Origin: Maribacter sp. ACAM166
GTDB lineage: Bacteria > Bacteroidota > Bacteroidia > Flavobacteriales > Flavobacteriaceae
Length of the DNA: 64,000 bases
Reading direction: 5' to 3'
Assembly (NCBI RefSeq): GCF_005771495.1
Contig: NZ_VAUW01000009.1
Span: 1-64,000 of the forward strand
Part shown: positions 1-64,000 of the stretch, one piece after another
How positions within the stretch are numbered: position 1 is the stretch's first letter
Layout: the number at the start of each line of letters is the position of its first letter
Program-made: the position numbers and the translations under genes
The notes under the pieces: model-generated
What the model saw: the letters and a program-made list of their open reading frames with translations, nothing else
The model's database searches: none
What the model was told of the DNA's origin: nothing

Positions 1-340
1 GAGTTCTGCTTTAGGATCAACAGGTCTCAAAACAAAGCTACCATCTTCAACAATCTAATAGTCAAAATGGTGCAAGGAGATAAAATTAGTCAAGCAAAAT
101 TAATAAGTAACTAACTACTGACCTCTATTATATTTTATTAATAATTGAGAACATATTAATCAACCTGTTTAACATCTATTTTTATCCTTAAAAAACAATC
201 AGGTTCTTTTTAGACTTCAGAATCTGGTCATAATTAAGGCTAAGGTTTAGCTGTTTGTAGTGCAGTGGTAAGTAAACATTTCGTTTCCGTCTGAGAACGT
301 AGCAAAATGTTTTTATTTTGTTTTATTTATTTCCCGTCTT
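1..340. other. Left-edge stretch with no convincing complete gene
   Basis: No complete gene is visible here. The first 114 bases are open in plus frame 1 and end at a TAA. The minus strand over bases 1-54 also reads like protein (IVEDGSFVLRPVDPKAEL) leaving the window on the left, but a stop codon lies just upstream of it. Either could be a piece of a gene outside the window, and I cannot choose between them. Bases 115-340 are AT-rich with no recognisable feature. Confidence 0.3.
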
Positions 341-412
341 AATCGAAATCCAAAAGATTTTACGACCTCATAAAAACACATAAACCTTTCGATTAGGCCC
401 GAAGACTGCATT
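341..412. repeat. Palindromic cassette-like repeat, copy 1
   Basis: This is copy 1 of a folded repeat; copy 2 is at 955-1028. Between 344-394 and 959-1009 the two copies agree at 46 of 51 bases with no gap. Arms AATCGAAA (341-348) and TTTCGATT (387-394) are perfect inverted repeats. A small internal hairpin with AAATC and GATTT lies near 347-360. The stop codon of the minus-strand gene 411-896 sits at the repeat edge. Its position after a gene end and its folded structure recall integron attC sites, but no integron integrase is visible, so this comparison is inference. Confidence 0.6.
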
Positions 413-896
413 AAGCATGGGTTTTGTTAGCTACAATATGTATCAATTTGTCAATTCGTCTTTTATTCGCCTGTTGCAATAAAGATGGATATAAATTCAT
501 TAATGTATTCATTATCATGATAATAAATCCAAATAAGTAGTTGACATTAATAAATTTTGCTAAAGCAAAAATAGCCACGAAACCAAATCCAATTAAGTGA
601 CTTATTTCGGAAATTGTCATTTCTTTCCGCAATTCATTTAATTCGGTTATTTCAATTTTATTTTTCAGTTTAAGTTTTTGATTGAAATATTTAAAGGGTG
701 TATTTTTCACAATCCATTTAAAATTCGCAAGGCCAATTTTTTTATTCAGAGTTTTACTCTTAATTATATTCAGACTTGATAAGTTTTTATAGTATTCTGT
801 TTTCATTAAAATACTATTGAAAATCATTCCTATTACCCAAGATATAAATGATATTGAAATACTGAATGTTAAATATTTAATAATCATTATTTTCAA
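411..896 (-). CDS. Hypothetical membrane protein (161 aa)
   Basis: I do not recognise this protein. It starts with MKIMIIKYLTFSISISFISW, a hydrophobic N-terminal segment of about 25 residues. A lysine-rich middle (about 40-85) follows, then two more hydrophobic stretches around residues 95-135, and the end is basic. It is probably an inner-membrane protein with three helices. It stands alone on the minus strand between two copies of a folded repeat (341-412 and 955-1028), the arrangement expected of a mobile single-gene cassette. No motif or catalytic residue is visible. The start is reasonable because an ATG begins the hydrophobic segment. The very low GC matches its surroundings. Confidence 0.55.
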   Translation of the reverse strand: MKIMIIKYLTFSISISFISWVIGMIFNSILMKTEYYKNLSSLNIIKSKTLNKKIGLANFKWIVKNTPFKYFNQKLKLKNKIEITELNELRKEMTISEISHLIGFGFVAIFALAKFINVNYLFGFIIMIMNTLMNLYPSLLQQANKRRIDKLIHIVANKTHA

Positions 897-954
897 ATTG
901 TAGTTAACTACTGGGCAATTAACAGTGCGAAAGGTTAAGTTTTTTATTATTTTA

Positions 955-1028
955 AAAGCGAAATCCTAAAGATTTTTCGACCTCATAAAAATACATAAAC
1001 TTTTAGATTTAACCCTTAGCCCGCATTA
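955..1028. repeat. Palindromic cassette-like repeat, copy 2
   Basis: This is the second copy of the folded repeat described at 341-412. The left and right arms have changed relative to copy 1 (AAATCCTAAAG near 961 against CTTTTAGATTT at 1000-1010), but they still pair imperfectly. The shared segment ends in GCATTA, as in copy 1. It lies between the stop codon of the kinase gene (1082) and the start of gene 411-896, so it separates two minus-strand genes. Confidence 0.6.
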
Positions 1029-1081
1029 CTAAATGGTTTCCTAAGTTAGAGCCATGTGGTAATGTTCTCTTCTATTTTACT

Positions 1082-3124
1082 CTAATCTATTTTGACTGTT
1101 TTGTGAATTAATGCAACTAGTTTTTCTTTTATTATCGGTTTTGTACTATATTCATTACACCCCGCTGCAATCGATTTTTCTCTATCGCCAGCAAGTCCAA
1201 AAGCTGTTTGAGCAATAATTATCACTTTTTTGTTGAATTGACGGATTTTCCTTGTTGCTTCGTATCCATTCATATCTGGCATTTGAATATCCATTAAAAT
1301 TAAATCTATGTCTGAATTATTACGACATATCTCAACTGCTTCTCTACCTGTTCTCGCTTTTAATATTTCTTTGCCAAATTTTGCAACTATTATAGAAATC
1401 AAGGTTTCTGATATTTCATCATCATCTACAACGAGTATTTTCAGGTTTCTGATTTGTTTTTCTTCTTTATCAACCGAAACAAAGTTTTTAGCCATAAATT
1501 TTCCTTCAGATTGAATTTGGTAGGGTAATGTGAAATAAAATGTTGAGCCAACACCTTCTTCACTTTCAACCCAAATTCTTCCACCAAGCATTTCAACATA
1601 TGCTTTTGAAATTGACAAACCCAACCCAGCTCCCTGAAGTGCCATTTTATCGAAAATATCAGCTTGTATAAAACGCTTAAATATTGCTTTCTGACGGTCT
1701 TTTGGAATACCAGAGCCCGTGTCTTTCACGTAAAACTCTACTTCGGCATTTTGTGCATTATTTTTTAATGTATAGCCAATTTCTATAGACCCTTTTTCTA
1801 TATATTTAAGGGCGTTTTTAACAAGGTTTGTTAGTATAGCATAGACTTTCTCGCGGTCAGTTTTAATAATGGCCTCTTTTGAAGGTAGAGAATTTTTAAA
1901 TGTAAAATGCAAGCCTTTTGCTTCAATCTCAGGGGTAAAGAAATCATATATGTATTCGATTTGATCGTTAATATTCGATTCCTTCAGATTTACTTCTAAC
2001 AGCCCAGATTCTATTTTTGAAATACTAATTATATCATTGATAATATTTAGTAAACGTTTCCCGGCTTTTTCAATAATCTGGATAAACTCTTGCTGACTTT
2101 CACCGGAAAGTTCAGGGTTTTTCAATAAATCGGCAAAACCAAGAATACCATTCATGGGGGTTCTAATTTCGTGACTCATATTTGCTAAGAAAGCAGATTT
2201 TAGTCGGTCGCTTTCTTCTGCTTTCTCTTTGGCAAATTTTAAATCTGTATTCTGATTTAACAATAAAATCTCTTTTTTCTGAAGTAAGATTTCGGTGTTT
2301 TTAAGTTTCCATAATGAAAAGGTGATTCCTAGTATTAATAAACTTAATAACACTATCATGACAATGATTAATGGTGTAAACGGAGAGCTTATTTCACTTT
2401 TGACCTGTAATTTAAGTCCATTGTTTAAGGAGACTAGCGGTTTTTTTGTAGAAATGACATTTGCCTCAGAATTACTATTTGGTAATTCTGTTATAACCAC
2501 ATTATCCCCGTCGACTAAGTTAAAATAGGTATTTGAATATTTATCTATTTCAATCCATGTATTAATTACTTCATTGCTTGAGTAAACCGCAGTAAACAAA
2601 CCCATGAATTTATTATTGTTAAAAGCTGGATTCCATGCCTCAAATGATGATTCACCTTGAATTGCTTCAAAAGGAACGGTATAGATGGTCTGTTTTTGTT
2701 CTTTTGCCAAACGAGATGCTCTTTTAGGCATCGGCAGCTCAATATTTAAGCCTATAATATGTGAGTTTCCCTTAAGCGGACAAACAGATTTAATTGTAAA
2801 ACTTGAATCGACCCACGTAATATTAATCAACTCAGGATGATTTATTAAATAATTATTTACTACATCTTGAAAAGTTGACTCAGGAAGGTTACCTTCCATT
2901 AATTCAAATTCGAGTAGATTTAGGAAGTCAATATTCCCTTTTAAATTCGACTCAATTATTTTTGAATATCTATCAGCCAATACATCATTTGCTCGTTTTT
3001 GATTGTTGATAGAGTTGCTATGCATTATTCCTAATAATGTGCTTAAAATCAAGATAAAAGTTATTATAGTTATAACAGGAACCGTATAATTTGAGTTAGA
3101 AAAACTATTTAATTTAAACTTCAT
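1082..3124 (-). CDS. Hybrid sensor histidine kinase with C-terminal receiver
   Basis: This is a membrane sensor kinase that should autophosphorylate on histidine and pass phosphate to its own receiver. Two membrane helices (about 14-34 and 250-272) bracket an exported sensor domain of about 210 residues that resembles CHASE/Cache-type sensors but is not assigned further. A coiled linker follows, then a HisKA domain with SHEIRTPMNG near residue 318. The HATPase domain has a GLGLSISK G2 box near 500. The receiver (about 565-675) has the acidic pair in VVDDDE and the acceptor aspartate in LILMDIQMPDMNG. The 680 aa length suits a class-I hybrid kinase. No HPt or output regulator is adjacent. It lies alone on the minus strand between two folded repeats. 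Assignment as a hybrid kinase is secure; the signal is unknown. Confidence 0.93.
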   Translation of the reverse strand: MKFKLNSFSNSNYTVPVITIITFILILSTLLGIMHSNSINNQKRANDVLADRYSKIIESNLKGNIDFLNLLEFELMEGNLPESTFQDVVNNYLINHPELINITWVDSSFTIKSVCPLKGNSHIIGLNIELPMPKRASRLAKEQKQTIYTVPFEAIQGESSFEAWNPAFNNNKFMGLFTAVYSSNEVINTWIEIDKYSNTYFNLVDGDNVVITELPNSNSEANVISTKKPLVSLNNGLKLQVKSEISSPFTPLIIVMIVLLSLLILGITFSLWKLKNTEILLQKKEILLLNQNTDLKFAKEKAEESDRLKSAFLANMSHEIRTPMNGILGFADLLKNPELSGESQQEFIQIIEKAGKRLLNIINDIISISKIESGLLEVNLKESNINDQIEYIYDFFTPEIEAKGLHFTFKNSLPSKEAIIKTDREKVYAILTNLVKNALKYIEKGSIEIGYTLKNNAQNAEVEFYVKDTGSGIPKDRQKAIFKRFIQADIFDKMALQGAGLGLSISKAYVEMLGGRIWVESEEGVGSTFYFTLPYQIQSEGKFMAKNFVSVDKEEKQIRNLKILVVDDDEISETLISIIVAKFGKEILKARTGREAVEICRNNSDIDLILMDIQMPDMNGYEATRKIRQFNKKVIIIAQTAFGLAGDREKSIAAGCNEYSTKPIIKEKLVALIHKTVKID

Positions 3125-3180
3125 CTTGTATGTCTAATTAAAAATTATTGTATGCCATTGGCTCAAATATCTCTTTAAAT

Positions 3181-3288
3181 AAGCTGTGGGGTGTATCGGC
3201 ACGAACCACGCTAAAGAAAAACTAGCTTTTGAAAATCGGCAGGATTTTCCAAATAGGCACAAACCAAGCTATAGCTTATACACCGCTT
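3181..3288. repeat. Imperfect palindrome upstream of hybrid kinase
   Basis: Outer arms are GGTGTAT (3190-3196) and ATACACC (3278-3284), extended by AAGC at one end and GCTT at the other. An inner hairpin is GAAAATC (3231-3237) with GATTTTC (3243-3249). Two near-identical blocks (GGCACGAACCACGCT and GGCACAAACCAAGCT) sit symmetrically inside. The sequence differs from the pair at 341/955 but has the same architecture of long imperfect arms with a small AAATC/GATTT hairpin. It could be another cassette boundary or a REP-like element. Confidence 0.45.
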
Positions 3289-3353
3289 AAGTTTGATTCT
3301 TAATAACTTGATAGTACAATCATTAAAAACAAAAACGAGCATTAAGGTTACTT

Positions 3354-3520
3354 TATACGGTGAAACTTATGACTTCGCAAGCATTGATAATTCGTTCTAT
3401 TTTACTACGTAAACCACGTTCAGTTCTGTAAGACTATAAATCTCGTTTTCAAGCGATGCACTCAGCATCCCGAACTGTTGTTGTAAGTCAAGTAGCTGGC
3501 TCTTTCATAAATTAATACTA
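3354..3520 (+). repeat. Conserved 5' non-coding block of fossil IS110-type element, copy 1
   Basis: This block directly precedes the broken transposase at 3521 and recurs at 10054-10231 in front of a second remnant. Shared islands include TATACGGTGA, TTTACTACGTAAACC, CAGTTCTGT, AAGCGATGCA and TTCTTTCATAAA, in the same order and at nearly the same spacing. IS110-family elements of the IS621 type encode a bridge RNA of about 180 nt in the non-coding end before the transposase. The length and position here fit such a region, but whether an RNA was ever made is inference. Confidence 0.55.
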
Positions 3521-3955
3521 ATGAATAAATATAATGAAACTTTCGGAGTCGATATCAGTAAAGATGTCTTTGGTCGTTTTGGTAGCTTGAAGGGCCATTT
3601 ACATTTAAGAATACGGAAGTAGGATTTAAAGGGGTCTTAAAAGGGCTGCCTAGATGTTCTTGTAGTAATTGAAGCTACGGGATATTATCATTATAATCTT
3701 GAGCAGTTTCTTAACAAAAATGGAGTTCTAGTCTTAGTTGTAATTCCCTTTTCGGTAAATTTTTTTAGATAAATGAATTTGGCCAAGGTGAAGATGGACA
3801 AGAGCGTTGCCAAGGGCATTTGTGAATATGCTAAAATTAACGAAGTACCACTTTATACTACTATTACATAGGCTCAGAGTAAATGGTTGTAGCTATTTAG
3901 ATTGTTGGATAGTTACTTTTAGAAACGAACCACTACCAAGAACAGGAAACATGGC
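3521..3955 (+). pseudogene. Decayed IS110-family transposase (DEDD type)
   Basis: The reading begins MNKYNETFGVDISKDVFGRF, the typical IS110 N-terminus with the first catalytic aspartate in the VDIS motif. Further conserved pieces follow in different frames: VVIEATGYYHYNLEQFL near 3665, NLAKVKMDKSVAKGICEYAK near 3780 and LFRLLDSYF near 3895. Several stop codons and frameshifts separate them, and the C-terminal serine-containing half is missing. The element is therefore dead and 3'-truncated. Its 5' non-coding block is at 3354-3520. The family call rests on motif recognition and the matching second copy at 10054. Confidence 0.75.
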
Positions 3956-4125
3956 CGACCAATATCCTGCTTTTTAAATTGATACCAGTGGCTTTTTAGA
4001 CCAGTGGGTAATTGCTTACTTATGTAGGCTATCTATAACTCACTTCGATTTTAAAATACGGGTCTTTCCAAATCTATTCGTACTTGATTGGATGCGCGTA
4101 TACGGAAAAGACAATATTTTAAAAA

Positions 4126-4655
4126 TTAGTTAAAATAATATGGTCTTATTAATTCGTTAACGTGTATTTCGGAATGTCCTACACCCATTAATTCGGCATA
4201 ATTATCCTCATAAAGTGTTGCAATTTATTCTTTAAAGGATTCATTATTAAATAATTGTATTCCGAATGTTTTTAAATCTTCGTAAAATGCTTTATTAAAT
4301 TTTATATTCTTAATTCCATAGACTGGTCTAAATAACGAGTCAAGTTCTGGACTATATAAATAATTTATGTTTCCTAAAAGTTATTCTAACCCTTTGATAG
4401 AATGCTGGATTTCAAACAAACCATTAAGTTCTTTTTTCATCTTATCTCTGTCATCAGTTAAGCCTTCTTTTAGCTGTATAATATTATGGTTTCTCTATAG
4501 CCGTATTTTTGACTATCATTCCAATTATTTATTTGAATAGCAATTAAAATTCTAATAACCATAAGAATTATTTCAACTAGTGCATAAATAAAATATTTAC
4601 CGAACTTATTTTAGGTTGGCAGTTTTTGACGAAATTTTCGAAAGAATTTTATAAT
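4126..4655 (-). pseudogene. Decayed DUF6090 family gene
   Basis: The minus strand reads IIKFFRKFRQKLPT, stop, then NKFGKYFIYALVEIILMVIR and ILIAIQINNW. This is the same N-terminal pattern as the intact neighbour at 4769-5479 (FRKIRYDLMDKNKIGKYLKY, then AIGEIVLVVIGILIAVQINN). Later pieces such as LFRPVYGIKNIKFNKAFYED and LYEDNYAELMGVGHSEIH continue in the same sense to a TAA at 4126. The start codon has become ATT, and there are several stop codons. It is a dead tandem paralogue lying immediately downstream of the living copy. Confidence 0.7.
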
Positions 4656-4656
4656 T

Positions 4657-4704
4657 GGTTTATTAGTTGGTTTATTAGTTGGTTTATTAGTTGGTTTATT
4701 AGTT
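4657..4704. repeat. 12-bp tandem repeat, four exact units
   Basis: GGTTTATTAGTT is repeated four times without a mismatch, followed by GG. It lies just upstream of the former start of the decayed DUF6090 copy on the minus strand. On that strand each unit contains TAATAA, so it cannot encode protein in that frame. It is a simple slippage-type repeat and has no spacers, so it is not a CRISPR. Confidence 0.85.
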
Positions 4705-4768
4705 GGTCAAAATGAAGGTAAGTAGCCTAGAACTAGCAATAAATTGATAGGTTATTAGCCTTTCGTTC

Positions 4769-5479
4769 TTATATTTCTATCTTTATTAAATTCTGTATTT
4801 TTTCAATTGTAGCTATTCCACGAATAATTTGATTAATTCCGCCACCATAATTATCACGATTTAATTTCAAAATATTTTGCGCTTTAGAGGGTTTCAGTAG
4901 AATACTGTAATCTTTTAGTACTACAGATTTCTTAAATTCAAACTCCACCATTTCTTCCATTAAAACAGGTGCCCAATGGTTATTAAAAGCAAGTTCAATA
5001 TCCCTAATTGACTTTATCATATGTGAAGCTTCATCATCGTAATATCTACCTAGTAAAAACCGTAGTTCTTTGTTTGAAACTTTATCTAACCCATTTGATT
5101 TTAAAACCTCGTAGGCATTGGTTAGAGGTTGAAATCTGTCAAATTGTATTATTGCTGCGAGCCATATTTTAATACTATCCTTGGTCTTTTCCGATACTTC
5201 TGACTTTAATATTTTGTCCGAGGATTTAATAGCGTTAGTATAATTCGTGAAAATTTTTTCTAGAGTTAGTTTGTCATTTTTAAGATTTGCTTGAATTTGA
5301 GTAAGTATTTCATCTTCAAAAACCTTATTTTTTCTATTCTCGTTCAGATTGTTAATCTGCACCGCAATTAAAATTCCAATAACTACAAGAACAATTTCTC
5401 CAATCGCATATTTTAAATACTTTCCTATTTTGTTTTTATCCATAAGGTCGTATCTTATTTTTCTAAATAATTTCATCAT
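4769..5479 (-). CDS. DUF6090 family membrane-anchored protein
   Basis: This 236 aa protein belongs to a family common in Flavobacteriaceae, often present in several paralogues and without an assigned function. It has a basic N-terminus (MMKLFRKIRYDLMDKNKIGK), one strong membrane helix about residues 24-43 (AIGEIVLVVIGILIAVQI), and the typical NNLNENRKNK after it. The rest is a mainly helical domain that probably faces outside the cytoplasm. The start could be either of the two consecutive ATGs. A dead paralogue follows downstream at 4126-4655. The IS91-type element begins less than 50 bp upstream of the start, so its original promoter may have been displaced. Confidence 0.8.
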   Translation of the reverse strand: MMKLFRKIRYDLMDKNKIGKYLKYAIGEIVLVVIGILIAVQINNLNENRKNKVFEDEILTQIQANLKNDKLTLEKIFTNYTNAIKSSDKILKSEVSEKTKDSIKIWLAAIIQFDRFQPLTNAYEVLKSNGLDKVSNKELRFLLGRYYDDEASHMIKSIRDIELAFNNHWAPVLMEEMVEFEFKKSVVLKDYSILLKPSKAQNILKLNRDNYGGGINQIIRGIATIEKIQNLIKIEI

Positions 5480-5524
5480 TGGCTATTAATTGGTCATATT
5501 GAACGCTAACGGTTTTCTATGCGA

Positions 5525-5545
5525 GGATTTTCCTTCGGAAAATCC
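5525..5545. repeat. Left-end hairpin of IS91-type element
   Basis: This is a perfect inverted repeat GGATTTTCC / GGAAAATCC with a TTC loop. It sits about 130 bp before the recombinase start and 8 bp or less from CTATGCG (5517-5523). It could be a terminal structure of the element, or it could belong to a folded intergenic repeat into which the element inserted. Confidence 0.55.
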
Positions 5546-5676
5546 GATGTAACAAAAATGCACTAATCTTTGTTTAAGCACTAACTCTGCAGTGTTTTTA
5601 TACTGTGTTGCACTAAACACCTACCGGTGTAGCTTTTTTTTCAAATTACGTTTTTATAATAAACAAACAATTTATT

Positions 5677-6576
5677 ATGAAGACAAAAACGGAGAATTGC
5701 CAAAGCACAAGCACGCCCCAGGTAGTCAAAACGGAATTAGAAGTACTGATTTCATCTATTGAAAAGCGAATGTCGATTGCTAACCGATCACCATCAAGTA
5801 GCAAGAGTTATGTTCGTGCCGTAGTTAGATTATATGATTTCCATACCACCCATCCTAAGGATTTAGAACTAGATCAAATATTAGATTTTTTACTTTTCAT
5901 AAAGAATGAGAAGGGTTTACACTGGCGTACCATTAAGCTATATGTTGCCGGGCTGCGTTATTATTATAGTGAAATTGTTGGCGCTATTGAATTGGCCCAG
6001 CAAATACCTTATCCGAAAGAGAAACCGAGTTTGCCAGAGGTGATCAGCCGGGAAGAACTGCAGCAACTTTTTGAAGGCTGCCTTAATTACAAGCATAAAG
6101 TAATGTTCCGCCTGATGTACTCGGCTGGTTTAAGAAGGTCAGAACTGGCAAAATTAAAGCTTACCGATATTGAGACTCAAGATGGTAAAATGCGTATTAG
6201 AATCAATACTAGTAAAGGCGGAAAAGACAGGTATACGGTACTATCGTTCACCATTTTAGAAGAGTTACGAATTTACTATACCATGTGCAGACCAAAAACC
6301 TATTTGTTCAATGGTCGGGTAAAAGGAGAACCTATGAGTTTAGGAGGTATACGGCATGCCTTGCTGATGGCCATAAAAAAAAGCAAGTTAAAACGCCATG
6401 TGAATCTACATATTCTACGTCATTGTTTTGCCTCTCATGCGCTAGAAGACGGCCTTAATATCAAAACGCTACAACATCTTTTGGGGCATCAATCGGTACT
6501 CACTACCATGATTTATCTTCATGTGAGCGATGTACCACTATCTAAAGCCTTTAGTCCGCTAGATAACTGGCACTAG
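5677..6576 (+). CDS. Tyrosine recombinase of IS91-type element
   Basis: This 299 aa site-specific recombinase has a SAM-like N-terminal core-binding domain (about 20-110) and a catalytic domain (about 120-290). The active-site set is visible: Arg in SAGLRRSEL, Lys in TSKGGKDRY, HxxR in HILRHCFASH, His in LLGHQSVLTT and the nucleophile Tyr in TMIYLHVS. All are intact, so the protein should be active. Such integrases accompany IS91 transposases in many Bacteroidota elements, where their role is not well established. Its TAG stop is followed directly by the TTG of the transposase gene, which implies translational coupling. ATG 5677 is the obvious start, preceded by an AT-rich leader. Confidence 0.93.
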   Translation: MKTKTENCQSTSTPQVVKTELEVLISSIEKRMSIANRSPSSSKSYVRAVVRLYDFHTTHPKDLELDQILDFLLFIKNEKGLHWRTIKLYVAGLRYYYSEIVGAIELAQQIPYPKEKPSLPEVISREELQQLFEGCLNYKHKVMFRLMYSAGLRRSELAKLKLTDIETQDGKMRIRINTSKGGKDRYTVLSFTILEELRIYYTMCRPKTYLFNGRVKGEPMSLGGIRHALLMAIKKSKLKRHVNLHILRHCFASHALEDGLNIKTLQHLLGHQSVLTTMIYLHVSDVPLSKAFSPLDNWH

Positions 6577-7794
6577 TTGTCTCCCCAAATAGGACTTACC
6601 GCTGTTATCGAAAAGTTTGGGCCAGCAGTAAGAGAACAATACAAGTTAAGTGCAGCGCAATTAAAAGTACTACAACTTGTTTCTAAATGTAGAACAGGCC
6701 AACTGGGAAGCCATAAAGAAAGATGCACTTCTTGCGGACATAAAAGGGTGCACTATAATTCTTGTGGAAACCGGCATTGCCCAAATTGTCAGGGCGTGAA
6801 TAAGGAGCGTTGGCTGATAGATAGGTCATATGATCTGCTACCTGTAAGGTATTTTCATGGTGTATTTACTGTGCCCAGTGAACTACGGGTACTTTTTAGG
6901 TACAACAAAAAGTTACTTTATAGTTTACTGTTTCAATGTGTTTGGGAAACCATTTCAGCATTTGCTATGGATAAGCGCCAGCAGATGGAGGCTAAACCAG
7001 GTGTAATAGCAATTCTGCATACCTGGAACCAGAGAATGCAATACCACCCCCATATTCATTGCATAATTCCTTCAGGTGGCATTACTAAAAAAGGCGAATG
7101 GAAGACCACAAAAGGAAAAGATAATTTTTTGTTTCATGTAACTCCATTATCCACGAAGTTCAAAAAGAAATTCTTACATCATTTAGTGCTCCTTTACAAA
7201 GCAGGTCAACTCAGCATTCCCCAAAATGATAATTTATGGAAGAACGCTTCTTGTTTTTACAAAACCAAAAGCAAGCTTTATGATAAAGATTGGGTGGTGT
7301 ATTCAAAAGAGGCTTTTGGAGGCCCTAGTCAAGTGATGGAGTATGTAGGCAGGTATACCCATAAGATAGCGATAAGCAATCACCGTATTTTAAAGATGAC
7401 CGACACCCATGTGACCTTTAAATATTTAGATAGAAAAGCTGCCAAAACAAGAACAGAAACTCTTAAAGGGGAGCTGTTTATACTGCGTTTTTTACAACAT
7501 ATAATACCGAAAAGGTTTATAAAAATACGGCATTATGGTTTTTTGTCTACACGAAGTAAGAAGGCGGATCTCTCTAAAATAAGGCGCACCTTAAATGTAG
7601 CAGAAAAACCACCAAAACAGGTTTTGACCACACGAGAAGTGATGATTCAATCACAGGGTAAAGATCCGTATTTGTGTCCCAAATGTAGACAAGATAGCAT
7701 GGTTGTTTTTGAAATAACGGCAGGTATCAGAGGGTCGCCACGACCATTTTTCTCCAAGGATAAAGTAATAAGAACTGCAATATATGAAAACTAG
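6577..7794 (+). CDS. IS91-family transposase (Y2 HUH)
   Basis: This is a 405 aa rolling-circle transposase. The N-terminal zinc-binding domain shows CTSCGH followed by CGNRHCPNCQG (about residues 45-75). The HUH motif is HPHIHCI near 150. The two catalytic tyrosines lie four residues apart in MEYVGRYTHKIAIS near 250. The length matches the family. Translation appears to start at TTG 6577, immediately after the recombinase stop; no ATG fits, and the N-terminus aligns with family starts from there. Near the C-terminus there is a further CPKCRQDSM cysteine pair. No frameshift is present, so the element looks intact. Confidence 0.93.
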   Translation: MSPQIGLTAVIEKFGPAVREQYKLSAAQLKVLQLVSKCRTGQLGSHKERCTSCGHKRVHYNSCGNRHCPNCQGVNKERWLIDRSYDLLPVRYFHGVFTVPSELRVLFRYNKKLLYSLLFQCVWETISAFAMDKRQQMEAKPGVIAILHTWNQRMQYHPHIHCIIPSGGITKKGEWKTTKGKDNFLFHVTPLSTKFKKKFLHHLVLLYKAGQLSIPQNDNLWKNASCFYKTKSKLYDKDWVVYSKEAFGGPSQVMEYVGRYTHKIAISNHRILKMTDTHVTFKYLDRKAAKTRTETLKGELFILRFLQHIIPKRFIKIRHYGFLSTRSKKADLSKIRRTLNVAEKPPKQVLTTREVMIQSQGKDPYLCPKCRQDSMVVFEITAGIRGSPRPFFSKDKVIRTAIYEN

Positions 7795-8014
7795 CTACAT
7801 ACGTGGACAGCCACAACTATGCCTTATACGTAAGAAATACGAAAAAGAAATGAAAAATACAGACAAACAAATTATATCAGCCTTAGAAAAGCCATTAAAA
7901 CCACTAAATCATTATCTATTTCTCCCATCTAGCTACAGCAGCAGCAGCCCAAATTCCCATCTTCAAATTATTGGAATTACACATGAGGTAAGTGCTTGCT
8001 ATGTAATGCGTTAA
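7784..8014 (+). CDS. Small ORF in the 3' part of the IS91-type element (76 aa)
   Basis: This short reading frame overlaps the transposase 3' end by 11 bp and runs towards the right-end hairpin. The product is serine-rich in the middle (SSYSSSSPNS) and shows no known motif. It may be translated by coupling from the transposase, or it may only be an open stretch within the element. I do not assign a function. Confidence 0.25.
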   Translation: MKTSYIRGQPQLCLIRKKYEKEMKNTDKQIISALEKPLKPLNHYLFLPSSYSSSSPNSHLQIIGITHEVSACYVMR

Positions 8015-8039
8015 GCTCAACCGGTCTTTAGTGCAACAA

Positions 8040-8087
8040 AGCGATAAAATTAGTGGGGTCTCTTAGACCCACGTAATTTTGATCGCT
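8040..8087. repeat. Right-end hairpin of IS91-type element
   Basis: The arms AGCGATAAAATTA and TAATTTTGATCGCT pair with one bulged C. The inner arms GTGGGGTCT and AGACCCAC pair with one bulged G around a CTT loop. It lies between the transposase and the stop codon of the minus-strand gene 8093-8427. This is the strongest folded structure in the left part of the window. It may be the 3' terminal structure of the element. Confidence 0.7.
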
Positions 8088-8092
8088 AAGTG

Positions 8093-8427
8093 CTATGCGT
8101 AGTTATTTATCTTTTCAGTAACTTTCTTAAGTAGTTCAAGCCTTTTGTCAGAGAATGAATGGTCGGTTTTCATTAAAAGATATTCAACATTATCTAGTTG
8201 TTCTATCCATTCTTTATTCCTCTCATTTTCGTCAAAACCAATACGTTCTTTTTAGATAATTCTTTCTTATAGTTTAGAGCATTAAATGAAACTTTTTTGT
8301 CAATGAGTTTTTTGTAAAGTTTCTCTAGATTCACATTGAGCCTAAATAATCTTTTAGTGTAACCATATATCCTATCCAATAAATCTTGTGACGCAGTCCT
8401 GATGTGCGCATTGTTTATAACATCCAT
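8093..8427 (-). pseudogene. Frameshifted small hypothetical gene (about 111 codons)
   Basis: The minus strand encodes MDVINNAHIRTASQDLLDRI and onward to NALNYKKELSKK. There the frame must change by one base to continue as ERIGFDENERNKEWIEQLDN and end KVTEKINNYA, stop at 8093. Over the whole span 335 bases are present, one short of 112 codons. The missing base is most simply an A in the run of five A on the minus strand near 8250. Either the gene is recently broken, the run is a slippage switch, or there is a base-call error. The product would be a small helical protein that I do not recognise. The stop codon lies at the edge of the IS91-type element. Confidence 0.6.
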
Positions 8428-8544
8428 AAAAAAACAGTAAGTCGAGTATCTTTAAAATGAACTAAAAATTTCTGTATTATAGAAGTTATGTAGTGGTCTC
8501 GACATTCATAAGCGAAGCTGGGAAGTTCATTGTGCCACCGACCT

Positions 8545-8682
8545 CTTGTATGTAATTCTTTTAGTATGTTGTCCAATCCGGAGCAATTACGAAACTATGC
8601 TTCAAAACATTCTCCGTACTATGAAATTCCAACGACATATGAGGCAGGTTGTTGCGGTTATGATGGCTCCATTTTAGTTAAT
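8545..8682 (+). pseudogene. Possible transposase fragment
   Basis: The plus strand reads LSNPEQLRNYASKHSPYYEI then PTTYEAGCCGYDGS. A YEAGxxGY block after a short helix resembles the N-terminal half of IS110-like transposases. The reading is open for 76 codons from 8530, but nothing follows that completes such a protein, and it runs into the convergent gene 8674-9294. I treat it as a remnant. It could also be a chance open frame. Confidence 0.35.
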
Positions 8683-9294
8683 GCAATTATTTTTATAAAA
8701 ATCAACTACTTGCGAAACTTTACTCAATTGTTTTTGTTTAATTTGTTCTTTGAGGTCTAGACAATTTGAAAAATATTTTACCAAAACCTTTCTTTTTAAT
8801 CCTAGTATTCCCTGCGTTGCTCTTATAAAAAATTGGTCTTCCTCTTTTTTAAATAAATCCATCCGCCATACGGATGAATCTCCTTGTTGCCACCATTCTA
8901 ATGCATAATGACTTAGCTTTCCTTTACTTAGAACCTTTAAAAAATATTTTTCTCCAGATTGAGGATTAATATCATATTTGGGGTTAAGAAATACAATTTT
9001 TTGTGACGATTGACTTAACCAAAAGCCTTCATAACTAGTATTATTCACTCGGAAGGCTGAAACATCTTTCCTTTTGTATTTTTTCTGCTTATTGTCACTA
9101 TTCGTTAATCTAATTTTTTTATATAATTTAGGGTTTACACCCCTTTGATCAATATGTGTAACATTGCCGTATAAAGTGTCACCAAAATTTAGCACGATAT
9201 AATCTGATGATTTACTAGTTTGTGCAACCAAGAATGTTTGTGCTGAGAGCAATAATATAGTAGTTATGGTGAATAACGTTTTAATAATTTTCAT
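8674..9294 (-). CDS. Secreted hypothetical protein (206 aa)
   Basis: A signal peptide is clear (MKIIKTLFTITTILLLSAQT, with a likely cut after FLVAQ). The mature part begins with DYIVLNFGDTLYGNV, a pattern frequent in small exported flavobacterial proteins. It continues as a beta-rich domain with basic patches and ends in a helical tail with two cysteines (NCLDL and NNCIN). I do not know its function. It stands alone on the minus strand with about 260 bp to the next gene upstream (9553-9963, which reads the same way). Confidence 0.65.
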   Translation of the reverse strand: MKIIKTLFTITTILLLSAQTFLVAQTSKSSDYIVLNFGDTLYGNVTHIDQRGVNPKLYKKIRLTNSDNKQKKYKRKDVSAFRVNNTSYEGFWLSQSSQKIVFLNPKYDINPQSGEKYFLKVLSKGKLSHYALEWWQQGDSSVWRMDLFKKEEDQFFIRATQGILGLKRKVLVKYFSNCLDLKEQIKQKQLSKVSQVVDFYKNNCIN

Positions 9295-9552
9295 AATTAC
9301 ACTTAACTGTTAATGTAGGTTTTGGATTTTATTCTAGGCATTTCAACCTATTTATCTAGTAATATTTTATCCATTATATATTCTTAGAATCTGATTTTTA
9401 ATATCCTTATTAATTTCAATATAAAAAAAGCATCATAAGTTCATACCGATAAGTGTATGAATTGTTTGCCTTATTCATAACCCTTCATTGAGCAATTGGA
9501 TATAAAGTGTGTTGAACAACATTTTTTATTTGTTTTGTTTTGCTTTCTCAAG

Positions 9553-9963
9553 TCATAACACATTAAAAATTATTAATCCTCCAAATAAAAATGCCAACGG
9601 TGATATCAGTTGAAAACAAATTGGTTTTAGTATTTCAGCACTTTTCAAGGAAAAATTGTGGTGCTTTTTTCTCGGAAGAATATAGAGTATCAACGAGGTG
9701 CTAAGCATAATCCAACCAAAAATTTTAAACACCTCTGGGAATTTGCAAAAATCCGCGTATAAAATCAGTGCTACTGCTGGAATCAATCGGATTGTAATTT
9801 CCATATAGTTTATAAAATCTGTACTACCTGCTTTTCTTAAAGTCGCTCTTGCTTTTTTTGGCACAAAAAGCATTATAAATCCTACAAAAATTATAAATGC
9901 TCCAAACAATACTACTGTCCATTTCGATATTATTGTTATCATAATTTTGTCAATGTTGCTCAA
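9553..9963 (-). CDS. Hypothetical integral membrane protein (136 aa)
   Basis: The protein has four hydrophobic segments at about residues 12-32, 50-70, 78-95 and 112-133. The first loop is basic (PKKARATLRKAG) and another basic stretch is LPRKKHHNF. No family motif is recognised. A four-helix layout of this size is common among unnamed flavobacterial inner-membrane proteins. The ATG at 9963 gives a short polar N-terminus before the first helix. Confidence 0.6.
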   Translation of the reverse strand: MSNIDKIMITIISKWTVVLFGAFIIFVGFIMLFVPKKARATLRKAGSTDFINYMEITIRLIPAVALILYADFCKFPEVFKIFGWIMLSTSLILYILPRKKHHNFSLKSAEILKPICFQLISPLAFLFGGLIIFNVL

Positions 9964-10053
9964 CAGTCTTATGTCTCTTAACTTTGATTTCCTTAAATGT
10001 GATTAATTTCAAGGAATAATGAGAAAGAACAATAGAGAGAATTAAGTTTGCTA

Positions 10054-10231
10054 TATACGGTGATGCTTAAGACTTTGTCAATCCCGAACCTACGGGACTA
10101 ACCCGCTCTCATTTACTACGTAAACCAGTTGCAGTTCTGTGAGACTTTAAATATCGATTTTAAGCGATGCACAGAGCATGCAGTAATTTTATTCTAAGTC
10201 AATTAGCAGGTTCTTTCATAAAATAGCACTT
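10054..10231 (+). repeat. Conserved 5' non-coding block of fossil IS110-type element, copy 2
   Basis: This is the partner of 3354-3520, with the same ordered islands (TATACGGTGA, TTTACTACGTAAACC, GCAGTTCTGT, AAGCGATGCA, TTCTTTCATAAA) ending at ATGAATAAA (10232). This copy is about 11 bp longer. After roughly ten codons the transposase sequence is no longer recognisable, so the copy is a 5' stub. Bases 10250-10400 show no gene. Confidence 0.55.
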
Positions 10232-10399
10232 ATGAATAAATGTACAAAAAAAATTGAATTGCAGTAAATATGCTGTGCAATGGTTTTTAGTCCATGTTGG
10301 CATGTGTTGTGCTGTCCAAGTCAAGGTAAAGTCCAACTGAGTTCTAATTATCCTTTTGGCTTTGTTTAATATTTTTTAAGGTCGATCTAGGGGTGTCAT

Positions 10400-10792
10400 T
10401 ACGTTCTGCTTTCAAACAGATTGAAAAGGTGATTTTAAAAAGGAGGTGAAGAACTTAAAATGGGAGCGGATAATGGCTATATAACAGCAATATTCTGTGT
10501 GTTAGGAGCCAACGTATTTAGTATACAACGACAGTTAGAACTATTTTAAAAAAAAGTAATGGTTGCCGATGGTTTTAAAAGCATCGCTTAAGATGCACCT
10601 ATTTATAGTACTAATGAAACGGCAGTTGCACCTTTTGTTTTCAAACCCTCATTAAGTAATCTACCTTGGAGAACTTCTTATTATTTCTGTTGATGATGAA
10701 GTGTGAGATATGAACTTGTATCATAGAAACGATATAAAAAGCATTAGTTTGGGGAGTTTCGTTTTGTACCTTTATTAGAGGATAAAAATTAA
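10400..10792 (+). pseudogene. pcm: Decayed protein-L-isoaspartate O-methyltransferase
   Basis: Scattered frames preserve the order of a Pcm protein. ADNGYITAIFCVLGANVFSI resembles the SAM-binding loop and following helix. QRQLELF follows. Later come APFVFKPSLSNL and LGELLIISVDDEV. Finally FGEFRFVPLLEDKN precedes a TAA at 10790, a C-terminus typical of the family. Stop codons and frameshifts interrupt at several points, and the N-terminus before about 10400 is not recognisable. Pcm repairs isoaspartyl residues in aged proteins. This copy cannot make a full enzyme; whether another copy exists cannot be seen here. Confidence 0.7.
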
Positions 10793-10825
10793 TTAGATTT
10801 TTATAGATTATACAAACCAATTATT

Positions 10826-12331
10826 ATGACACGAAAAGCAATTGTATTAATTTTTATACTGCTCCCATTTACTTATTTATGCTCTCAAAATCTTGATGAG
10901 TTATCCCTTAAATATGCTAAAGCTTCCTTTACTGAATTACATGAATTTTTTAGCTTACCAAACGATGCTTACAATCCTGAAGAAATAGAACCTAATGTTA
11001 AATGGTGTGAAGTAGCTTTTGCAAAACGAGGTTTTAAAACACAACGTTTAGAAACTGAAACAGTTCCTTTATTATTAGCTACTCGAAATTTCCCGAATGC
11101 TAAAAAAACAGTTTTGGTATATCTCCAAGTCGATGGGCAACCCGTAGACACACTAAAATGGAATCAGCCAGATCCTTATATTCCAGCTTTAAAAAAGAAA
11201 AATGAAACTGGAAATTGGGAAATTATTGATTGGAATAATCTAGACGGTGATATAGATCCAGATTGGCGTATTTTTTCCCGTTCAGCATCTGATGCTCGAG
11301 GACCAAATATGATGTTTCTAAAAGCGATGGACATTATAAATGACCTTAACATTAAGCCAAATGTTAATTTAAAGGTAATCATGGATTTTGAAGAAGAATT
11401 AGGCTCACCAAGATTACCAAAAGCAGTTGTAGATTATAAAAATGACTTGGGTGCAGATATGTTAGTGATTTTTGATGGCCCAAGACACTTATCAAATGAG
11501 CCAACACTTTCTTATGGTGCACGGGGAATTGCTACCATTTCTCTTGAAGTTTTTGGACCAAGGACACCACTGCATAGCGGTAATTATGGAAATTATGCGC
11601 CAAATCCTGCAGTAAAATTATCTCAGTTATTAGCAACCATGTGGCACGAAGATGGACGTGTTGCTATTCCTGGGTGGTATGATGGTATTACGATAACAGA
11701 TGAGGTAAAAGCAATTTTAAGACAAGTACCAGATGATGAAGATCAAATACAAAAAGACTTTGGTATTGCTTCAACCGATAATATTGGCACTAATTTTCAG
11801 GAAGCAATTCAATATCCTGCATTAGGCATTTTGGGTTTAGAGTCAGCTTGGGTTGGTAACAAAACAAGAACAATTATACCTGCAACTGCTATTGCCGAAA
11901 TGAATATACGTTTGGTTAGAGAAACTAAGGGAGAGCGCATGGTTAAATTGTTGAAAGACCACATTATTAACCAAGATTATTATTTGGTAGATGAAAAACC
12001 AACAGAAGAAGAACGTATGACACACGAAAAGATTGCTCGATTTAATTCTGAAATATCGTATGGCGCTTTTCGTACCGATTTTGATACCGAAATAGGAGCA
12101 TGGTTACGCAAAGGAATGAAAAGCGCTTTTAACAAAGACCCTATACAAATAAGAACCATGGGTGGCTCAATTCCTATTTCACCTTTTGTGATTACTTTAG
12201 GGCTACCAGCTGTAGCAGTACCAACAGTGAATCCAGATAACAATCAACACAGTCCAAACGAAAATATTCGTTTAGGGAATTATATTGAGGGCATTAAAAC
12301 CATTACAGCAATTTTTATGCAGAAGATTTAG
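10826..12331 (+). CDS. M20-like secreted metallopeptidase
   Basis: This 501 aa protein has a signal peptide (MTRKAIVLIFILLPFTYLCS, cut before QNLDE). M20 landmarks are SASDARGPN (metal-bridging Asp), EEELGSP (catalytic and ligand Glu), DGPRHLSNEPTLSYGARG (ligand region and dimerisation domain start) and QHSPNEN (C-terminal His ligand). The first metal site differs: where dipeptidases have GHYDVQPVD, this protein has LQVDGQPVD, so the usual His is Gln. The protein may be a divergent peptidase with altered metal use or a non-canonical hydrolase. It starts 33 bp after the dead pcm remnant and converges with the tricorn-like gene at 12424. Confidence 0.85.
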   Translation: MTRKAIVLIFILLPFTYLCSQNLDELSLKYAKASFTELHEFFSLPNDAYNPEEIEPNVKWCEVAFAKRGFKTQRLETETVPLLLATRNFPNAKKTVLVYLQVDGQPVDTLKWNQPDPYIPALKKKNETGNWEIIDWNNLDGDIDPDWRIFSRSASDARGPNMMFLKAMDIINDLNIKPNVNLKVIMDFEEELGSPRLPKAVVDYKNDLGADMLVIFDGPRHLSNEPTLSYGARGIATISLEVFGPRTPLHSGNYGNYAPNPAVKLSQLLATMWHEDGRVAIPGWYDGITITDEVKAILRQVPDDEDQIQKDFGIASTDNIGTNFQEAIQYPALGILGLESAWVGNKTRTIIPATAIAEMNIRLVRETKGERMVKLLKDHIINQDYYLVDEKPTEEERMTHEKIARFNSEISYGAFRTDFDTEIGAWLRKGMKSAFNKDPIQIRTMGGSIPISPFVITLGLPAVAVPTVNPDNNQHSPNENIRLGNYIEGIKTITAIFMQKI

Positions 12332-12423
12332 GGTGCTGCTTACAATTTTATATAGTTACAAGTTACTATATTTCAATTTTTAACTTACGTTCAAAATCTT
12401 GACAACATCAAGGGCATCCCAAA

Positions 12424-15400
12424 TTACTCAACCTCCTTAATCAGCACTTCTATCGACTTTTCCAATTGTTCATCGGTACCTTTGGCAATCACCTCAGGCT
12501 GATTTTTAATAATGATTTCTGGATTGGTTTCGTTGTTTTCCATCCATTCCCCTGCTTTATTTTTAGCACTTACCGGTACTACACCCCAAACGCCACCGTT
12601 TGGCAAGCGCTCCCAACCGGCAAAACTACAGGTTCCGGGTACCGGCATTCCTACTGTTTTACCAATTTTTAAATCGACGTATCCACTGGCGAAACAAGAT
12701 CCATCGCTGTACATCGATTCATTGAACATCGCTAAAGTTGGTTTTGTCCATCGCGATGTTGGTTCTCCCCCTACTACCCTAGCCTCCGTTTCATATGATA
12801 AAAATGATACACCAGTAAAGAACATCGCCAAATCTGCAACTAGGTCACCGCCGCCATTAAAACGGGTATCTACGATAACCCCTTTTTTATCATTGAACTT
12901 GCCAAGCATTTCTTCATAAATGGTTCGATACGGACCGTCACTCATTCCTGGGATATGCACATAGCCTAAGGTGCCATTACTCTTCGCTAAGACTTCTTTT
13001 TCATTGTTTTTCACCCAACGATTATACAACAACGTGCCTTCATCTTTTAACGAAATAGGTTTTACGGTGATTTCTTTTCGCTTACCTGTTTCATCTATTA
13101 TTTCTAATAAGGTAAAATCGCCTTCAATGCGGTTTAGATAGAATGCAGCATCCATAGAACTACTAATGGTTTTTCCATTGATTTTTTCAATAATCATTTC
13201 CGGTTTCAAATTAAAATCCGCCTTATCCAATGGTCCGCCTTTAATAACCTCGGTGATTTTCAACCCGTCCCCTTTATGTCCATAATCAAAAAACACCCCT
13301 AAAGAGGCTGTCTTATCGCCATTATTAATATCATCGGAAAAACGCCCACCTGCATGGCTAACATTCAATTCGCCTAGCATTTCTGATATCAATTCGGCAA
13401 ACTCATAATCATTTCCGATATGCGGTAAATACTTCTCATATTCGGCACGCATGACCTTCCAGTCTATACCATGAAATGTAGAGGTGTAGAAAATTGCGTT
13501 GGTACGTAACCATATATGATTGAACATATATTTACGCTCCGCATCAGCATCCAACACCATTTCAGAACTTAGCTTAACTGGTTCTGTTTTGCCAGCTGTT
13601 ACGTCTACTTTTGCTATTTTACCATCGGCCAACAGAAAAAGATTTTCTTTTTTAGCATCCCATTGCAAGCTTCCAGATTTTGCATCTAGTGAAATGAGCA
13701 TCTTGGTATTCTTTGTTCTAATTTCGGTTTCCCATAGGTTTAGGTCTTTCTCAAAACGGGTCAGGTAATATAATTTCTCACCATCTTTAGATAGAACAGC
13801 ATCAGAAAGTAATGAAGAATGAATAGTCAACCGTGCTTTTCTTCGTTCTACATCTTCCAAATCAAATTTCAGTGTTTTTACCTCCTCAGCTTCATTTTTA
13901 GCCTCCTTCTTCTTTTTGTCCTCTGATTTTTTTTCATCCTTTTTCTCCTTCGCAGCTTCCTCAATCATCTTCATTAAATCATATTCTTCTTTTGAGGCAT
14001 TGAATTTATCCCATGCTTTTTGATTTAAGAACATGGTATATACATCTATTTCTGACTGACCGCTAGTTGCATAGCTCTTTAAGCCATCGCGGTTCGTGAC
14101 ATATAGAATTTGATTGCCTTCATTCACCCATTTAGGAGAACCGTCATAATACCCACTTTGGGTTAAGTTTTTACGTTGCTTTCCATCCTTAGAAATCAAT
14201 AGTACTTCTGAATTACTTAAAGAAACACCCCAATCTACCAATAGCCAATTACTATCTGGACTCCATTGAAAATACTGGTCACCATCACTCATATGAAAAA
14301 GCTCTTTTGGTGTCAACAACGTATTTATTTCATTGGTTTTAAGGTTCTTGACCTTTAATGTTCTTCTACCTTCAATATAAGCGACATAGGTACTATCTGG
14401 TGAAAACTCAGGTAGGTAAATATCGGTTTTTCCGGTTACTAACGTATCTTCTTTAAATAGCGTTGCTGCAAAGAAATAAGGTTCTTGGATACGTACTTTT
14501 GAAGATTTGAATAGTGTCCATTTTCCATTACGTTCACTTGCATAGGCTACTGACTTACCATCAGGCATGAATTTCACAAAACGTTCTTGTTCAGGGGTAT
14601 TGGTAATGCGTTTGGTCAACGAACCATCTACCGAGGTAACAAAAACTTCTCCTCTGCTTATAAATACAATCTCTTTTCCATTAGGCGCAACATCCATTTC
14701 ACGAACACCACCGTCTACAGAGATATATTCTATTGGGTTACTATCTTCCTGTGTTCTGATGATGATAGCTACTTTCTTTGCTGTTTCACCAGGCTTCAAT
14801 GTGTAAATTTCTCCATCATAACCAAATGCCAAAGTACCGTTGCCAATACTCAACGAACGTACCGGATGGGTTTTAAAATCAGTAAGAGTCTGTATTTTTG
14901 ACTCACCATTCAAAGCCATCGAAAAGACATTAAAAGATCCTTCGCGCTCACTTAGATAGTAGATTGTATTACCTTCTTTTGAGAAAACAGGGTTACGGTC
15001 TTCACCTTTAAAATCTGTTAGTTTAGTATGCTTTCCCGTTGCATAATCATACGTCCAAATATCTCTCGTAATAGCTGAAATGTGGTGCTTTCTAAACGTA
15101 TCTTCATATCCTTTTTTATCATGATAAACTAATTTTGTCCCATCGCTATTTACCTGTACATTCTCTGCAGGAACGGTCAAATCTTGGTCAACCCTACCAC
15201 CATGTACGGCCACGCTATACAACTCTGGTTGTGAGCTAGTCGGGTATTGTCTATGGGCAACAGCATCTATTCGCGTTGCTCCAAAAAGTACAGTAGCACC
15301 ATCTGCTGAAAAACTATAGGGCGTCTCATCAGTACTATGATAGGTCAATCTCTTGGCTGGGCCACCTTGAGCATCCATCACATAAACATCGAAATTTCCA

Positions 15401-15654
15401 TATCTATTTGATGCAAATGCCAATTGTTTACCATTCTTACTCCATATAGCTGAATAATCGTGGGCTGAATGAAACGTTAATTGTTTTGCAGCGCCACCAT
15501 CTGCTAAAACAGAAAATAAGTTTCCTTTATAAGTAAATGCTATGGTTTCCCCGTCTGGAGATATGGATGGGTACCGTGCCCATTTCGGATTTGTTTGAGC
15601 GGTACAGATATAAGTTAGGAATACCGTTAAAGCGGTCAAAAACGAATATTTCAT
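12424..15654 (-). CDS. Secreted tricorn-like protease (S41 family)
   Basis: This 1076 aa protein has an N-terminal signal peptide (MKYSFLTALTVFLTYICTAQ). The TolB/PD40-type beta-propeller repeats (ISPDGETIAFTY, WSKNGKQLAFAS and others, about 20-400) are followed by a second propeller region to about 720. A lysine/glutamate-rich linker lies near 570-600. A PDZ domain is near 790-860 and a C-terminal S41 hydrolase domain follows. NVSHAG near 765 matches the Ser-His pair of tricorn, and YSDGSCFAS near 984 carries the likely nucleophile Ser. The family degrades peptides to small products, and the propellers gate access. Here the enzyme is exported. The gene is monocistronic and divergent from 15814. 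Confidence 0.9.
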   Translation of the reverse strand: MKYSFLTALTVFLTYICTAQTNPKWARYPSISPDGETIAFTYKGNLFSVLADGGAAKQLTFHSAHDYSAIWSKNGKQLAFASNRYGNFDVYVMDAQGGPAKRLTYHSTDETPYSFSADGATVLFGATRIDAVAHRQYPTSSQPELYSVAVHGGRVDQDLTVPAENVQVNSDGTKLVYHDKKGYEDTFRKHHISAITRDIWTYDYATGKHTKLTDFKGEDRNPVFSKEGNTIYYLSEREGSFNVFSMALNGESKIQTLTDFKTHPVRSLSIGNGTLAFGYDGEIYTLKPGETAKKVAIIIRTQEDSNPIEYISVDGGVREMDVAPNGKEIVFISRGEVFVTSVDGSLTKRITNTPEQERFVKFMPDGKSVAYASERNGKWTLFKSSKVRIQEPYFFAATLFKEDTLVTGKTDIYLPEFSPDSTYVAYIEGRRTLKVKNLKTNEINTLLTPKELFHMSDGDQYFQWSPDSNWLLVDWGVSLSNSEVLLISKDGKQRKNLTQSGYYDGSPKWVNEGNQILYVTNRDGLKSYATSGQSEIDVYTMFLNQKAWDKFNASKEEYDLMKMIEEAAKEKKDEKKSEDKKKKEAKNEAEEVKTLKFDLEDVERRKARLTIHSSLLSDAVLSKDGEKLYYLTRFEKDLNLWETEIRTKNTKMLISLDAKSGSLQWDAKKENLFLLADGKIAKVDVTAGKTEPVKLSSEMVLDADAERKYMFNHIWLRTNAIFYTSTFHGIDWKVMRAEYEKYLPHIGNDYEFAELISEMLGELNVSHAGGRFSDDINNGDKTASLGVFFDYGHKGDGLKITEVIKGGPLDKADFNLKPEMIIEKINGKTISSSMDAAFYLNRIEGDFTLLEIIDETGKRKEITVKPISLKDEGTLLYNRWVKNNEKEVLAKSNGTLGYVHIPGMSDGPYRTIYEEMLGKFNDKKGVIVDTRFNGGGDLVADLAMFFTGVSFLSYETEARVVGGEPTSRWTKPTLAMFNESMYSDGSCFASGYVDLKIGKTVGMPVPGTCSFAGWERLPNGGVWGVVPVSAKNKAGEWMENNETNPEIIIKNQPEVIAKGTDEQLEKSIEVLIKEVE

Positions 15655-15813
15655 ATGTTTATTTAGTTGGTGCTTAGCTGTTTCGAAAGATAAGGATTTG
15701 GTTTGTCTACCACAATTATGTTTAGATTTTACTCATTCTACCGAAGTCCTTAATTACAACTCACTAAATCTGGTTAAATTTGCTACAGGAAGAAAATCTA
15801 ATTTATTTCAAGA

Positions 15814-16407
15814 TTGAAAGAAAATCAACAGTACTGGACGAACCGTTATAAGGAGAACAAAACAGGTTGGGATATTGGCTATGTGGCTAGGCCAATAAAA
15901 GAATATGCCGACCAATTGACCAATAACGCTTTAAAAATCTTGATACCTGGTGCCGGAAATGGATATGAAGCGGAGTACTTATGGAAACAGGGATTTGATA
16001 ATGTGCATATTCTTGATATTTCTGAAGTCCCTTTAAAACAATTCAAAGAACGAAACCCAGATTTCCCGAACACACATATACATCAGGCTAATTTTTTTGA
16101 ATTTAAAGACCAGTTTGACCTCATTTTAGAACAGACTTTTTTCTGCTCTTTCGTTCCTACAGATGAAAATAGAAATAGGTATGCAAAACACATGTCCGAA
16201 CTTTTAAAACCAACAGGAAAATTGGTTGGTGTATGGTTTGATTTTCCATTAACAGATAATATGGAAAAACGCCCTTTCGGTGGAGATAAAGAATTGTACG
16301 TATCCTACTTAAGTCCATATTTTAAAGCCATCACATTTGAACGGTGCCATAACTCCATTCCACCGAGACAGAATAATGAATTGTTTGGGATTTTTGAGAA
16401 GCAATGA
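15814..16407 (+). CDS. TPMT-like SAM-dependent methyltransferase
   Basis: This 197 aa cytoplasmic methyltransferase belongs to the thiopurine S-methyltransferase superfamily. It begins with YWTNRYKENKTGWDIG, the conserved N-terminal block. The SAM loop is IPGAGNGYEAEYL (about 45-57) and LDIS is the acidic ribose-binding turn. EQTFFCSF and the C-terminal part match the family layout. Bacterial members act on various thiol, selenium or halide substrates; the substrate here is unknown. The start is TTG at 15814, because no upstream ATG is in frame. Its TGA stop overlaps the first unit of a 7-bp tandem repeat. Confidence 0.8.
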   Translation: MKENQQYWTNRYKENKTGWDIGYVARPIKEYADQLTNNALKILIPGAGNGYEAEYLWKQGFDNVHILDISEVPLKQFKERNPDFPNTHIHQANFFEFKDQFDLILEQTFFCSFVPTDENRNRYAKHMSELLKPTGKLVGVWFDFPLTDNMEKRPFGGDKELYVSYLSPYFKAITFERCHNSIPPRQNNELFGIFEKQ

Positions 16408-16475
16408 GTATTGAGTATTGAGTATTGAGTATTGAGTATTGAAAAATGAGAAATGAGAAATGAGAAATGAGAAAT
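16406..16475. repeat. Ten 7-bp tandem units of two related types
   Basis: Five GAGTATT units are followed by one GAAAAAT unit and four GAGAAAT units, all in register. The array begins inside the stop codon of the methyltransferase gene. From 16476 to 16655 the spacer holds no gene. The array looks like slippage followed by a point change that was then itself amplified. Confidence 0.9.
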
Positions 16476-16655
16476 CAATAATGCAATTTACACTTGGAAA
16501 CAGGCGTTTTTAAATTAAATTTGAGTGTGCATGCTGGTTACTGAAAATTGTTTATTGGTAATTGCTAATTGAAAACTGGTATTTGTTAACATCCTTTTAA
16601 GAACCCCTCCTCTACATTTCTAGTATATTTAGTCACCTAACAAACGAACTAAAAA

Positions 16656-19600
16656 ATGTTAAAAAAATTACTCTCCCTATCGATGCTATTGGCATCCTTT
16701 TTAATTTCAGCACAAGACTTTAAAATGGACCTGGTACAGGACCTAAAACCACGTAATATCGGTCCTGGCGGAATGAGCGGTCGAGTAACCGCTATTGATG
16801 TAGTGAACGACAATCCTGACGTTATGTTTGTCGGAACCGCTTCTGGCGGACTCTGGAAATCTACTTCTGGAGGCATTAAATGGGATCCCATTTTTGACAA
16901 GGAGGTTACCGCTTCTATAGGTGCAGTTGCTATTCAACAAAGCAACCCATCCGTTATTTGGGTTGGTACAGGAGAAGGTAATCCTAGAAATAGTTTAAAT
17001 GGTGGCTACGGTGTTTTCAAATCGCTAGATGGTGGTAAAACCTGGAAATCAATGGGTCTAGAAAAGACTAGACACATTCATCGCATAAAAATTGACCCAA
17101 TGAATCCTAACACAGTATATGTTGGTGCTATTGGTTCCCCTTGGGGCGAACATCCTGAACGTGGGGTTTTTAAAACTACCAATGGTGGTGAAACTTGGGA
17201 GAACGTACTTTTTGTAAATAACAAAACGGGGGTAGCCGATTTAATTATGGATCCTACAAACCCGAATAAATTAATTGCAGCCATGTGGGAGCATAAACGC
17301 GATCCTTGGTTCTTTAATTCTGGTGGATCTGGTAGTGGGTTATATATGACACATGACGGTGGAAAGAATTGGAAAATACTAACGGAAGAAGATGGTTTAC
17401 CAAAAGGTGATTTAGGTAGGATTGGTGTTGCCATCGCCCCTGGAAAACCCAATATTGTCTATGCTTTAATTGAAGCGAAGAAAAATGCGCTTTACAAATC
17501 TGAAGACGGTGGTTTTAAATGGAAAAAAATTAATGAGAAAAGTGATATAGGAGATCGCCCTTTTTACTACTCAGAAATCTATGTAGATCCAGAAAATGAA
17601 AATAGGGTCTTCTCGGTTTTTACGTATGTAAACGTTTCACAAGATGGTGGCAAAAATTTTGATGAGCTAATGCCTGCTTACAATGTAGATAATGGGGTTC
17701 ACCCAGATCATCATGCTTTTTGGATACACCCAGACAACGGCCAATTTATGATGGACGGTAATGATGGCGGACTCAATATTTCAAAAGATGGTGGAAAAAC
17801 ATGGCGATTTATTGGCAACCTCCCTGTAGCTCAATTTTATCATATCGCGACAGATAACGAATATCCTTATAATGTATATGGAGGTATGCAAGATAACGGG
17901 TCTTGGAGAGGTCCGGCTTATGTTTGGAAAGCACAAGGAATACGTAATAGCTACTGGCAAGAAATTAGTTTCGGTGACGGTTTTGATGTTGTTCCTGACC
18001 CAGTAGACTCGAGGTATGGTTACACCATGAGTCAGCAAGGGTACGTGCAACGTTTTGATTATGTTACAGGTGATAATTATATCGTGCGCCCTACCCCACC
18101 AGATGCAAAAACTGAACTCCGATTTAACTGGAATTCAGCCATTAGTCAAGATCCATTCGACAACAATACTATTTATTTTGGTAGTCAATTTGTTCATAAA
18201 AGTGCTGATAAAGGCTTGACATGGCGTGTTATCTCTCCTGATTTGACCACCAACGACCCAGAAAAGCAAAAACAAAGTGAGAGTGGCGGTTTATCCATGG
18301 ATGCTACTGGTGCTGAAAATCATACTACTATCTTGGTCATAGAACCATCAGTTGTTGAAAAAGATATGCTTTGGACAGGTTCTGATGATGGTAGAGTACA
18401 TTACACCCAAAACGCTGGACAAAATTGGACAGAAGTCACCGGTAATATTAAAGGTCTGCCAAAAGGAAGCTGGATTCCGCAGATAAAAGCCTCTACCCGT
18501 AATAAAGGGGAAGCGCTTTTAATAGCCAATGATTACAGAAGATTCAATTATACACCATATGCCTACCGCACGAAAGATTACGGCAAAACGTGGACTCGTA
18601 TAGTAGATACTGAAGACGTAGAAAGTTATGCTTTATCGATTATTGAAGACCCAGAAAATCCCAATTTGATGTTTCTGGGAACGGATGACGGACTATACGT
18701 GTCCTTCAATGCCGGAGAGAAATGGCAGAAATGGACAGAAGGATTCCCAACCGTTTCTACAAAAGATTTGGTGATTCACCCAAGGGAGCATGATTTGGTT
18801 ATCGGAACCTTTGGTAGAGCAGCATGGGTATTAGATGATATTCGACCATTACGTGCATTGGCTTCAGATAGGAGCATTTTGAATAAGGAAATAGATTTAT
18901 TCACCCCTCCAACAGCCTATCAAGCCTCATACCAACAACCTACGGGAAGCAGGTTTGGTGGCGATGGCTTATACCAAGGAGAGAATAAAAAATCGGGTGC
19001 GATGATTACCTATTATTTAAAAGAAGGTAAAAAGGATGAGGAAAATGAAAATTCAGAGGATGACACGAAAGAGTCTGATGAAAAAACTACCGATAAAAAA
19101 GAGTTAACAGGGGTTCAAAAGAAAGATTCCGTTCAATTCGATTTTTATGATGGAGACCGTTTGATTCGTACCCTAAAATATAAGACGCCAGAAAAAGCTG
19201 GATTTCATAGAATATACTGGGCTATGAATGAAAAAGGTGTCGATAGGCCTACTAGAAAAGTTGAAACCAAAAAGAACGAATCTGGTGGCATTGATGTAAA
19301 ACCAGGCACCTATACTATAAAAATGCGCTATGGTAATTTGATGGAGGAAAGTCAAATAACGGTTAAATCAGACCCCCGTTTAGAAGTCTCAACAACTGCA
19401 ATCAATGAAGTATACAGCAACGGAAAGGTACTGGAATCGTACATGCAAAAAGCGGCCGATGCAGTAAAACAATTGTCTCAAAGTAAAGCAGTGGCAGCGC
19501 AATTTCAAAAAGATTTGAAAAAACTGGATGATAAAAAATATAAAGACCAAATTGATGCTTCAAAAGCTATTGTAAAAAAGATAGATACGGTTATTGCGCT

Positions 19601-19877
19601 TTATATTGGCAAAGTTGACAAAAGACAAGGTATTACCCGTAATAAAGAAATGACGGTAATGCAACGCATACAAACGGCTAGAGGTTATGTTGGTTCTCGA
19701 AAAGCAGGTATGACCGTTACCGAGAAACAATTATTGAAATTTGCAAAAGAGGAATTGGAATCATCATTGGGTAAAACCAATGCGTTTTTCTCAACAGAAT
19801 GGAACGGATACAAAGCTAAAATGGAAAAACTAAAACTATCTCCATTTAAAAAAGTAGAATCAATTAGTTTAGACTAA
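16656..19877 (+). CDS. Exported BNR/sortilin-like propeller protein
   Basis: This 1073 aa protein has a signal peptide (MLKKLLSLSMLLASFLISAQ). About eleven Asp-box motifs of the form SxDGGxTW are visible, for example KSLDGGKTWK, KTTNGGETWE, MTHDGGKNWK, ISKDGGKTWR and RTKDYGKTWT. They form one or two large beta-propellers over residues 25-720, like the VPS10/sortilin N-terminal family. A low-complexity acidic/lysine linker (about 790-830) precedes a C-terminal beta domain and a helical tail. Such proteins are often annotated as glycosyl hydrolases, but no catalytic residues are evident. The S9 peptidase starts 29 bp downstream, so the two are probably one operon. Confidence 0.85.
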   Translation: MLKKLLSLSMLLASFLISAQDFKMDLVQDLKPRNIGPGGMSGRVTAIDVVNDNPDVMFVGTASGGLWKSTSGGIKWDPIFDKEVTASIGAVAIQQSNPSVIWVGTGEGNPRNSLNGGYGVFKSLDGGKTWKSMGLEKTRHIHRIKIDPMNPNTVYVGAIGSPWGEHPERGVFKTTNGGETWENVLFVNNKTGVADLIMDPTNPNKLIAAMWEHKRDPWFFNSGGSGSGLYMTHDGGKNWKILTEEDGLPKGDLGRIGVAIAPGKPNIVYALIEAKKNALYKSEDGGFKWKKINEKSDIGDRPFYYSEIYVDPENENRVFSVFTYVNVSQDGGKNFDELMPAYNVDNGVHPDHHAFWIHPDNGQFMMDGNDGGLNISKDGGKTWRFIGNLPVAQFYHIATDNEYPYNVYGGMQDNGSWRGPAYVWKAQGIRNSYWQEISFGDGFDVVPDPVDSRYGYTMSQQGYVQRFDYVTGDNYIVRPTPPDAKTELRFNWNSAISQDPFDNNTIYFGSQFVHKSADKGLTWRVISPDLTTNDPEKQKQSESGGLSMDATGAENHTTILVIEPSVVEKDMLWTGSDDGRVHYTQNAGQNWTEVTGNIKGLPKGSWIPQIKASTRNKGEALLIANDYRRFNYTPYAYRTKDYGKTWTRIVDTEDVESYALSIIEDPENPNLMFLGTDDGLYVSFNAGEKWQKWTEGFPTVSTKDLVIHPREHDLVIGTFGRAAWVLDDIRPLRALASDRSILNKEIDLFTPPTAYQASYQQPTGSRFGGDGLYQGENKKSGAMITYYLKEGKKDEENENSEDDTKESDEKTTDKKELTGVQKKDSVQFDFYDGDRLIRTLKYKTPEKAGFHRIYWAMNEKGVDRPTRKVETKKNESGGIDVKPGTYTIKMRYGNLMEESQITVKSDPRLEVSTTAINEVYSNGKVLESYMQKAADAVKQLSQSKAVAAQFQKDLKKLDDKKYKDQIDASKAIVKKIDTVIALYIGKVDKRQGITRNKEMTVMQRIQTARGYVGSRKAGMTVTEKQLLKFAKEELESSLGKTNAFFSTEWNGYKAKMEKLKLSPFKKVESISLD

Positions 19878-19906
19878 ACCAAATATGCACATTAATTAAA
19901 ACATCA

Positions 19907-21841
19907 ATGATGAAAAAACTGATCGCTTGTTTTGCCATTGCACTGATATGGAGTTGTGCAGAAAAAAAGGACGATAAAAGAGAAATCGATGTTGCTAAAA
20001 TTCCTGACAGCTACACCATCAAACAAATGATGGATAACGAATCTATTGCAGGCGGCAGTTTTTATCATGATAATTCTAAATTATTAGTATCTAGTAATCG
20101 GTCTGGTATATATAATATGTATACCCTAGCATTAAATGGCGGAGAGCTGCAACCAGTAACACAGTCAGATAGTGCATCTGTATTTGCAATCTCCTATTTC
20201 CCTAAAGATGAGCGAATGCTTTTCAGAATGGATGATAATGGCGACGAAATATACCATATCTACCTTCGTAACTTAGATGGTAGCCATACAGACCTTACTC
20301 CTGCTGCAGGTGCTAGGGCTAGTTTTCATAGTTGGGCAGAAGATGACAAAAGTTTCTTCTTTACCTCCAATAAGCGAGATTCTAAATACATGGACCTCTA
20401 TCAAATGGATTTTCTTAACTATTCCCCAAAATTGATTTACAAGAATAATGATGGGTATACTATTGGAAACCTTAGCAAAGACAAAAGGTACCTTTCCTTA
20501 GGTAAGTCATTAAATACGAACGATTCAGATTTATACCTGTATGACCTTTCTACAAAAAAGAAGGTGAAAATTAATACCGAACAAAGTGCAAATAGTAGTC
20601 AAGATTTTTCTCCGTCTGGTGATGAACTTTACTTTACCACCGATGTCGGAAATGAATTTTCCTATCTTATGAAATATACGATTGCTACAGGAACTAGTGA
20701 TAAAGTGATGGAACGTGATTGGGATATTTTGAGAAGTTACTTTACCGAAAATGGTAGCTACCTAGTTACCTATATCAATGAAGATGCAAAAAACACCATT
20801 GAAGTGATGGACGTGGCTACAATGGAAAATATCGATTTACCTTCATTTGAAGCTATGGCGATCACCAATGTAGATTTCTCGAATGACGAAAAAGTAATGC
20901 GTTTTTATGCAGGAGGTTCTCAAACTCCAGGTAATTTATACGTCTATAATCTAGAAACAAAAGAACAAAAGCAATTGACAGATGTTTTGAATCCTGAAAT
21001 TAAAGCTGATGATCTTGTTTCTGCAGAAGTGATTCGCTACACATCTTTTGAAGGAGTTGAAATTCCTGCTATTTATTACAAACCACATCAAGCGAGTGCT
21101 ACTAATAAAGTCCCTGCATTGGTATGGGTTCACGGTGGACCAGGTGGGCAGAGCCGTCAGAATTTCAGTTCCCTTATTCAGTATTTAACCAACCATGGGT
21201 ATGCTGTACTCGCAGTAAACAATAGAGGCAGTAGTGGTTATGGAAAAACATTCTATCAAATGGATGATTTAAACCATGGCGATAAGGATTTAAAAGATTG
21301 TGTAGAAGGAAAAAATTGGCTGGCCTCACAACCGGAAATCGCTGCGGATAAAATTGGAATTATTGGAGGATCCTATGGTGGCTATATGACCATGGCAGCG
21401 CTAACCTATACTCCCGAAGAATTTGCTGTAGGGGTCAATCTATTTGGTGTTACCAACTGGGTTCGAACTTTAAAGAGCATACCACCTTGGTGGGAATCGT
21501 TTAAAGATGCCTTATACCTAGAATTAGGTGACCCCTACAGCTCAGATTCTGTACGCTTAAAAGAAATTTCACCCTTATTCCACACCGATAAGGTGACCAA
21601 GCCTCTAATTGTTTTACAAGGGTCCCAAGACCCTAGAGTATTGCAAGTGGAATCTGATGAAATTGTAGCGGGTGTTAAAAAGAATGGGGTTCCTGTAGAA
21701 TACGTTCTGTTTGAAGATGAAGGGCATGGATTTGTAAAAAAAGAAAATCAGATTGAAGCGTATAGCAGAGTACTAAAGTTTTTAGACGTATATCTAAAGA
21801 AAGATAAGGGTACCGTTATAGAAGATGGCAACTCGATTTAA
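19907..21841 (+). CDS. S9 family peptidase lipoprotein (prolyl oligopeptidase type)
   Basis: This is a 644 aa serine peptidase anchored as a lipoprotein: the signal peptide MMKKLIACFAIALIWSCAEK ends in a lipobox cysteine. An N-terminal PD40-type propeller (about 45-380) covers a C-terminal alpha/beta hydrolase domain (about 385-640). The nucleophile is Ser489 in GGSYGGY. Asp in GSQDPRVL and His in EGHGF complete the triad. The family cleaves oligopeptides, often after proline, or releases N-terminal dipeptides. It is probably co-transcribed with the BNR protein 29 bp upstream. The ATG chosen gives the complete lipoprotein signal. Confidence 0.92.
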   Translation: MMKKLIACFAIALIWSCAEKKDDKREIDVAKIPDSYTIKQMMDNESIAGGSFYHDNSKLLVSSNRSGIYNMYTLALNGGELQPVTQSDSASVFAISYFPKDERMLFRMDDNGDEIYHIYLRNLDGSHTDLTPAAGARASFHSWAEDDKSFFFTSNKRDSKYMDLYQMDFLNYSPKLIYKNNDGYTIGNLSKDKRYLSLGKSLNTNDSDLYLYDLSTKKKVKINTEQSANSSQDFSPSGDELYFTTDVGNEFSYLMKYTIATGTSDKVMERDWDILRSYFTENGSYLVTYINEDAKNTIEVMDVATMENIDLPSFEAMAITNVDFSNDEKVMRFYAGGSQTPGNLYVYNLETKEQKQLTDVLNPEIKADDLVSAEVIRYTSFEGVEIPAIYYKPHQASATNKVPALVWVHGGPGGQSRQNFSSLIQYLTNHGYAVLAVNNRGSSGYGKTFYQMDDLNHGDKDLKDCVEGKNWLASQPEIAADKIGIIGGSYGGYMTMAALTYTPEEFAVGVNLFGVTNWVRTLKSIPPWWESFKDALYLELGDPYSSDSVRLKEISPLFHTDKVTKPLIVLQGSQDPRVLQVESDEIVAGVKKNGVPVEYVLFEDEGHGFVKKENQIEAYSRVLKFLDVYLKKDKGTVIEDGNSI

Positions 21842-21980
21842 CCTAAATCATAATAATTAAATCAACTACTTCGAGGCATAGTCATCAAGTATGAATTCAG
21901 AAAATAATATTATATTTTCGAGGTAAGACTCGGAGAATTAAACCCTTAATAAGTAATTGAATTATAAATTAAAACGACGA

Positions 21981-22712
21981 ATGAAGAAAATTAGTACCTT
22001 TTTAGTAGTAGTAACAGCTATTTTAAATTTAAATGCCCAAAATGGTGCAAATCAATTAAATGGAGAGAAGGAATTAGGCAGTTGGTTCATGTATTTCGGT
22101 ACCAATAAAATAGCCGAAAAATGGAGTATACACACCGAAGCACAGTTTAGGTATTACGAAACAGCATCTAATTTTAATCAGATGCTGTTAAGAACCGGAG
22201 TTAATTATCATATTAATTCAGATGCCATTGCGACTTTAGGATATGGCTATATAGACACAGACCCAACCTTTGTAGGTAGCTTAAAGGAAGCAAATTTATC
22301 TGAGCATCGAATTTTTGAACAGTTCATTCTAAAAAATAAAGTTTGGGAATTTAATTTTGAGCACCGATATCGTTTGGAACAACGATTTATTTCCCAAACT
22401 AATATTCTAAGTGATCCAGAACAAGATTTGGGCAGAACCGAACATCGCGCACGGTATAGATTACAAGTTACTTTACCTTTAACAGATACCTTCTTTTTAA
22501 ACTTTTACGATGAAATATTTTTAAACCTTCAAAATGAAGCGTTTGGACAAAACCGTTTATATGCAGCTGTTGGAGTTAATGTTACTAGTGAATTAAGTAT
22601 GCAATTCGGATATTTGAAAAATCATTTTAGACAGGCTGATTTTGACCGTTTACAACTAGGCATAGTCTTCAATACAGATTTAAGGGGTGTTTTCAAAGAG
22701 AAAAGTGAATGA
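21981..22712 (+). CDS. DUF2490-type outer membrane protein
   Basis: The protein is 243 aa from the ATG at 21981, where the signal peptide begins (MKKISTFLVVVTAILNLNAQ). An in-frame TTG at 21957 would add eight residues before the signal and is unlikely. The mature part has the family pattern: GSWFMYFGTNKIAEKWSIHT, then EHRIFEQFILKN, an FEHRYRLEQRF block and a GRTEHRARYRLQ block. It then alternates aromatic and polar residues as a beta-barrel does. The function of DUF2490 proteins is not known. A dead YceI gene follows 40 bp downstream. Confidence 0.8.
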   Translation: MKKISTFLVVVTAILNLNAQNGANQLNGEKELGSWFMYFGTNKIAEKWSIHTEAQFRYYETASNFNQMLLRTGVNYHINSDAIATLGYGYIDTDPTFVGSLKEANLSEHRIFEQFILKNKVWEFNFEHRYRLEQRFISQTNILSDPEQDLGRTEHRARYRLQVTLPLTDTFFLNFYDEIFLNLQNEAFGQNRLYAAVGVNVTSELSMQFGYLKNHFRQADFDRLQLGIVFNTDLRGVFKEKSE

Positions 22713-22751
22713 TTTTAATTAGGCTTTATAGTGGCAATAAAATTCAGGATA

Positions 22752-23387
22752 ATGAAAAAATAGCCTTCATCTTCCTAGTACTCTAGTAGTACTATTTTCT
22801 AGTTGTAAAGACACACAAAATCAGGGAATAAAGGACATTGAAGTAGCATCAAAATCATCTGAAATCTTCAGCTTAATTCCAGATTCCACTATGGTTAGTT
22901 TTACGGCCTTTAAAACAACTGAAAAACTTCCTGTTGGTAGAGAATTAAAATGATAAATATTACAAAGACCCATGGAGGCAATACTGTTTTAGAAGTTTTA
23001 AACGGCACAAAGTTCAGAATTCCGATTAGTAGTCTATTCACTAACGATTCTACCGGTACAAGAGATTAAAAAAATTTTGAATTTTTCTTTGGAGTTATGA
23101 ATAACACAGAAATAATTTCTGGTATGTTTAATGTTGAAAATGAAAAATGTTCCATAAATGTAACTTTGAAAGGTGAAACCCAGAAAATTCCATTGAAATA
23201 TATAACAATCGGTGATACTAAAATCAATTTTAATGGAGCAATGGGTTTAGAAAGTTGGGATGCAATGGAAGCTATAAAAGCCATAAATAAAGCCTATGAA
23301 GTTTTGTGCACTGGTAAGGATGGTATAAGTAAAACTTGGAGCAAAGTTGCCCTAAAGGCAGAGGTTATGCTTAAAAAACAAATTTAA
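22752..23387 (+). pseudogene. Decayed YceI-family lipoprotein gene
   Basis: ATG 22752 is followed almost at once by a stop. The remaining pieces then appear in shifted frames. These include VSFTAFKTTEKLPVGREL, MINITKTHGGNTVLEVLNGT and SLFTNDSTGTRD. The last piece is an open stretch from 23097, with NNTEIISGMFNVENEKCSIN and a GKDGISKTWSKVALKAEVML end. The order and motifs are those of the YceI lipid-binding lipocalin-like fold in its lipoprotein form. The 3' part (23097-23387, 96 codons) is still open but lacks signal and fold core. YceI proteins are often linked to oxidative or acid stress; here the next gene is a superoxide dismutase. Confidence 0.65.
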
Positions 23388-23483
23388 TACCTAAGTCGAT
23401 GATATTGAAAAAAAGAATATTTTTGGCTTTAGGCCTTTTAATTAACGGGAATCAAATAAAGAATAACGTATATCATTAAAAGG

Positions 23484-23514
23484 TTTGACATTAGTCATTT
23501 AAATGATTAGTTTG
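23484..23514 (+). promoter_or_regulatory. Possible promoter of the superoxide dismutase gene
   Basis: TTTG at 23484-23487 and TTAGTTTG at 23507-23514 are 19 bp apart. The Bacteroidota housekeeping promoter has TTG near -33 and TAnnTTTG near -7, so this differs from consensus by one base in the -7 element. It ends 19 bp before the ATG at 23534. Confidence 0.45.
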
Positions 23515-23533
23515 GATTAAAATATAAAACATA

Positions 23534-24121
23534 ATGAAAAATATTAAAATATTAGTCTTTGCCTTAACGGTTGTCAGTTTTTACAATTGTAAGGAGGTAA
23601 AAAAAGAATCTTCTGATGCTATGGATGAAGCCCAAGAAACAATGGAAGAAATGACCGTAGATAAAACGGTAGAAACCATAAAATTCATGATGGAGCCTAA
23701 AAGTGATAGTAATGTAAAAGGAGATGTTACGTTTACTGAAGAAGAGGGTGAAGTAAGTATGACAGCAATGTTATCAGGTCTCTCTGAAGGTGAGCATGCA
23801 ATACATATTCACCAAACAGCAGATTGTTCAGCAGCGGATGGTTCTTCTACAGGCGGACATTGGAATCCTACCAATGAACCACACGGTAAATGGGATGCAA
23901 CAGAAGGATACCACAAAGGCGATATCGGTAATTTTACTGCAGATGCAGAGGGTAATGCAACAGTAGAGTTCTCAACGGATGAGTGGTGTATTGGCTGTGA
24001 CGATGAAAATAAAAATATTCTAGGTAAAGGGGTTATTGTACATCAAGGAGTTGATGATTATACTTCTCAACCTAGTGGTGCTGCCGGTGCACGTGTAAGT
24101 TGTGCAGGTATAATTGAATAA
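23534..24121 (+). CDS. sodC: Cu/Zn superoxide dismutase lipoprotein
   Basis: This 195 aa enzyme converts superoxide to hydrogen peroxide and oxygen outside the cytoplasm. The signal ends in a lipobox cysteine (SFYNC), and an acidic helical spacer follows. All metal ligands are present: HIHQTADC gives the first two His and the first disulphide Cys, GGHWNP the bridging His, EPHGKW and YHKGDIGN the zinc His residues and Asp, and VIVHQGVDDY the last copper His. VSCAGI supplies the second Cys. The length is normal for bacterial SodC with a lipoprotein leader. A strong terminator follows at 24141. The sigma/anti-sigma pair starts just beyond. Confidence 0.93.
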   Translation: MKNIKILVFALTVVSFYNCKEVKKESSDAMDEAQETMEEMTVDKTVETIKFMMEPKSDSNVKGDVTFTEEEGEVSMTAMLSGLSEGEHAIHIHQTADCSAADGSSTGGHWNPTNEPHGKWDATEGYHKGDIGNFTADAEGNATVEFSTDEWCIGCDDENKNILGKGVIVHQGVDDYTSQPSGAAGARVSCAGIIE

Positions 24122-24140
24122 GATTAAAAATTTATTTGAT

Positions 24141-24166
24141 AAAAGCTGTTCTACGAACAGCTTTTT
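24141..24166 (+). terminator. Intrinsic terminator after sodC
   Basis: AAAAGCTGTTC and GAACAGCTTTT form a perfect 11-bp stem around a TAC loop, with a T-rich tail. It separates sodC from the sigma factor gene, which therefore needs its own promoter in the short gap 24167-24195 or depends on read-through. Confidence 0.9.
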
Positions 24167-24195
24167 CTATTTTTAGAAGATTCTAAAATTTAATT

Positions 24196-24729
24196 ATGCA
24201 ATTAGATCTATTGGTTGATCAATTTAAAAAGAAAGACCCTTCAGCTTTCGAGAAATTATATGGCATGTATGCCGATAATATCTGTGGCGTTATCAATACC
24301 ATTGTAAAAAATGATGGTATTGCCCAAGAGATTTGTCAAGATGTATTTATAAAAATCTGGAATAACTCCGAAAGCTACAATTCATCCAAAGGCAGATTCT
24401 TTACATGGATACTAAATATTGCAAGAAATGCAGCTATCGATGAAATACGCAGTAGATCATATAAAAATGAAAAAAAGAACCTTTCCGCAGATTACTTCGT
24501 AGGTATTTTACAGCACAAGGAAGATGAAGTTTCAGCAGTAGACACTAACGGTTTAAGAAAACTTGTTAATAATTTAAAAGAGAAATGTGTTCAAATCATC
24601 GAGCTATTATACTTTAGAGGGTACACTCAAAAAGATGCCGCAGAAGAATTGGCTATTCCTATTGGAACAGTGAAAACACGAAATAGAAGTTGCATTTCCC
24701 AATTAAGGGAAAACATGGAAAGTAAATAG
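24196..24729 (+). CDS. ECF-type RNA polymerase sigma factor
   Basis: This 177 aa sigma-70 family member has regions 2 and 4 only. Region 2 (about 10-80) includes DPSAFEKLYGMYADN, then ICQDVFIKIW and FTWILNIARNAAIDEIRSR. Region 4 (about 115-172) includes YFRGYTQKDAAEELAIPIGT and the recognition helix with VKTRNRSCISQLR. It directs polymerase to a small regulon, usually including its own operon. The next gene begins one base after its stop and encodes a membrane anti-sigma factor, which fixes the pair. Its target promoters cannot be read from this window. Confidence 0.95.
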   Translation: MQLDLLVDQFKKKDPSAFEKLYGMYADNICGVINTIVKNDGIAQEICQDVFIKIWNNSESYNSSKGRFFTWILNIARNAAIDEIRSRSYKNEKKNLSADYFVGILQHKEDEVSAVDTNGLRKLVNNLKEKCVQIIELLYFRGYTQKDAAEELAIPIGTVKTRNRSCISQLRENMESK

Positions 24730-24730
24730 A

Positions 24731-25525
24731 ATGGATGTACAAAAATACATAGCATCGGGAATATTGGAGCTTTATATAGCCGGTATACTTTCAGAAAAAG
24801 AGAATCTGGAAATAGCCAACTATGCAAAAGCATATCCAGAAATTCAGAATGAAATAGTAGCAATTGAGGCTTCTATATTGGAACTATCTAAAAAAGCATC
24901 ACCAGGATTAAAGTATTCCTTTAAATCGATCATGGATAAAATCAATGATGAAATCAAAGTTATTTCACTTGATGATAAACGTAGTAGTTCACTGTTATCC
25001 TATGTTGGTTGGGCAGCGTCCCTATTGCTTGCCGTTGGTATGTTCTGGATGTATCAGCAAAATCAGGAGCTGAAATCTGATATACAGGTTGTTGAGCAAC
25101 AGAATAATAGCCTAGAGCAACAAATAGCAGATACAGATTCTTCATTAGGAAAGACAAAGGAACTTTTAAATACCATACGGGATAAGAACATTCGTGTTAT
25201 ATCATTAGGTGGTCAAGAAATATCACCTACATCGTATGCCAAAGCATATTGGAATAAGGAAAATCAAAAGGTATATATAGATGCCAAGGGATTGCCAGAG
25301 CCTCCAGATGGTTTTGTATACCAAGTCTGGTCCTTAAAACTTTCTCCACTTACCCCAACAAGCATGGGTCTGCTTGAAGGTTTTATTTTGGATGAAAATA
25401 AGGTATTTGCACTTAACAACCCTAATGAATCTGAAGCATTTGGAATTACATTAGAGCCTGCAGGTGGTAGTGAATCACCAACTCTCGAGCAATTATACAC
25501 ACTTGGTGTAGTGTCAGCTTCATAG
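24731..25525 (+). CDS. RskA-like membrane anti-sigma factor
   Basis: This 264 aa protein has a helical N-terminal domain (about 1-75, starting MDVQKYIASGILELYIAGIL) that should bind the sigma factor, but no HxxxCxxC zinc motif. One membrane helix is at about 90-110 (SYVGWAASLLLAVGMFWMY). A coiled coil follows (about 111-150). The external C-terminal RskA domain has AYWNKENQKVYIDAKGLPEP and GFVYQVWSLK, then FGITLEPAGGS. The protein would hold the sigma factor at the membrane until a signal or proteolysis releases it. It is one base downstream of the sigma gene, so the two are translationally linked. A terminator follows. Confidence 0.9.
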   Translation: MDVQKYIASGILELYIAGILSEKENLEIANYAKAYPEIQNEIVAIEASILELSKKASPGLKYSFKSIMDKINDEIKVISLDDKRSSSLLSYVGWAASLLLAVGMFWMYQQNQELKSDIQVVEQQNNSLEQQIADTDSSLGKTKELLNTIRDKNIRVISLGGQEISPTSYAKAYWNKENQKVYIDAKGLPEPPDGFVYQVWSLKLSPLTPTSMGLLEGFILDENKVFALNNPNESEAFGITLEPAGGSESPTLEQLYTLGVVSAS

Positions 25526-25545
25526 AGAAATAAAATGTATAGCTT

Positions 25546-25583
25546 AAATGGGCAGTTTTTAAATAGACTGTCCATTTTTTTTG
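25546..25583 (+). terminator. Intrinsic terminator after sigma/anti-sigma operon
   Basis: AAATGGGCAGT pairs with ACTGTCCATTT (one G-T pair) around a 10-base loop, followed by a run of T. Confidence 0.8.
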
Positions 25584-25784
25584 TCCAGTATAGATTTAAA
25601 GAAACTTTTAGTCACCATTTTGACCCAACGTGATAAACTATCTGCCCTAATAGACATTAGATACCTCTTGAATAAGAACTAGACATTTAAATTCATGCTA
25701 AAAAATGTCTTAGTTAAAAGGTGTAGCTATAAAATTCATCAAATAATAAGTATCTTGATTATTTGAATTTAAAATGTGCATAAA

Positions 25785-26501
25785 ATGGAAAGAAGTTTCA
25801 ATTATTTGGTTGTTCTATATTTTTTATTCTCGAGTAGTGCTTTTTCACAAATTAATGAAGACACCTTAACACTTAAAAAATCCTTCAATTATGGGAAGTC
25901 TGTAGCCGTTTTTGGCGGCTCTGTTTCGGTTATACCTGCAAGTGAAAGTGCTAAAATGCTATGGGAAAAACACTTGGGAATGAACATTACCAATTATGGA
26001 TTTTCAGGTGCAGGATTTTCTTCTTTACAAGGAAAATCAATGCAGCAACAAGTTGATGAAGCTGGTGTTTTTGATATTTATATTCTATGGGCATCAACAA
26101 ATGACTATACCAATCAAAGAGCGGTTGGGTCTTATACCGATTATACTGAATTTGATGGTTATGATGAGAAAAAACTAATGACCCAAGCAGGAGGAATTAA
26201 CTATTGTATTAAAAATATTTACGAGATGAACCCCTCTGCTGTCATATACTTCTTTACATCGAGCAAGGCATTTAATGATAGGGGCTCGTATGACCCATTC
26301 TATACACAAGGTATGGTTCAATATGTTGAAATGCAAAAAATGGTCTGTGAGCTCCATGGGATACCGGTTCTTGACCAGTTCCTTTTAGGTGGTTATAACA
26401 TACACAATAAGGATTTGTATTATCATGACCCTATCCATATGAATATTTTAGGCTACAAAAAGTTAGGTGAGCTACAAGTTTCATTTCTGGCTTTTCCATA
26501 G
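25785..26501 (+). CDS. Exported SGNH/GDSL-type hydrolase
   Basis: The protein is 238 aa from ATG 25785; a GTG nine bases upstream is the only alternative. A signal peptide is present (MERSFNYLVVLYFLFSSSAF). SGNH blocks are visible: VFGGSVS with the nucleophile Ser, NYGFSGAGFSS with the oxyanion Gly, LWASTND with the Asn, and YHDPIHMN with the Asp/His pair of block V. This arrangement fits esterases or acyl-carbohydrate deacetylases of the DUF5040-like group. It is monocistronic. The substrate is unknown. Confidence 0.78.
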   Translation: MERSFNYLVVLYFLFSSSAFSQINEDTLTLKKSFNYGKSVAVFGGSVSVIPASESAKMLWEKHLGMNITNYGFSGAGFSSLQGKSMQQQVDEAGVFDIYILWASTNDYTNQRAVGSYTDYTEFDGYDEKKLMTQAGGINYCIKNIYEMNPSAVIYFFTSSKAFNDRGSYDPFYTQGMVQYVEMQKMVCELHGIPVLDQFLLGGYNIHNKDLYYHDPIHMNILGYKKLGELQVSFLAFP

Positions 26502-26857
26502 TTAGAAACTACGTTTAATCGTGGATAAAAGCCAACACACAATAAAATAAAGAGCTAGATTAAAAATAAACAAACTCTTGCTTAATCTAAGAAACTATAA
26601 TTTTAAGTTTAGAGGTTCAAGCATTTGATTCTTTGAGTTTTTTTATAGTAATTTTCAATACGTATTCAGGCAATGCAGAAATATTAGTTACACCACAAGT
26701 ACTGCACGAGTTTACAATTGCAAAACACTGACTGAGCAGTTGTTATTAAACCGAAGTTTATACCTCCAAAAACACTTTAAAACAAACAAGCTGTTTAAAT
26801 AGATTTTTTGTTCTAAACAACTAAATTTACACAGGTTTATTTTGGGAATTAAAAATA
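26502..26857. other. Intergenic stretch without visible gene
   Basis: This stretch is about 350 bp of AT-rich sequence before the antiporter gene. I see no open frame with coding character, no strong hairpin and no repeat. It presumably contains the antiporter promoter, but no convincing TAnnTTTG element with a correctly spaced TTG was found. Confidence 0.5.
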
Positions 26858-28321
26858 ATGAATTTAACCATTGAAAACATACTGTTAGTTGGATCCCTAC
26901 TGCTTTTTATAAGCATTATTGTTGGTAAGACATCCTATAAATTTGGCGTTCCTACCTTAATACTCTTTTTAGCTATCGGAATGCTGGCAGGTTCTGAAGG
27001 TATTGTTGGTATTCGGTTTAACGACCCTAAACTTGCACAGTTCATTGGTATCGTTTCACTTAACTTCATTTTGTTTTCTGGGGGACTTGATACAAATTGG
27101 AAAGCTGTAAAACCGATTCTTAGAGAGGGTATTGTTTTATCCACCTTAGGGGTTTTACTAACAACTGTTTCCCTAGGTACATTCGTTTGGTTCGTAACAG
27201 ATTTTACTATTTATGAAAGTATGTTATTAGGCTCAATTGTATCTTCTACAGATGCAGCGGCGGTATTTTCTATATTGCGTTCAAAGAATCTTGCGTTGAG
27301 GAACAACCTAAGACAAACGTTAGAATTGGAAAGTGGTAGTAATGATCCTATGGCGTACGTACTAACTATTGCATTTTTGACTTTAGTAATTAACCAAGAC
27401 CTTAGTATTCTTTCCATCATTCCATTATTTTTGAAACAAATGATTTTGGGTGGCATCGGAGGTTTCGCCTTCGGGAAATTGAGTGAAATTATTATCAACA
27501 GAATTAAACTTGGTTTTGAAGGACTATACCCTGTTTTGGTTATAGCGTTAATGTTTATTACGTTTTCGGCAACTGATGTGATAGGCGGTAACGGATTTCT
27601 TGCCATTTACATTTGTGCTGTTTATTTAGGCAATCAAGATTTAATACATAAATCGACAATTTTGAAAATGTTCGATGGTATTGCATGGTTAATGCAAATT
27701 GTTCTGTTCCTTACCCTGGGCTTACTCGTTTTTCCTTCTCAAATTATTCCTTACATGGGCATTGGCCTGCTCATTTCGATATTTCTCATCCTAGTAGCCC
27801 GACCAGTGAGTGTGTTTTTAAGTTTGATGTTTTTCAAAATGAAACTTAGAAGAAGATTTTATATTTCTTGGGTCGGGTTACGAGGTGCAGTCCCAATAGT
27901 ATTTGCCACCTATCCGCTTTTAGCAGGAATTGATAAAGCAAATATGATTTTCAATATTGTATTTTTTATTTCAGTAACATCTGTTCTAATTCAAGGAACA
28001 ACGTTGTCTATTTTCGCTAAATGGTTGAACGTTGCCTTACCTGAAGAAGTAAAACCCATTACAGAAAATGATAGGTACATTCTTAATTTACCAAAATCAG
28101 CAATGGAAGAAGTATCAATTCCTCCTGATAGTTATGCTGTTGACAAACGAATTATAGATTTACATTTTCCGCGATCAGCATTCATCGTAATGATCAAGCG
28201 AAATAGTAAATTTGTACGTCCAGGAGGATCTACGGTTATTGAAGCTAATGACACGTTAGTTCTTTTGTTAGATAATGAAGATAGCTTGAATGAAGTAAAT
28301 GAAATACTTTATAAAAGTTAA
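26858..28321 (+). CDS. CPA1-type K+/H+ antiporter with TrkA-C domain
   Basis: This 487 aa inner-membrane antiporter has twelve or thirteen helices over residues 5-390. LASTDAAAVFSILRSKNL-type sequence is seen as SSTDAAAVFSILRS, with ELESGSNDPMAYVLT, the conserved ion-binding region of NhaP/CPA1 carriers. ISWVGLRGAVPIVFAT is the typical later helix. A cytosolic TrkA-C domain (about 405-487, ending DTLVLLLDNEDSLNEV) should regulate the transport by nucleotide or ion binding. The layout matches NhaP2/CvrA-type K+/H+ exchangers. A small gene begins 10 bp downstream and may be co-transcribed. Confidence 0.9.
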   Translation: MNLTIENILLVGSLLLFISIIVGKTSYKFGVPTLILFLAIGMLAGSEGIVGIRFNDPKLAQFIGIVSLNFILFSGGLDTNWKAVKPILREGIVLSTLGVLLTTVSLGTFVWFVTDFTIYESMLLGSIVSSTDAAAVFSILRSKNLALRNNLRQTLELESGSNDPMAYVLTIAFLTLVINQDLSILSIIPLFLKQMILGGIGGFAFGKLSEIIINRIKLGFEGLYPVLVIALMFITFSATDVIGGNGFLAIYICAVYLGNQDLIHKSTILKMFDGIAWLMQIVLFLTLGLLVFPSQIIPYMGIGLLISIFLILVARPVSVFLSLMFFKMKLRRRFYISWVGLRGAVPIVFATYPLLAGIDKANMIFNIVFFISVTSVLIQGTTLSIFAKWLNVALPEEVKPITENDRYILNLPKSAMEEVSIPPDSYAVDKRIIDLHFPRSAFIVMIKRNSKFVRPGGSTVIEANDTLVLLLDNEDSLNEVNEILYKS

Positions 28322-28331
28322 ATAGCTAAAG

Positions 28332-28706
28332 ATGAAAAATTTGCATCAAGTACTGAAAGTATTACTACTCATTACAATTTATTGTATTGGTATTTCTAGT
28401 TCTGCAAAATCTTTATCGGATGCTAATGCTCAAACTATTGAACAAAACAATGAGCAGAAAAAATACTTTAGTTCAGCATACAAGATTCTTCAGCCCCATG
28501 CGCAAGAATCTCAAATTTGTAGCGTCAACCTAGCAGAATTTGTAGCACCTAATTATGAGTCCCATTCTAAAGGTTTTTGGGTAGTTCTAAAGTCAAGTGA
28601 ATTACTGTTTAATGCAAGATTTAAACAATATATAATTTACTCTAAAACCTTATTGATTAGGCATCGAAAGTCTGACCTTATTTTTCCATTCCATAATTTT
28701 TGGTAA
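28332..28706 (+). CDS. Hypothetical small exported protein (124 aa)
   Basis: It starts 10 bp after the antiporter stop. The N-terminus MKNLHQVLKVLLLITIYCIG looks like a signal peptide with a possible cut after SSSA. The remainder has one short hydrophobic stretch and a basic C-terminal part (LLIRHRKSDLIF). No family is recognised. Position suggests co-transcription with the antiporter; a role in ion homeostasis would be a guess. Confidence 0.45.
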   Translation: MKNLHQVLKVLLLITIYCIGISSSAKSLSDANAQTIEQNNEQKKYFSSAYKILQPHAQESQICSVNLAEFVAPNYESHSKGFWVVLKSSELLFNARFKQYIIYSKTLLIRHRKSDLIFPFHNFW

Positions 28707-28814
28707 ACCATTTTTCTGAAGACTATCCTTCAGGTGGTTATATAACGTATTGATATGGTGTGGATTTCCACATTATACAAAAATCAGTATATCAAAAAAT
28801 ATAAAAAATATAAA

Positions 28815-29297
28815 ATGGAATTAGGAATAGCCGCTATCGGCATCACATGCGTTGCCCTATGTGCAATGCCTTTTGTATTAACGAACAGAAATACAAAGAA
28901 TAAAGAAAAATTAGTATTGATGTCCCTCAAAGACGTGGCAAAACAGCATGATTGCGAAATAACTGAATACGAAATATTTGGACATTATGCCATTGGCATC
29001 GATAATGTAACCAAATCGGTATGTTTTATTTTAAACACTAGAAAAGTTATTAAACAGCAATTTGTTAACCTATCTACTGTCAATAATTGTGAAATAACCA
29101 ATGTCAGCAGGTCATTGGCTCAAAAGGGGAAAATAATCGACCGGCTAAATTTAAACCTTAGTCCAATTGACAAAAATAAGCCTGACACGGTTCTTGAATT
29201 TTACGATGCAGATGTGAACTACCAACTTAGTGGAGAACTACAATCGATTGAGAAATGGAACAAGTTGATTAAGAATATGTTGAAAAGCAAAAAATAA
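28815..29297 (+). CDS. Hypothetical membrane-anchored protein (160 aa)
   Basis: I take ATG 28815 as start because MELGIAAIGITCVALCAMPF begins a membrane helix; the frame is open 60 bp further upstream, but that part is lysine/tyrosine-rich and unlike a leader. After the helix and a basic stop-transfer segment (NRNTKNKEK) comes a cytosolic alpha/beta domain of about 120 residues with LMSLKDVAKQHDCEITEYEI, then DRLNLNLSP. I recognise it as the kind of conserved unnamed flavobacterial protein but cannot give a function. It stands alone. Confidence 0.6.
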   Translation: MELGIAAIGITCVALCAMPFVLTNRNTKNKEKLVLMSLKDVAKQHDCEITEYEIFGHYAIGIDNVTKSVCFILNTRKVIKQQFVNLSTVNNCEITNVSRSLAQKGKIIDRLNLNLSPIDKNKPDTVLEFYDADVNYQLSGELQSIEKWNKLIKNMLKSKK

Positions 29298-30022
29298 GAA
29301 TATTAGTAAACACTTTGTATAAATAATAGCGGATTGATTATTCGATAAAATAGGGTATGACATTTGCTATTGTTTATATACGTGTTCATTACAGTTTTCA
29401 CTGGAAGCAACATGTTTAGAAATTAACATCTTAAAAAAGGTAGAGTATGAAAATATAGCATTGACCATAGCCCTTTACATGGCTACCAGATTTTGAATTA
29501 GTGAAAAGAAGAGCATACCAATTTTTCCTGAGAAAAAGCGATTTATGAAATATCTTATGTAACTAACGCATTTAAAAGATTGGCATCTTTGAATTTCAAC
29601 TATTCAAAAGGCAACGTTAAATAGAATTTTAATCAAGTAAATAGTACCTTTTTTTTCAAAATAAAATCGTTAATGAAAATACACTGACACTCCATTGTGA
29701 AACCTACACATCAATATTAAATAATATTTCGAGACTCAAATCCTATTTGTAGCTATAGAATGGTTATCCTTGCCAAAAGCAGCCTTGCCTTCCCTACTCG
29801 CATTATCGAATACTTACAATGACTTTCAATTTTTTAAAGCTTGTGCTGATCTGGCCAAATCATGGCTTTTTAGATTGATTAGTTTAATATTCAAAATAAG
29901 CATTCGGCTCTATTTTAACCGGGCAGCAGGTAAACCTGAAAAAATTAGCGTCCCAATATAAGCTATGTTTCAAACACGAACGGTTATATGTAATTTGAAC
30001 GATTGAATTAAATAAAAACAGC
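29298..30022. other. Gene-poor stretch
   Basis: This stretch is about 720 bp without a convincing gene. A 63-codon open frame at 29770-29961 (a run with ALPSLLALSN and SWLFRLISLIFK) has no recognisable feature and no clear start context. The part 29400-29640 reads as short broken frames and may be an old gene decayed beyond recognition. Confidence 0.4.
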
Positions 30023-30784
30023 ATGTTTAGACATCAAGGTAAAAGCAGAACATTAAAACATAATCTGCGTATTGCTACTATTCTTTCTTTTGTAGCTGGA
30101 ATTGTTAATGTTACGGGTTTTTTGTCTTTCAAACAATTGACTACAAATGTAACAGGTCATTTTGCTCTTTTTATTAATGATGTTGCTAATTTTGAATTTT
30201 GGAAAGGCACAATATATTTCCTTTATATTTTCTCCTTTCTTTTTGGTTCCTTTTTGTCCAGTTTTCTAATTGAGAAGTTTAGAGAAAACAGACAACTTAA
30301 TATCTTCATTTTACCAACCATAATTGAGGCTCTTATTTTAATATCAATCGGAATTATAAGTAATTTTATTGAAATAGAATCTTCTAATTTAGTTGTTTGT
30401 TCACTACTTTTTGCTATGGGATTACAAAACTCTTTTGTAACTAAAATATCAAATGCTGTAGTGCGTACGACGCACCTAACCGGCCTTTTTACAGATTTGG
30501 GCATTGACATTTCTCAATTGTTATTGCCGAGGCTATATCCACAAAAAGAAAAACTAAAAGCCAATATTAAGCTGCGGATTTATATTATTGCATTCTTCTT
30601 TGCAGGTGGATTATTCGGTGGATTTTTTTATTCCAAAGTTGATTTAAAATTAAACACATTAATTTTAGGTGCTGTGATTTTACTAATTAGCTTATTCTAT
30701 GATGATTTTAGATATAAACTAATCAAGACTAAAAGAAAACATCACCAAAAAAATAAAACCTTCACACAACACCTGATAAAATAG
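30023..30784 (+). CDS. DUF1275 (YoaK-type) membrane protein
   Basis: This is a 253 aa integral membrane protein with six hydrophobic segments. The family signature is plain: SFVAGIVNVTGFLSFKQLTT followed by NVTGH near the N-terminus, and AMGLQNSFVTKISNAVVRTT with HLTGLFTDLG in the middle. It ends in a basic cytosolic tail (KTKRKHHQKNK). The family is widespread and its transported substrate is not known. The gene stands alone. Confidence 0.88.
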   Translation: MFRHQGKSRTLKHNLRIATILSFVAGIVNVTGFLSFKQLTTNVTGHFALFINDVANFEFWKGTIYFLYIFSFLFGSFLSSFLIEKFRENRQLNIFILPTIIEALILISIGIISNFIEIESSNLVVCSLLFAMGLQNSFVTKISNAVVRTTHLTGLFTDLGIDISQLLLPRLYPQKEKLKANIKLRIYIIAFFFAGGLFGGFFYSKVDLKLNTLILGAVILLISLFYDDFRYKLIKTKRKHHQKNKTFTQHLIK

Positions 30785-30861
30785 AATACTTGCCAGGCTA
30801 TGCTACAGCATTATTATGCAGTGTTAAGCAACCTTTGTATAATAATTTCATCTAACTGTAT

Positions 30862-31234
30862 ATGAAAACAAAAGTTTTAGTTTTGATAATCGGAGTCCTT
30901 TCGATATTAGGTTGTGATAATAATGATCTCAAGAGAAATATTGACGGACAGTATATTGGGACTTTTCAACGAGGCCTGAATAGCTCAAATGTAGAGTTGA
31001 CATTGGATGAAAATATTTTTTTTTGGAGAAAGTGATAGCGTTAAGTTTCCAGCTATTTGTAAGGGTACTTACTCAATTTCAAATACGATAATTAAATTTA
31101 AAAATCAGTGTCCGTGGACTGCTGAATTCAATTGGAGCTTAATATTGAGTGACACGTTTGATTATAGTTTTGCAAACGATACACTGAGGTTAACAAATTT
31201 AATTGGAGATAGTTACATCTTGACAAAATCATAA
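30862..31234 (+). pseudogene. Small lipoprotein gene interrupted at a run of nine T
   Basis: ATG 30862 opens a lipoprotein signal MKTKVLVLIIGVLSILGC and continues DNNDLKRNIDGQYIGTFQRG to VELTLDENIFF. There the frame reaches a stop soon after a run of nine T (31016-31024). Reading with eight T continues smoothly as FGESDSVKFPAICKGTYSIS and ends LTNLIGDSYILTKS at 31234. The intact product would be about 123 aa, a small beta-rich lipoprotein of the type with GxYxGTF start. The one-base difference could be a real mutation, a slippage switch or a base-call error. I place it as a pseudogene with that reserve. Confidence 0.7.
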
Positions 31235-31386
31235 TGCATTACAACGCTTGCTGCTTTAAAAAACTCTACTCCATTTTCTTATTAGTCCCTTGTTTCCACT
31301 CCTTTAAATAACAAACTTTTTTTTTACAAAAAAAAGGAATACGAGGATTACCGAGGCAATCCCTTAATTTGATTTAATTTTGCAGC

Positions 31387-32937
31387 ATGGTCAAAAATGT
31401 GCAGATACGGTTAACCTTAGAGGAAGAAGCTTTATCGGGAAGCTTAAAAAAACGAACTGCCAAGTATTTAGGTATCTCTGAAAATTCTTTTCAGTTAAAA
31501 GTGATTCGTAAATCTATTGATGCGCGTAAACCGCTAATCGTATTCAATTACAAACTGGCCGTTTATATTGATGAACCTGCTCCTAGCAACGCATTATCCT
31601 TTGAATACAAAAATGTATCTAACGCAAAATCGATTCATATAGTAGGATTTGGCCCTGCAGGAATGTGGGCTGCACTACGATGCCTAGAACTGGGCTACAA
31701 ACCTATTGTACTAGAACGCGGAAAAGATGTAAAAGAACGAAGACGTGACCTAAAAGCGATCAATCAAGATCACTTGGTTAACGGTGAAAGTAATTACTGC
31801 TTTGGCGAAGGCGGTGCAGGCACCTATTCTGACGGTAAACTTTACACACGTAGCCTAAAACGTGGCGATGTACGTCGTATTTTTGAAAGTTTAGTATTTC
31901 ATGGGGCTACAGACCAAATTTTGGTAGATGCACATCCACATATCGGCACCAACAAACTCCCAAAGATCGTTCAGAATATTCGAGAGACCATTCTTCAATG
32001 TGGCGGTGAAGTCCATTTTAACACCAAAGTGACCGATTTCAGTATTCAGAATAATACACTAAAAGCCATTATCCTGAATGAAAAGAATGAAATGGTAGTA
32101 GACCGACTCATATTAGCTACTGGACATTCAGCGCGTGATATTTTTGAGCTTCTTCATAAAAAGGATGTTGCTTTAACAGCGAAATCATTTGCAATGGGTG
32201 TTCGTGTAGAGCATCCACAGCATATCATAGACAGTATTCAATACCATTGCTCTGGAGAGCGTAACGAGTTGTTACCTGCCGCATCCTATAGTTTAGTTGA
32301 GCAGGTGAAAGAGAGAGGTGTATATTCTTTTTGTATGTGTCCCGGTGGATTTATTGTACCTGCTGCTACAGCACCAGGTGAAGTGGTGGTAAATGGAATG
32401 TCTCCATCCAAACGCAATAACCTGTATGCCAATTCTGGTATTGTAGTAGAGATTGATGTAAATAAAGACATTCCCAAATACGAAAAATTCGGAGCCCTTA
32501 AAGGGTTAGAATATCAAAAAGATTTAGAGCGCTTGGCCTTTACCTCAGGTGGACGCACACAAACAGCACCTGCACAACGATTAACAGATTTTGTAGACGG
32601 CAATTTATCGGCAGATTTAAATTCTACCTCCTATCAACCCGGATTAAACTCGGCACCTTTACATTCCCTTTTACCTAAATTATTAGGAAGCAGACTACGC
32701 CAAGGTTTTAAAGCCTTTGGGGATAAGATGCACGGTTATTATACTTCAGAGGCGAATATTGTAGGGGTAGAATCACGAACCTCATCACCTGTGACTATCC
32801 CAAGAGACGAACAATTGGAGCATCCGGTTATCAAAGGGTTATATCCTTGCGGTGAAGGTGGTGGTTACGCAGGCGGCATTGTTTCCGCAGCGATGGATGG
32901 AGAACGGTGTGCCGAAGCCGCTATGAACAGGTTATAA
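31387..32937 (+). CDS. FAD-dependent oxidoreductase (FAD-dependent dehydrogenase type)
   Basis: This 516 aa cytoplasmic flavoprotein has a small N-terminal domain (about 1-75), which is followed by a Rossmann FAD-binding motif ([18 protein letters not shown], about 87-105) and a [16 protein letters not shown] block. [16 protein letters not shown] is the second nucleotide-linked segment. The C-terminus carries [20 protein letters not shown], the conserved end of this family. The overall layout is that of the long uncharacterised FAD-dependent dehydrogenases of many bacteria. The reaction is unknown. It precedes the DEAD-box helicase by 67 bp in the same direction, with a possible promoter between them. 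Confidence 0.85.
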
Positions 32938-32979
32938 ATTACTATCATCTAGCAACAAACAACTGTCAACCAATAAGCG

Positions 32980-32987
32980 TACCTTTG
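32980..32987 (+). promoter_or_regulatory. Possible -7 element (TACCTTTG) before helicase gene
   Basis: TACCTTTG is an exact match to TAnnTTTG and lies 17 bp before the ATG at 33005. A TTG at the proper -33 distance is not present, so the site is only a candidate. Confidence 0.35.
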
Positions 32988-33004
32988 CCGCTTATTTAAA
33001 ATAC

Positions 33005-34306
33005 ATGACATTTAAAGAACTCGGCATCGCCGAACCAATCCTAAAAGCCTTAGAAGCTGAAGGTTATACTCACCCTACTCCAATTCAAGAACAATCTATT
33101 CCTATTTTACTAAAAGGCAAAGACCTCTTAGGTGTTGCACAAACGGGTACAGGAAAAACAGCTGCCTTTGGTATTCCGATACTTCATCATTTATATGAAG
33201 GCATTAGTTTAAGCCAGTCAAAACGTAAGGTAAAAGCATTGGTGGTTACCCCTACTCGTGAGCTTGCCATACAAATCGGCGAAAGTTTTACCGCATATGG
33301 TAAACATACCGGACTTCGAAATACCGTAATTTTCGGTGGTGTTAAACAAGGGAAACAAGTTAGCGCCTTACGCAGTGGTGTTGATATTTTGATTGCTACG
33401 CCAGGGCGTTTGTTAGATTTAATGAATCAAGGTTTTATCTCGTTTAGGGATTTAGAACATGTGGTATTAGATGAAGCCGATCAAATGTTGGACATGGGCT
33501 TTATTCATGACATCAAAAAAATAATTGCTAAACTACCTTCAAAAAGACAGTCACTTTTCTTTTCGGCCACAATGCCAAAAGATATCGTAGTGCTTTCACG
33601 TAAGATGTTGGGTGATTTTGAACGCGTCACTATTAAGCCAGAGCAGGCTACTGCAGAGAAAGTGGAACAAGGTGTTTATTTTGTAAGCAAAGGAAATAAA
33701 CCTAAGTTGTTGGTGCATTTATTAGAACAACAGCCAGAGGCTTCTGTATTGATATTTTCACGTACGAAACATGGTGCGAATAAGATTGTAAAGAAATTGG
33801 CACAAGCAGATATTAATTCTGCAGCTATTCACGGTAATAAATCACAAACTGCACGACAGAAAGCATTGGGTGATTTTAAAGACGGAAAATTAAAAGTATT
33901 GGTCGCTACCGATATTGCCGCTAGGGGTATCGATGTTGAGGAACTATCATTGGTGGTAAATTATGACCTACCAAATGTATCTGAAACTTATGTACACCGT
34001 ATTGGAAGAACAGGTCGTGCCAGCGCAAGCGGAACTGCCTTATCGTTCTGTGATAAAGAAGAACGAGCATACCTACGTGATATTGAAAAACTCATTAAGC
34101 AAGAAGTGCCTCGTATGCCCGAACATCAGTTTATGGATGAGGATACTAAGGATGAAGATGATGATAGGCCAGCAAGAACTCCTAGAGGCCAGGGTAATTC
34201 GGCAAATAAAACTCGAAATAGACCAGGCGGCAACAACTTCCGAGGAAAAAATAATAGAAATACGAGTAGACCTAAAAAAAGAAACGACTCTAGTAGTAGA
34301 GACTAG
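33005..34306 (+). CDS. DEAD-box RNA helicase (RhlE-like)
   Basis: This 433 aa ATP-dependent RNA helicase is expected to remodel RNA or assist ribosome assembly or cold growth. All motifs are present: the Q motif ([17 protein letters not shown]), [11 protein letters not shown] (I), PTRELAIQI (Ia), GG and TPGRL (Ib), DEAD in VLDEADQML (II), FSATMP (III), IFSRTKHG (IV), [11 protein letters not shown] (V) and [11 protein letters not shown] (VI). The C-terminal tail from about 375 is low-complexity, rich in Arg, Asn, Gly and Lys, typical for RNA binding. A terminator follows. Confidence 0.95.
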
Positions 34307-34332
34307 TTTTAATTAAAAAAAACCAAATAAAC

Positions 34333-34366
34333 AAAACCCTAATGACTATAATCATGGGGGTTTTTT
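34333..34366 (+). terminator. Intrinsic terminator after helicase gene
   Basis: AAAACCC pairs with GGGTTTT, with an inner ATGA/TCAT pairing and a T tail. It lies 27 bp after the helicase stop. Confidence 0.7.
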
Positions 34367-34390
34367 AGTTATAAAAAGTATAAACACCTA

Positions 34391-34540
34391 CTATCGATTC
34401 CCTCTAATTAACGTGCCATTGTAATCCGTTGGGCCATACAAACATAGTTCATATTCCTTGCCATAATACCTTCTCGCATCAGCTTGATCTTTGCAGATGC
34501 TGCAGCCTCGAAGTAATTCATATTTTGATTTAAGGCCTAC
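34391..34540 (-). pseudogene. Possible remnant of a small cysteine-containing protein
   Basis: The minus strand is open for 49 codons up to a TAG at 34391 and reads KYELLRGCSICKDQADARRY, then YGKEYELCLYGPTDYNG and TLIRGNR. The composition is protein-like and the CxxC pair stands out, but no start codon exists before the upstream in-frame stop at about 34545. I read it as the 3' end of a broken gene. The family is not known to me. Confidence 0.3.
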
Positions 34541-34592
34541 TTATATTTCTTAAATAAACTGTCTAGAAACTTTTACCAGAGAACATAACCTA

Positions 34593-35327
34593 TTAAATTG
34601 TACGTATCCGATTCAATAACAGTTCCTTATGCGATTTTCCTATAGGAATTACCTTTCTTCCGATTTCTAAATGACCATCGGCCAAAACATCCAATTTAGA
34701 GATATTGATTATAAAAGAGCGGTGCACACGAACAAAACTAGATTTCGGAAGCTTATCTTCCATAACCTTCAGCGTACATGTAAGTATGTGATTTATTTTT
34801 TTGGTAATCAAGCTACAATAATTGCGATTGGCCTCAATATAGAGTATGTCTTCTAATAGTAATTTCTCCATTCTTCCATTATGTCGTACGAAAATCCGGT
34901 CTTCGAGTACTTCTATTTCCTGAGTATTATGACTCAATTCTTTGCCTTCTTTCAGTTGCTCAACGACCAAAGCGATAGTACGTTGTAAACTTAATTTATT
35001 AAAAGGTTTTGTAATAAATGCCTTAGGTTGGGTTTCCTTTGCCTTCTCAAAGGTAGCATCGTCACTATTCGCAGTAAGGTATATTATGGGAATATCATTA
35101 CTTTTCTGAATGGCTTTGGCGGTATCTATACCGCTAATTGTACCTTTTAGGTTGATATCCATAAGCACTATGTGCGGAGAATGCTCTCTAACGTGCATAA
35201 TGGCTTCTTCTCCCCTAGGTAAAATGCCAGCAACTTCATAGCCAAGACTTGTTAACTGAATAGACAGGTTCGCTGCAATGATCATATCATCCTCAACTAT
35301 CAATATATTGACCTTATCATTCTTCAT
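34593..35327 (-). CDS. LytTR response regulator
   Basis: This 244 aa regulator has an N-terminal receiver (about 1-122) with EDDMII, the phosphorylatable Asp in HIVLMDINLKG near residue 56, and the Lys in FITKPF near 106. A LytTR DNA-binding domain covers about 145-240, with EDILYIEANRNYC and KSSFVRVHRSFIINISK. The start codon directly abuts the stop codon of the kinase gene 35328-37289, so the two are translated together and form a two-component pair. LytTR regulators bind direct repeats upstream of targets. The likely targets cannot be named. Confidence 0.95.
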   Translation of the reverse strand: MKNDKVNILIVEDDMIIAANLSIQLTSLGYEVAGILPRGEEAIMHVREHSPHIVLMDINLKGTISGIDTAKAIQKSNDIPIIYLTANSDDATFEKAKETQPKAFITKPFNKLSLQRTIALVVEQLKEGKELSHNTQEIEVLEDRIFVRHNGRMEKLLLEDILYIEANRNYCSLITKKINHILTCTLKVMEDKLPKSSFVRVHRSFIINISKLDVLADGHLEIGRKVIPIGKSHKELLLNRIRTI

Positions 35328-37289
35328 TTAAGCTGCCTTTGTATTTAGAAATTTTATGTATACGGATGTACCTTGATCAGTTACCAAAATCATTTTTCCA
35401 TCCAATTGCTTAACCAACAAGTTTACTAAATGGGTGCCAAAACCAGTACCGTCTGCACGATTTTCCGATAGCAATCCTATACCATTATCCCTCACCTCTA
35501 AGATAAGTAAATCTCCTTTCTCCTTTAAAGCTAAATGTATATTGCCCTTTCTATTAGCTGGAAAGGCATACTTTAGAGAATTTGTAATCAACTCATTAAC
35601 AATAAGACCTATAGGTATCGCAATATCTACATCAAGTTCAAGTTCATCCATTTCTAAATCTACTATCACCTGTTCATTTTGTCCATAAGAATGGATAATG
35701 TAGTCAGATAGATTATTAAAATAATCTTTCATTTCTACGGTGGCTAGTTTTTCGCCCAAATATAATTTCTGATGAATCATGCCCATACTATGCACACGGT
35801 GCTGACACTGCTCCATAGCGTCCAAAACATTGGGATCTACAATTGATGCGGCCTGAAGGGATAATAAGCTGGAAACAATTTCCAAATTATTCTTTACCCG
35901 ATGGTGTATTTCCTTCAGTAAGAATTCTTTTTCAGAATTTTTCTTTTGCAACAGTTTGTTCTTTTTGATATTGTTGGAAATGGCCTTATAAGCCAATAAG
36001 AGCAACAATAATAACAATACAGTTATGATGGTGATAAATTGTTGTAATGTCTGCTGCTTTTTGATCTGGGCCTGCTGCAATACTATGGTTCCCTCCTTTT
36101 GTGCAACATCAAATTCTGTTCTTAATTGTGAAATACGGTGATCGGCCTCGGCGGTAAAAACTTCGTTTTTTAGGGAATCATATTCGGAAAATGCATTATA
36201 CGCATTTTTATAATCGTTGTTACTAGCGTATGCCCTTCCCAATTCTTTGTGCGCGTCGCTCAAATAATAGGCATCACCAAAATCTTCAGTGGCCGTTGTT
36301 ATCGATTTTTTGAGCCCCTTAATTGCTTCTTCATAGTTTCCACACTTATTTTGCATTTTTCCAATGGCTAACCAAGAACGCATAAGCATAAAGTTATTTT
36401 CCAGAAGCTCGGCATATTTAACAGCGTTTCGACCGGCTTCTCTAGCATTCTCAAATTCGCCCAAATAGGAATAGAGATCTACCAAAGAAATATAGACATC
36501 GCTCAAATTATTGTAAAACCCATAGCGTTCACCAATGATGATGGAATGTTCATAGTATCTACGTGCTTCTTCATAGTCTTCTAGTGCTAGATAATTATTA
36601 CCAGTGACATATAACGTAAAGCCATAGTCCAAATCGGTAATACCCCAATCTTCAAAGAGTTTTAAGGAACGAAGACCATATTCCAAACCAGTTTCAAATT
36701 TTGCCTGTTTCCAAAAAAGGTTGCTCAAATCACTATAGGCCATAGCCATGGCCTTATTATTGTTCAGCTTTTCACCTAAATCTAGCGCTTTTAGTGCATA
36801 ATCAGCCGCTTTGTCTAATTGGCCCCTGCGTTCATATACATAGCCCAACTGGGTGTTCAAAAATGCTAAATCGGATTGCTCGACCTTAGCCTTGGCCAAT
36901 TCTAGAACTATTTTGGCACTGTCTAATTTTTCCATTCGTAAAAGAATTGCCCCCTGAGTGATTTGGAACCTACCATTCCAGGTAAGTTCATTGTTCAAAG
37001 AGGTAAGCTGTAGACCCTTTTTCGTAAAGGCCATTGCCGTATTTAAGTTTCTGGTATGCCAATAATAAGCCAAATCATTGAGCATGGAGAATTGAACAGA
37101 ATCGATTTTAACCTGATTATAACAATGCTCTAAAGTATCCAGATAGGAGGCTCCGAAATTATCAGTTTCAACAAACACCTTTTTATAAGGATGTACGCTG
37201 CTCAAATCAACTATTTGACCAAAGCTAAAGCTAAGTCCAAAAAAAGACAATAAAACAACGTATCTGAATTTTTGATAAAAGGCACCCAT
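35328..37289 (-). CDS. TPR-containing sensor histidine kinase (HisKA_2 type)
   Basis: This 653 aa kinase has a signal-type N-terminus (FRYVVLLSFFGLSFSFGQ). Seven or so tetratricopeptide repeats occupy about residues 55-390, for example AFLNTQLGYVYERRGQLDKA and YNNLSDVYISLVDLYSYLGE, and are expected outside the cytoplasm. A coiled stretch and one membrane helix (about 418-438, ITIITVLLLLLLLLAYKA) lead to a HisKA_2 dimerisation domain with LLKEIHHRVKNN (His463 the likely acceptor). A HATPase domain has NELITNSLKYAFP and DNGIGL. It is the partner of the LytTR regulator downstream. It is not of the same kinase type as the array at 46413-64000. Confidence 0.94.
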   Translation of the reverse strand: MGAFYQKFRYVVLLSFFGLSFSFGQIVDLSSVHPYKKVFVETDNFGASYLDTLEHCYNQVKIDSVQFSMLNDLAYYWHTRNLNTAMAFTKKGLQLTSLNNELTWNGRFQITQGAILLRMEKLDSAKIVLELAKAKVEQSDLAFLNTQLGYVYERRGQLDKAADYALKALDLGEKLNNNKAMAMAYSDLSNLFWKQAKFETGLEYGLRSLKLFEDWGITDLDYGFTLYVTGNNYLALEDYEEARRYYEHSIIIGERYGFYNNLSDVYISLVDLYSYLGEFENAREAGRNAVKYAELLENNFMLMRSWLAIGKMQNKCGNYEEAIKGLKKSITTATEDFGDAYYLSDAHKELGRAYASNNDYKNAYNAFSEYDSLKNEVFTAEADHRISQLRTEFDVAQKEGTIVLQQAQIKKQQTLQQFITIITVLLLLLLLLAYKAISNNIKKNKLLQKKNSEKEFLLKEIHHRVKNNLEIVSSLLSLQAASIVDPNVLDAMEQCQHRVHSMGMIHQKLYLGEKLATVEMKDYFNNLSDYIIHSYGQNEQVIVDLEMDELELDVDIAIPIGLIVNELITNSLKYAFPANRKGNIHLALKEKGDLLILEVRDNGIGLLSENRADGTGFGTHLVNLLVKQLDGKMILVTDQGTSVYIKFLNTKAA

Positions 37290-37633
37290 TTTGCAAGTTG
37301 ATTCTCACCGAGGAAAATGAGCTTTCAATAAATGTACAACATTCTACCCAGTAATCTCCCGATCAATAATTTCTATGCTTCGGACAATATAAACATCATC
37401 CCATCCCAAATTCTAATGTGATTAGTTGAATTATACTTTCTTTTAATATGATACAGCTTACATAGGGCGGCGATTTTAACTCATCAAATTAGTAGAAAAT
37501 AAATTAGCCGTTTATTATGATACACAGTGATTTTCGGAAGTGATAATCTAGATGCAATGCCTATTACAGCGTTTAGGGGTAAAACCTATGGGTTTTGGTA
37601 GCAGCTAACCAAAATATCGAAAAAAAATTCATC
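37290..37633. other. Divergent intergenic region
   Basis: This 340-bp gap between the minus-strand TPR kinase and the plus-strand NTF2-like lipoprotein should hold both promoters. I see no gene, no strong hairpin and no clear TAnnTTTG with correctly spaced TTG. Confidence 0.4.
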
Positions 37634-38170
37634 ATGAGAAAACAATACTTTTACCTCTTCGTCATTTTGATACTACTTACGTTTGGATGCAAAGACGGAA
37701 AACCAATACAGCCTCAAACAGACTTAACGATTGCCAGCCCCACCGCATCAACCTTAAAAAAAGCCACAAAGAACTATTTAAGTGCCTGGAGTGACAATGA
37801 TACAATTTTGCATCAATTAGTGACTATTAAGAACCTAGTACGTAACGTTAATGGCGAGATTATTTCGGTAAATCAGAACGAACTTTTCAAGACCATGCAG
37901 TTTTGGCATCGGGCTATGCCAGATTTTAAAATGGTAGAAAAAGAAATCAATGTGGTCGGAAATAGAACGTATGTTAATTGGACCGGCACAGGAACCAATA
38001 CAGGAATGTTCGGAAAAGTTCCCCCTTCCGGAAAAAAAGGCCATACGGAGGGCATAAGTATACTAACCTTCGATGACACAGGCCACATTGTACATGAGGC
38101 TGTTTGTTTTGACCTTTTAGGCCTTATGGAGGAATGGGGATATACCATATCGCCACCTGTAATGAAATAA
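37634..38170 (+). CDS. NTF2/SnoaL-like lipoprotein (ester-cyclase type)
   Basis: The protein is 178 aa from ATG 37634, where the lipoprotein signal begins (MRKQYFYLFVILILLTFGCK); the frame extends upstream but without a plausible start. The mature part is a single SnoaL-like cone fold: TLKKATKNYLSAWSDNDTIL helix, then MQFWHRAMPDFKMVEKEI, VNWTGTGTNTGMFGKVPPSG and HEAVCFDLLGLMEEWGY. This pattern fits the ester-cyclase or polyketide-cyclase branch. It is the first of four separate NTF2-like genes within 5 kb and is anchored outside the cytoplasm. The ligand or substrate is unknown. Confidence 0.8.
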   Translation: MRKQYFYLFVILILLTFGCKDGKPIQPQTDLTIASPTASTLKKATKNYLSAWSDNDTILHQLVTIKNLVRNVNGEIISVNQNELFKTMQFWHRAMPDFKMVEKEINVVGNRTYVNWTGTGTNTGMFGKVPPSGKKGHTEGISILTFDDTGHIVHEAVCFDLLGLMEEWGYTISPPVMK

Positions 38171-38252
38171 GAAAGAGGAAAATGACAAATGAAGTGCAAC
38201 GCAATTTTTAATCATAAAAAGTAGATATCCAAATATACATCATACAACTAAG

Positions 38253-38423
38253 TTGCTCGCCGTTCTCTACATAAAAGAGGTATTAGAATCCAACTACCCG
38301 AACCCTATTAGAAAGGAAAAACAAGCTTATAAATTGATGGAAGATTAGAAACGAACGCCTGGTGTAACAGAGGTTACTATAGAAAAATCAAATCATATTC
38401 CCGCCGAGGTTATAGAACGATAA
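38253..38423 (+). pseudogene. Possible decayed small gene
   Basis: One frame reads LAVLYIKEVLESNYPNPIRK, then KQAYKLMED, a TAG, and KRTPGVTEVTIEKSNHIPAE to VIER before a TAA at 38421. The amino-acid pattern is protein-like on both sides of a single stop. No family is recognised. The remaining part of the gap 38424-38706 shows no gene. Confidence 0.3.
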
Positions 38424-38706
38424 AAAAGCGTTTACCTGTGGGTATTTATAAAATAGTCTATTATACACAATGAACTTTAAAGGAAGACAAGTAAGGCTTA
38501 GAATGAATTTTTCGGTCTATTTTATTATTCATGAAAAATAGCTGATTATACGACCTATTATGAAAATAATGTAATTAGCAAGGCAGTCTAAATCCAAGTT
38601 TAAAATACGGCAACCTGAGGGGAGATGAAATAATTTAATTCGAAAACATCAAAAAATATGAGCTTTAAAGTGCCCGTATATTTTTAGAATGGATTAATTT
38701 GTCTTC

Positions 38707-39402
38707 ATGAATAAACAACTTTTGATTTATGGTAGTGGAAGACATACCGTGCCCTTTTTAAAATATATGGCAGAAGCTACAGGTAAAATGAAGCCTAACC
38801 TTTGCTTTATACCTACTGCAAGTGGAGAAGACCAAAATTACATAGATTCGTTTTATGAGGTATGCTCGCAAATTAATGTGGTTCCACACGTAATGAGCGT
38901 TTGGATCAATTCATACGACCAAAAAGAATCGTTCGAAGAGATCATCAAAAGAATGGATGCTATTGTCATAGGTGGTGGAAACACCCTGAACATGTTAGCT
39001 ATTTGGAGAGCACAAGGCATTGACGTTGCCCTTAAAAAAGCCTACGAGAATGGTGTAGTTATGGGTGGCGGAAGTGCTGGTTCATTATGCTGGTTCAATG
39101 GTGGCACTACAGATTCTAGACCTAAAGAGCTAAGCATCGTCGAAGGAATGAGTTTTATTGATAAGAGTCATTGTCCACATTACAACTCCGAGAAATCTAG
39201 AAGACCCTTGTACCATAAAAATATTCTTTCAAAAAAGCTTACTGATGGTTATGCCTGCGATGACCGTTCCGCCATCCATTTTATGAATGGAGAAGTTCAT
39301 ACCTCAATCTCGCTAGACCGTGAGAATCATTCTTACGAAGTGTATTTAAACAGCGATGGTACAATCCAAGAAGTACAACTGCCAACCACTACCCTATCCT
39401 AA
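38707..39402 (+). CDS. Peptidase E-like serine hydrolase (S51)
   Basis: This is a 231 aa cytoplasmic enzyme of the S51 family, which cleaves N-terminal Asp dipeptides or acts as a cyanophycinase-like peptidase. Landmarks are FIPTASGEDQNYI, VIGGGNTLNMLAIWR and the nucleophile Ser in MGGGSAGSLCWFNG (about residues 119-132). DKSHCPHYNSEKSRRP carries the catalytic His region and CDDRSAIHF follows. The length is typical. The gene stands alone, with no operon partner within 280 bp upstream or 500 bp downstream. Confidence 0.88.
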   Translation: MNKQLLIYGSGRHTVPFLKYMAEATGKMKPNLCFIPTASGEDQNYIDSFYEVCSQINVVPHVMSVWINSYDQKESFEEIIKRMDAIVIGGGNTLNMLAIWRAQGIDVALKKAYENGVVMGGGSAGSLCWFNGGTTDSRPKELSIVEGMSFIDKSHCPHYNSEKSRRPLYHKNILSKKLTDGYACDDRSAIHFMNGEVHTSISLDRENHSYEVYLNSDGTIQEVQLPTTTLS

Positions 39403-39566
39403 AATCATAAATCCCCAACTAAGCCCCGAGACATTTTCAGGATTAATTATTTGATATCAAACGTGTCACCATAGTTAAATTAATTTAACGTATTTGAAAT
39501 ACCCTCTAATTTCAGCGCTGATGAAATTATCGTAGAATTGTTTCAAAAGAAAAAGAATAGCTTTTG

Positions 39567-39660
39567 GTGATGACCCTAAAAGACATGAACGAAAAGCTGC
39601 CAAACCAATAATTTTCACGTATCCATAGTTCACTTTTAGAAAGAGTGGTGAAAAAGTAAT
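39567..39660 (+). pseudogene. Remnant of a LytTR DNA-binding domain
   Basis: The plus strand reads VMTLKDMNEKLPNQ, a stop, then FSRIHSSLLERVVKK. This lines up with the LytTR domain of the intact regulator at 34593 (LKVMEDKLPKSSFVRVHRSF). The rest of the 39403-39908 gap contains no further clear coding signal. It looks like a nearly erased response-regulator gene. Confidence 0.4.
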
Positions 39661-39908
39661 TCTTAATAGTAAAGAATTGTGAGAATTGATTAATCGCTTA
39701 CCAACGAATTTACCCCTCTAATTATCCTATAAATTTTGGGTAATTCCATTCCACCTAAAAGCTTCGATAAATAAATGTAGGTATTCGGACAGTTTAAAAT
39801 CTCATCCGTCCAAAACAGATTGTATTTCATTTAGATTATCAATTTCTTTAAAACAAAACTCAAAGTTGCCTATCAATAATTACTGCTAATCAATAAAACC
39901 GAGAAGTT

Positions 39909-40526
39909 TTGAAAAGATTAAAAATGACCATTCTTTTTGTCGTATTGGTATTTGCTGTTACAGTTAGTAAGGCTCAAGAAAACCCCGTGACTTTAGATTT
40001 CAACAATGCTAAGAACGCTTCCGAAACCCTTAAAAAATATGTAAAGGTGCTACAAAATGCCGGCAAGGCTCAAGTAACCACCGCGACTTTAGTTTTCAAC
40101 AATGCTAAGACTGCTTCCGAAACCCTTAAAAAATATGTAAAAGCACTACAAAATGGCAATGCCGATGGTGTAGCCGCCCTGATGTCCAAAGACGCAATGG
40201 TTTATGGGCTTGGTGGTGGTTTAGATTCGTTAAATGCAACGCAACACAAAGCATATTGGACGAATAGCTTTGCCAACTACAATCATAATATTTCGAATGA
40301 TCTGTATTTGCCTATAAAAGTTGAAAATAATTGGAACGAAGGGGAATGGTTGCTTACTTGGGGCGTAAACACCCTAACAAATATCAAAACTGGAAAAGTA
40401 ACACCTGTACCTTACCATATTGCATCATTAGTAGTTGACGATAAAATTACGGCCATGCATTATTATTTAGACTATATCAGCTTATTAACGAAACAAGGGT
40501 ATAAACTAACACCACCAGCTGAGTAA
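39909..40526 (+). CDS. Exported NTF2/SnoaL-like protein with duplicated N-terminus
   Basis: This is a 205 aa protein; the start is TTG 39909 or, less fully, ATG 39924, both giving the signal MTILFVVLVFAVTVSKAQ. A single NTF2-like domain fills the C-terminal two thirds (VKALQNGNADGVAALMSKDA, then HKAYWTNSFANYNHNISNDL, WLLTWGVNTLTNIKTGKVTP and MHYYLDYISLL). The first helix is present twice because of a 96-bp in-frame tandem duplication (39970-40161). The extra copy follows the signal peptide. It is the second NTF2-like protein of the region, and is secreted or periplasmic. The function is unknown. Confidence 0.8.
   Translation: MKRLKMTILFVVLVFAVTVSKAQENPVTLDFNNAKNASETLKKYVKVLQNAGKAQVTTATLVFNNAKTASETLKKYVKALQNGNADGVAALMSKDAMVYGLGGGLDSLNATQHKAYWTNSFANYNHNISNDLYLPIKVENNWNEGEWLLTWGVNTLTNIKTGKVTPVPYHIASLVVDDKITAMHYYLDYISLLTKQGYKLTPPAE
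39970..40161 (+). repeat. 96-bp in-frame tandem duplication
   Basis: 39970-40065 and 40066-40161 are near-identical, both beginning AAGGCTCAAG and containing TTTCAACAATGCTAAGA and GAAACCCTTAAAAAATATGT. Few substitutions separate them, so the event is fairly recent. It duplicates 32 codons across the signal-peptide end and the first helix of the NTF2-like domain. Confidence 0.9.
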
Positions 40527-40912
40527 TTTAAACCTACTATACCAGATATGAATAAATAATTTATACCATACAAAAATTAAATTTTATGCTAGCAGCATTG
40601 TATTTGTTACACGTTAGTCTTCTGCTACTATAAAATGATGAATGACAGCCCAATACTAGATAAAATATGATGTATAGCATTCTATGATAAGGCCAATCTT
40701 TATGGGCTATTTAAACGCCCTAACAAAATAGTATTTATTTGATTTTGAATATATAAACAACAGGCAGGCAGGTTTCGGATGAAGCCATTTTAACACTATA
40801 TAAGTTTCAATTTTAGTGTTGTTGAAAAAAACCACTTATGTAATGTAAAATTTAAGTCTGCTTGTTTTTTTATCCAATGTAATAACCAATTTAATTAACT
40901 AAACAGAATACC
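40527..40912. other. Intergenic stretch without visible gene
   Basis: This is AT-rich sequence of about 385 bp between two exported NTF2-like genes. A short repeat CAGGCAGGCAGG occurs near 40770. No open frame with coding character and no strong terminator is seen. Confidence 0.4.
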
Positions 40913-41848
40913 ATGAAAAAAACAATTTTAATGCTCGTTATGATGACATCGCTCATCACATTTGCTCAAAAGAAAAACGGAACAGTTTATATGGAACATC
41001 CGGCCATTGACGTAGCAGCAAATTTCACAACTGCTCTTGTAAGTGGAGATACCACCAAATTAGCCAGTTTATTATCTGATGATTTTAAAGCATATAATGG
41101 GGTTTCTACAAATCCTGATGTCAAAGGCACAGAAAAAGGACGGTTTATTAAAAACTCCTACCGTTGGTTTGATGAGCTGGATTATTTCTCCATATCTGAT
41201 TCTCCGGGAGCATACCCCGATGCTATTGAGTACAAAAAAGATAATGAAAACGAGGAAGTATGGGTACAAACGTGGGAAATGCTAAAAGGAGTTCATAAAA
41301 CTACGGGAGTAAAGCTTTCATCTCCTATACATCGTCTTATTGTAGTAACCAAAGACAATAAAATTAAGATGATTATTAACTATTTTAACGATAGTATATT
41401 TGATGAATTAGGTCAAAGTTTTTCTAACCGTACCAACGGAACCCTCTACAACCATCATGATAATATTAATACTGTACGAAAGGCTATGTATGCATTTGAA
41501 AACTCAGATTTAGACAAAGCTATAAGTTACTATAGTGAAGATGCAAGGTTTTATAATATAAATGACGATTTAAAGGTATCCGATTCTAAAGCTAATGTAA
41601 AAGCAATACGGCAAAAATTCTTAGACGCTTTTCAAATTAAATCTATAGAAATGATTGGCTATCCTGACTATTTAGAATATGAGATGGGTAATGGCAGATC
41701 AGTATTGTCTTGGTGGGATTTACATTTAATCAGAAAGGCTGACAAAAAAGAAATAGTACTATCAATGCACATGAATGACGATTTTGATGAAGATGGAAAA
41801 ATTATTTCAGAGATGATTTATTTCAACAGAGCATTATTAGAAAAATAA
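40913..41848 (+). CDS. Exported protein with two NTF2/SnoaL-like domains
   Basis: This 311 aa protein has a signal peptide (MKKTILMLVMMTSLITFAQK). Two cone-shaped NTF2-like domains follow. The first (about 25-165) starts HPAIDVAANFTTALVSGDTT and has WVQTWEMLKGVHKTTGVKLS. The second (about 185-308) starts INTVRKAMYAFENSDLDKAI, has SYYSEDARFYNINDDLKVSD and ends with SMHMNDDFDEDGKIISEMIY. The fused pair could mimic the dimer that single NTF2-like domains usually form. A strong terminator follows 5 bp after the stop. It is likely periplasmic. No catalytic set can be assigned. Confidence 0.82.
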   Translation: MKKTILMLVMMTSLITFAQKKNGTVYMEHPAIDVAANFTTALVSGDTTKLASLLSDDFKAYNGVSTNPDVKGTEKGRFIKNSYRWFDELDYFSISDSPGAYPDAIEYKKDNENEEVWVQTWEMLKGVHKTTGVKLSSPIHRLIVVTKDNKIKMIINYFNDSIFDELGQSFSNRTNGTLYNHHDNINTVRKAMYAFENSDLDKAISYYSEDARFYNINDDLKVSDSKANVKAIRQKFLDAFQIKSIEMIGYPDYLEYEMGNGRSVLSWWDLHLIRKADKKEIVLSMHMNDDFDEDGKIISEMIYFNRALLEK

Positions 41849-41852
41849 TACC

Positions 41853-41885
41853 AATGCCGTGAAGTATGTTATACTTCACGGCATT
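41853..41885. terminator. Strong terminator hairpin
   Basis: AATGCCGTGAAGTAT and ATACTTCACGGCATT are a perfect 15-bp stem around a GTT loop, followed by TTTT. It closes the unit ending with gene 40913-41848. Confidence 0.92.
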
Positions 41886-41967
41886 TTTCATAATATGTAG
41901 TCAACGGTAGAATTTAGTCTGACTATTTTTTAAACTAATTGAAAAGCCAAAGAAATTTTAAAAAAAA

Positions 41968-42375
41968 ATGAAAACACTTAGTAATGTGACTACTGTAAAC
42001 AATGTATACAACGCATTTGAAAAAGGTGATATCCCTACCGTTCTTGGATTATTAAATAAAAAGGTGATTTGGAATGAAGCAGAGGGTAATGCTCTAGCGG
42101 ATGGCAATCCATACATAGGACCAGAAGCTGTATTAAATGGCGTCTTTGCACGGCTTGGGGAAGAACACGAATTCTTTAATCTCAAGGACATTGAACTTCA
42201 TAATATGCACAACGACAAAGTGCTAGCAACCTTACGGTATGATGGCAAAAGAAAGAACAATGGTGCTCTATTCAATGCACAGGCAGCACACCTTTGGACA
42301 TTGCAAGATGGAAAAGTAGTCGCCTTTCAGCAATATGTAGATACCAAGCAATTAGCAGATGCAGCGAATAAATAA
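41968..42375 (+). CDS. Cytosolic NTF2/SnoaL-like protein
   Basis: This 135 aa single-domain protein has no signal peptide. It starts with MKTLSNVTTVNNVYNAFEKG followed by DIPTVLGLLNKKVIWNEAEG. NPYIGPEAVLNGVFARLGEE and then AAHLWTLQDGKVVAFQQYVD are the typical later strands of the SnoaL/ketosteroid-isomerase-like fold. The ATG is preceded by an A-rich leader. The RidA-like gene starts 27 bp downstream, so the two may be co-expressed, although in different compartments. No substrate can be named. Confidence 0.85.
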   Translation: MKTLSNVTTVNNVYNAFEKGDIPTVLGLLNKKVIWNEAEGNALADGNPYIGPEAVLNGVFARLGEEHEFFNLKDIELHNMHNDKVLATLRYDGKRKNNGALFNAQAAHLWTLQDGKVVAFQQYVDTKQLADAANK

Positions 42376-42402
42376 TCATGACCCTTTTCAATAGTAAAAT
42401 AA

Positions 42403-42909
42403 ATGAAAATAACAACTTTTTTAAAACTTGGAATTATTTTAGTTCTAATATCAATCATTGCCTTTGGATGTAACCAACAACAAAAAGCAAAAGAGACCGA
42501 AGCAATAGAAGTTAAATCCGAAATTCCCGAATATTTTCACCTGCGACCAGAAGTAGAGAAAGCTTATGGCTATTCACATGCCGTTAAAATAGGGAATGAC
42601 ATAAAAATATCAGGTGCAGTAAGTATGGACGATGAAGGGAATCCAACAGCGGTAGGTGATTTTGAACAACAGATGAAAAACTGCTATGCCGATTTGGAGA
42701 AAATCTTAAAACATTACGGATGCACCTTTGATGACGTTATTGTAGAAAATGTGTTTACCACCACTATGCCCAAGTTTTTGGAATTTGCTTCTTATAGAAA
42801 TGAAATTTATACGAAACAATTTCCGACAGGGTCTTGGCTTGGTGTAAAAGAATTGGCATTGCCAGAATTTATGATTGAAATAGAATTGGATGTGTATAAA
42901 GCAGAATAA
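42403..42909 (+). CDS. RidA-like lipoprotein lacking the family Arg
   Basis: This 168 aa protein has a lipoprotein signal (LVLISIIAFGC) and a RidA/YjgF domain: AYGYSHAVKIGNDIKISGAV, FEQQMKNCYADLEKILKHYG and CTFDDVIVENVFTTTMPKF. Cytosolic RidA enzymes deaminate reactive enamines and use an Arg in a FPARSCVEV-type block. Here the matching block is FPTGSWLGV, so that Arg is Gly. The protein is exported and lipid-anchored rather than cytosolic. It is therefore probably not a classical deaminase and may bind a small molecule. Confidence 0.82.
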   Translation: MKITTFLKLGIILVLISIIAFGCNQQQKAKETEAIEVKSEIPEYFHLRPEVEKAYGYSHAVKIGNDIKISGAVSMDDEGNPTAVGDFEQQMKNCYADLEKILKHYGCTFDDVIVENVFTTTMPKFLEFASYRNEIYTKQFPTGSWLGVKELALPEFMIEIELDVYKAE

Positions 42910-43144
42910 AAACAGGAACAAGTAATAGTTTTTAGTTGGGGCCATGATGCACAACCTTTTTTGAATTTGCACGCAACAATTACAAATGAAGAATAGCTGC
43001 ATTGAAAGCCTGCCAATAATGGCGACTGGAACCACGAGGTAACACAAACGAAAATTAAAGATATTTCCAGATATTCATGAAATTTTCAATAATGATTATC
43101 CGCTTTTAACAGTAATTGCATTAAAAACTAAAAAATTATAAATC

Positions 43145-44182
43145 ATGGAAGCAATTGTTAAAACACAAATTAATCCATCAAAAATTATGCAGATTGGTAC
43201 GGGATTTATGGCTACGAAAACCTTACTGACCGCAGTCAACATGGAACTTTTTACCATCCTTTCAAAAAGAGAACTATCCGGAAAGGAAGTTCAAAACAGA
43301 CTCGGACTCCATAATCGTAATCTCTATGACTTTTTAGATGCATTGGTCGCTTTGGGGTTTCTAAAAAGAAAGGGGCTGAAGGAATCGAGTAGCTATAGGA
43401 ATGCAGAGGATACCGATTTGTTTCTTGATAAAAACAAACCAAGTTATATGGGCGGAATGTTAGAAATGTGTAATAACCGATTGTATTCCTTTTGGAACGA
43501 TTTGGAAGTGGGCCTAAAAACCGGTCTACCACAAAATGAAGCTAAAAATGGAGGCAAACCTGTTTTTGAAGCAATATATGCTGATTCAAAAAAACTAAGG
43601 GAATTTGTCAGTGCAATGGGTGGAATTCAATTGGGGAATTTTATGGCATTTGCCAATCAATTCGACTTTTCAAATTACAAAACATTATGTGACATTGGTG
43701 GTGCTGGAGGTTTTCTTGCAGCACATGTGAGCCTTACTAACCAGCATATGAAATGCACTTCTTTTGATTTGCCCCCAGTTGAACCCATAGCAAAGGAAAA
43801 CATTCGAAATATGGGTTTAACGGAAAAAGTGAACATCAGATCAGGTGATTTTTTTACCGATGATTTTCCGAAAGCAGATGTAATCACCATGGGCAATATA
43901 TTACACGATTGGGGTAAAGAGGATAAAACAATGCTCATCAAAAAAGCATATGATGCTCTACCTAAAGGAGGGGCATTGGTCATCATTGAAAATATAATCG
44001 ATGATGATAGAAGTGAAAATACTTTCGGACTGCTCATGTCTTTAAATATGCTTATTGAAACATCGGAAGGGTACGACTTCACCGCTTCAGATTTTAACGA
44101 ATTGGCCAAAGAAGCTGGTTTTCAAGAAGTCTCTATCATCCCACTTTCGGGGCCAACAAGTGCTGCAATTGCCATTAAATAA
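43145..44182 (+). CDS. SAM-dependent O-methyltransferase (acetylserotonin/hydroxyindole type)
   Basis: This 345 aa enzyme has an N-terminal winged-helix dimerisation domain (about 10-95: GFMATKTLLTAVNMELFTIL followed by SKRELSGKEVQNRLGL). The C-terminal methyltransferase domain has the SAM loop LCDIGGAGGFLAAHVS near 180-195. GNILHDWGKEDK near 258 holds the likely catalytic His of this family. ALVIIENIIDDDR follows. It methylates a hydroxyl on an unknown small molecule. It is followed by a strong terminator, then by the amino-acid permease gene. Confidence 0.88.
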   Translation: MEAIVKTQINPSKIMQIGTGFMATKTLLTAVNMELFTILSKRELSGKEVQNRLGLHNRNLYDFLDALVALGFLKRKGLKESSSYRNAEDTDLFLDKNKPSYMGGMLEMCNNRLYSFWNDLEVGLKTGLPQNEAKNGGKPVFEAIYADSKKLREFVSAMGGIQLGNFMAFANQFDFSNYKTLCDIGGAGGFLAAHVSLTNQHMKCTSFDLPPVEPIAKENIRNMGLTEKVNIRSGDFFTDDFPKADVITMGNILHDWGKEDKTMLIKKAYDALPKGGALVIIENIIDDDRSENTFGLLMSLNMLIETSEGYDFTASDFNELAKEAGFQEVSIIPLSGPTSAAIAIK

Positions 44183-44269
44183 TGACAACACATAAATTAT
44201 AAAATAGTACCAAGTCGATTTCAGTATTTTTTTTGTATTAGCTATTTACCAAACTGACCAACACTTGTA

Positions 44270-44294
44270 AGACCCGAAAGCTACTTTCGGGTCT
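44270..44294 (+). terminator. Intrinsic terminator after O-methyltransferase gene
   Basis: AGACCCGAAAG and CTTTCGGGTCT form a perfect 11-bp stem around CTA, followed by a T-rich stretch. It ends 28 bp before the permease start. Confidence 0.9.
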
Positions 44295-44322
44295 TCTTTA
44301 ATAAGAAATTCATAATCAGAAA

Positions 44323-45639
44323 GTGCAAGAAAAGAACGAACAGTTAAAAAGGAAAATTGGGGTTTTAGGCCTAAGCAGTAACCTAATTAATATTATGATT
44401 GGGGCCGGTATATTTGCGTTGCCCGCCATCGTTGCAGCCGGACTTGGAGCCGCCAGTATTTTTGCCTATTTATTTTGTGGACTTCTTATCGGCTTGGTAA
44501 TGCTATGTTTTGCTGAGGTCGGAAGTAAGATAACTACTTCAGGTGGCGCATACACCTACATAACATCTTCCTTTGGACCGTATTTTGGCTTTCTAACAGC
44601 AGTCCTTTTTATTCTTTCTACATCTACTGGGGATGCGGCGATAGCAAATATCATGATAGATATCATTGGATCTATATTCCCATTTTTTAAATCTCAAACT
44701 GTAAAAATTTTAATTTTCTTTATCCTATTTGGAGTGTTGGGTTATATCAATGTCAAAGGGGTTAAAGAAGGAATGGCTTTGGTGAAAATCATAACCATTA
44801 CCAAATTGGTTCCGCTCTTATTACTTGTGTTCTTTAGTTGGGGTGAAGTATCTTTTGACAATCTTGAAATACACGCCACCCCCTCCCTAACAGAATTTGG
44901 GAAAACATCACTTCTACTTTTCTTTGCGTTTGTGGGCGCAGAATCAGGTTTATCAATAAGCGGCGAAGTCAAAAATCCTAAAAAGAATATTCCAAAGGCG
45001 ATATTCATAAGTATTGTAGGTGTTTTGATGCTTTACATGCTCCTACAAACAGTGTCTCAAGGGGTTCTTGGAGGTTTATTACCCACTTTAAAAGAAAACC
45101 CTTTGAGTGAAGTCGCAAAACAAGTTTTCGGCCCTATCGGGTTTACAATAATCGTTGTTGGGGCAGCTATTTCAATTTTCGGCACGTTGACCAGTGCGGT
45201 ATTGAGTATGCCGAGAGTATTATTTCAAGCCTCAAAAGACAACGTGCTTCCGTTCAAATCCTTAGGTAAAATCCACAACAAATTTTCCACACCGTATATT
45301 GCAGTTATGGTCTATGCGGTAATGGGATTTCTTTTCGCATCATTTGGCGGGTTTCAACAATTGGCCGTTATTTCTAGTGCTACCATTTTACTAGTTTATT
45401 TAGGTGTCTCTCTTGCTGTAATTAAGCTCAGAAGAAACACCGGTGACCTAAACATTAAAACGGATGGATTCAAACTACCAGGGGGTTATTTAATTCCGAT
45501 TTTATCGACCCTGACCATTCTTTGGTTATTATCACACCTTACCCAAAATGAAGTTTTCGGCTTCGGTATTTTTATTTTAGTATTAACAGTACTCTATTTC
45601 TTAAAAGATAAGTTTCGTGAAAAAATCAAACACAAGTGA
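44323..45639 (+). CDS. APC-family amino acid permease
   Basis: This 438 aa inner-membrane transporter has about twelve helices. The N-terminal unwound helix motif is MIGAGIFALPAIVAAGLG (about residues 26-43), and SGGAYTYITSSFGPYFGFLT continues the pattern. FAFVGAESGLSISGEVKNPK is the conserved sixth-helix/loop region. The start is GTG at 44323; no better ATG lies upstream in frame. It likely imports or exchanges an amino acid or related amine. It is separated from the upstream methyltransferase by a terminator. Confidence 0.9.
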   Translation: MQEKNEQLKRKIGVLGLSSNLINIMIGAGIFALPAIVAAGLGAASIFAYLFCGLLIGLVMLCFAEVGSKITTSGGAYTYITSSFGPYFGFLTAVLFILSTSTGDAAIANIMIDIIGSIFPFFKSQTVKILIFFILFGVLGYINVKGVKEGMALVKIITITKLVPLLLLVFFSWGEVSFDNLEIHATPSLTEFGKTSLLLFFAFVGAESGLSISGEVKNPKKNIPKAIFISIVGVLMLYMLLQTVSQGVLGGLLPTLKENPLSEVAKQVFGPIGFTIIVVGAAISIFGTLTSAVLSMPRVLFQASKDNVLPFKSLGKIHNKFSTPYIAVMVYAVMGFLFASFGGFQQLAVISSATILLVYLGVSLAVIKLRRNTGDLNIKTDGFKLPGGYLIPILSTLTILWLLSHLTQNEVFGFGIFILVLTVLYFLKDKFREKIKHK

Positions 45640-45641
45640 CG

Positions 45642-45797
45642 ATGATAAACTCCAGAGACAGTCCCAAAAATAAACATCAATCTACAAAAAGTAGTTGGGT
45701 GTATTTTGAAAAATTTGTAGTACACCGTTTTATAAAACACCTAGACTACCCTAAAACTATTTCGTATAATTTAATTGTAAATCAGATGAGGTATTAA
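45642..45797 (+). CDS. Possible small protein (51 aa)
   Basis: An ATG two bases after the permease stop opens 51 codons: MINSRDSPKNKHQSTKSSWV, then YFEKFVVHRFIKHLDYPKT and SYNLIVNQMRY. It is basic with a short amphipathic stretch and no known motif. Tight spacing to the permease favours translation, but the frame could be accidental. The following gap to 46000 has no other gene. Confidence 0.3.
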   Translation: MINSRDSPKNKHQSTKSSWVYFEKFVVHRFIKHLDYPKTISYNLIVNQMRY

Positions 45798-45999
45798 AGG
45801 TGAAATCTAGTAGTGATTTAGACCAAAGTTTCCCCAGCGGCCTTAAAGAATTATCGTATATTTTAAAATATTCATTATCAGCATAAAACTTCCCCTAAGA
45901 TGCATCCTTACCATTTAAAAATTGCGTGTACGCTTAGTTCATATTGGACATTATTTCAATTTAGTAAAAGAATATAACCATCAAATTAAACCCATCTTC

Positions 46000-46335
46000 A
46001 TGAGTAACTCAAGTAAAAATTGGTCCAAGCATGAACTGAAAATTTATCTATTATTACTTTGTGCACAAGCAGATTCTGTGCAGACAGAAGATGAGCTAGA
46101 AATAATAAAACACAAAACCAACAGCGACACCTTTGCCTCTATTTATCAAGAATTTAAAATGGATGATGAGGATACCAGCATAGAAAAAATAGAGACATCT
46201 ATTGGTAGACTCGAATTTAGCCAGATGGAATTGGCCGATTTAAAGAAAGAATTCAATGAATTGTTCCATTCGGATAAGAAATTCTCTGCTGCCGAACACT
46301 ATTTGGTTAAGATACTTGACAACATCTTGTACTAA
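46000..46335 (+). CDS. Small helical protein, possibly TerB-like (111 aa)
   Basis: ATG 46000 (MSNSSKNWSKHELKIYLLLL) is the better start; the frame is open further upstream to a possible start at 45922, but that part is not family-like. The protein is all-helical with CAQADSVQTEDELEIIKHKT and acidic FKMDDEDTS, then FHSDKKFSAAEHYLVKILDN. The pattern recalls the TerB fold but lacks a clear metal motif, so I leave the function open. It ends 77 bp before the large kinase gene. Confidence 0.55.
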   Translation: MSNSSKNWSKHELKIYLLLLCAQADSVQTEDELEIIKHKTNSDTFASIYQEFKMDDEDTSIEKIETSIGRLEFSQMELADLKKEFNELFHSDKKFSAAEHYLVKILDNILY

Positions 46336-46412
46336 CCAAACCCTATGAACCTTGATTAAACTAACTATGTTATCAAGTATTTTTCACTTTAAACGAGTTT
46401 ACCACTCAAATA

Positions 46413-49400
46413 ATGAAACCATCAAAAAAAACTAAAAGACAGGTAATAGAGGTTTATAACAAATGGCTGCACAGCTACTTAAACGCTGATGTCACCACCT
46501 ATGATTCCTATTTTGATGATGCGTATCACTTTATAGGCTCTACCCTAAACGAAGAGTTTTTAAATAGAGCTTCAACCACACAATTCTTTGCCGAAACGGC
46601 TGATCAACTTGCAGGTAAGTGTGATTTAAGGAATGAAACATTGACTATAGAGCAGTTTGGTGAACTCATATTCATCACCCACGTTTTTGATGCCTGGTTC
46701 AAAATTGAAAAGGACTGGAATTTTTATGGTAGGTTTAGGTTCTCTAGCACCCTTCAAGAAAAAACAGCAGGTTGGCGTTTTATCTACCAACATTTCTCGA
46801 CACCCGATACAAGAGCTGAAGAAGGTGAAACCATAGCTTTCGAAAAAATTAATACCGAAAATCAAGAATTAAGGCATGCCGTTAAACGCCGTACTTTAGA
46901 ACTCGAAGATAAAAACCGTGAGCTGGAAGTTGAAGGTGCCTTAGGACGTATACGTACGCAAGCTATTGCAATGAAACAGTCCAGCGACTTGCTAAATATT
47001 GTAGTGACCATGCGTAATGAATTCATAAAACTCGGTCACGAAGCTCATTATTTCTGGCACATGATGTGGTTGCCAAAAACCTATGAAAAGGCCATGACAT
47101 CTGGCGATGGTTCCAAAATAGGTTTTGTAATGGAGTTACCAAGACATATTCATGGGGATATTCCACTATTGGCAAAATGGGAAAAAAGTAAGGAATCTAC
47201 AGTGGTTTATGCGATGGATGCCGAAGAAGCCATTGACTATGTAGATAAAATGGTGAGTCTTGGAGATTTTAAAAACATAGACCCACAAGCCCCTACTAAT
47301 GATGATATTAAACATATTGGCGGACTCACATTCATTATGGCACGTACTAGTCATGGCGAAATAGGCTATAGCTTACCCGGTGTTGTCAATAATTCACCAA
47401 AAGAGGATATTGAAATACTAATACAGTTTGCAAAAGCTTTTGACCTTGCACATCAACGTTTCTTAGATCTTCAAAAATCTGAAAAGCAAGCCAGAGAAGT
47501 TCAAATTGAACTATCTCTAGAAAAAGTAAGAAGCCGCACTATGGCTATGCAACATAGCGATGAACTTGCACAAACTTCATTTTTATTAGATAGTCAAGTA
47601 CGAGGTTTAGGAATTAAAACTAGAGGATGTGCCTTTAATATTTATAATGTAAATGATTCTACAGAATGGTTTAGTTCAGAACAGGGTACTATGCCAACGT
47701 ACCAAACACCTAGAGAAAATATTTTCCTAGACTATTATGAAATAGGCCAAAGTGGGCAAGTAATGCACATTCAGAATTTTGAAGGTGAAGACTGCGCCAA
47801 ACATTATGAATATATGTGTAAACTCCCTGTAATGGGAGAGGCACTTAGAAAACTTGAAGATAGTAGCAGTTCTTTTCCTGCTAATCAAATAGATCATGTT
47901 ATTTATTTTAAATACGGGTATTTACTTTTTATCACCTTAGAACCCGTCCCAGAAGCCCATGATATTTTTAAACGCTTTGCCAAAGTTTTCGAGCAAACTT
48001 ACACACGTTTCTTAGATCTTCAAAAAGCAGAATCGCAAGCTAGAGAAGCTCAGATTGAAACTGCCTTAGAAAAAGTAAGAAGCCGAACAATGGCTATGCA
48101 AAAAGGGGAAGAACTCCAAGATGTTGTGGTTCTTCTGTATAAAGAACTTATTGCTCTTGGTGTTACCAACTTTGCTAGTTGTGGTTATGTAGAAATAAAT
48201 GAAAAAACCAAAAGACAAGCAACTTGGGTTACCAATCCTGGTGGAGATTCTTTAGGTTTATTTCATCTACCGTTAACTGGAGATGTCCATTTTGATGCAC
48301 GTTACGACGCATGGAAAAAACAACAACCGGTTTTCCACCAAACAGTAGCGGGAAAAGAGAGAAGAAAACATTTAGAATATGCCATTACCACATTTAATTC
48401 TAAGGAGGCTGAAGAAATGGTTAGAAACCAGTTTCCTGACCCTACTGTATTTTATTGTTTTAATTTTTCTCATGGCTATTTGCATCTAGTTTCTAGTTCT
48501 CAACTTACTCAAGACGAAGAGAACTTACTAGCTAGATTTACAAGAGTTTTTGAACAGACTTATGCCCGTTTCCTTGACCTACAAAAAGCAGAAGCACAAG
48601 CACGAGAAGCTCAAATAGAAAATGCTCTGGAAAAAGTACGCTCCCGTACCATGGCTATGCAACACAGTAATGAATTGCCAGAAGCTGCAAACGATCTCTT
48701 TTTACAAGTTCAAGCTTTAGGTATACCTGCATGGAGCGCTGGTTATTGTATTTGGGATAAAGACAAAAAGAATGCAACTGCCAACATGAGTAGCGAAGGT
48801 GTTGTTCAAAAGCCATTTGTTTTACCTATTGTTGGTGTGGGTTACGATTTTCAAAAACCGTTGCAAAATGGAGAGTCTTTTCATATTGATGAACTAGGCG
48901 GAGATGCTATCGTAAAGCATTACGAGTTTATGCGTACCCTTCCCATTTTTGGTGAAGTAATTGATGGTATTCTTGAAGCCGGTTTTCCTTTGCCTACATT
49001 CCAAATATTCCATATTGTATATTTTGATTACGGATATGTCATGTTTATAACCTATGAAACTGTACCAAAAGCGCATGATATTTTTAAGCGTTTCGGAAAA
49101 GTATTCGAACAAACCTACACGCGTTTTCTAGACCTGCAAAAAGCAGAAGCTCAAACAAAAGAAGCCCAAATTGAAGCAGCATTAGAAACTGTACGGTCGC
49201 GTTCCCTTTCCATGCAAAAACCAGATGAATTACAAGAAGTAGTTGCAGTAGTTTCTGAAAAGTTAAAGGACCTAGGTATTGTAATGGATGCTGGCGGAGT
49301 AATTATCTGTACTTATTTCAAAGATTCTAAAGATGTAATACACTGGATTGCATCACCAGATTATTCTCATTCAGGGAAATACCTTGTACCTTATTTTGAT

Positions 49401-50636
49401 CATCAAATTTTTAGGGATACTTGGGAGTCAAAAAACAATGGGGACGAATGGTTTTCAAAATCCTATTCGGTTGAGGAAAAAAACAGCTTTTTTACACATT
49501 GTTTTGAGCATAGTGATTACAAACATTTTCCTGAGGAAATAAAAGAACTCGTTCTTAAAAAGAACCACCATACCCTTTCTTTTGCTTGGAACGAACATTC
49601 TGCAATTTTGGTGCCTTCTCATACCAAAGATTTGGTTCCTTCTCAAATGGAAAAGGAAATTCTTATTCGTTTCGCCAAAGTTTTTGAACAGGCATACATC
49701 CGCTTTATGGATTTGCAGGTGAAAGAAGAGCAATCAACAGCACTTCTTGAAGAAAAGCAACGACTAGAAAAAACTTTAAAAAATCTCCAAGAAACGCAAA
49801 AACAATTGATACAAGCCGAGAAAATGGCAAGCCTAGGAGAACTTACAGCTGGCATCGCCCATGAGATTCAAAACCCATTAAACTTTGTCAATAATTTCTC
49901 TGAAGTAAGTAATGAACTTATTGATGAAATGAATGAGGAACTAGATAAAGGGGATCTTGAAGAAGTGAAGGCTATTTCATTGGATATCAAACAAAACCTA
50001 GAAAAAATTAATCATCACGGTAAACGTGCTGAGGGTATTGTAAAAGGTATGTTGCAACATAGTAGAACAAGCACAGCAGAAAAAGAACCTACGGATATTA
50101 ATAAGTTGGCAGATGAATATTTACGACTAGCATACCATGGATTACGGGCAAAAGATAAAAGTTTCAATGCCGAATTAATAACCGATTTTGATGAAAACAT
50201 TGGGAAAGTAAACGTAATACCCCAGGATATGGGTCGGGTAATTCTCAATTTAATTACCAATGCTTTTTATGCGGTAAATGAGAAATCTAAATCTGGAATG
50301 GTAGGTTACCAGCCAACTGTGACGGTTTCTACCAAACGAACTCCCTTCCTAGGAGAGGTTGAGGGTGGTTCTCAACTTGTACAAATTTCTATTTCCGATA
50401 ACGGTAACGGTATTCCTAAAGCAATCGTCGATAAAATATTCCAACCCTTTTTTACCACCAAACCAACAGGGCAAGGAACCGGATTAGGACTAAGCATGAG
50501 TTATGATATTGTGACCAAGGGGCATGGTGGGGAGCTTAAAGTAGAGACTAACCAGGGAGCAGGTACTACCTTTATAATAGACCTACCCATACAGAACAAA
50601 GTTCACGCTGACGCTATAAAAAAATCTCAAATATGA
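46413..50636 (+). CDS. Giant soluble histidine kinase: NTF2-like domain, five GAF-like units, transmitter
   Basis: This 1407 aa kinase has no membrane helix. An NTF2/SnoaL-like domain covers about 8-130 (YNKWLHSYLNADVTTYDSYF to WRFIYQHFS). A coiled coil leads to five tandem units of about 185 residues, each opened by a motif like ALEKVRSRTMAMQHSDEL (near residues 175, 367, 550, 737 and 921) and closed by FAKVFEQTYTRFLDLQKAEA. A coiled coil is followed by HisKA with the acceptor His1150 in GIAHEIQNPLNF. HATPase has NLITNAFYAVNEK, ISDNGNGIPK and GTGLGLSMSYDI. It starts the kinase array; the next gene overlaps it by 4 bp. The repeats probably sense small ligands or serve in dimer signalling. Confidence 0.9.
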   Translation: MKPSKKTKRQVIEVYNKWLHSYLNADVTTYDSYFDDAYHFIGSTLNEEFLNRASTTQFFAETADQLAGKCDLRNETLTIEQFGELIFITHVFDAWFKIEKDWNFYGRFRFSSTLQEKTAGWRFIYQHFSTPDTRAEEGETIAFEKINTENQELRHAVKRRTLELEDKNRELEVEGALGRIRTQAIAMKQSSDLLNIVVTMRNEFIKLGHEAHYFWHMMWLPKTYEKAMTSGDGSKIGFVMELPRHIHGDIPLLAKWEKSKESTVVYAMDAEEAIDYVDKMVSLGDFKNIDPQAPTNDDIKHIGGLTFIMARTSHGEIGYSLPGVVNNSPKEDIEILIQFAKAFDLAHQRFLDLQKSEKQAREVQIELSLEKVRSRTMAMQHSDELAQTSFLLDSQVRGLGIKTRGCAFNIYNVNDSTEWFSSEQGTMPTYQTPRENIFLDYYEIGQSGQVMHIQNFEGEDCAKHYEYMCKLPVMGEALRKLEDSSSSFPANQIDHVIYFKYGYLLFITLEPVPEAHDIFKRFAKVFEQTYTRFLDLQKAESQAREAQIETALEKVRSRTMAMQKGEELQDVVVLLYKELIALGVTNFASCGYVEINEKTKRQATWVTNPGGDSLGLFHLPLTGDVHFDARYDAWKKQQPVFHQTVAGKERRKHLEYAITTFNSKEAEEMVRNQFPDPTVFYCFNFSHGYLHLVSSSQLTQDEENLLARFTRVFEQTYARFLDLQKAEAQAREAQIENALEKVRSRTMAMQHSNELPEAANDLFLQVQALGIPAWSAGYCIWDKDKKNATANMSSEGVVQKPFVLPIVGVGYDFQKPLQNGESFHIDELGGDAIVKHYEFMRTLPIFGEVIDGILEAGFPLPTFQIFHIVYFDYGYVMFITYETVPKAHDIFKRFGKVFEQTYTRFLDLQKAEAQTKEAQIEAALETVRSRSLSMQKPDELQEVVAVVSEKLKDLGIVMDAGGVIICTYFKDSKDVIHWIASPDYSHSGKYLVPYFDHQIFRDTWESKNNGDEWFSKSYSVEEKNSFFTHCFEHSDYKHFPEEIKELVLKKNHHTLSFAWNEHSAILVPSHTKDLVPSQMEKEILIRFAKVFEQAYIRFMDLQVKEEQSTALLEEKQRLEKTLKNLQETQKQLIQAEKMASLGELTAGIAHEIQNPLNFVNNFSEVSNELIDEMNEELDKGDLEEVKAISLDIKQNLEKINHHGKRAEGIVKGMLQHSRTSTAEKEPTDINKLADEYLRLAYHGLRAKDKSFNAELITDFDENIGKVNVIPQDMGRVILNLITNAFYAVNEKSKSGMVGYQPTVTVSTKRTPFLGEVEGGSQLVQISISDNGNGIPKAIVDKIFQPFFTTKPTGQGTGLGLSMSYDIVTKGHGGELKVETNQGAGTTFIIDLPIQNKVHADAIKKSQI

Positions 50637-53600
50637 AATCATTAAATGTAGTAACAACCAAAGAAGTAAAAATGGCTTTGAATACTAGTTCCCAAGTGAA
50701 CTTAAACGTATTAGGGATGTTTATTTCCGTACTTTCAATGCTATATTATAGTACGCCCGCGTACGCCCAAATCAACGCTAGTAAAGGCGTTCCTAGCTTT
50801 ACGAACTATGTAATAGGTGATGACACCCCAGCAGGCCAGCAGGTTTGGAATGTAGGCCAGGACAAGGAGGGATTTATTTACACAGGAACTTCGACCGGTT
50901 TACAAAAATTTGACGGGGTAAACTGGAAAATACTAAGTTCTCCTTTACAAGACTATAATACTAATGTAAGAACAACCTACCTATCTTATGATGGTACGTA
51001 TTATTATGGATCAATTAGCGATTTTGGAATCGTTTCCACAGATTCCTTCGGTACTTCTTTGCTTACATCCTTGATTGACTTGTTGCCCGAGGAAATTCCA
51101 TTTAATGATATCTGGACGATTAGGGAGGTTAAGGGAAAAATCTACTTCCAATCCCGCGAAGCCATCTTTATTTATTCCCCGGACGCGGAAGACCAAGACC
51201 AATCAATTCGTATTTGGAAACCAGATACCGATTTTATGTATGCCTTCTCCCTAGATGATACCTACTATACCCATCAAATGGAACTTGGTTTATTTAGGGA
51301 GAATAATGGAAAATTAGACTTGATTCCAGGTAGTGAATTTTTTGGTCAAGATCGGGTACAAGTACTTCTTCCGTATAAAACTCCAGGGGAGTTTCTAGTG
51401 GGGGCCTTTGCAGGTGGTCTTTATCATTTTGACGGAGAAAATTTTAATCCATTTAAAACCGAAATTGACTCACTTCTACAAGCAAGAAGTTTATACAAAG
51501 CGTTGGCCTTACCAAATAAAACGTATGCAATCAGTGTTTTAGGAAGTGGTTTTTTTATCATTGATCAAGAGGGTAATGCGCTATCCCAGTATACTACCAA
51601 AAACTCTATCACAGACCAAAGCGTTTATGCCTTTTTCCTGGATAATACTCAAAATCTGTGGGTAGGCACAAATGCCGGACTTTCTAAAATAGAGCTTTTT
51701 TCGCCGGTTACTAGATTTGATTCTGACCAATATGAAGTTGGGAACGTGCTTTCTTTAAATGCCTACGGAGATGATTTATACATCGGTGGATCAACTTCGA
51801 TACTTTATATTGATCAAGCGGATGGTGTAATCAAAAAAGTTAAAAATATCACCAATACCCAGGTTTTTGATTTACAACAAGATGAAAATCAGCTCATATC
51901 TTCAGGGCCAGGACTCTATGAGATACAAAAAGATCAAGCTAGATTGATCCCAGGGACAGAATCGTTTCAAACGGTTGAACTTTTAATCTCTAAAAAGTAT
52001 CCGGGCTATGTTTTTATTGGCGGAGCCTTTGGCGCACACATGTTTAAGCGAACTGCAAATTCGTCTGGGGTCTATGAGTACGAATCTATCGGCCCTATAC
52101 CTGGAGTTACTAAGTCAATCTATACCATTGTTGAAAACAATTTGGGCGAAATCTGGATGGGTACACAGGCCGGCGCTATGTACAGAGTTCAAATTCCAAA
52201 AACGGCTTCAGGAAACCTAGATATTTCAAATACTTTAGTTAAAGAGTACAACGATAAAGATGGCATAAAAGGACTCTCTGGAACTGCGGTAGTAATTGGA
52301 GGAAAAGTGTATACCTCTGGCATCGAAGGCTTTTTTTACTTTGATATTTCGTCCGAATCCTTTAAAAAGGATACCATATTCAGTTTTTCCGACGAAATCG
52401 CTGATATCAATCTGGACACTTACGGGCTGGGTGGCAATCAATTTGGAGATGTTACGCTTGACTTTAAAGGAGAAAAAAGATTGGCCAAACTGCAACCTGA
52501 TGGTAGCTATATCTTGCAAGAGTATCCCTTCAATTTAATTACCGCCAGCTTTTCAAATTCAGGTTATACAGAACCTAGCGGTGTTTTTTGGTTTGGCACA
52601 GATGAGGGATTATTGCGATTAGACCCGAACATGGCCTACAAAACCGACTACCCTACACCCTTGTATTTCAACGCCGTTAATTCCGGAGATGAGCTCATGA
52701 CCTTACCAGAATTCCATGGAGATACTGTTCCTGAGCTATTGTATAAAAACAATAACATCAGCTTTACCTATGTATCCCCATTTTTCGTCAAGGAAAATAG
52801 GATGCAATACCAAACCTTTTTAGAAGGTCTTGATGAAGATTGGGGTGATTGGGAGAGTAAGACTTCTCGCGAATTCACTAGTCTCCCTTTTGGCACGTAT
52901 ACCTTTATAGTCAAGGCAAAAAACACTTTTGGTACCATCTCTGAAGAAATCGCTTACGCTTTTGAGGTACTACCTCCATGGTATGCCACATGGTGGGCCT
53001 ATATTTTATATTTGTTAGGTTTAGGCCTCATAATTTATGGATTGGTTAAAATACAGACTAAAAGCATACTTGCCAGGGAGAAAGCGAAGAATCAAGATAA
53101 GGAACTGGCTCAGGCCAAAGAAATTGAAAAGGCTTATACCTCGCTTAAAGAAACCCAAAGCCAATTGATTCAATCTGAAAAGATGGCAAGTCTTGGGGAA
53201 CTTACAGCTGGTATAGCGCACGAGATTCAAAACCCATTAAACTTCGTTAATAATTTTGCTGAAGTAAACTCTGAGCTTATTGAAGAAATGAAGGAAGAAC
53301 TAAACAACGGGAATTTACAAGAAGTACAAAGTCTCGCTGATGATATTAATGAAAACGAGAAAAAAATAATATTTCATGGCAAGCGTGCCGATTCTATTGT
53401 AAAAGGGATGCTCCAACACAGCCAAAACAGCAATGGAAAAAAAGAACCAACCAACATCAATTTGCTAGCTGACGAATATTTAAGATTGGCTTATCATGGC
53501 TTACGTGCCAAGGACAAAGAATTTAATGCGGATATGGAAACTGATTTTGATGACAGCATTAAAACGATCACTATCATCCCTCAGGATATCGGTCGTGTAG

Positions 53601-53935
53601 TTTTAAACTTGGTAACCAATGCTTTTTATGCCGTCAATGAGAAAGCTATCGCTGCCAAAGCTTCAGGAGATACAACCTACAAACCCATAGTATCGTTAGC
53701 GACAAAAAAGAAAAAGAACAGCGTCGAAATTACGGTCTCAGATAATGGAAACGGAATTCCAAATAAAATTGCAGATAAAATATTCCAACCCTTTTTTACG
53801 ACCAAACCTACCGGACAAGGAACCGGATTAGGACTAAGCATGAGTTATGATATTGTGAAAGCGCATGGCGGAGAATTGGAGGTAGAAAGTAAAAAAGGAA
53901 TCGGTACAAAATTTTTGATCCTAATACCCGCATAG
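50633..53935 (+). CDS. Propeller/Y_Y_Y sensor histidine kinase
   Basis: This is a 1100 aa membrane kinase. A hydrophobic export segment (about 26-46) precedes two regulatory propellers (about 50-700) built of repeats such as VWNVGQDKEGFIYTGTSTGL, NLWVGTNAGLSKIE and GEIWMGTQAG. The Y_Y_Y domain (about 705-780) ends in FEVLPPWYATWWAY, then a membrane helix (about 786-805). A coiled coil leads to HisKA with His863 in GIAHEIQNPLNF and a complete HATPase (SDNGNGIPNK, GTGLGLSMSYDI). It resembles the input half of Bacteroides hybrid two-component systems but has no receiver or AraC domain. It overlaps the upstream kinase gene by 4 bp. Confidence 0.93.
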   Translation: MKSLNVVTTKEVKMALNTSSQVNLNVLGMFISVLSMLYYSTPAYAQINASKGVPSFTNYVIGDDTPAGQQVWNVGQDKEGFIYTGTSTGLQKFDGVNWKILSSPLQDYNTNVRTTYLSYDGTYYYGSISDFGIVSTDSFGTSLLTSLIDLLPEEIPFNDIWTIREVKGKIYFQSREAIFIYSPDAEDQDQSIRIWKPDTDFMYAFSLDDTYYTHQMELGLFRENNGKLDLIPGSEFFGQDRVQVLLPYKTPGEFLVGAFAGGLYHFDGENFNPFKTEIDSLLQARSLYKALALPNKTYAISVLGSGFFIIDQEGNALSQYTTKNSITDQSVYAFFLDNTQNLWVGTNAGLSKIELFSPVTRFDSDQYEVGNVLSLNAYGDDLYIGGSTSILYIDQADGVIKKVKNITNTQVFDLQQDENQLISSGPGLYEIQKDQARLIPGTESFQTVELLISKKYPGYVFIGGAFGAHMFKRTANSSGVYEYESIGPIPGVTKSIYTIVENNLGEIWMGTQAGAMYRVQIPKTASGNLDISNTLVKEYNDKDGIKGLSGTAVVIGGKVYTSGIEGFFYFDISSESFKKDTIFSFSDEIADINLDTYGLGGNQFGDVTLDFKGEKRLAKLQPDGSYILQEYPFNLITASFSNSGYTEPSGVFWFGTDEGLLRLDPNMAYKTDYPTPLYFNAVNSGDELMTLPEFHGDTVPELLYKNNNISFTYVSPFFVKENRMQYQTFLEGLDEDWGDWESKTSREFTSLPFGTYTFIVKAKNTFGTISEEIAYAFEVLPPWYATWWAYILYLLGLGLIIYGLVKIQTKSILAREKAKNQDKELAQAKEIEKAYTSLKETQSQLIQSEKMASLGELTAGIAHEIQNPLNFVNNFAEVNSELIEEMKEELNNGNLQEVQSLADDINENEKKIIFHGKRADSIVKGMLQHSQNSNGKKEPTNINLLADEYLRLAYHGLRAKDKEFNADMETDFDDSIKTITIIPQDIGRVVLNLVTNAFYAVNEKAIAAKASGDTTYKPIVSLATKKKKNSVEITVSDNGNGIPNKIADKIFQPFFTTKPTGQGTGLGLSMSYDIVKAHGGELEVESKKGIGTKFLILIPA

Positions 53936-53995
53936 AAATTTGGAATTATAATAGTTAGCTTAACTTTTTATCTTTTTTTTTAAAAAAATAATACT

Positions 53996-56900
53996 ATGTT
54001 GAATTCGATTTATTCCCTTTTGAAAAGTGGCCATCTCATTTTTTGTGTTTGCATTTGCTTTCTTTTTTTTAGCGAAAAATCTTATTCTCAAGCTAGTGAG
54101 GAAATTGGAATTCCACTAATTACGAATTATCCAACTTCTGAATATGGAGGGAACGGGCAGGTTTGGGCTATCATTCAAAGCAATGACCAATTGATGTACT
54201 TTGGAACTTCTACAGAGATTATGGAATTTGATGGCATCAATTGGAGGCAGATTCGTATTCCTGATTATCCCACTGGGGTATCAACAAGAGGGCTCGTGAT
54301 GGATGATGAGGGTGTTATTTTTTATGCATCCGGCGGAAGTTTTGGGTATCTGAAAAGAAATGAATTTGGTAATCGAGAAGCAGAATCTTTGAAATACTTA
54401 ATCCCAGAAGATAAGCGAGATTTTGAAGAAATTTGGTCAGCACATTATGACGGAGAGTTTTTGTATTTCCAATCTCGAGAATACCTTTTTAGGCTATCGT
54501 ATGATTTGTCTGCGGGTGAATTTGAACTGAAAACTTATCCTGCCTACAGTACGTTTTCCCTTGGCTATATAATCCATGGGGAATATATCATACATGACAT
54601 TAAAACCGGTCTGCACAAAATGGTCGATGGAGAACTTGAGCTAATAGAAGGAAGTGAAGTTCTTGCTGGAGATAGGATGTTCACTGTGGTTCCGCATTCG
54701 GATAACCCTGTAACGGGTAAAAAGCAATTTTTAGCGGGTAGGTTTTATCAAGATTTTTATAAGTACGACGGAGAGAAATTTGAAATTTTTGAAAGTGAGC
54801 TTAATCAGTATACGAAGACCAATCTTCTTTATAAAAGCGCCCTTCTTTCCAATGGGAATCTAGTGGCATCAATCATTGGAATGGGGCTCGTCGTGGCAAG
54901 CCCTGAGGGCAAATTGTTAAACATTTTATCCGCTGATCAAGGACTTCAAGACCCTTCGGTCTATTCTGTCTTTGTGGATCAAGACCAGACCGTTTGGGTT
55001 GGGTTGGACAATGGTATTTCAAAGCTACAGCTAAATTCTCCGATCAGTACTTTTACTAAGAATCAAGGGGTTAATTCAACCATTTACGCCATTACTCGAG
55101 CTGGCGGACAATTGTACATTAGCTCTTCCATTGGTCTTTATAATTATGACGCTGCCACGAAAAAATTTATTCCAATTCCAGAATTAGGTAACATTCAGAT
55201 TTGGAACTTGGTGGTCGATGGCGATGATTTGCTTGTACCTGGAGAAGTCTTTTCGATGATCCGAGATGGAAGAATTCTTCCCATTGACCCCAATACTAGT
55301 GGAGGTCAAGACTTGATGATATCGCCTTCCAATCCAAACCTTTTATACATATCCATTCCTGGTGGACTGAGGATTTTCACTAGAAAAGGAGATTTTTGGG
55401 AAAAATTTGTTGACTTAGAAGGAATGCCTAATACGATTTGGACCATAGCTGAAAGCGTGGATGGAACAATTTGGGGAGGTACCCAAACGAATATGGCATA
55501 CAGGATTACCCCCGCTTATGATGAAAACGGCCTTCCAAAAGTCATCGATTATAAAATCAAAATATTTGGTGTTGAGGAAGGTTTGGTCAATTCTCCTGGA
55601 TATTTAGGTGCGATTGATGGTGAAATCTTTTTCCCTTCCTTTGGGGCTAGCTTGCGCTACGATCCTAAAACCGAAACAATCGTTCCTGATGACAGATTTG
55701 GAATGATACCAGACAATCTGGGGCTTACTGACGGTTTTTTTATGAAAGAGGACTCCCAAGGCCAAGTTTGGATTCCCATTGGCAATAAGCTAAGACTAGC
55801 GACCCCTGATCCAGACAAAACCTACATCATCGAGGAAAATCTCTTTAATGACTACCCTTATCAAAGTGTGAATGGACTATATTCCGAAGAGGATGGTATT
55901 GTTTGGATTGGAAGTGGGCAAGGTTTGCTTCGCTATGATCGTTCCGTTTCTTCTATACCTAAGACTAATTTTCCAGTGATGATGCGAGGTGTTTTTGCTG
56001 GATCTGATACACTCAATCATCTCACACAGGGAATTGATGATGATTTGGTAGATTTGCCCTATTCCCAAAACTCACTTCGCTTTACCTATGCTGCCCAGTT
56101 TTTTCAGCAGGAACAGCGAACTACCTATCAAACTTTTTTAGAAGGATTTGAATCTGATTGGACAGATTGGAACAGGAGCTCATATAAAGAATACACTAAC
56201 CTTTCTTGGGGCACTTATACCTTCCGAGTACGAGCTAAAAACGTCTTCAATGAAATAGGAGAGGAAGTAATGTATACCTTCGTAATTTCTCCTCCTTGGT
56301 ATGCAACTTGGTGGGCTTATCTATCCTATTTACTATTATTTGGGTTACTTGTAGCACTAATAAGTCGTACCCAACAAGCAAAAGTAATCAACAAAGAAAG
56401 ACAGCATGCCGCCCTGCGCGAAGCGACGTTAAAGGCAGAAGCTGAAAATGATAGACGAAAAAATATTGAATTGATTAGTGAGATTGGCAAGGATATTACC
56501 AGTTCGCTTTCTATCGAAAACATAATTGATACTGTATATCTGCACGTTAATAAACTCATGGACGCCTCGGTATTTGGAATTGGAATTTACAACAGATCAG
56601 ATAAAACGCTACTGTTTCCTGCTACAAAAGAAAAAGGAAGCGTTTTGCCTCCATATAGCTATAGTTTAGAGGATAAAAATAGACTGGCAAATTGGTGCTT
56701 TAAAAATCAAAAAGAGATACTGTCTAATGACTTCGAGAATGATTACCAGCTATATGTCGAGTATATTCAAGCTACAGCAGCAGGAGAAGATACCCAGTCC
56801 ATCGTCTACCTACCGCTAATTAATAAAGGTAAAATAATAGGTGTTCTCACCGCTCAAAGTTTTTCTAAGAACGCATATACAGATTTCCATCAAGATATAC

Positions 56901-57745
56901 TGAGGAGTATCGCTAATTATGCTGCTTTGGCGCTTGATAATGCTGAAGCTTATAGAAATCTAAAGATTACCCAATCCCAATTAATCCAATCCGAAAAAAT
57001 GGCCAGCCTTGGAGAACTCACAGCAGGCATAGCCCATGAAATACAGAACCCATTGAACTTCGTTAATAACTTTAGTGAAGTGAGCAACGAACTCATTGAC
57101 GAAATGAATGAAGAAATCACCAAAGGAGATTTTAAAGAAGTAAAGTTTATTGCTGCGGATATCAAGCAGAACCTTGAAAAAATAAACCACCATGGCAAAC
57201 GTGCCGATGCTATTGTAAAAGGCATGCTGCAGCACAGCCGAAGCAGTGCAGGTAAAAAAGAACCTACCAATATCAATGCTTTAGCAGACGAATATTTACG
57301 ATTGGCATATCACGGTTTAAGAGCAAAAGATAAAACATTCAACGCTACACTTGAAACTGATTTTGATAAAAATATCGAACCTGTAAATACTATACCGCAA
57401 GATTTGGGCCGAGTAATTCTGAATTTGATTACCAATGCGTTTTATGCTGTCAATGAGAAGAAACAAAACGATGCGAAGTTCAAACCTATCGTTTCGGTCA
57501 GTACTAAAAAGACTGGAGGCCATTTAGAAATTACAGTCTCAGATAATGGAAACGGAATTCCAAATAAAGTCATAGATAAAATATTCCAACCCTTTTTCAC
57601 GACCAAACCTACCGGCCAAGGAACCGGATTAGGTCTAAGCTTGAGTTATGATATTGTGAAGGCGCATGGCGGAATATTAAATGTTGAATCTAAAGAAGGA
57701 AAAGGGTGCGTTTTTAAAATTTCATTACCCATTGAATCTAATTAA
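53996..57745 (+). CDS. Propeller/Y_Y_Y/GAF sensor histidine kinase
   Basis: This 1249 aa kinase is homologous to the previous one over its propellers (about 35-690) and Y_Y_Y domain (SFTYVSPFF-like LRFTYAAQFFQQEQRTTYQT), followed by a membrane helix at about 768-790. It differs by an added cytosolic GAF domain (about 822-985: SIENIIDTVYLHVNKLMDAS, then YLPLINKGKIIGVLTAQS and IANYAALALDNAEAYRNLK). HisKA has His1014, and HATPase is complete. The signal peptide region is at residues 10-31. The gap to the previous gene is 60 bp, and the next gene starts one base after the stop. It probably combines an external and an internal signal. Confidence 0.93.
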   Translation: MLNSIYSLLKSGHLIFCVCICFLFFSEKSYSQASEEIGIPLITNYPTSEYGGNGQVWAIIQSNDQLMYFGTSTEIMEFDGINWRQIRIPDYPTGVSTRGLVMDDEGVIFYASGGSFGYLKRNEFGNREAESLKYLIPEDKRDFEEIWSAHYDGEFLYFQSREYLFRLSYDLSAGEFELKTYPAYSTFSLGYIIHGEYIIHDIKTGLHKMVDGELELIEGSEVLAGDRMFTVVPHSDNPVTGKKQFLAGRFYQDFYKYDGEKFEIFESELNQYTKTNLLYKSALLSNGNLVASIIGMGLVVASPEGKLLNILSADQGLQDPSVYSVFVDQDQTVWVGLDNGISKLQLNSPISTFTKNQGVNSTIYAITRAGGQLYISSSIGLYNYDAATKKFIPIPELGNIQIWNLVVDGDDLLVPGEVFSMIRDGRILPIDPNTSGGQDLMISPSNPNLLYISIPGGLRIFTRKGDFWEKFVDLEGMPNTIWTIAESVDGTIWGGTQTNMAYRITPAYDENGLPKVIDYKIKIFGVEEGLVNSPGYLGAIDGEIFFPSFGASLRYDPKTETIVPDDRFGMIPDNLGLTDGFFMKEDSQGQVWIPIGNKLRLATPDPDKTYIIEENLFNDYPYQSVNGLYSEEDGIVWIGSGQGLLRYDRSVSSIPKTNFPVMMRGVFAGSDTLNHLTQGIDDDLVDLPYSQNSLRFTYAAQFFQQEQRTTYQTFLEGFESDWTDWNRSSYKEYTNLSWGTYTFRVRAKNVFNEIGEEVMYTFVISPPWYATWWAYLSYLLLFGLLVALISRTQQAKVINKERQHAALREATLKAEAENDRRKNIELISEIGKDITSSLSIENIIDTVYLHVNKLMDASVFGIGIYNRSDKTLLFPATKEKGSVLPPYSYSLEDKNRLANWCFKNQKEILSNDFENDYQLYVEYIQATAAGEDTQSIVYLPLINKGKIIGVLTAQSFSKNAYTDFHQDILRSIANYAALALDNAEAYRNLKITQSQLIQSEKMASLGELTAGIAHEIQNPLNFVNNFSEVSNELIDEMNEEITKGDFKEVKFIAADIKQNLEKINHHGKRADAIVKGMLQHSRSSAGKKEPTNINALADEYLRLAYHGLRAKDKTFNATLETDFDKNIEPVNTIPQDLGRVILNLITNAFYAVNEKKQNDAKFKPIVSVSTKKTGGHLEITVSDNGNGIPNKVIDKIFQPFFTTKPTGQGTGLGLSLSYDIVKAHGGILNVESKEGKGCVFKISLPIESN

Positions 57746-57746
57746 A

Positions 57747-59036
57747 ATGAACACAACCAAAGAACAAGAATTACTGCGAACCTATCAACTATTTGTGGCA
57801 TCTTTCATGGAAAATTCGTCAGTAGATGAATTGAATGATATCCTCTCCCCTGATATTATGGGTTTTGGTACTACAAGCGATGAAAAAGTTTTTGGAATAG
57901 AGGCCGTTAGAAACTTAAATGACATTGGAAAGCAACAAAAACAATCACTTGAAGATTACCACTATACTTCTAAAATTATAAAAAAGCAAATTTCTAAAAA
58001 AGGGGATGCTGCAATCATTATCACAGAAATAAATTTAGGCTATTCCATACATGAAATTAAAACGGTAATGCCGCTTAGAATTACGACCGTTCTATTTTTT
58101 GATGAAACATGGAAAGTGATTCATTGGCATGGATCATTGGGTGTTGAATCTGAAGGAGATACGTGGCATCAAAATGAATGGCAAAGAGATAATGACCGCC
58201 TACAGAAAAAGGTAGATGAACAAACTGCCGAATTAAAAAAATCATTAGTAGATTTAAAAGCCACCCAATCACAACTCATTCAATCAGAAAAAATGGCAAG
58301 CCTAGGAGAGCTTACTGCTGGCATTGCCCACGAGATTCAGAATCCCTTAAACTTCGTCAATAATTTCTCTGAAGTCAGCAATGAGCTTGTTGACGAAATG
58401 AACGAAGAACTGGATAAAGGGGATCTTGAAGAAGCCAAGGCTATCTCCTTGGATATCAAGCAAAACCTAGAAAAAATAAACCACCATGGCAAACGAGCCG
58501 ATGCCATCGTAAAAGGAATGCTGCAGCACAGCCGAAGCAATACTGGGAAAAAAGAACCTACCGATATCAATGCCTTGGCAGACGAGTATTTACGATTAGC
58601 CTATCATGGTTTACGGGCAAAAGACAAATCTTTTAATGCCCAGTTGGTAACCGATTTTGATGATACCATCGGAAACATAAATATCATTTCTCAAGATATG
58701 GGGCGCGTCATCCTCAATCTAATTACCAATGCCTTTTATGCCGTTAATGAGAAAAAGAAAGAACAGGTAGCAGGGTATGAACCTACTGTTTCCATAAGTA
58801 CCAAAAAAAATACAGATACCATAGAACTAAAAGTAACAGACAATGGTAAGGGGATACCAGAATCTGTTAAAGAAAAGGTATTCCAGCCTTTCTTTACGAC
58901 CAAGCCTACGGGCGAAGGTACTGGTCTTGGTCTTTCTTTAAGTTATGATATTATAACCAAAGGTCATGGTGGGGAATTAAAAGTAAACACCAAGCAAAAT
59001 ATAGGAACCGAATTTAGTATTAACCTGCCATTATAG
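57747..59036 (+). CDS. Small soluble histidine kinase with N-terminal NTF2-like domain
   Basis: The protein is 429 aa from ATG 57747, one base after the previous stop. The frame is open upstream into that gene, but MNTTKEQELLRTYQLFVASF is the sensible start. A single SnoaL_3/NTF2-like domain (about 8-135) ends with WKVIHWHGSLG. A coiled coil (about 145-178) leads to HisKA with His195 and to a full HATPase ending GTEFSINLPL. No membrane segment is present. It is the minimal member of the array: the same transmitter fed by one presumably ligand-binding domain of the fold that also occurs in the separate proteins at 37634-42375. Confidence 0.92.
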   Translation: MNTTKEQELLRTYQLFVASFMENSSVDELNDILSPDIMGFGTTSDEKVFGIEAVRNLNDIGKQQKQSLEDYHYTSKIIKKQISKKGDAAIIITEINLGYSIHEIKTVMPLRITTVLFFDETWKVIHWHGSLGVESEGDTWHQNEWQRDNDRLQKKVDEQTAELKKSLVDLKATQSQLIQSEKMASLGELTAGIAHEIQNPLNFVNNFSEVSNELVDEMNEELDKGDLEEAKAISLDIKQNLEKINHHGKRADAIVKGMLQHSRSNTGKKEPTDINALADEYLRLAYHGLRAKDKSFNAQLVTDFDDTIGNINIISQDMGRVILNLITNAFYAVNEKKKEQVAGYEPTVSISTKKNTDTIELKVTDNGKGIPESVKEKVFQPFFTTKPTGEGTGLGLSLSYDIITKGHGGELKVNTKQNIGTEFSINLPL

Positions 59037-59088
59037 ACAGGCAGTTTTAAGCAATAGTGTAATTTAAGACCCAACCAATTAGAACAAC

Positions 59089-62000
59089 ATGAGAATACAT
59101 AACCCATTCATAATTACTTTTATCTGTTTCATTTCCTCATTTTGTTTTGCTCAAGTACAGGAGCAACAGATTAATCCCACCTATTTAACGATTGGCGATG
59201 GCCTTGCTTCCCCAACTGTGACAGATGTTATGCAAGATAGTTATGGGCTGCTTTGGCTTGCAACTAGCAATGGCCTGCAAAAATATGACGGATATCGGTT
59301 TGAGACCTATAAACATATTCCCACGAAACCCACTAGTTTGCTTAACAATAAAGTATGGAGCCTTGCGGAAGATAACAGCCATGATATTTGGGTAGCGACA
59401 GACGATGGCGTATCTAGGTTTGACCGTGGTAACAATGAATTTATCAATTATCCGCTCGCCGAAATACTTAATTTACCATTAGGTAGTATTGTCGCTTTGA
59501 AACTCTTTATCGATTCTCAGCAACGTATTTGGGCTGCAACTACAACAATGGAGTTGGTACGCTATAATCCTGAGACGGACCAATGGAGCCTTGCAGATTA
59601 CGAAATACTTAATGAAACTAACCCAATTCATACGGGTTTTGGTATTGCAATAACCGAAGATGCCCAAGGTGGAATTTGGTTTGGGTCATCAGTACATGGC
59701 TTAATGCACATGGGCAAAGATGAAAAAACGTTTAAGCCGGTACATTCAGATACCTGGGGAGAATTTGACTTCTCAAATCCTGATAATATTATTACCTCAT
59801 TATACTCAGACACCAATAATATACTTTGGTTAACAACCCACAAAGGAGTGTACAAATTTAATCCTAAAACTGGTTTTTTAAAAACACTTATTGAATATAA
59901 AGAAGATACGAATATCATTTGGAAGAGTATGAACAGTATTTCACCTGATCAAGACGGAAATATATGGGTTGCCAATAATTTTAGGGGAATATTAAAATTT
60001 AATGGAACCACAGATACATATACCAAGGTTACCCTTGACGGAAAAATGAAAATGCAAGAATTTATGTGGGATATTACCATGACACGTTTCATTATAGATC
60101 GCAGCGGTATTTTTTGGTTTGGGTCTATTGAAGGTGGCTTATTAAAATACGACCCCGTGAACAAGCCCTTTTCCTATTTTTCACATCGTGAAGGGGATGC
60201 ACTGAGTATAAGCCCCAACGGGGTCTTTGGACTTCTTGCTTCAAAAGTAAGACCTGGAACAATGTATGTAGGATCAAGAGGTGGAGGATTGAATGTTTTT
60301 GACCCAAAAAAAAGAACGTTTGAAAAAATCACCTTTGATGTGGTAGATGATTTCTTTGGCGGATCTGTACGAAGTATTGCAGAAGATACTGATGGCACCC
60401 TTTGGTTAGGTACTTGGGGCGATGGGCTTATTGAACTGGATAAAAATTACCAAGAGCTCAACCGGTACAACTATGAAGCAAAAAATAGTAATTCCATTTC
60501 TAACAATCAAGTACGTCTCATTAAAAAAGACCACCAAGGTAAATTTTGGGTCGGCACCAATAATGGATTGAACATTTTTGACCCATCAACGGGCAACTTC
60601 CAACGGTTAGCGAGTAAAGGCAATATGCAATATCCGCAAAATTTAGTGGAAGAGTTGGAAAAATTGTCCTCCTCCAACCAAAGTATAGGGCTTATAGATA
60701 ACGTTAGAGATTTAGAAGACCGGTCTCAGCCTATAACAATAGAAACAAAAGGCACCTATTGGGTACTATCAGTTGGTGAAGGTGATACGAGAAGTATGGT
60801 AGATTATGGTTGGATCGAGAATGCCCAAAAAGATACCATCTGGAGTTTTGGTAGGAATGAGGATACCTTTTATGCCGGAGGCGGTGCCAAGAATAGGATT
60901 GTAATAGCACCCTTAACCCTTATACCAGGCTCCTATGTTTTACGTTACAAGGCCGATGATAGCCATGCCTATGAAAAGTGGAATGAAAATCCACCGAATC
61001 AAACTTCCCTATATGGTATTACGCTTATAAAACCCAAAGATGATGCCCAGACCAGCTCTTTTGAAAAACAAATTGCCGTTAACCAAAATGGTATTATCAT
61101 GGGTGGAAACAATATATCTGATATTGAAATTGGTGAAAAATATATTTGGGTCGGTGCAAGTGGTCAGGGGCTAACTAGAATTGATCCCGTAACTAATAAG
61201 GCAACCTATTATGATTATGACCCTGAAAATGAGAATTCAATAAGCAGCAATGTTATTTCAGACATCTTAGAAGATAGCAAAGGAATACTTTGGTTAACGA
61301 CAACAGAGGGAATTAATCGGCTAGACCCCGATTCTGGAAAAATTACTGTATTTACAGAAGCTGATGGCCTTGCGACCAACCTTACAGAGGCAATTTTAGA
61401 AGGTGATAACGGCGAAATGTGGATTGCCTCACAAAACGGAATTTCACAAATGGTAACCAATGAAACCTTAGGTAAAGTAACCTTTATAAACTATAATTCT
61501 TCTGATGGTATAGGCGGAGATATTTTTATACCCTTGGGCGCAGCACGAAGTTCTGACGGCACCTTTTATTTTGGTGGCAATCACGGTCTTACCACCTTTA
61601 ATAGCATTACCGCAAATAATATCTCCCCAACATTACTAATTTCGAATGTGTTAATTTCAAATAAATCGGTGCTCGATATGGGAGCGGAAAGTCCGTTGAC
61701 TGAAAGTCTTCTTAACACCGATTTGCTTAATTTATCCCATCAACAGAACAACTTAAGTTTTGAATTTTCGGCCTTACACTTTGCAAATGCAGAAAAAAAT
61801 CAATATGCCCACAAACTCATTGGCTACGATAAAGACTGGATCTATGACAACCGCAACTTTGCCTCGTATACCAATCTAGATCCAGGCAAGTATAAATTTG
61901 CCATAAGAGCCTCTAATGCCTATGGTATATGGAACGAAGATGGCAAAACCTTATCGATAACCATTTCAGCTGCTTGGTGGCAAACCTGGTGGGCCTATGT

Positions 62001-62931
62001 GTTATTTGGAGTAGTTACGGCAAGTATTTTGAGGGCTTATATCGCTTTTAGGGCTAAAAAATTGAAGAATGAAAATAAGGCCTTAGAAGAACGTGTTGAA
62101 CAAAGAACAATCGAACTAAAAAATAATATAGACCAATTAAAAGCGACCCAATCACAACTAATCCAATCTGAAAAAATGGCAAGTCTCGGTGAGTTAACCG
62201 CTGGTATTGCTCACGAGATTCAAAATCCTTTAAATTTCGTCAATAATTTCTCAGAAGTCAGCAATGAGCTTATCGATGAAATGAACGAAGAACTAGATAA
62301 AGGAGATCTTGAAGAAGCCAAGGCTATATCATTGGATATCAAACAAAACCTAGAGAGAATTAACCACCATGGCAGACGCGCCGATTCTATTGTAAAAGGA
62401 ATGCTACAACACAGCCGTGCCAGTGGTAACAAAAAAGAGCCTACGGATATCAATGCCCTGACAGATGAATACTTACGATTGGCATATCACGGTCTTCGGG
62501 CAAAGGATAAAAGCTTCAATGCTGATTTCAAGACAAATTTTGATGACAGTATTGTTTCAATACAAATAATTCCTCAGGATATAGGCCGCGTAATATTAAA
62601 CTTAATTACCAACGCATTTTATGCCGTAAACGAAAAGAAGCAACAACTGGGTGCGAACTATAAACCTACAGTACTAGTAAGTACTAAAAACGTTGGGGAC
62701 ATTGTGGAAATAAGAATTACCGATAATGGAAACGGAATATCTAAAACAGTTATAGATAAAATTTTTCAACCTTTTTTCACCACTAAACCAACGGGTAAAG
62801 GTACTGGTTTAGGTCTAAGTATGAGTTATGACATCGCAAAGGCGCATCGTGGCGAATTAAAGGTAGAAACTAGGGAAGCTGAAGGAACAACTTTTATCAT
62901 AGAATTGCCTAAATTCATAACCACCAACTAG
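59089..62931 (+). CDS. Propeller/Y_Y_Y sensor kinase with inserted beta-rich domain
   Basis: This 1280 aa kinase has a signal peptide (FIITFICFISSFCFAQ). Reg_prop repeats occur on both sides (DSYGLLWLATSNGLQKYDGY early; ILEDSKGILWLTTTEGINRL late). Between them, residues about 547-653 are not propeller-like: GTYWVLSVGEGDTRSMVDYG, then TLIPGSYVLRYKADDSHAYE and KWNENPPNQTSLYGI, probably a beta-sandwich. The Y_Y_Y domain precedes a membrane helix (about 962-985). A coiled coil leads to HisKA with His1042 and a complete HATPase. One small change in the last block reads AHRGELKVE where paralogues have HGGELKVE. The next sensor gene starts 7 bp downstream. Confidence 0.92.
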   Translation: MRIHNPFIITFICFISSFCFAQVQEQQINPTYLTIGDGLASPTVTDVMQDSYGLLWLATSNGLQKYDGYRFETYKHIPTKPTSLLNNKVWSLAEDNSHDIWVATDDGVSRFDRGNNEFINYPLAEILNLPLGSIVALKLFIDSQQRIWAATTTMELVRYNPETDQWSLADYEILNETNPIHTGFGIAITEDAQGGIWFGSSVHGLMHMGKDEKTFKPVHSDTWGEFDFSNPDNIITSLYSDTNNILWLTTHKGVYKFNPKTGFLKTLIEYKEDTNIIWKSMNSISPDQDGNIWVANNFRGILKFNGTTDTYTKVTLDGKMKMQEFMWDITMTRFIIDRSGIFWFGSIEGGLLKYDPVNKPFSYFSHREGDALSISPNGVFGLLASKVRPGTMYVGSRGGGLNVFDPKKRTFEKITFDVVDDFFGGSVRSIAEDTDGTLWLGTWGDGLIELDKNYQELNRYNYEAKNSNSISNNQVRLIKKDHQGKFWVGTNNGLNIFDPSTGNFQRLASKGNMQYPQNLVEELEKLSSSNQSIGLIDNVRDLEDRSQPITIETKGTYWVLSVGEGDTRSMVDYGWIENAQKDTIWSFGRNEDTFYAGGGAKNRIVIAPLTLIPGSYVLRYKADDSHAYEKWNENPPNQTSLYGITLIKPKDDAQTSSFEKQIAVNQNGIIMGGNNISDIEIGEKYIWVGASGQGLTRIDPVTNKATYYDYDPENENSISSNVISDILEDSKGILWLTTTEGINRLDPDSGKITVFTEADGLATNLTEAILEGDNGEMWIASQNGISQMVTNETLGKVTFINYNSSDGIGGDIFIPLGAARSSDGTFYFGGNHGLTTFNSITANNISPTLLISNVLISNKSVLDMGAESPLTESLLNTDLLNLSHQQNNLSFEFSALHFANAEKNQYAHKLIGYDKDWIYDNRNFASYTNLDPGKYKFAIRASNAYGIWNEDGKTLSITISAAWWQTWWAYVLFGVVTASILRAYIAFRAKKLKNENKALEERVEQRTIELKNNIDQLKATQSQLIQSEKMASLGELTAGIAHEIQNPLNFVNNFSEVSNELIDEMNEELDKGDLEEAKAISLDIKQNLERINHHGRRADSIVKGMLQHSRASGNKKEPTDINALTDEYLRLAYHGLRAKDKSFNADFKTNFDDSIVSIQIIPQDIGRVILNLITNAFYAVNEKKQQLGANYKPTVLVSTKNVGDIVEIRITDNGNGISKTVIDKIFQPFFTTKPTGKGTGLGLSMSYDIAKAHRGELKVETREAEGTTFIIELPKFITTN

Positions 62932-62938
62932 GGTAAGA

Positions 62939-64000
62939 ATGAAAAGAACACGATTATTGATACATCATATATTTTTTACAGGCTTCTTCTGTAGTTTAAT
63001 GCTACTTTCTTGTAACAAAGCAAGTAAGTCTGAAACTGAAACGACCATTGGTGACTATAAAACACCAGAAACCATTCCCTTAGAATTTACGGAGCCAGAG
63101 CCTTTTGAATGGGAAACCATAACCTCAGATACGCTGACAACGCCCGTAACATTTTCTTTGAATGTTGATGCGTTACCTAGCAAACCGTTTGAATTGAATA
63201 CATTCAAGCCACTGAAGACCCCCATGAAAGAATATGATTTGGATTGGGACAATTTCCCTACCGAGAAATTGAAATTTGATTCCATTCCTTTTACGGTTAC
63301 AAAATCTACCATAAAAAAGCCCACGATTACCAAAATGAGACCTCCTGGGATTTTGAAGGGCACCCATGTAAATCTGATGCAACTTTCCATAAACGAAGGG
63401 CTAAAGTCAAATTTAATCACAGCATTTTTAGAGCGTGAAGATGGCACTACATGGATTTCTACTCCCCTTTCCTTAAATCTCTATGATGGGGAAAACACAT
63501 ATACCTATGAGTATAGCCTAGTAAACGATATGACCTTAGATAGTAAAGGTAGGCTTTGGTTAGCCACGAACGGCAATGGGATGTACGTATTGGATTTCAA
63601 AAATAACATAGAATACACCATCAGTACTCCTGCTATTGCGCTTAACCTGGTTGATATACTCTACGACCATACCGGTGCCATTTATCTGGCTGCATTTAAC
63701 AATGGTATCTATACTATGGATGAAGCATTGGGTAGTTTGGAAAAACTCACCAATGAAGGTGCCAATTTACCTATCACACTTCTTGAGGATAGTGATAAAA
63801 ATATTTGGGTGGCCTTTGAAGATGGTATAGCTATAATTAATAAAGAAAGGCTAGATATTAAAACCCTTCCAGAAGATACGAGTTTTACGTTAAACTTTAG
63901 TACGGATATTAAAGAAGATAAGTCTGGGATGATTTGGTTCTGTAGTTTTCAGACAGAAGAAGTGGTTAGCCTATCCTTAAAACAGAAAAAAGCTAAACTC
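62939..64000 (+). CDS. Lipoprotein-type propeller sensor, cut by window end
   Basis: ATG 62939 starts a signal with a lipobox cysteine (FFCSLMLLSC). 354 codons remain open to the window edge. A spacer of about 150 residues rich in Thr, Pro and Glu is followed by reg_prop repeats: MTLDSKGRLWLATNGNGMYV, LYDHTGAIYLAAFNNGIYTM and IKEDKSGMIWFCSF. It is 7 bp after the previous kinase stop and clearly part of the same unit. By analogy it probably ends in a transmitter, but that part is not in the window. A lipid-linked N-terminus is unusual for a sensor kinase, though a second membrane anchor could follow. Confidence 0.8.
   Translation, partial: MKRTRLLIHHIFFTGFFCSLMLLSCNKASKSETETTIGDYKTPETIPLEFTEPEPFEWETITSDTLTTPVTFSLNVDALPSKPFELNTFKPLKTPMKEYDLDWDNFPTEKLKFDSIPFTVTKSTIKKPTITKMRPPGILKGTHVNLMQLSINEGLKSNLITAFLEREDGTTWISTPLSLNLYDGENTYTYEYSLVNDMTLDSKGRLWLATNGNGMYVLDFKNNIEYTISTPAIALNLVDILYDHTGAIYLAAFNNGIYTMDEALGSLEKLTNEGANLPITLLEDSDKNIWVAFEDGIAIINKERLDIKTLPEDTSFTLNFSTDIKEDKSGMIWFCSFQTEEVVSLSLKQKKAKL

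Follow-up and report, generated by a model that had tools for sequence, protein, structure and literature searches.

Six tandem sensor kinases that share a transmitter and have exchangeable inputs, beside a receiver pair that includes a probable adenylate cyclase, in Maribacter sp. ACAM166

Gene content of the locus

The window, i.e., the whole stretch of DNA that was analysed, comprises 64,000 nt (positions 1-64,000) of contig NZ_VAUW01000009.1 of Maribacter sp. ACAM166 (assembly GCF_005771495.1). The source genome has 4.92 Mb in 114 contigs, with an estimated completeness of 99.96% and contamination of 4.58%. The right-hand part of the window is occupied by a series of sensor kinase genes on the forward strand, K1 (46413-50636, acceptor His1150), K2 (50633-53935, His863), K3 (53996-57745, His1014), K4 (57747-59036, His195; the mechanical ORF is longer and runs from 57681), K5 (59089-62931, His1042), and K6 (62939-66571), which are separated by gaps of -4, 60, 1, 52, and 7 bp. 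An earlier note on this DNA had reported five complete kinase genes and a sixth propeller gene 7 bp further on. The coordinates, gaps, and acceptor histidines of the five were all reproduced, and the sixth gene, cut by the window edge at 64000, ends at 66571 in the same transmitter.

The statement of the earlier note that the series holds no receiver or regulator was an effect of this edge, because the window ends inside K6. Extension to the right, which the note had suggested as a check, revealed two receiver genes on the same contig (same numbering): a single-domain receiver of 124 aa (66627-67001), which starts 55 bp past K6, and, 4 bp further on, a 346-aa receiver-cyclase (67006-68046) with a receiver fused to a Guanylate_cyc domain. 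Promoter and terminator scans yielded only chance-level hits.

Input domains of the kinases

The inputs of the first five kinases differ, as had been noticed before, and the Pfam matches agree with the assigned types. K1 combines SnoaL_3 (aa 11-132) with five repeats (aa 176-1120) that match no Pfam family; K4 has SnoaL_3 (aa 21-132); K2, K5, and K6 carry propeller/Y_Y_Y inputs; and K3 has a propeller/Y_Y_Y input plus a GAF domain (aa 838-981). K1 and K4 contain no hydrophobic segment and are hence cytosolic, whereas K2 (one clear transmembrane segment, aa 786-809), K3, K5, and K6 are membrane propeller sensors. A fused receiver or DNA-binding domain was matched by Pfam in none of K1-K6.

A Foldseek search with the structure model of a K1 repeat (pLDDT 94.0, pTM 0.88) retrieved GAF proteins for the most part, phytochromes and PDE2A among them; E-values started at 2e-4, and query-based TM-scores were about 0.4-0.6. 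Since these matches mostly bear GAF domains, the five repeats of K1 are, judged by the model, GAF-like. The same list includes a cAMP-bound GAF domain (5w10, E 2.1e-3), which allows that cAMP may act back on K1 through these repeats.

A further input type occurs elsewhere, in kinases of about 700 aa (L070:9128-13417 and similar). Their inputs of about 440-450 aa have several hydrophobic segments, match no Pfam family besides the transmitter, and look 7TMR-DISM-like by eye.

Conservation of the transmitter

The 20-residue acceptor block EKMASLGELTAGIAHEIQNP shows no difference among K1-K6. In the five complete genes its positions, computed from residue numbers, are 49818-49877 (K1), 53177-53236 (K2), 56993-57052 (K3), 58287-58346 (K4), and 62170-62229 (K5), all on the forward strand. 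The whole transmitters of K1-K5 are 66-75% identical in pairs, so that the description of the module as nearly the same suits the EKMASLGELTAGIAHEIQNP block, which is identical, more than the module. HATPase_c (PF02518, cut-off 26.4 bits) scored 77.7-85.4 bits in K1-K5 and exceeded the cut-off in all six, whereas HisKA (PF00512, cut-off 26.9 bits) was exceeded by K3, K4, and K5 only, with K1 (25.2 bits), K2 (23.1), and K6 (22.6) below it. The genome has six such close transmitters, all of them within the array; the match that ranks after them has 43% identity.

An alignment of the DHp specificity residues, as the earlier note had proposed, gave a divided result. In helix 1, positions H+3 to H+8 and H+10 to H+12 are the same in K1-K6 and in 58/58 transmitters of relatives, with slight variation at H+13 and H+16; according to work on EnvZ, these positions include specificity residues. 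Helix 2 sets K2 and K6 (IIFHGKRA) apart from K1, K3, K4, and K5 (INHHGKRA or INHHGRRA).

At residues shared by the paralogues of this genome, bins near the histidine (-25 to +12) have a codon identity of 0.39-0.51 and those further on one of 0.55-0.67, and the longest identical DNA runs among them measure 12-42 bp. The low codon identity near the histidine and the short runs lend no support to gene conversion of the block among the six genes, and the identity of the block at the protein level therefore looks like selection.

A common dimerisation domain could also serve another end, namely the formation of mixed dimers, the second possibility raised in the earlier note, which would make the array a set of combinatorial sensors. 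The identical block and the 66-75% identity of the K1-K5 transmitters fit such a reading, and nothing speaks specifically against it; however, K1 and K4 lack the membrane segment present in the others, the sequence of the segment preceding DHp differs, and K2 and K6 diverge in helix 2. We regard it as unlikely.

Receiver pair and cyclase

The preferred reading, in which the six kinases feed one receiver pair, assigns the output to the receiver-cyclase, the sole PF00211 match in this genome. We compared 103 receiver-cyclases, i.e., the one found here, 22 from relatives, and 80 from contig loci (the best 80 of at least 564); a cyclase fragment (L090) was left out of the residue, downstream-gene, and correlation counts. 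The metal aspartates D176 and D220, as well as K216, D285, N294, and R298, are invariant in 103/103 cyclases, and the fused receiver keeps its phospho-acceptor D57, S85, and K107 in 103/103. K216 and D285 are presumably the ATP-selecting residues of class III cyclases; in a phmmer alignment to CyaB (3r5g) both are paired with identical residues. Pyrimidine cyclases rely on other residues, with R142 among the specificity residues of EaPycC and D94 among those of BcPycC (PMC11224242). Compared by position, these pyrimidine-recognition residues are absent from the receiver-cyclase, and Asp285 and Lys216, which precedes the second metal aspartate by four residues, occur in 103/103. By its residues, the protein is probably an adenylate cyclase.

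Other class III cyclases are frequent among relatives (PF00211 in 75/149). The Maribacter genome also encodes one CYTH protein, which could be a class IV cyclase, and has nine matches to the cyclic-nucleotide-binding family, potential receivers of cAMP. Fusions of a receiver with a cyclic-nucleotide-binding domain (359-374 aa) were seen at L035, L037, and L039 (C61, C51, and C79 of this genome), at the latter two directly behind a kinase gene.

Co-occurrence and synteny

Among 149 related genomes, the receiver-cyclase (E<=1e-30) was found in 24, as a single copy in each; within the genus it is present in 17/36 genomes, including the one studied here. The transmitter (E<=1e-60) occurs in 23/24 genomes with the receiver-cyclase and in 0/125 genomes without it (within the genus, 17/17 versus 0/19), and Fisher tests on this distribution take no account of shared ancestry. 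In the 24th genome (G040), the cyclase is no more than a fragment of 143 aa. All of the 22 relatives' loci that were read have at least one such kinase upstream, one of them (L082) just a fragment. The number of kinases is six in Maribacter sp. ACAM166 and up to four in the relatives' loci read; with nine matches on four contigs in G072, six is no record.

A scan of named genome contigs across the phylum gave at least 564 relatives of the receiver-cyclase. The best 80 of these were read with flanks of up to 10 kb (two loci, L085 and L103, probably belong to one genome), and all are apparently Bacteroidota by record title. Within these best 80 of at least 564, 62 loci offer more than 5 kb of upstream sequence, and 61 of them have at least one kinase whose transmitter matches those of the six Maribacter kinases at >200 bits; the one exception with room upstream is L145, and at L163 the kinases lie on the opposite strand. 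One, two, three, four, and five kinases were counted in 31, 23, 11, 4, and 4 loci, respectively, and none in 7 (best 80 of at least 564).

The earlier note had proposed a shared and distant regulator. Co-occurrence, synteny, and the helix-1 positions bear out the first half, and the convergence of many inputs on one shared regulator is, as far as comparative sequence data go, well supported. A distant regulator is ruled out, as the regulators adjoin K6, the first of them beginning 55 bp behind it.

In a rival reading, the array would mainly drive the single-domain receiver, which would act on another target, with the receiver-cyclase as a neighbour that has its own input. The single receiver lies directly upstream of the receiver-cyclase in 72/80 contig loci (best 80 of at least 564; four of the other eight are at contig ends), and kinase identity tracks it more than the receiver-cyclase (partial correlations of 0.50 versus 0.22 over 89 loci, uncorrected for phylogeny), so that it could be the main partner. 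Against this, four loci without the single receiver (L105, L124, L166, and L173) retain kinase and receiver-cyclase, none of the 149 genomes has the transmitter without the receiver-cyclase, and the cyclase's receiver has kept its phospho-acceptor throughout. In L105, L124, and L173 the kinase stands immediately before the receiver-cyclase, which suggests direct phosphotransfer. We consider an array that largely bypasses the cyclase improbable and retain the reading with cyclase output.

Exchange of inputs between transmitters

All 58 transmitters entered the tree (a cut at 200 aa or less removed none), with the L082 kinase fragment left out. K6 groups there with 12 other receiver-proximal kinases and kinase 2 of G006 (14 rows, support 100/97). 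The members of this group differ in input: two dissimilar types of propeller occur, as well as two 700-aa kinases that have several hydrophobic segments. The tree shows the transmitter beside the receiver staying in place while the inputs change.

The same can be followed in pairs. Inputs are at least 85% identical in 38 cross-genome pairs, whose transmitters are less than 80% identical in 10, 80-90% in 7, and at least 90% in 21; conversely, among 83 pairs with transmitters at least 93% identical, 40 have unlike inputs. The ten discordant pairs collapse to three kinases, namely kinase 1 of G008 (G008_1), kinase 1 of G025 (G025_1), and K5 of this genome with its counterpart G006_3. G008 kinase 1 is 98.9% identical to kinase 2 of G011 in its input and 70.7% in its transmitter, whereas its transmitter is 96.1% identical to that of G011 kinase 1.

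Of the eight triples analysed, four switch within 50 nt of the histidine codon, i.e., G008_1, G025_1 (with two donor choices), and G006_3. The switch lies at -49 to -43 nt in G008_1 (167/170 sites to the left, 207/224 to the right), at +18 to +29 nt in G025_1 (173/184 and 171/204), and at -19 to -18 in G006_3 (147/154 and 148/199), which joins the K5 input to a K2-like transmitter, so that the K5 acceptor block (62170-62229) is also the crossover region of this input between the two genomes. A fifth triple, G003_2 with donor G025_1, switches at +11 to +14 and represents the G025_1 event again. Other cases misfit a simple picture of junctions near the histidine: when closer donors are taken, the switch falls at -94 to -85 in G003_2 and at -115 to -112 in G027_3, G023_2 with donor G004_3 switches only at +605 to +621, and a comparison of G008_2 with G011_3 reveals a patch exchanged within the ATPase domain (+420 to +540). 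The alignments show three distinct mosaics in which inputs have moved from one transmitter to another and the junction lies close to the acceptor codon. From these mosaics we infer that recombination between neighbouring kinases swaps the inputs.

Downstream genes and PycTM

PycTM (PF18967, 56-58 bits, cut-off 27.2) is encoded immediately downstream of the receiver-cyclase in 14/22 relatives' loci, as a protein of 186-208 aa, and one further locus has an HD gene and then PycTM. Of the contig loci (best 80 of at least 564), 16 have PycTM directly after the receiver-cyclase, 14 have HD-YitT, and 12 have HD, two loci end at an edge, and the remaining 36 have none of the three within the next three genes. 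In the HD-YitT loci (L116, L145, and 12 others), the position of PycTM is occupied by a YitT-type membrane protein with a fused HD domain. In Maribacter sp. ACAM166 PycTM (79872-80492) follows the receiver-cyclase at a distance of 11.8 kb and is itself preceded by an HD gene (78532-79134).

A PycTM of the >200-bit type was found in 26/149 relatives, i.e., in 21/24 genomes with the receiver-cyclase and 5/125 without it (the weakest of this set is that of G010, E 1.6e-60). Three of these five (G010, G012, and G032) have a different cyclase within about 3.3 kb, and in G059, G060, G075, and G083, weaker relatives of PycTM are neighbours of other PF00211 proteins. PycTM in general was rejected as a specific partner, as PF18967 occurs in 93/149 relatives and only the >200-bit type tracks the receiver-cyclase. 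In G012 and G032 (L176 and L177), an M28 peptidase, PycTM, and an epimerase occupy what seems to be the same site, from which kinases and receiver-cyclase are absent. From the gene order PycTM is a plausible target of the array, PycTM or CRP-type proteins being candidate targets of cAMP, and the HD proteins are possible phosphodiesterases.

Pycsar, as its systems are presented in PMC11224242, consists of a PycC cyclase with PycTM or PycTIR. The locus resembles it in having a class III cyclase beside a PycTM protein in many relatives, and it differs in its two-component control, its adenylate-type residues, and a PycTM that is not universal. A kinase-triggered Pycsar relative, in which the cyclase would activate PycTM and growth would stop, would account for the frequent PycTM neighbours and for the distribution of the >200-bit type. 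Lys216 and Asp285 are, however, of the adenylate type, the pyrimidine-recognition residues given for PycC (PMC11224242) are missing, 36/80 contig loci (best 80 of at least 564) lack PycTM, HD, and HD-YitT among the three genes that follow, and the Maribacter PycTM is 11.8 kb away. Defence therefore appears an improbable role.

Proposed mechanism and known systems

We consider it likely that the six kinases, which share one transmitter with exchangeable inputs, feed one receiver pair with a class III cyclase output, probably adenylate. The cytosolic (K1 and K4) and membrane propeller sensors (K2, K3, K5, and K6) would autophosphorylate the histidine of EKMASLGELTAGIAHEIQNP, and the phosphate would pass to the single-domain receiver and/or to the receiver of the receiver-cyclase, as synteny, co-occurrence, and specificity residues suggest. 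Phosphorylation would then, to judge from the conserved residues, alter cyclase activity and cAMP. For the single-domain receiver, a role as competitor, sink, or adaptor is a guess. Among the features of a two-component system with cyclase output, the kinases have an acceptor histidine and an ATPase domain, and the receiver-cyclase joins a receiver that has its phospho-acceptor to a cyclase domain that keeps the catalytic residues.

That the array is a tandem duplication lacking shared regulation, each kinase having a separate distant partner, is highly improbable: the 60 receiver domains of the genome mean that other partners could exist, but the co-occurrence (23/24 versus 0/125), the identical helix-1 residues, and the lack of any regulator gene between the kinases argue against it. 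Of the results that the earlier note had named as contrary to convergence, neither dedicated regulators, looked for beside each kinase, nor different helix-1 residues were seen.

As a signalling module of Bacteroidota, the convergent array appears to be undescribed; full-text searches of an open-licence PMC set returned no description of such a module, and NCBIfam gave no name over cut-off among the matches listed. CyaC-type phosphorelay adenylate cyclases of cyanobacteria were reportedly described by Kasahara and Ohmori in 1999. CyaC is one hybrid protein whose receiver controls a class III cyclase. Both systems place a receiver-controlled class III cyclase in a two-component path; unlike the single hybrid CyaC, the present one has kinases (up to six), a receiver-cyclase, and a single-domain receiver in separate genes. 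In the Spo0 phosphorelay and the Gac/Ret/Lad network, several kinases act on one receiver, and these kinases are scattered or arranged in relays. The likeness lies in several sensors with one output, whereas here the kinases form a tandem array beside the output and their inputs are exchanged. Hybrid two-component systems of Bacteroidota have propeller sensors as well, similar to K2, K3, K5, and K6 in the Reg_prop and Y_Y_Y inputs, but the fused receiver and DNA-binding domain are missing from K1-K6.

If the convergent reading is right, many signals meet at the probable main source of cAMP in these bacteria; the figures of a 2005 census for four genomes of the phylum include no adenylate cyclases (PMC1183210). 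The array also provides naturally chimeric kinases, joined close to the acceptor histidine, as a model for the exchange of inputs with partner specificity kept. A wider reading, which we put forward tentatively as less probable than its converse, is a Bacteroidota-wide plug-in mode of sensing, in which inputs recombine near the acceptor block, transmitter and receiver-cyclase stay fixed, and cAMP opens or activates PycTM. If it holds, PycTM would be cAMP-responsive in ordinary signalling, besides being pyrimidine-responsive in phage defence. Through the PycTM link, a role of this effector family outside Pycsar becomes testable.

Accessory genes

Genes for proteins of 379-411 aa with a MKAKSI-like start, FIST sensor-like as judged by eye, precede a kinase with a short input at L085, L086, L088, L099, and L102, with one or more such genes per locus. 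Upstream of K1, a small protein of 111 aa is encoded at 46000-46335 on the forward strand (ORF 45922-46335, likely start 46000); it matched no Pfam family and is TerB-like by eye only. Its homologues were found in 7/23 loci of relatives and in 3/80 contig loci (best 80 of at least 564), and in these 10 loci they lie upstream of the kinases or behind PycTM, by which the gene may tentatively be counted as a member of the kinase module.
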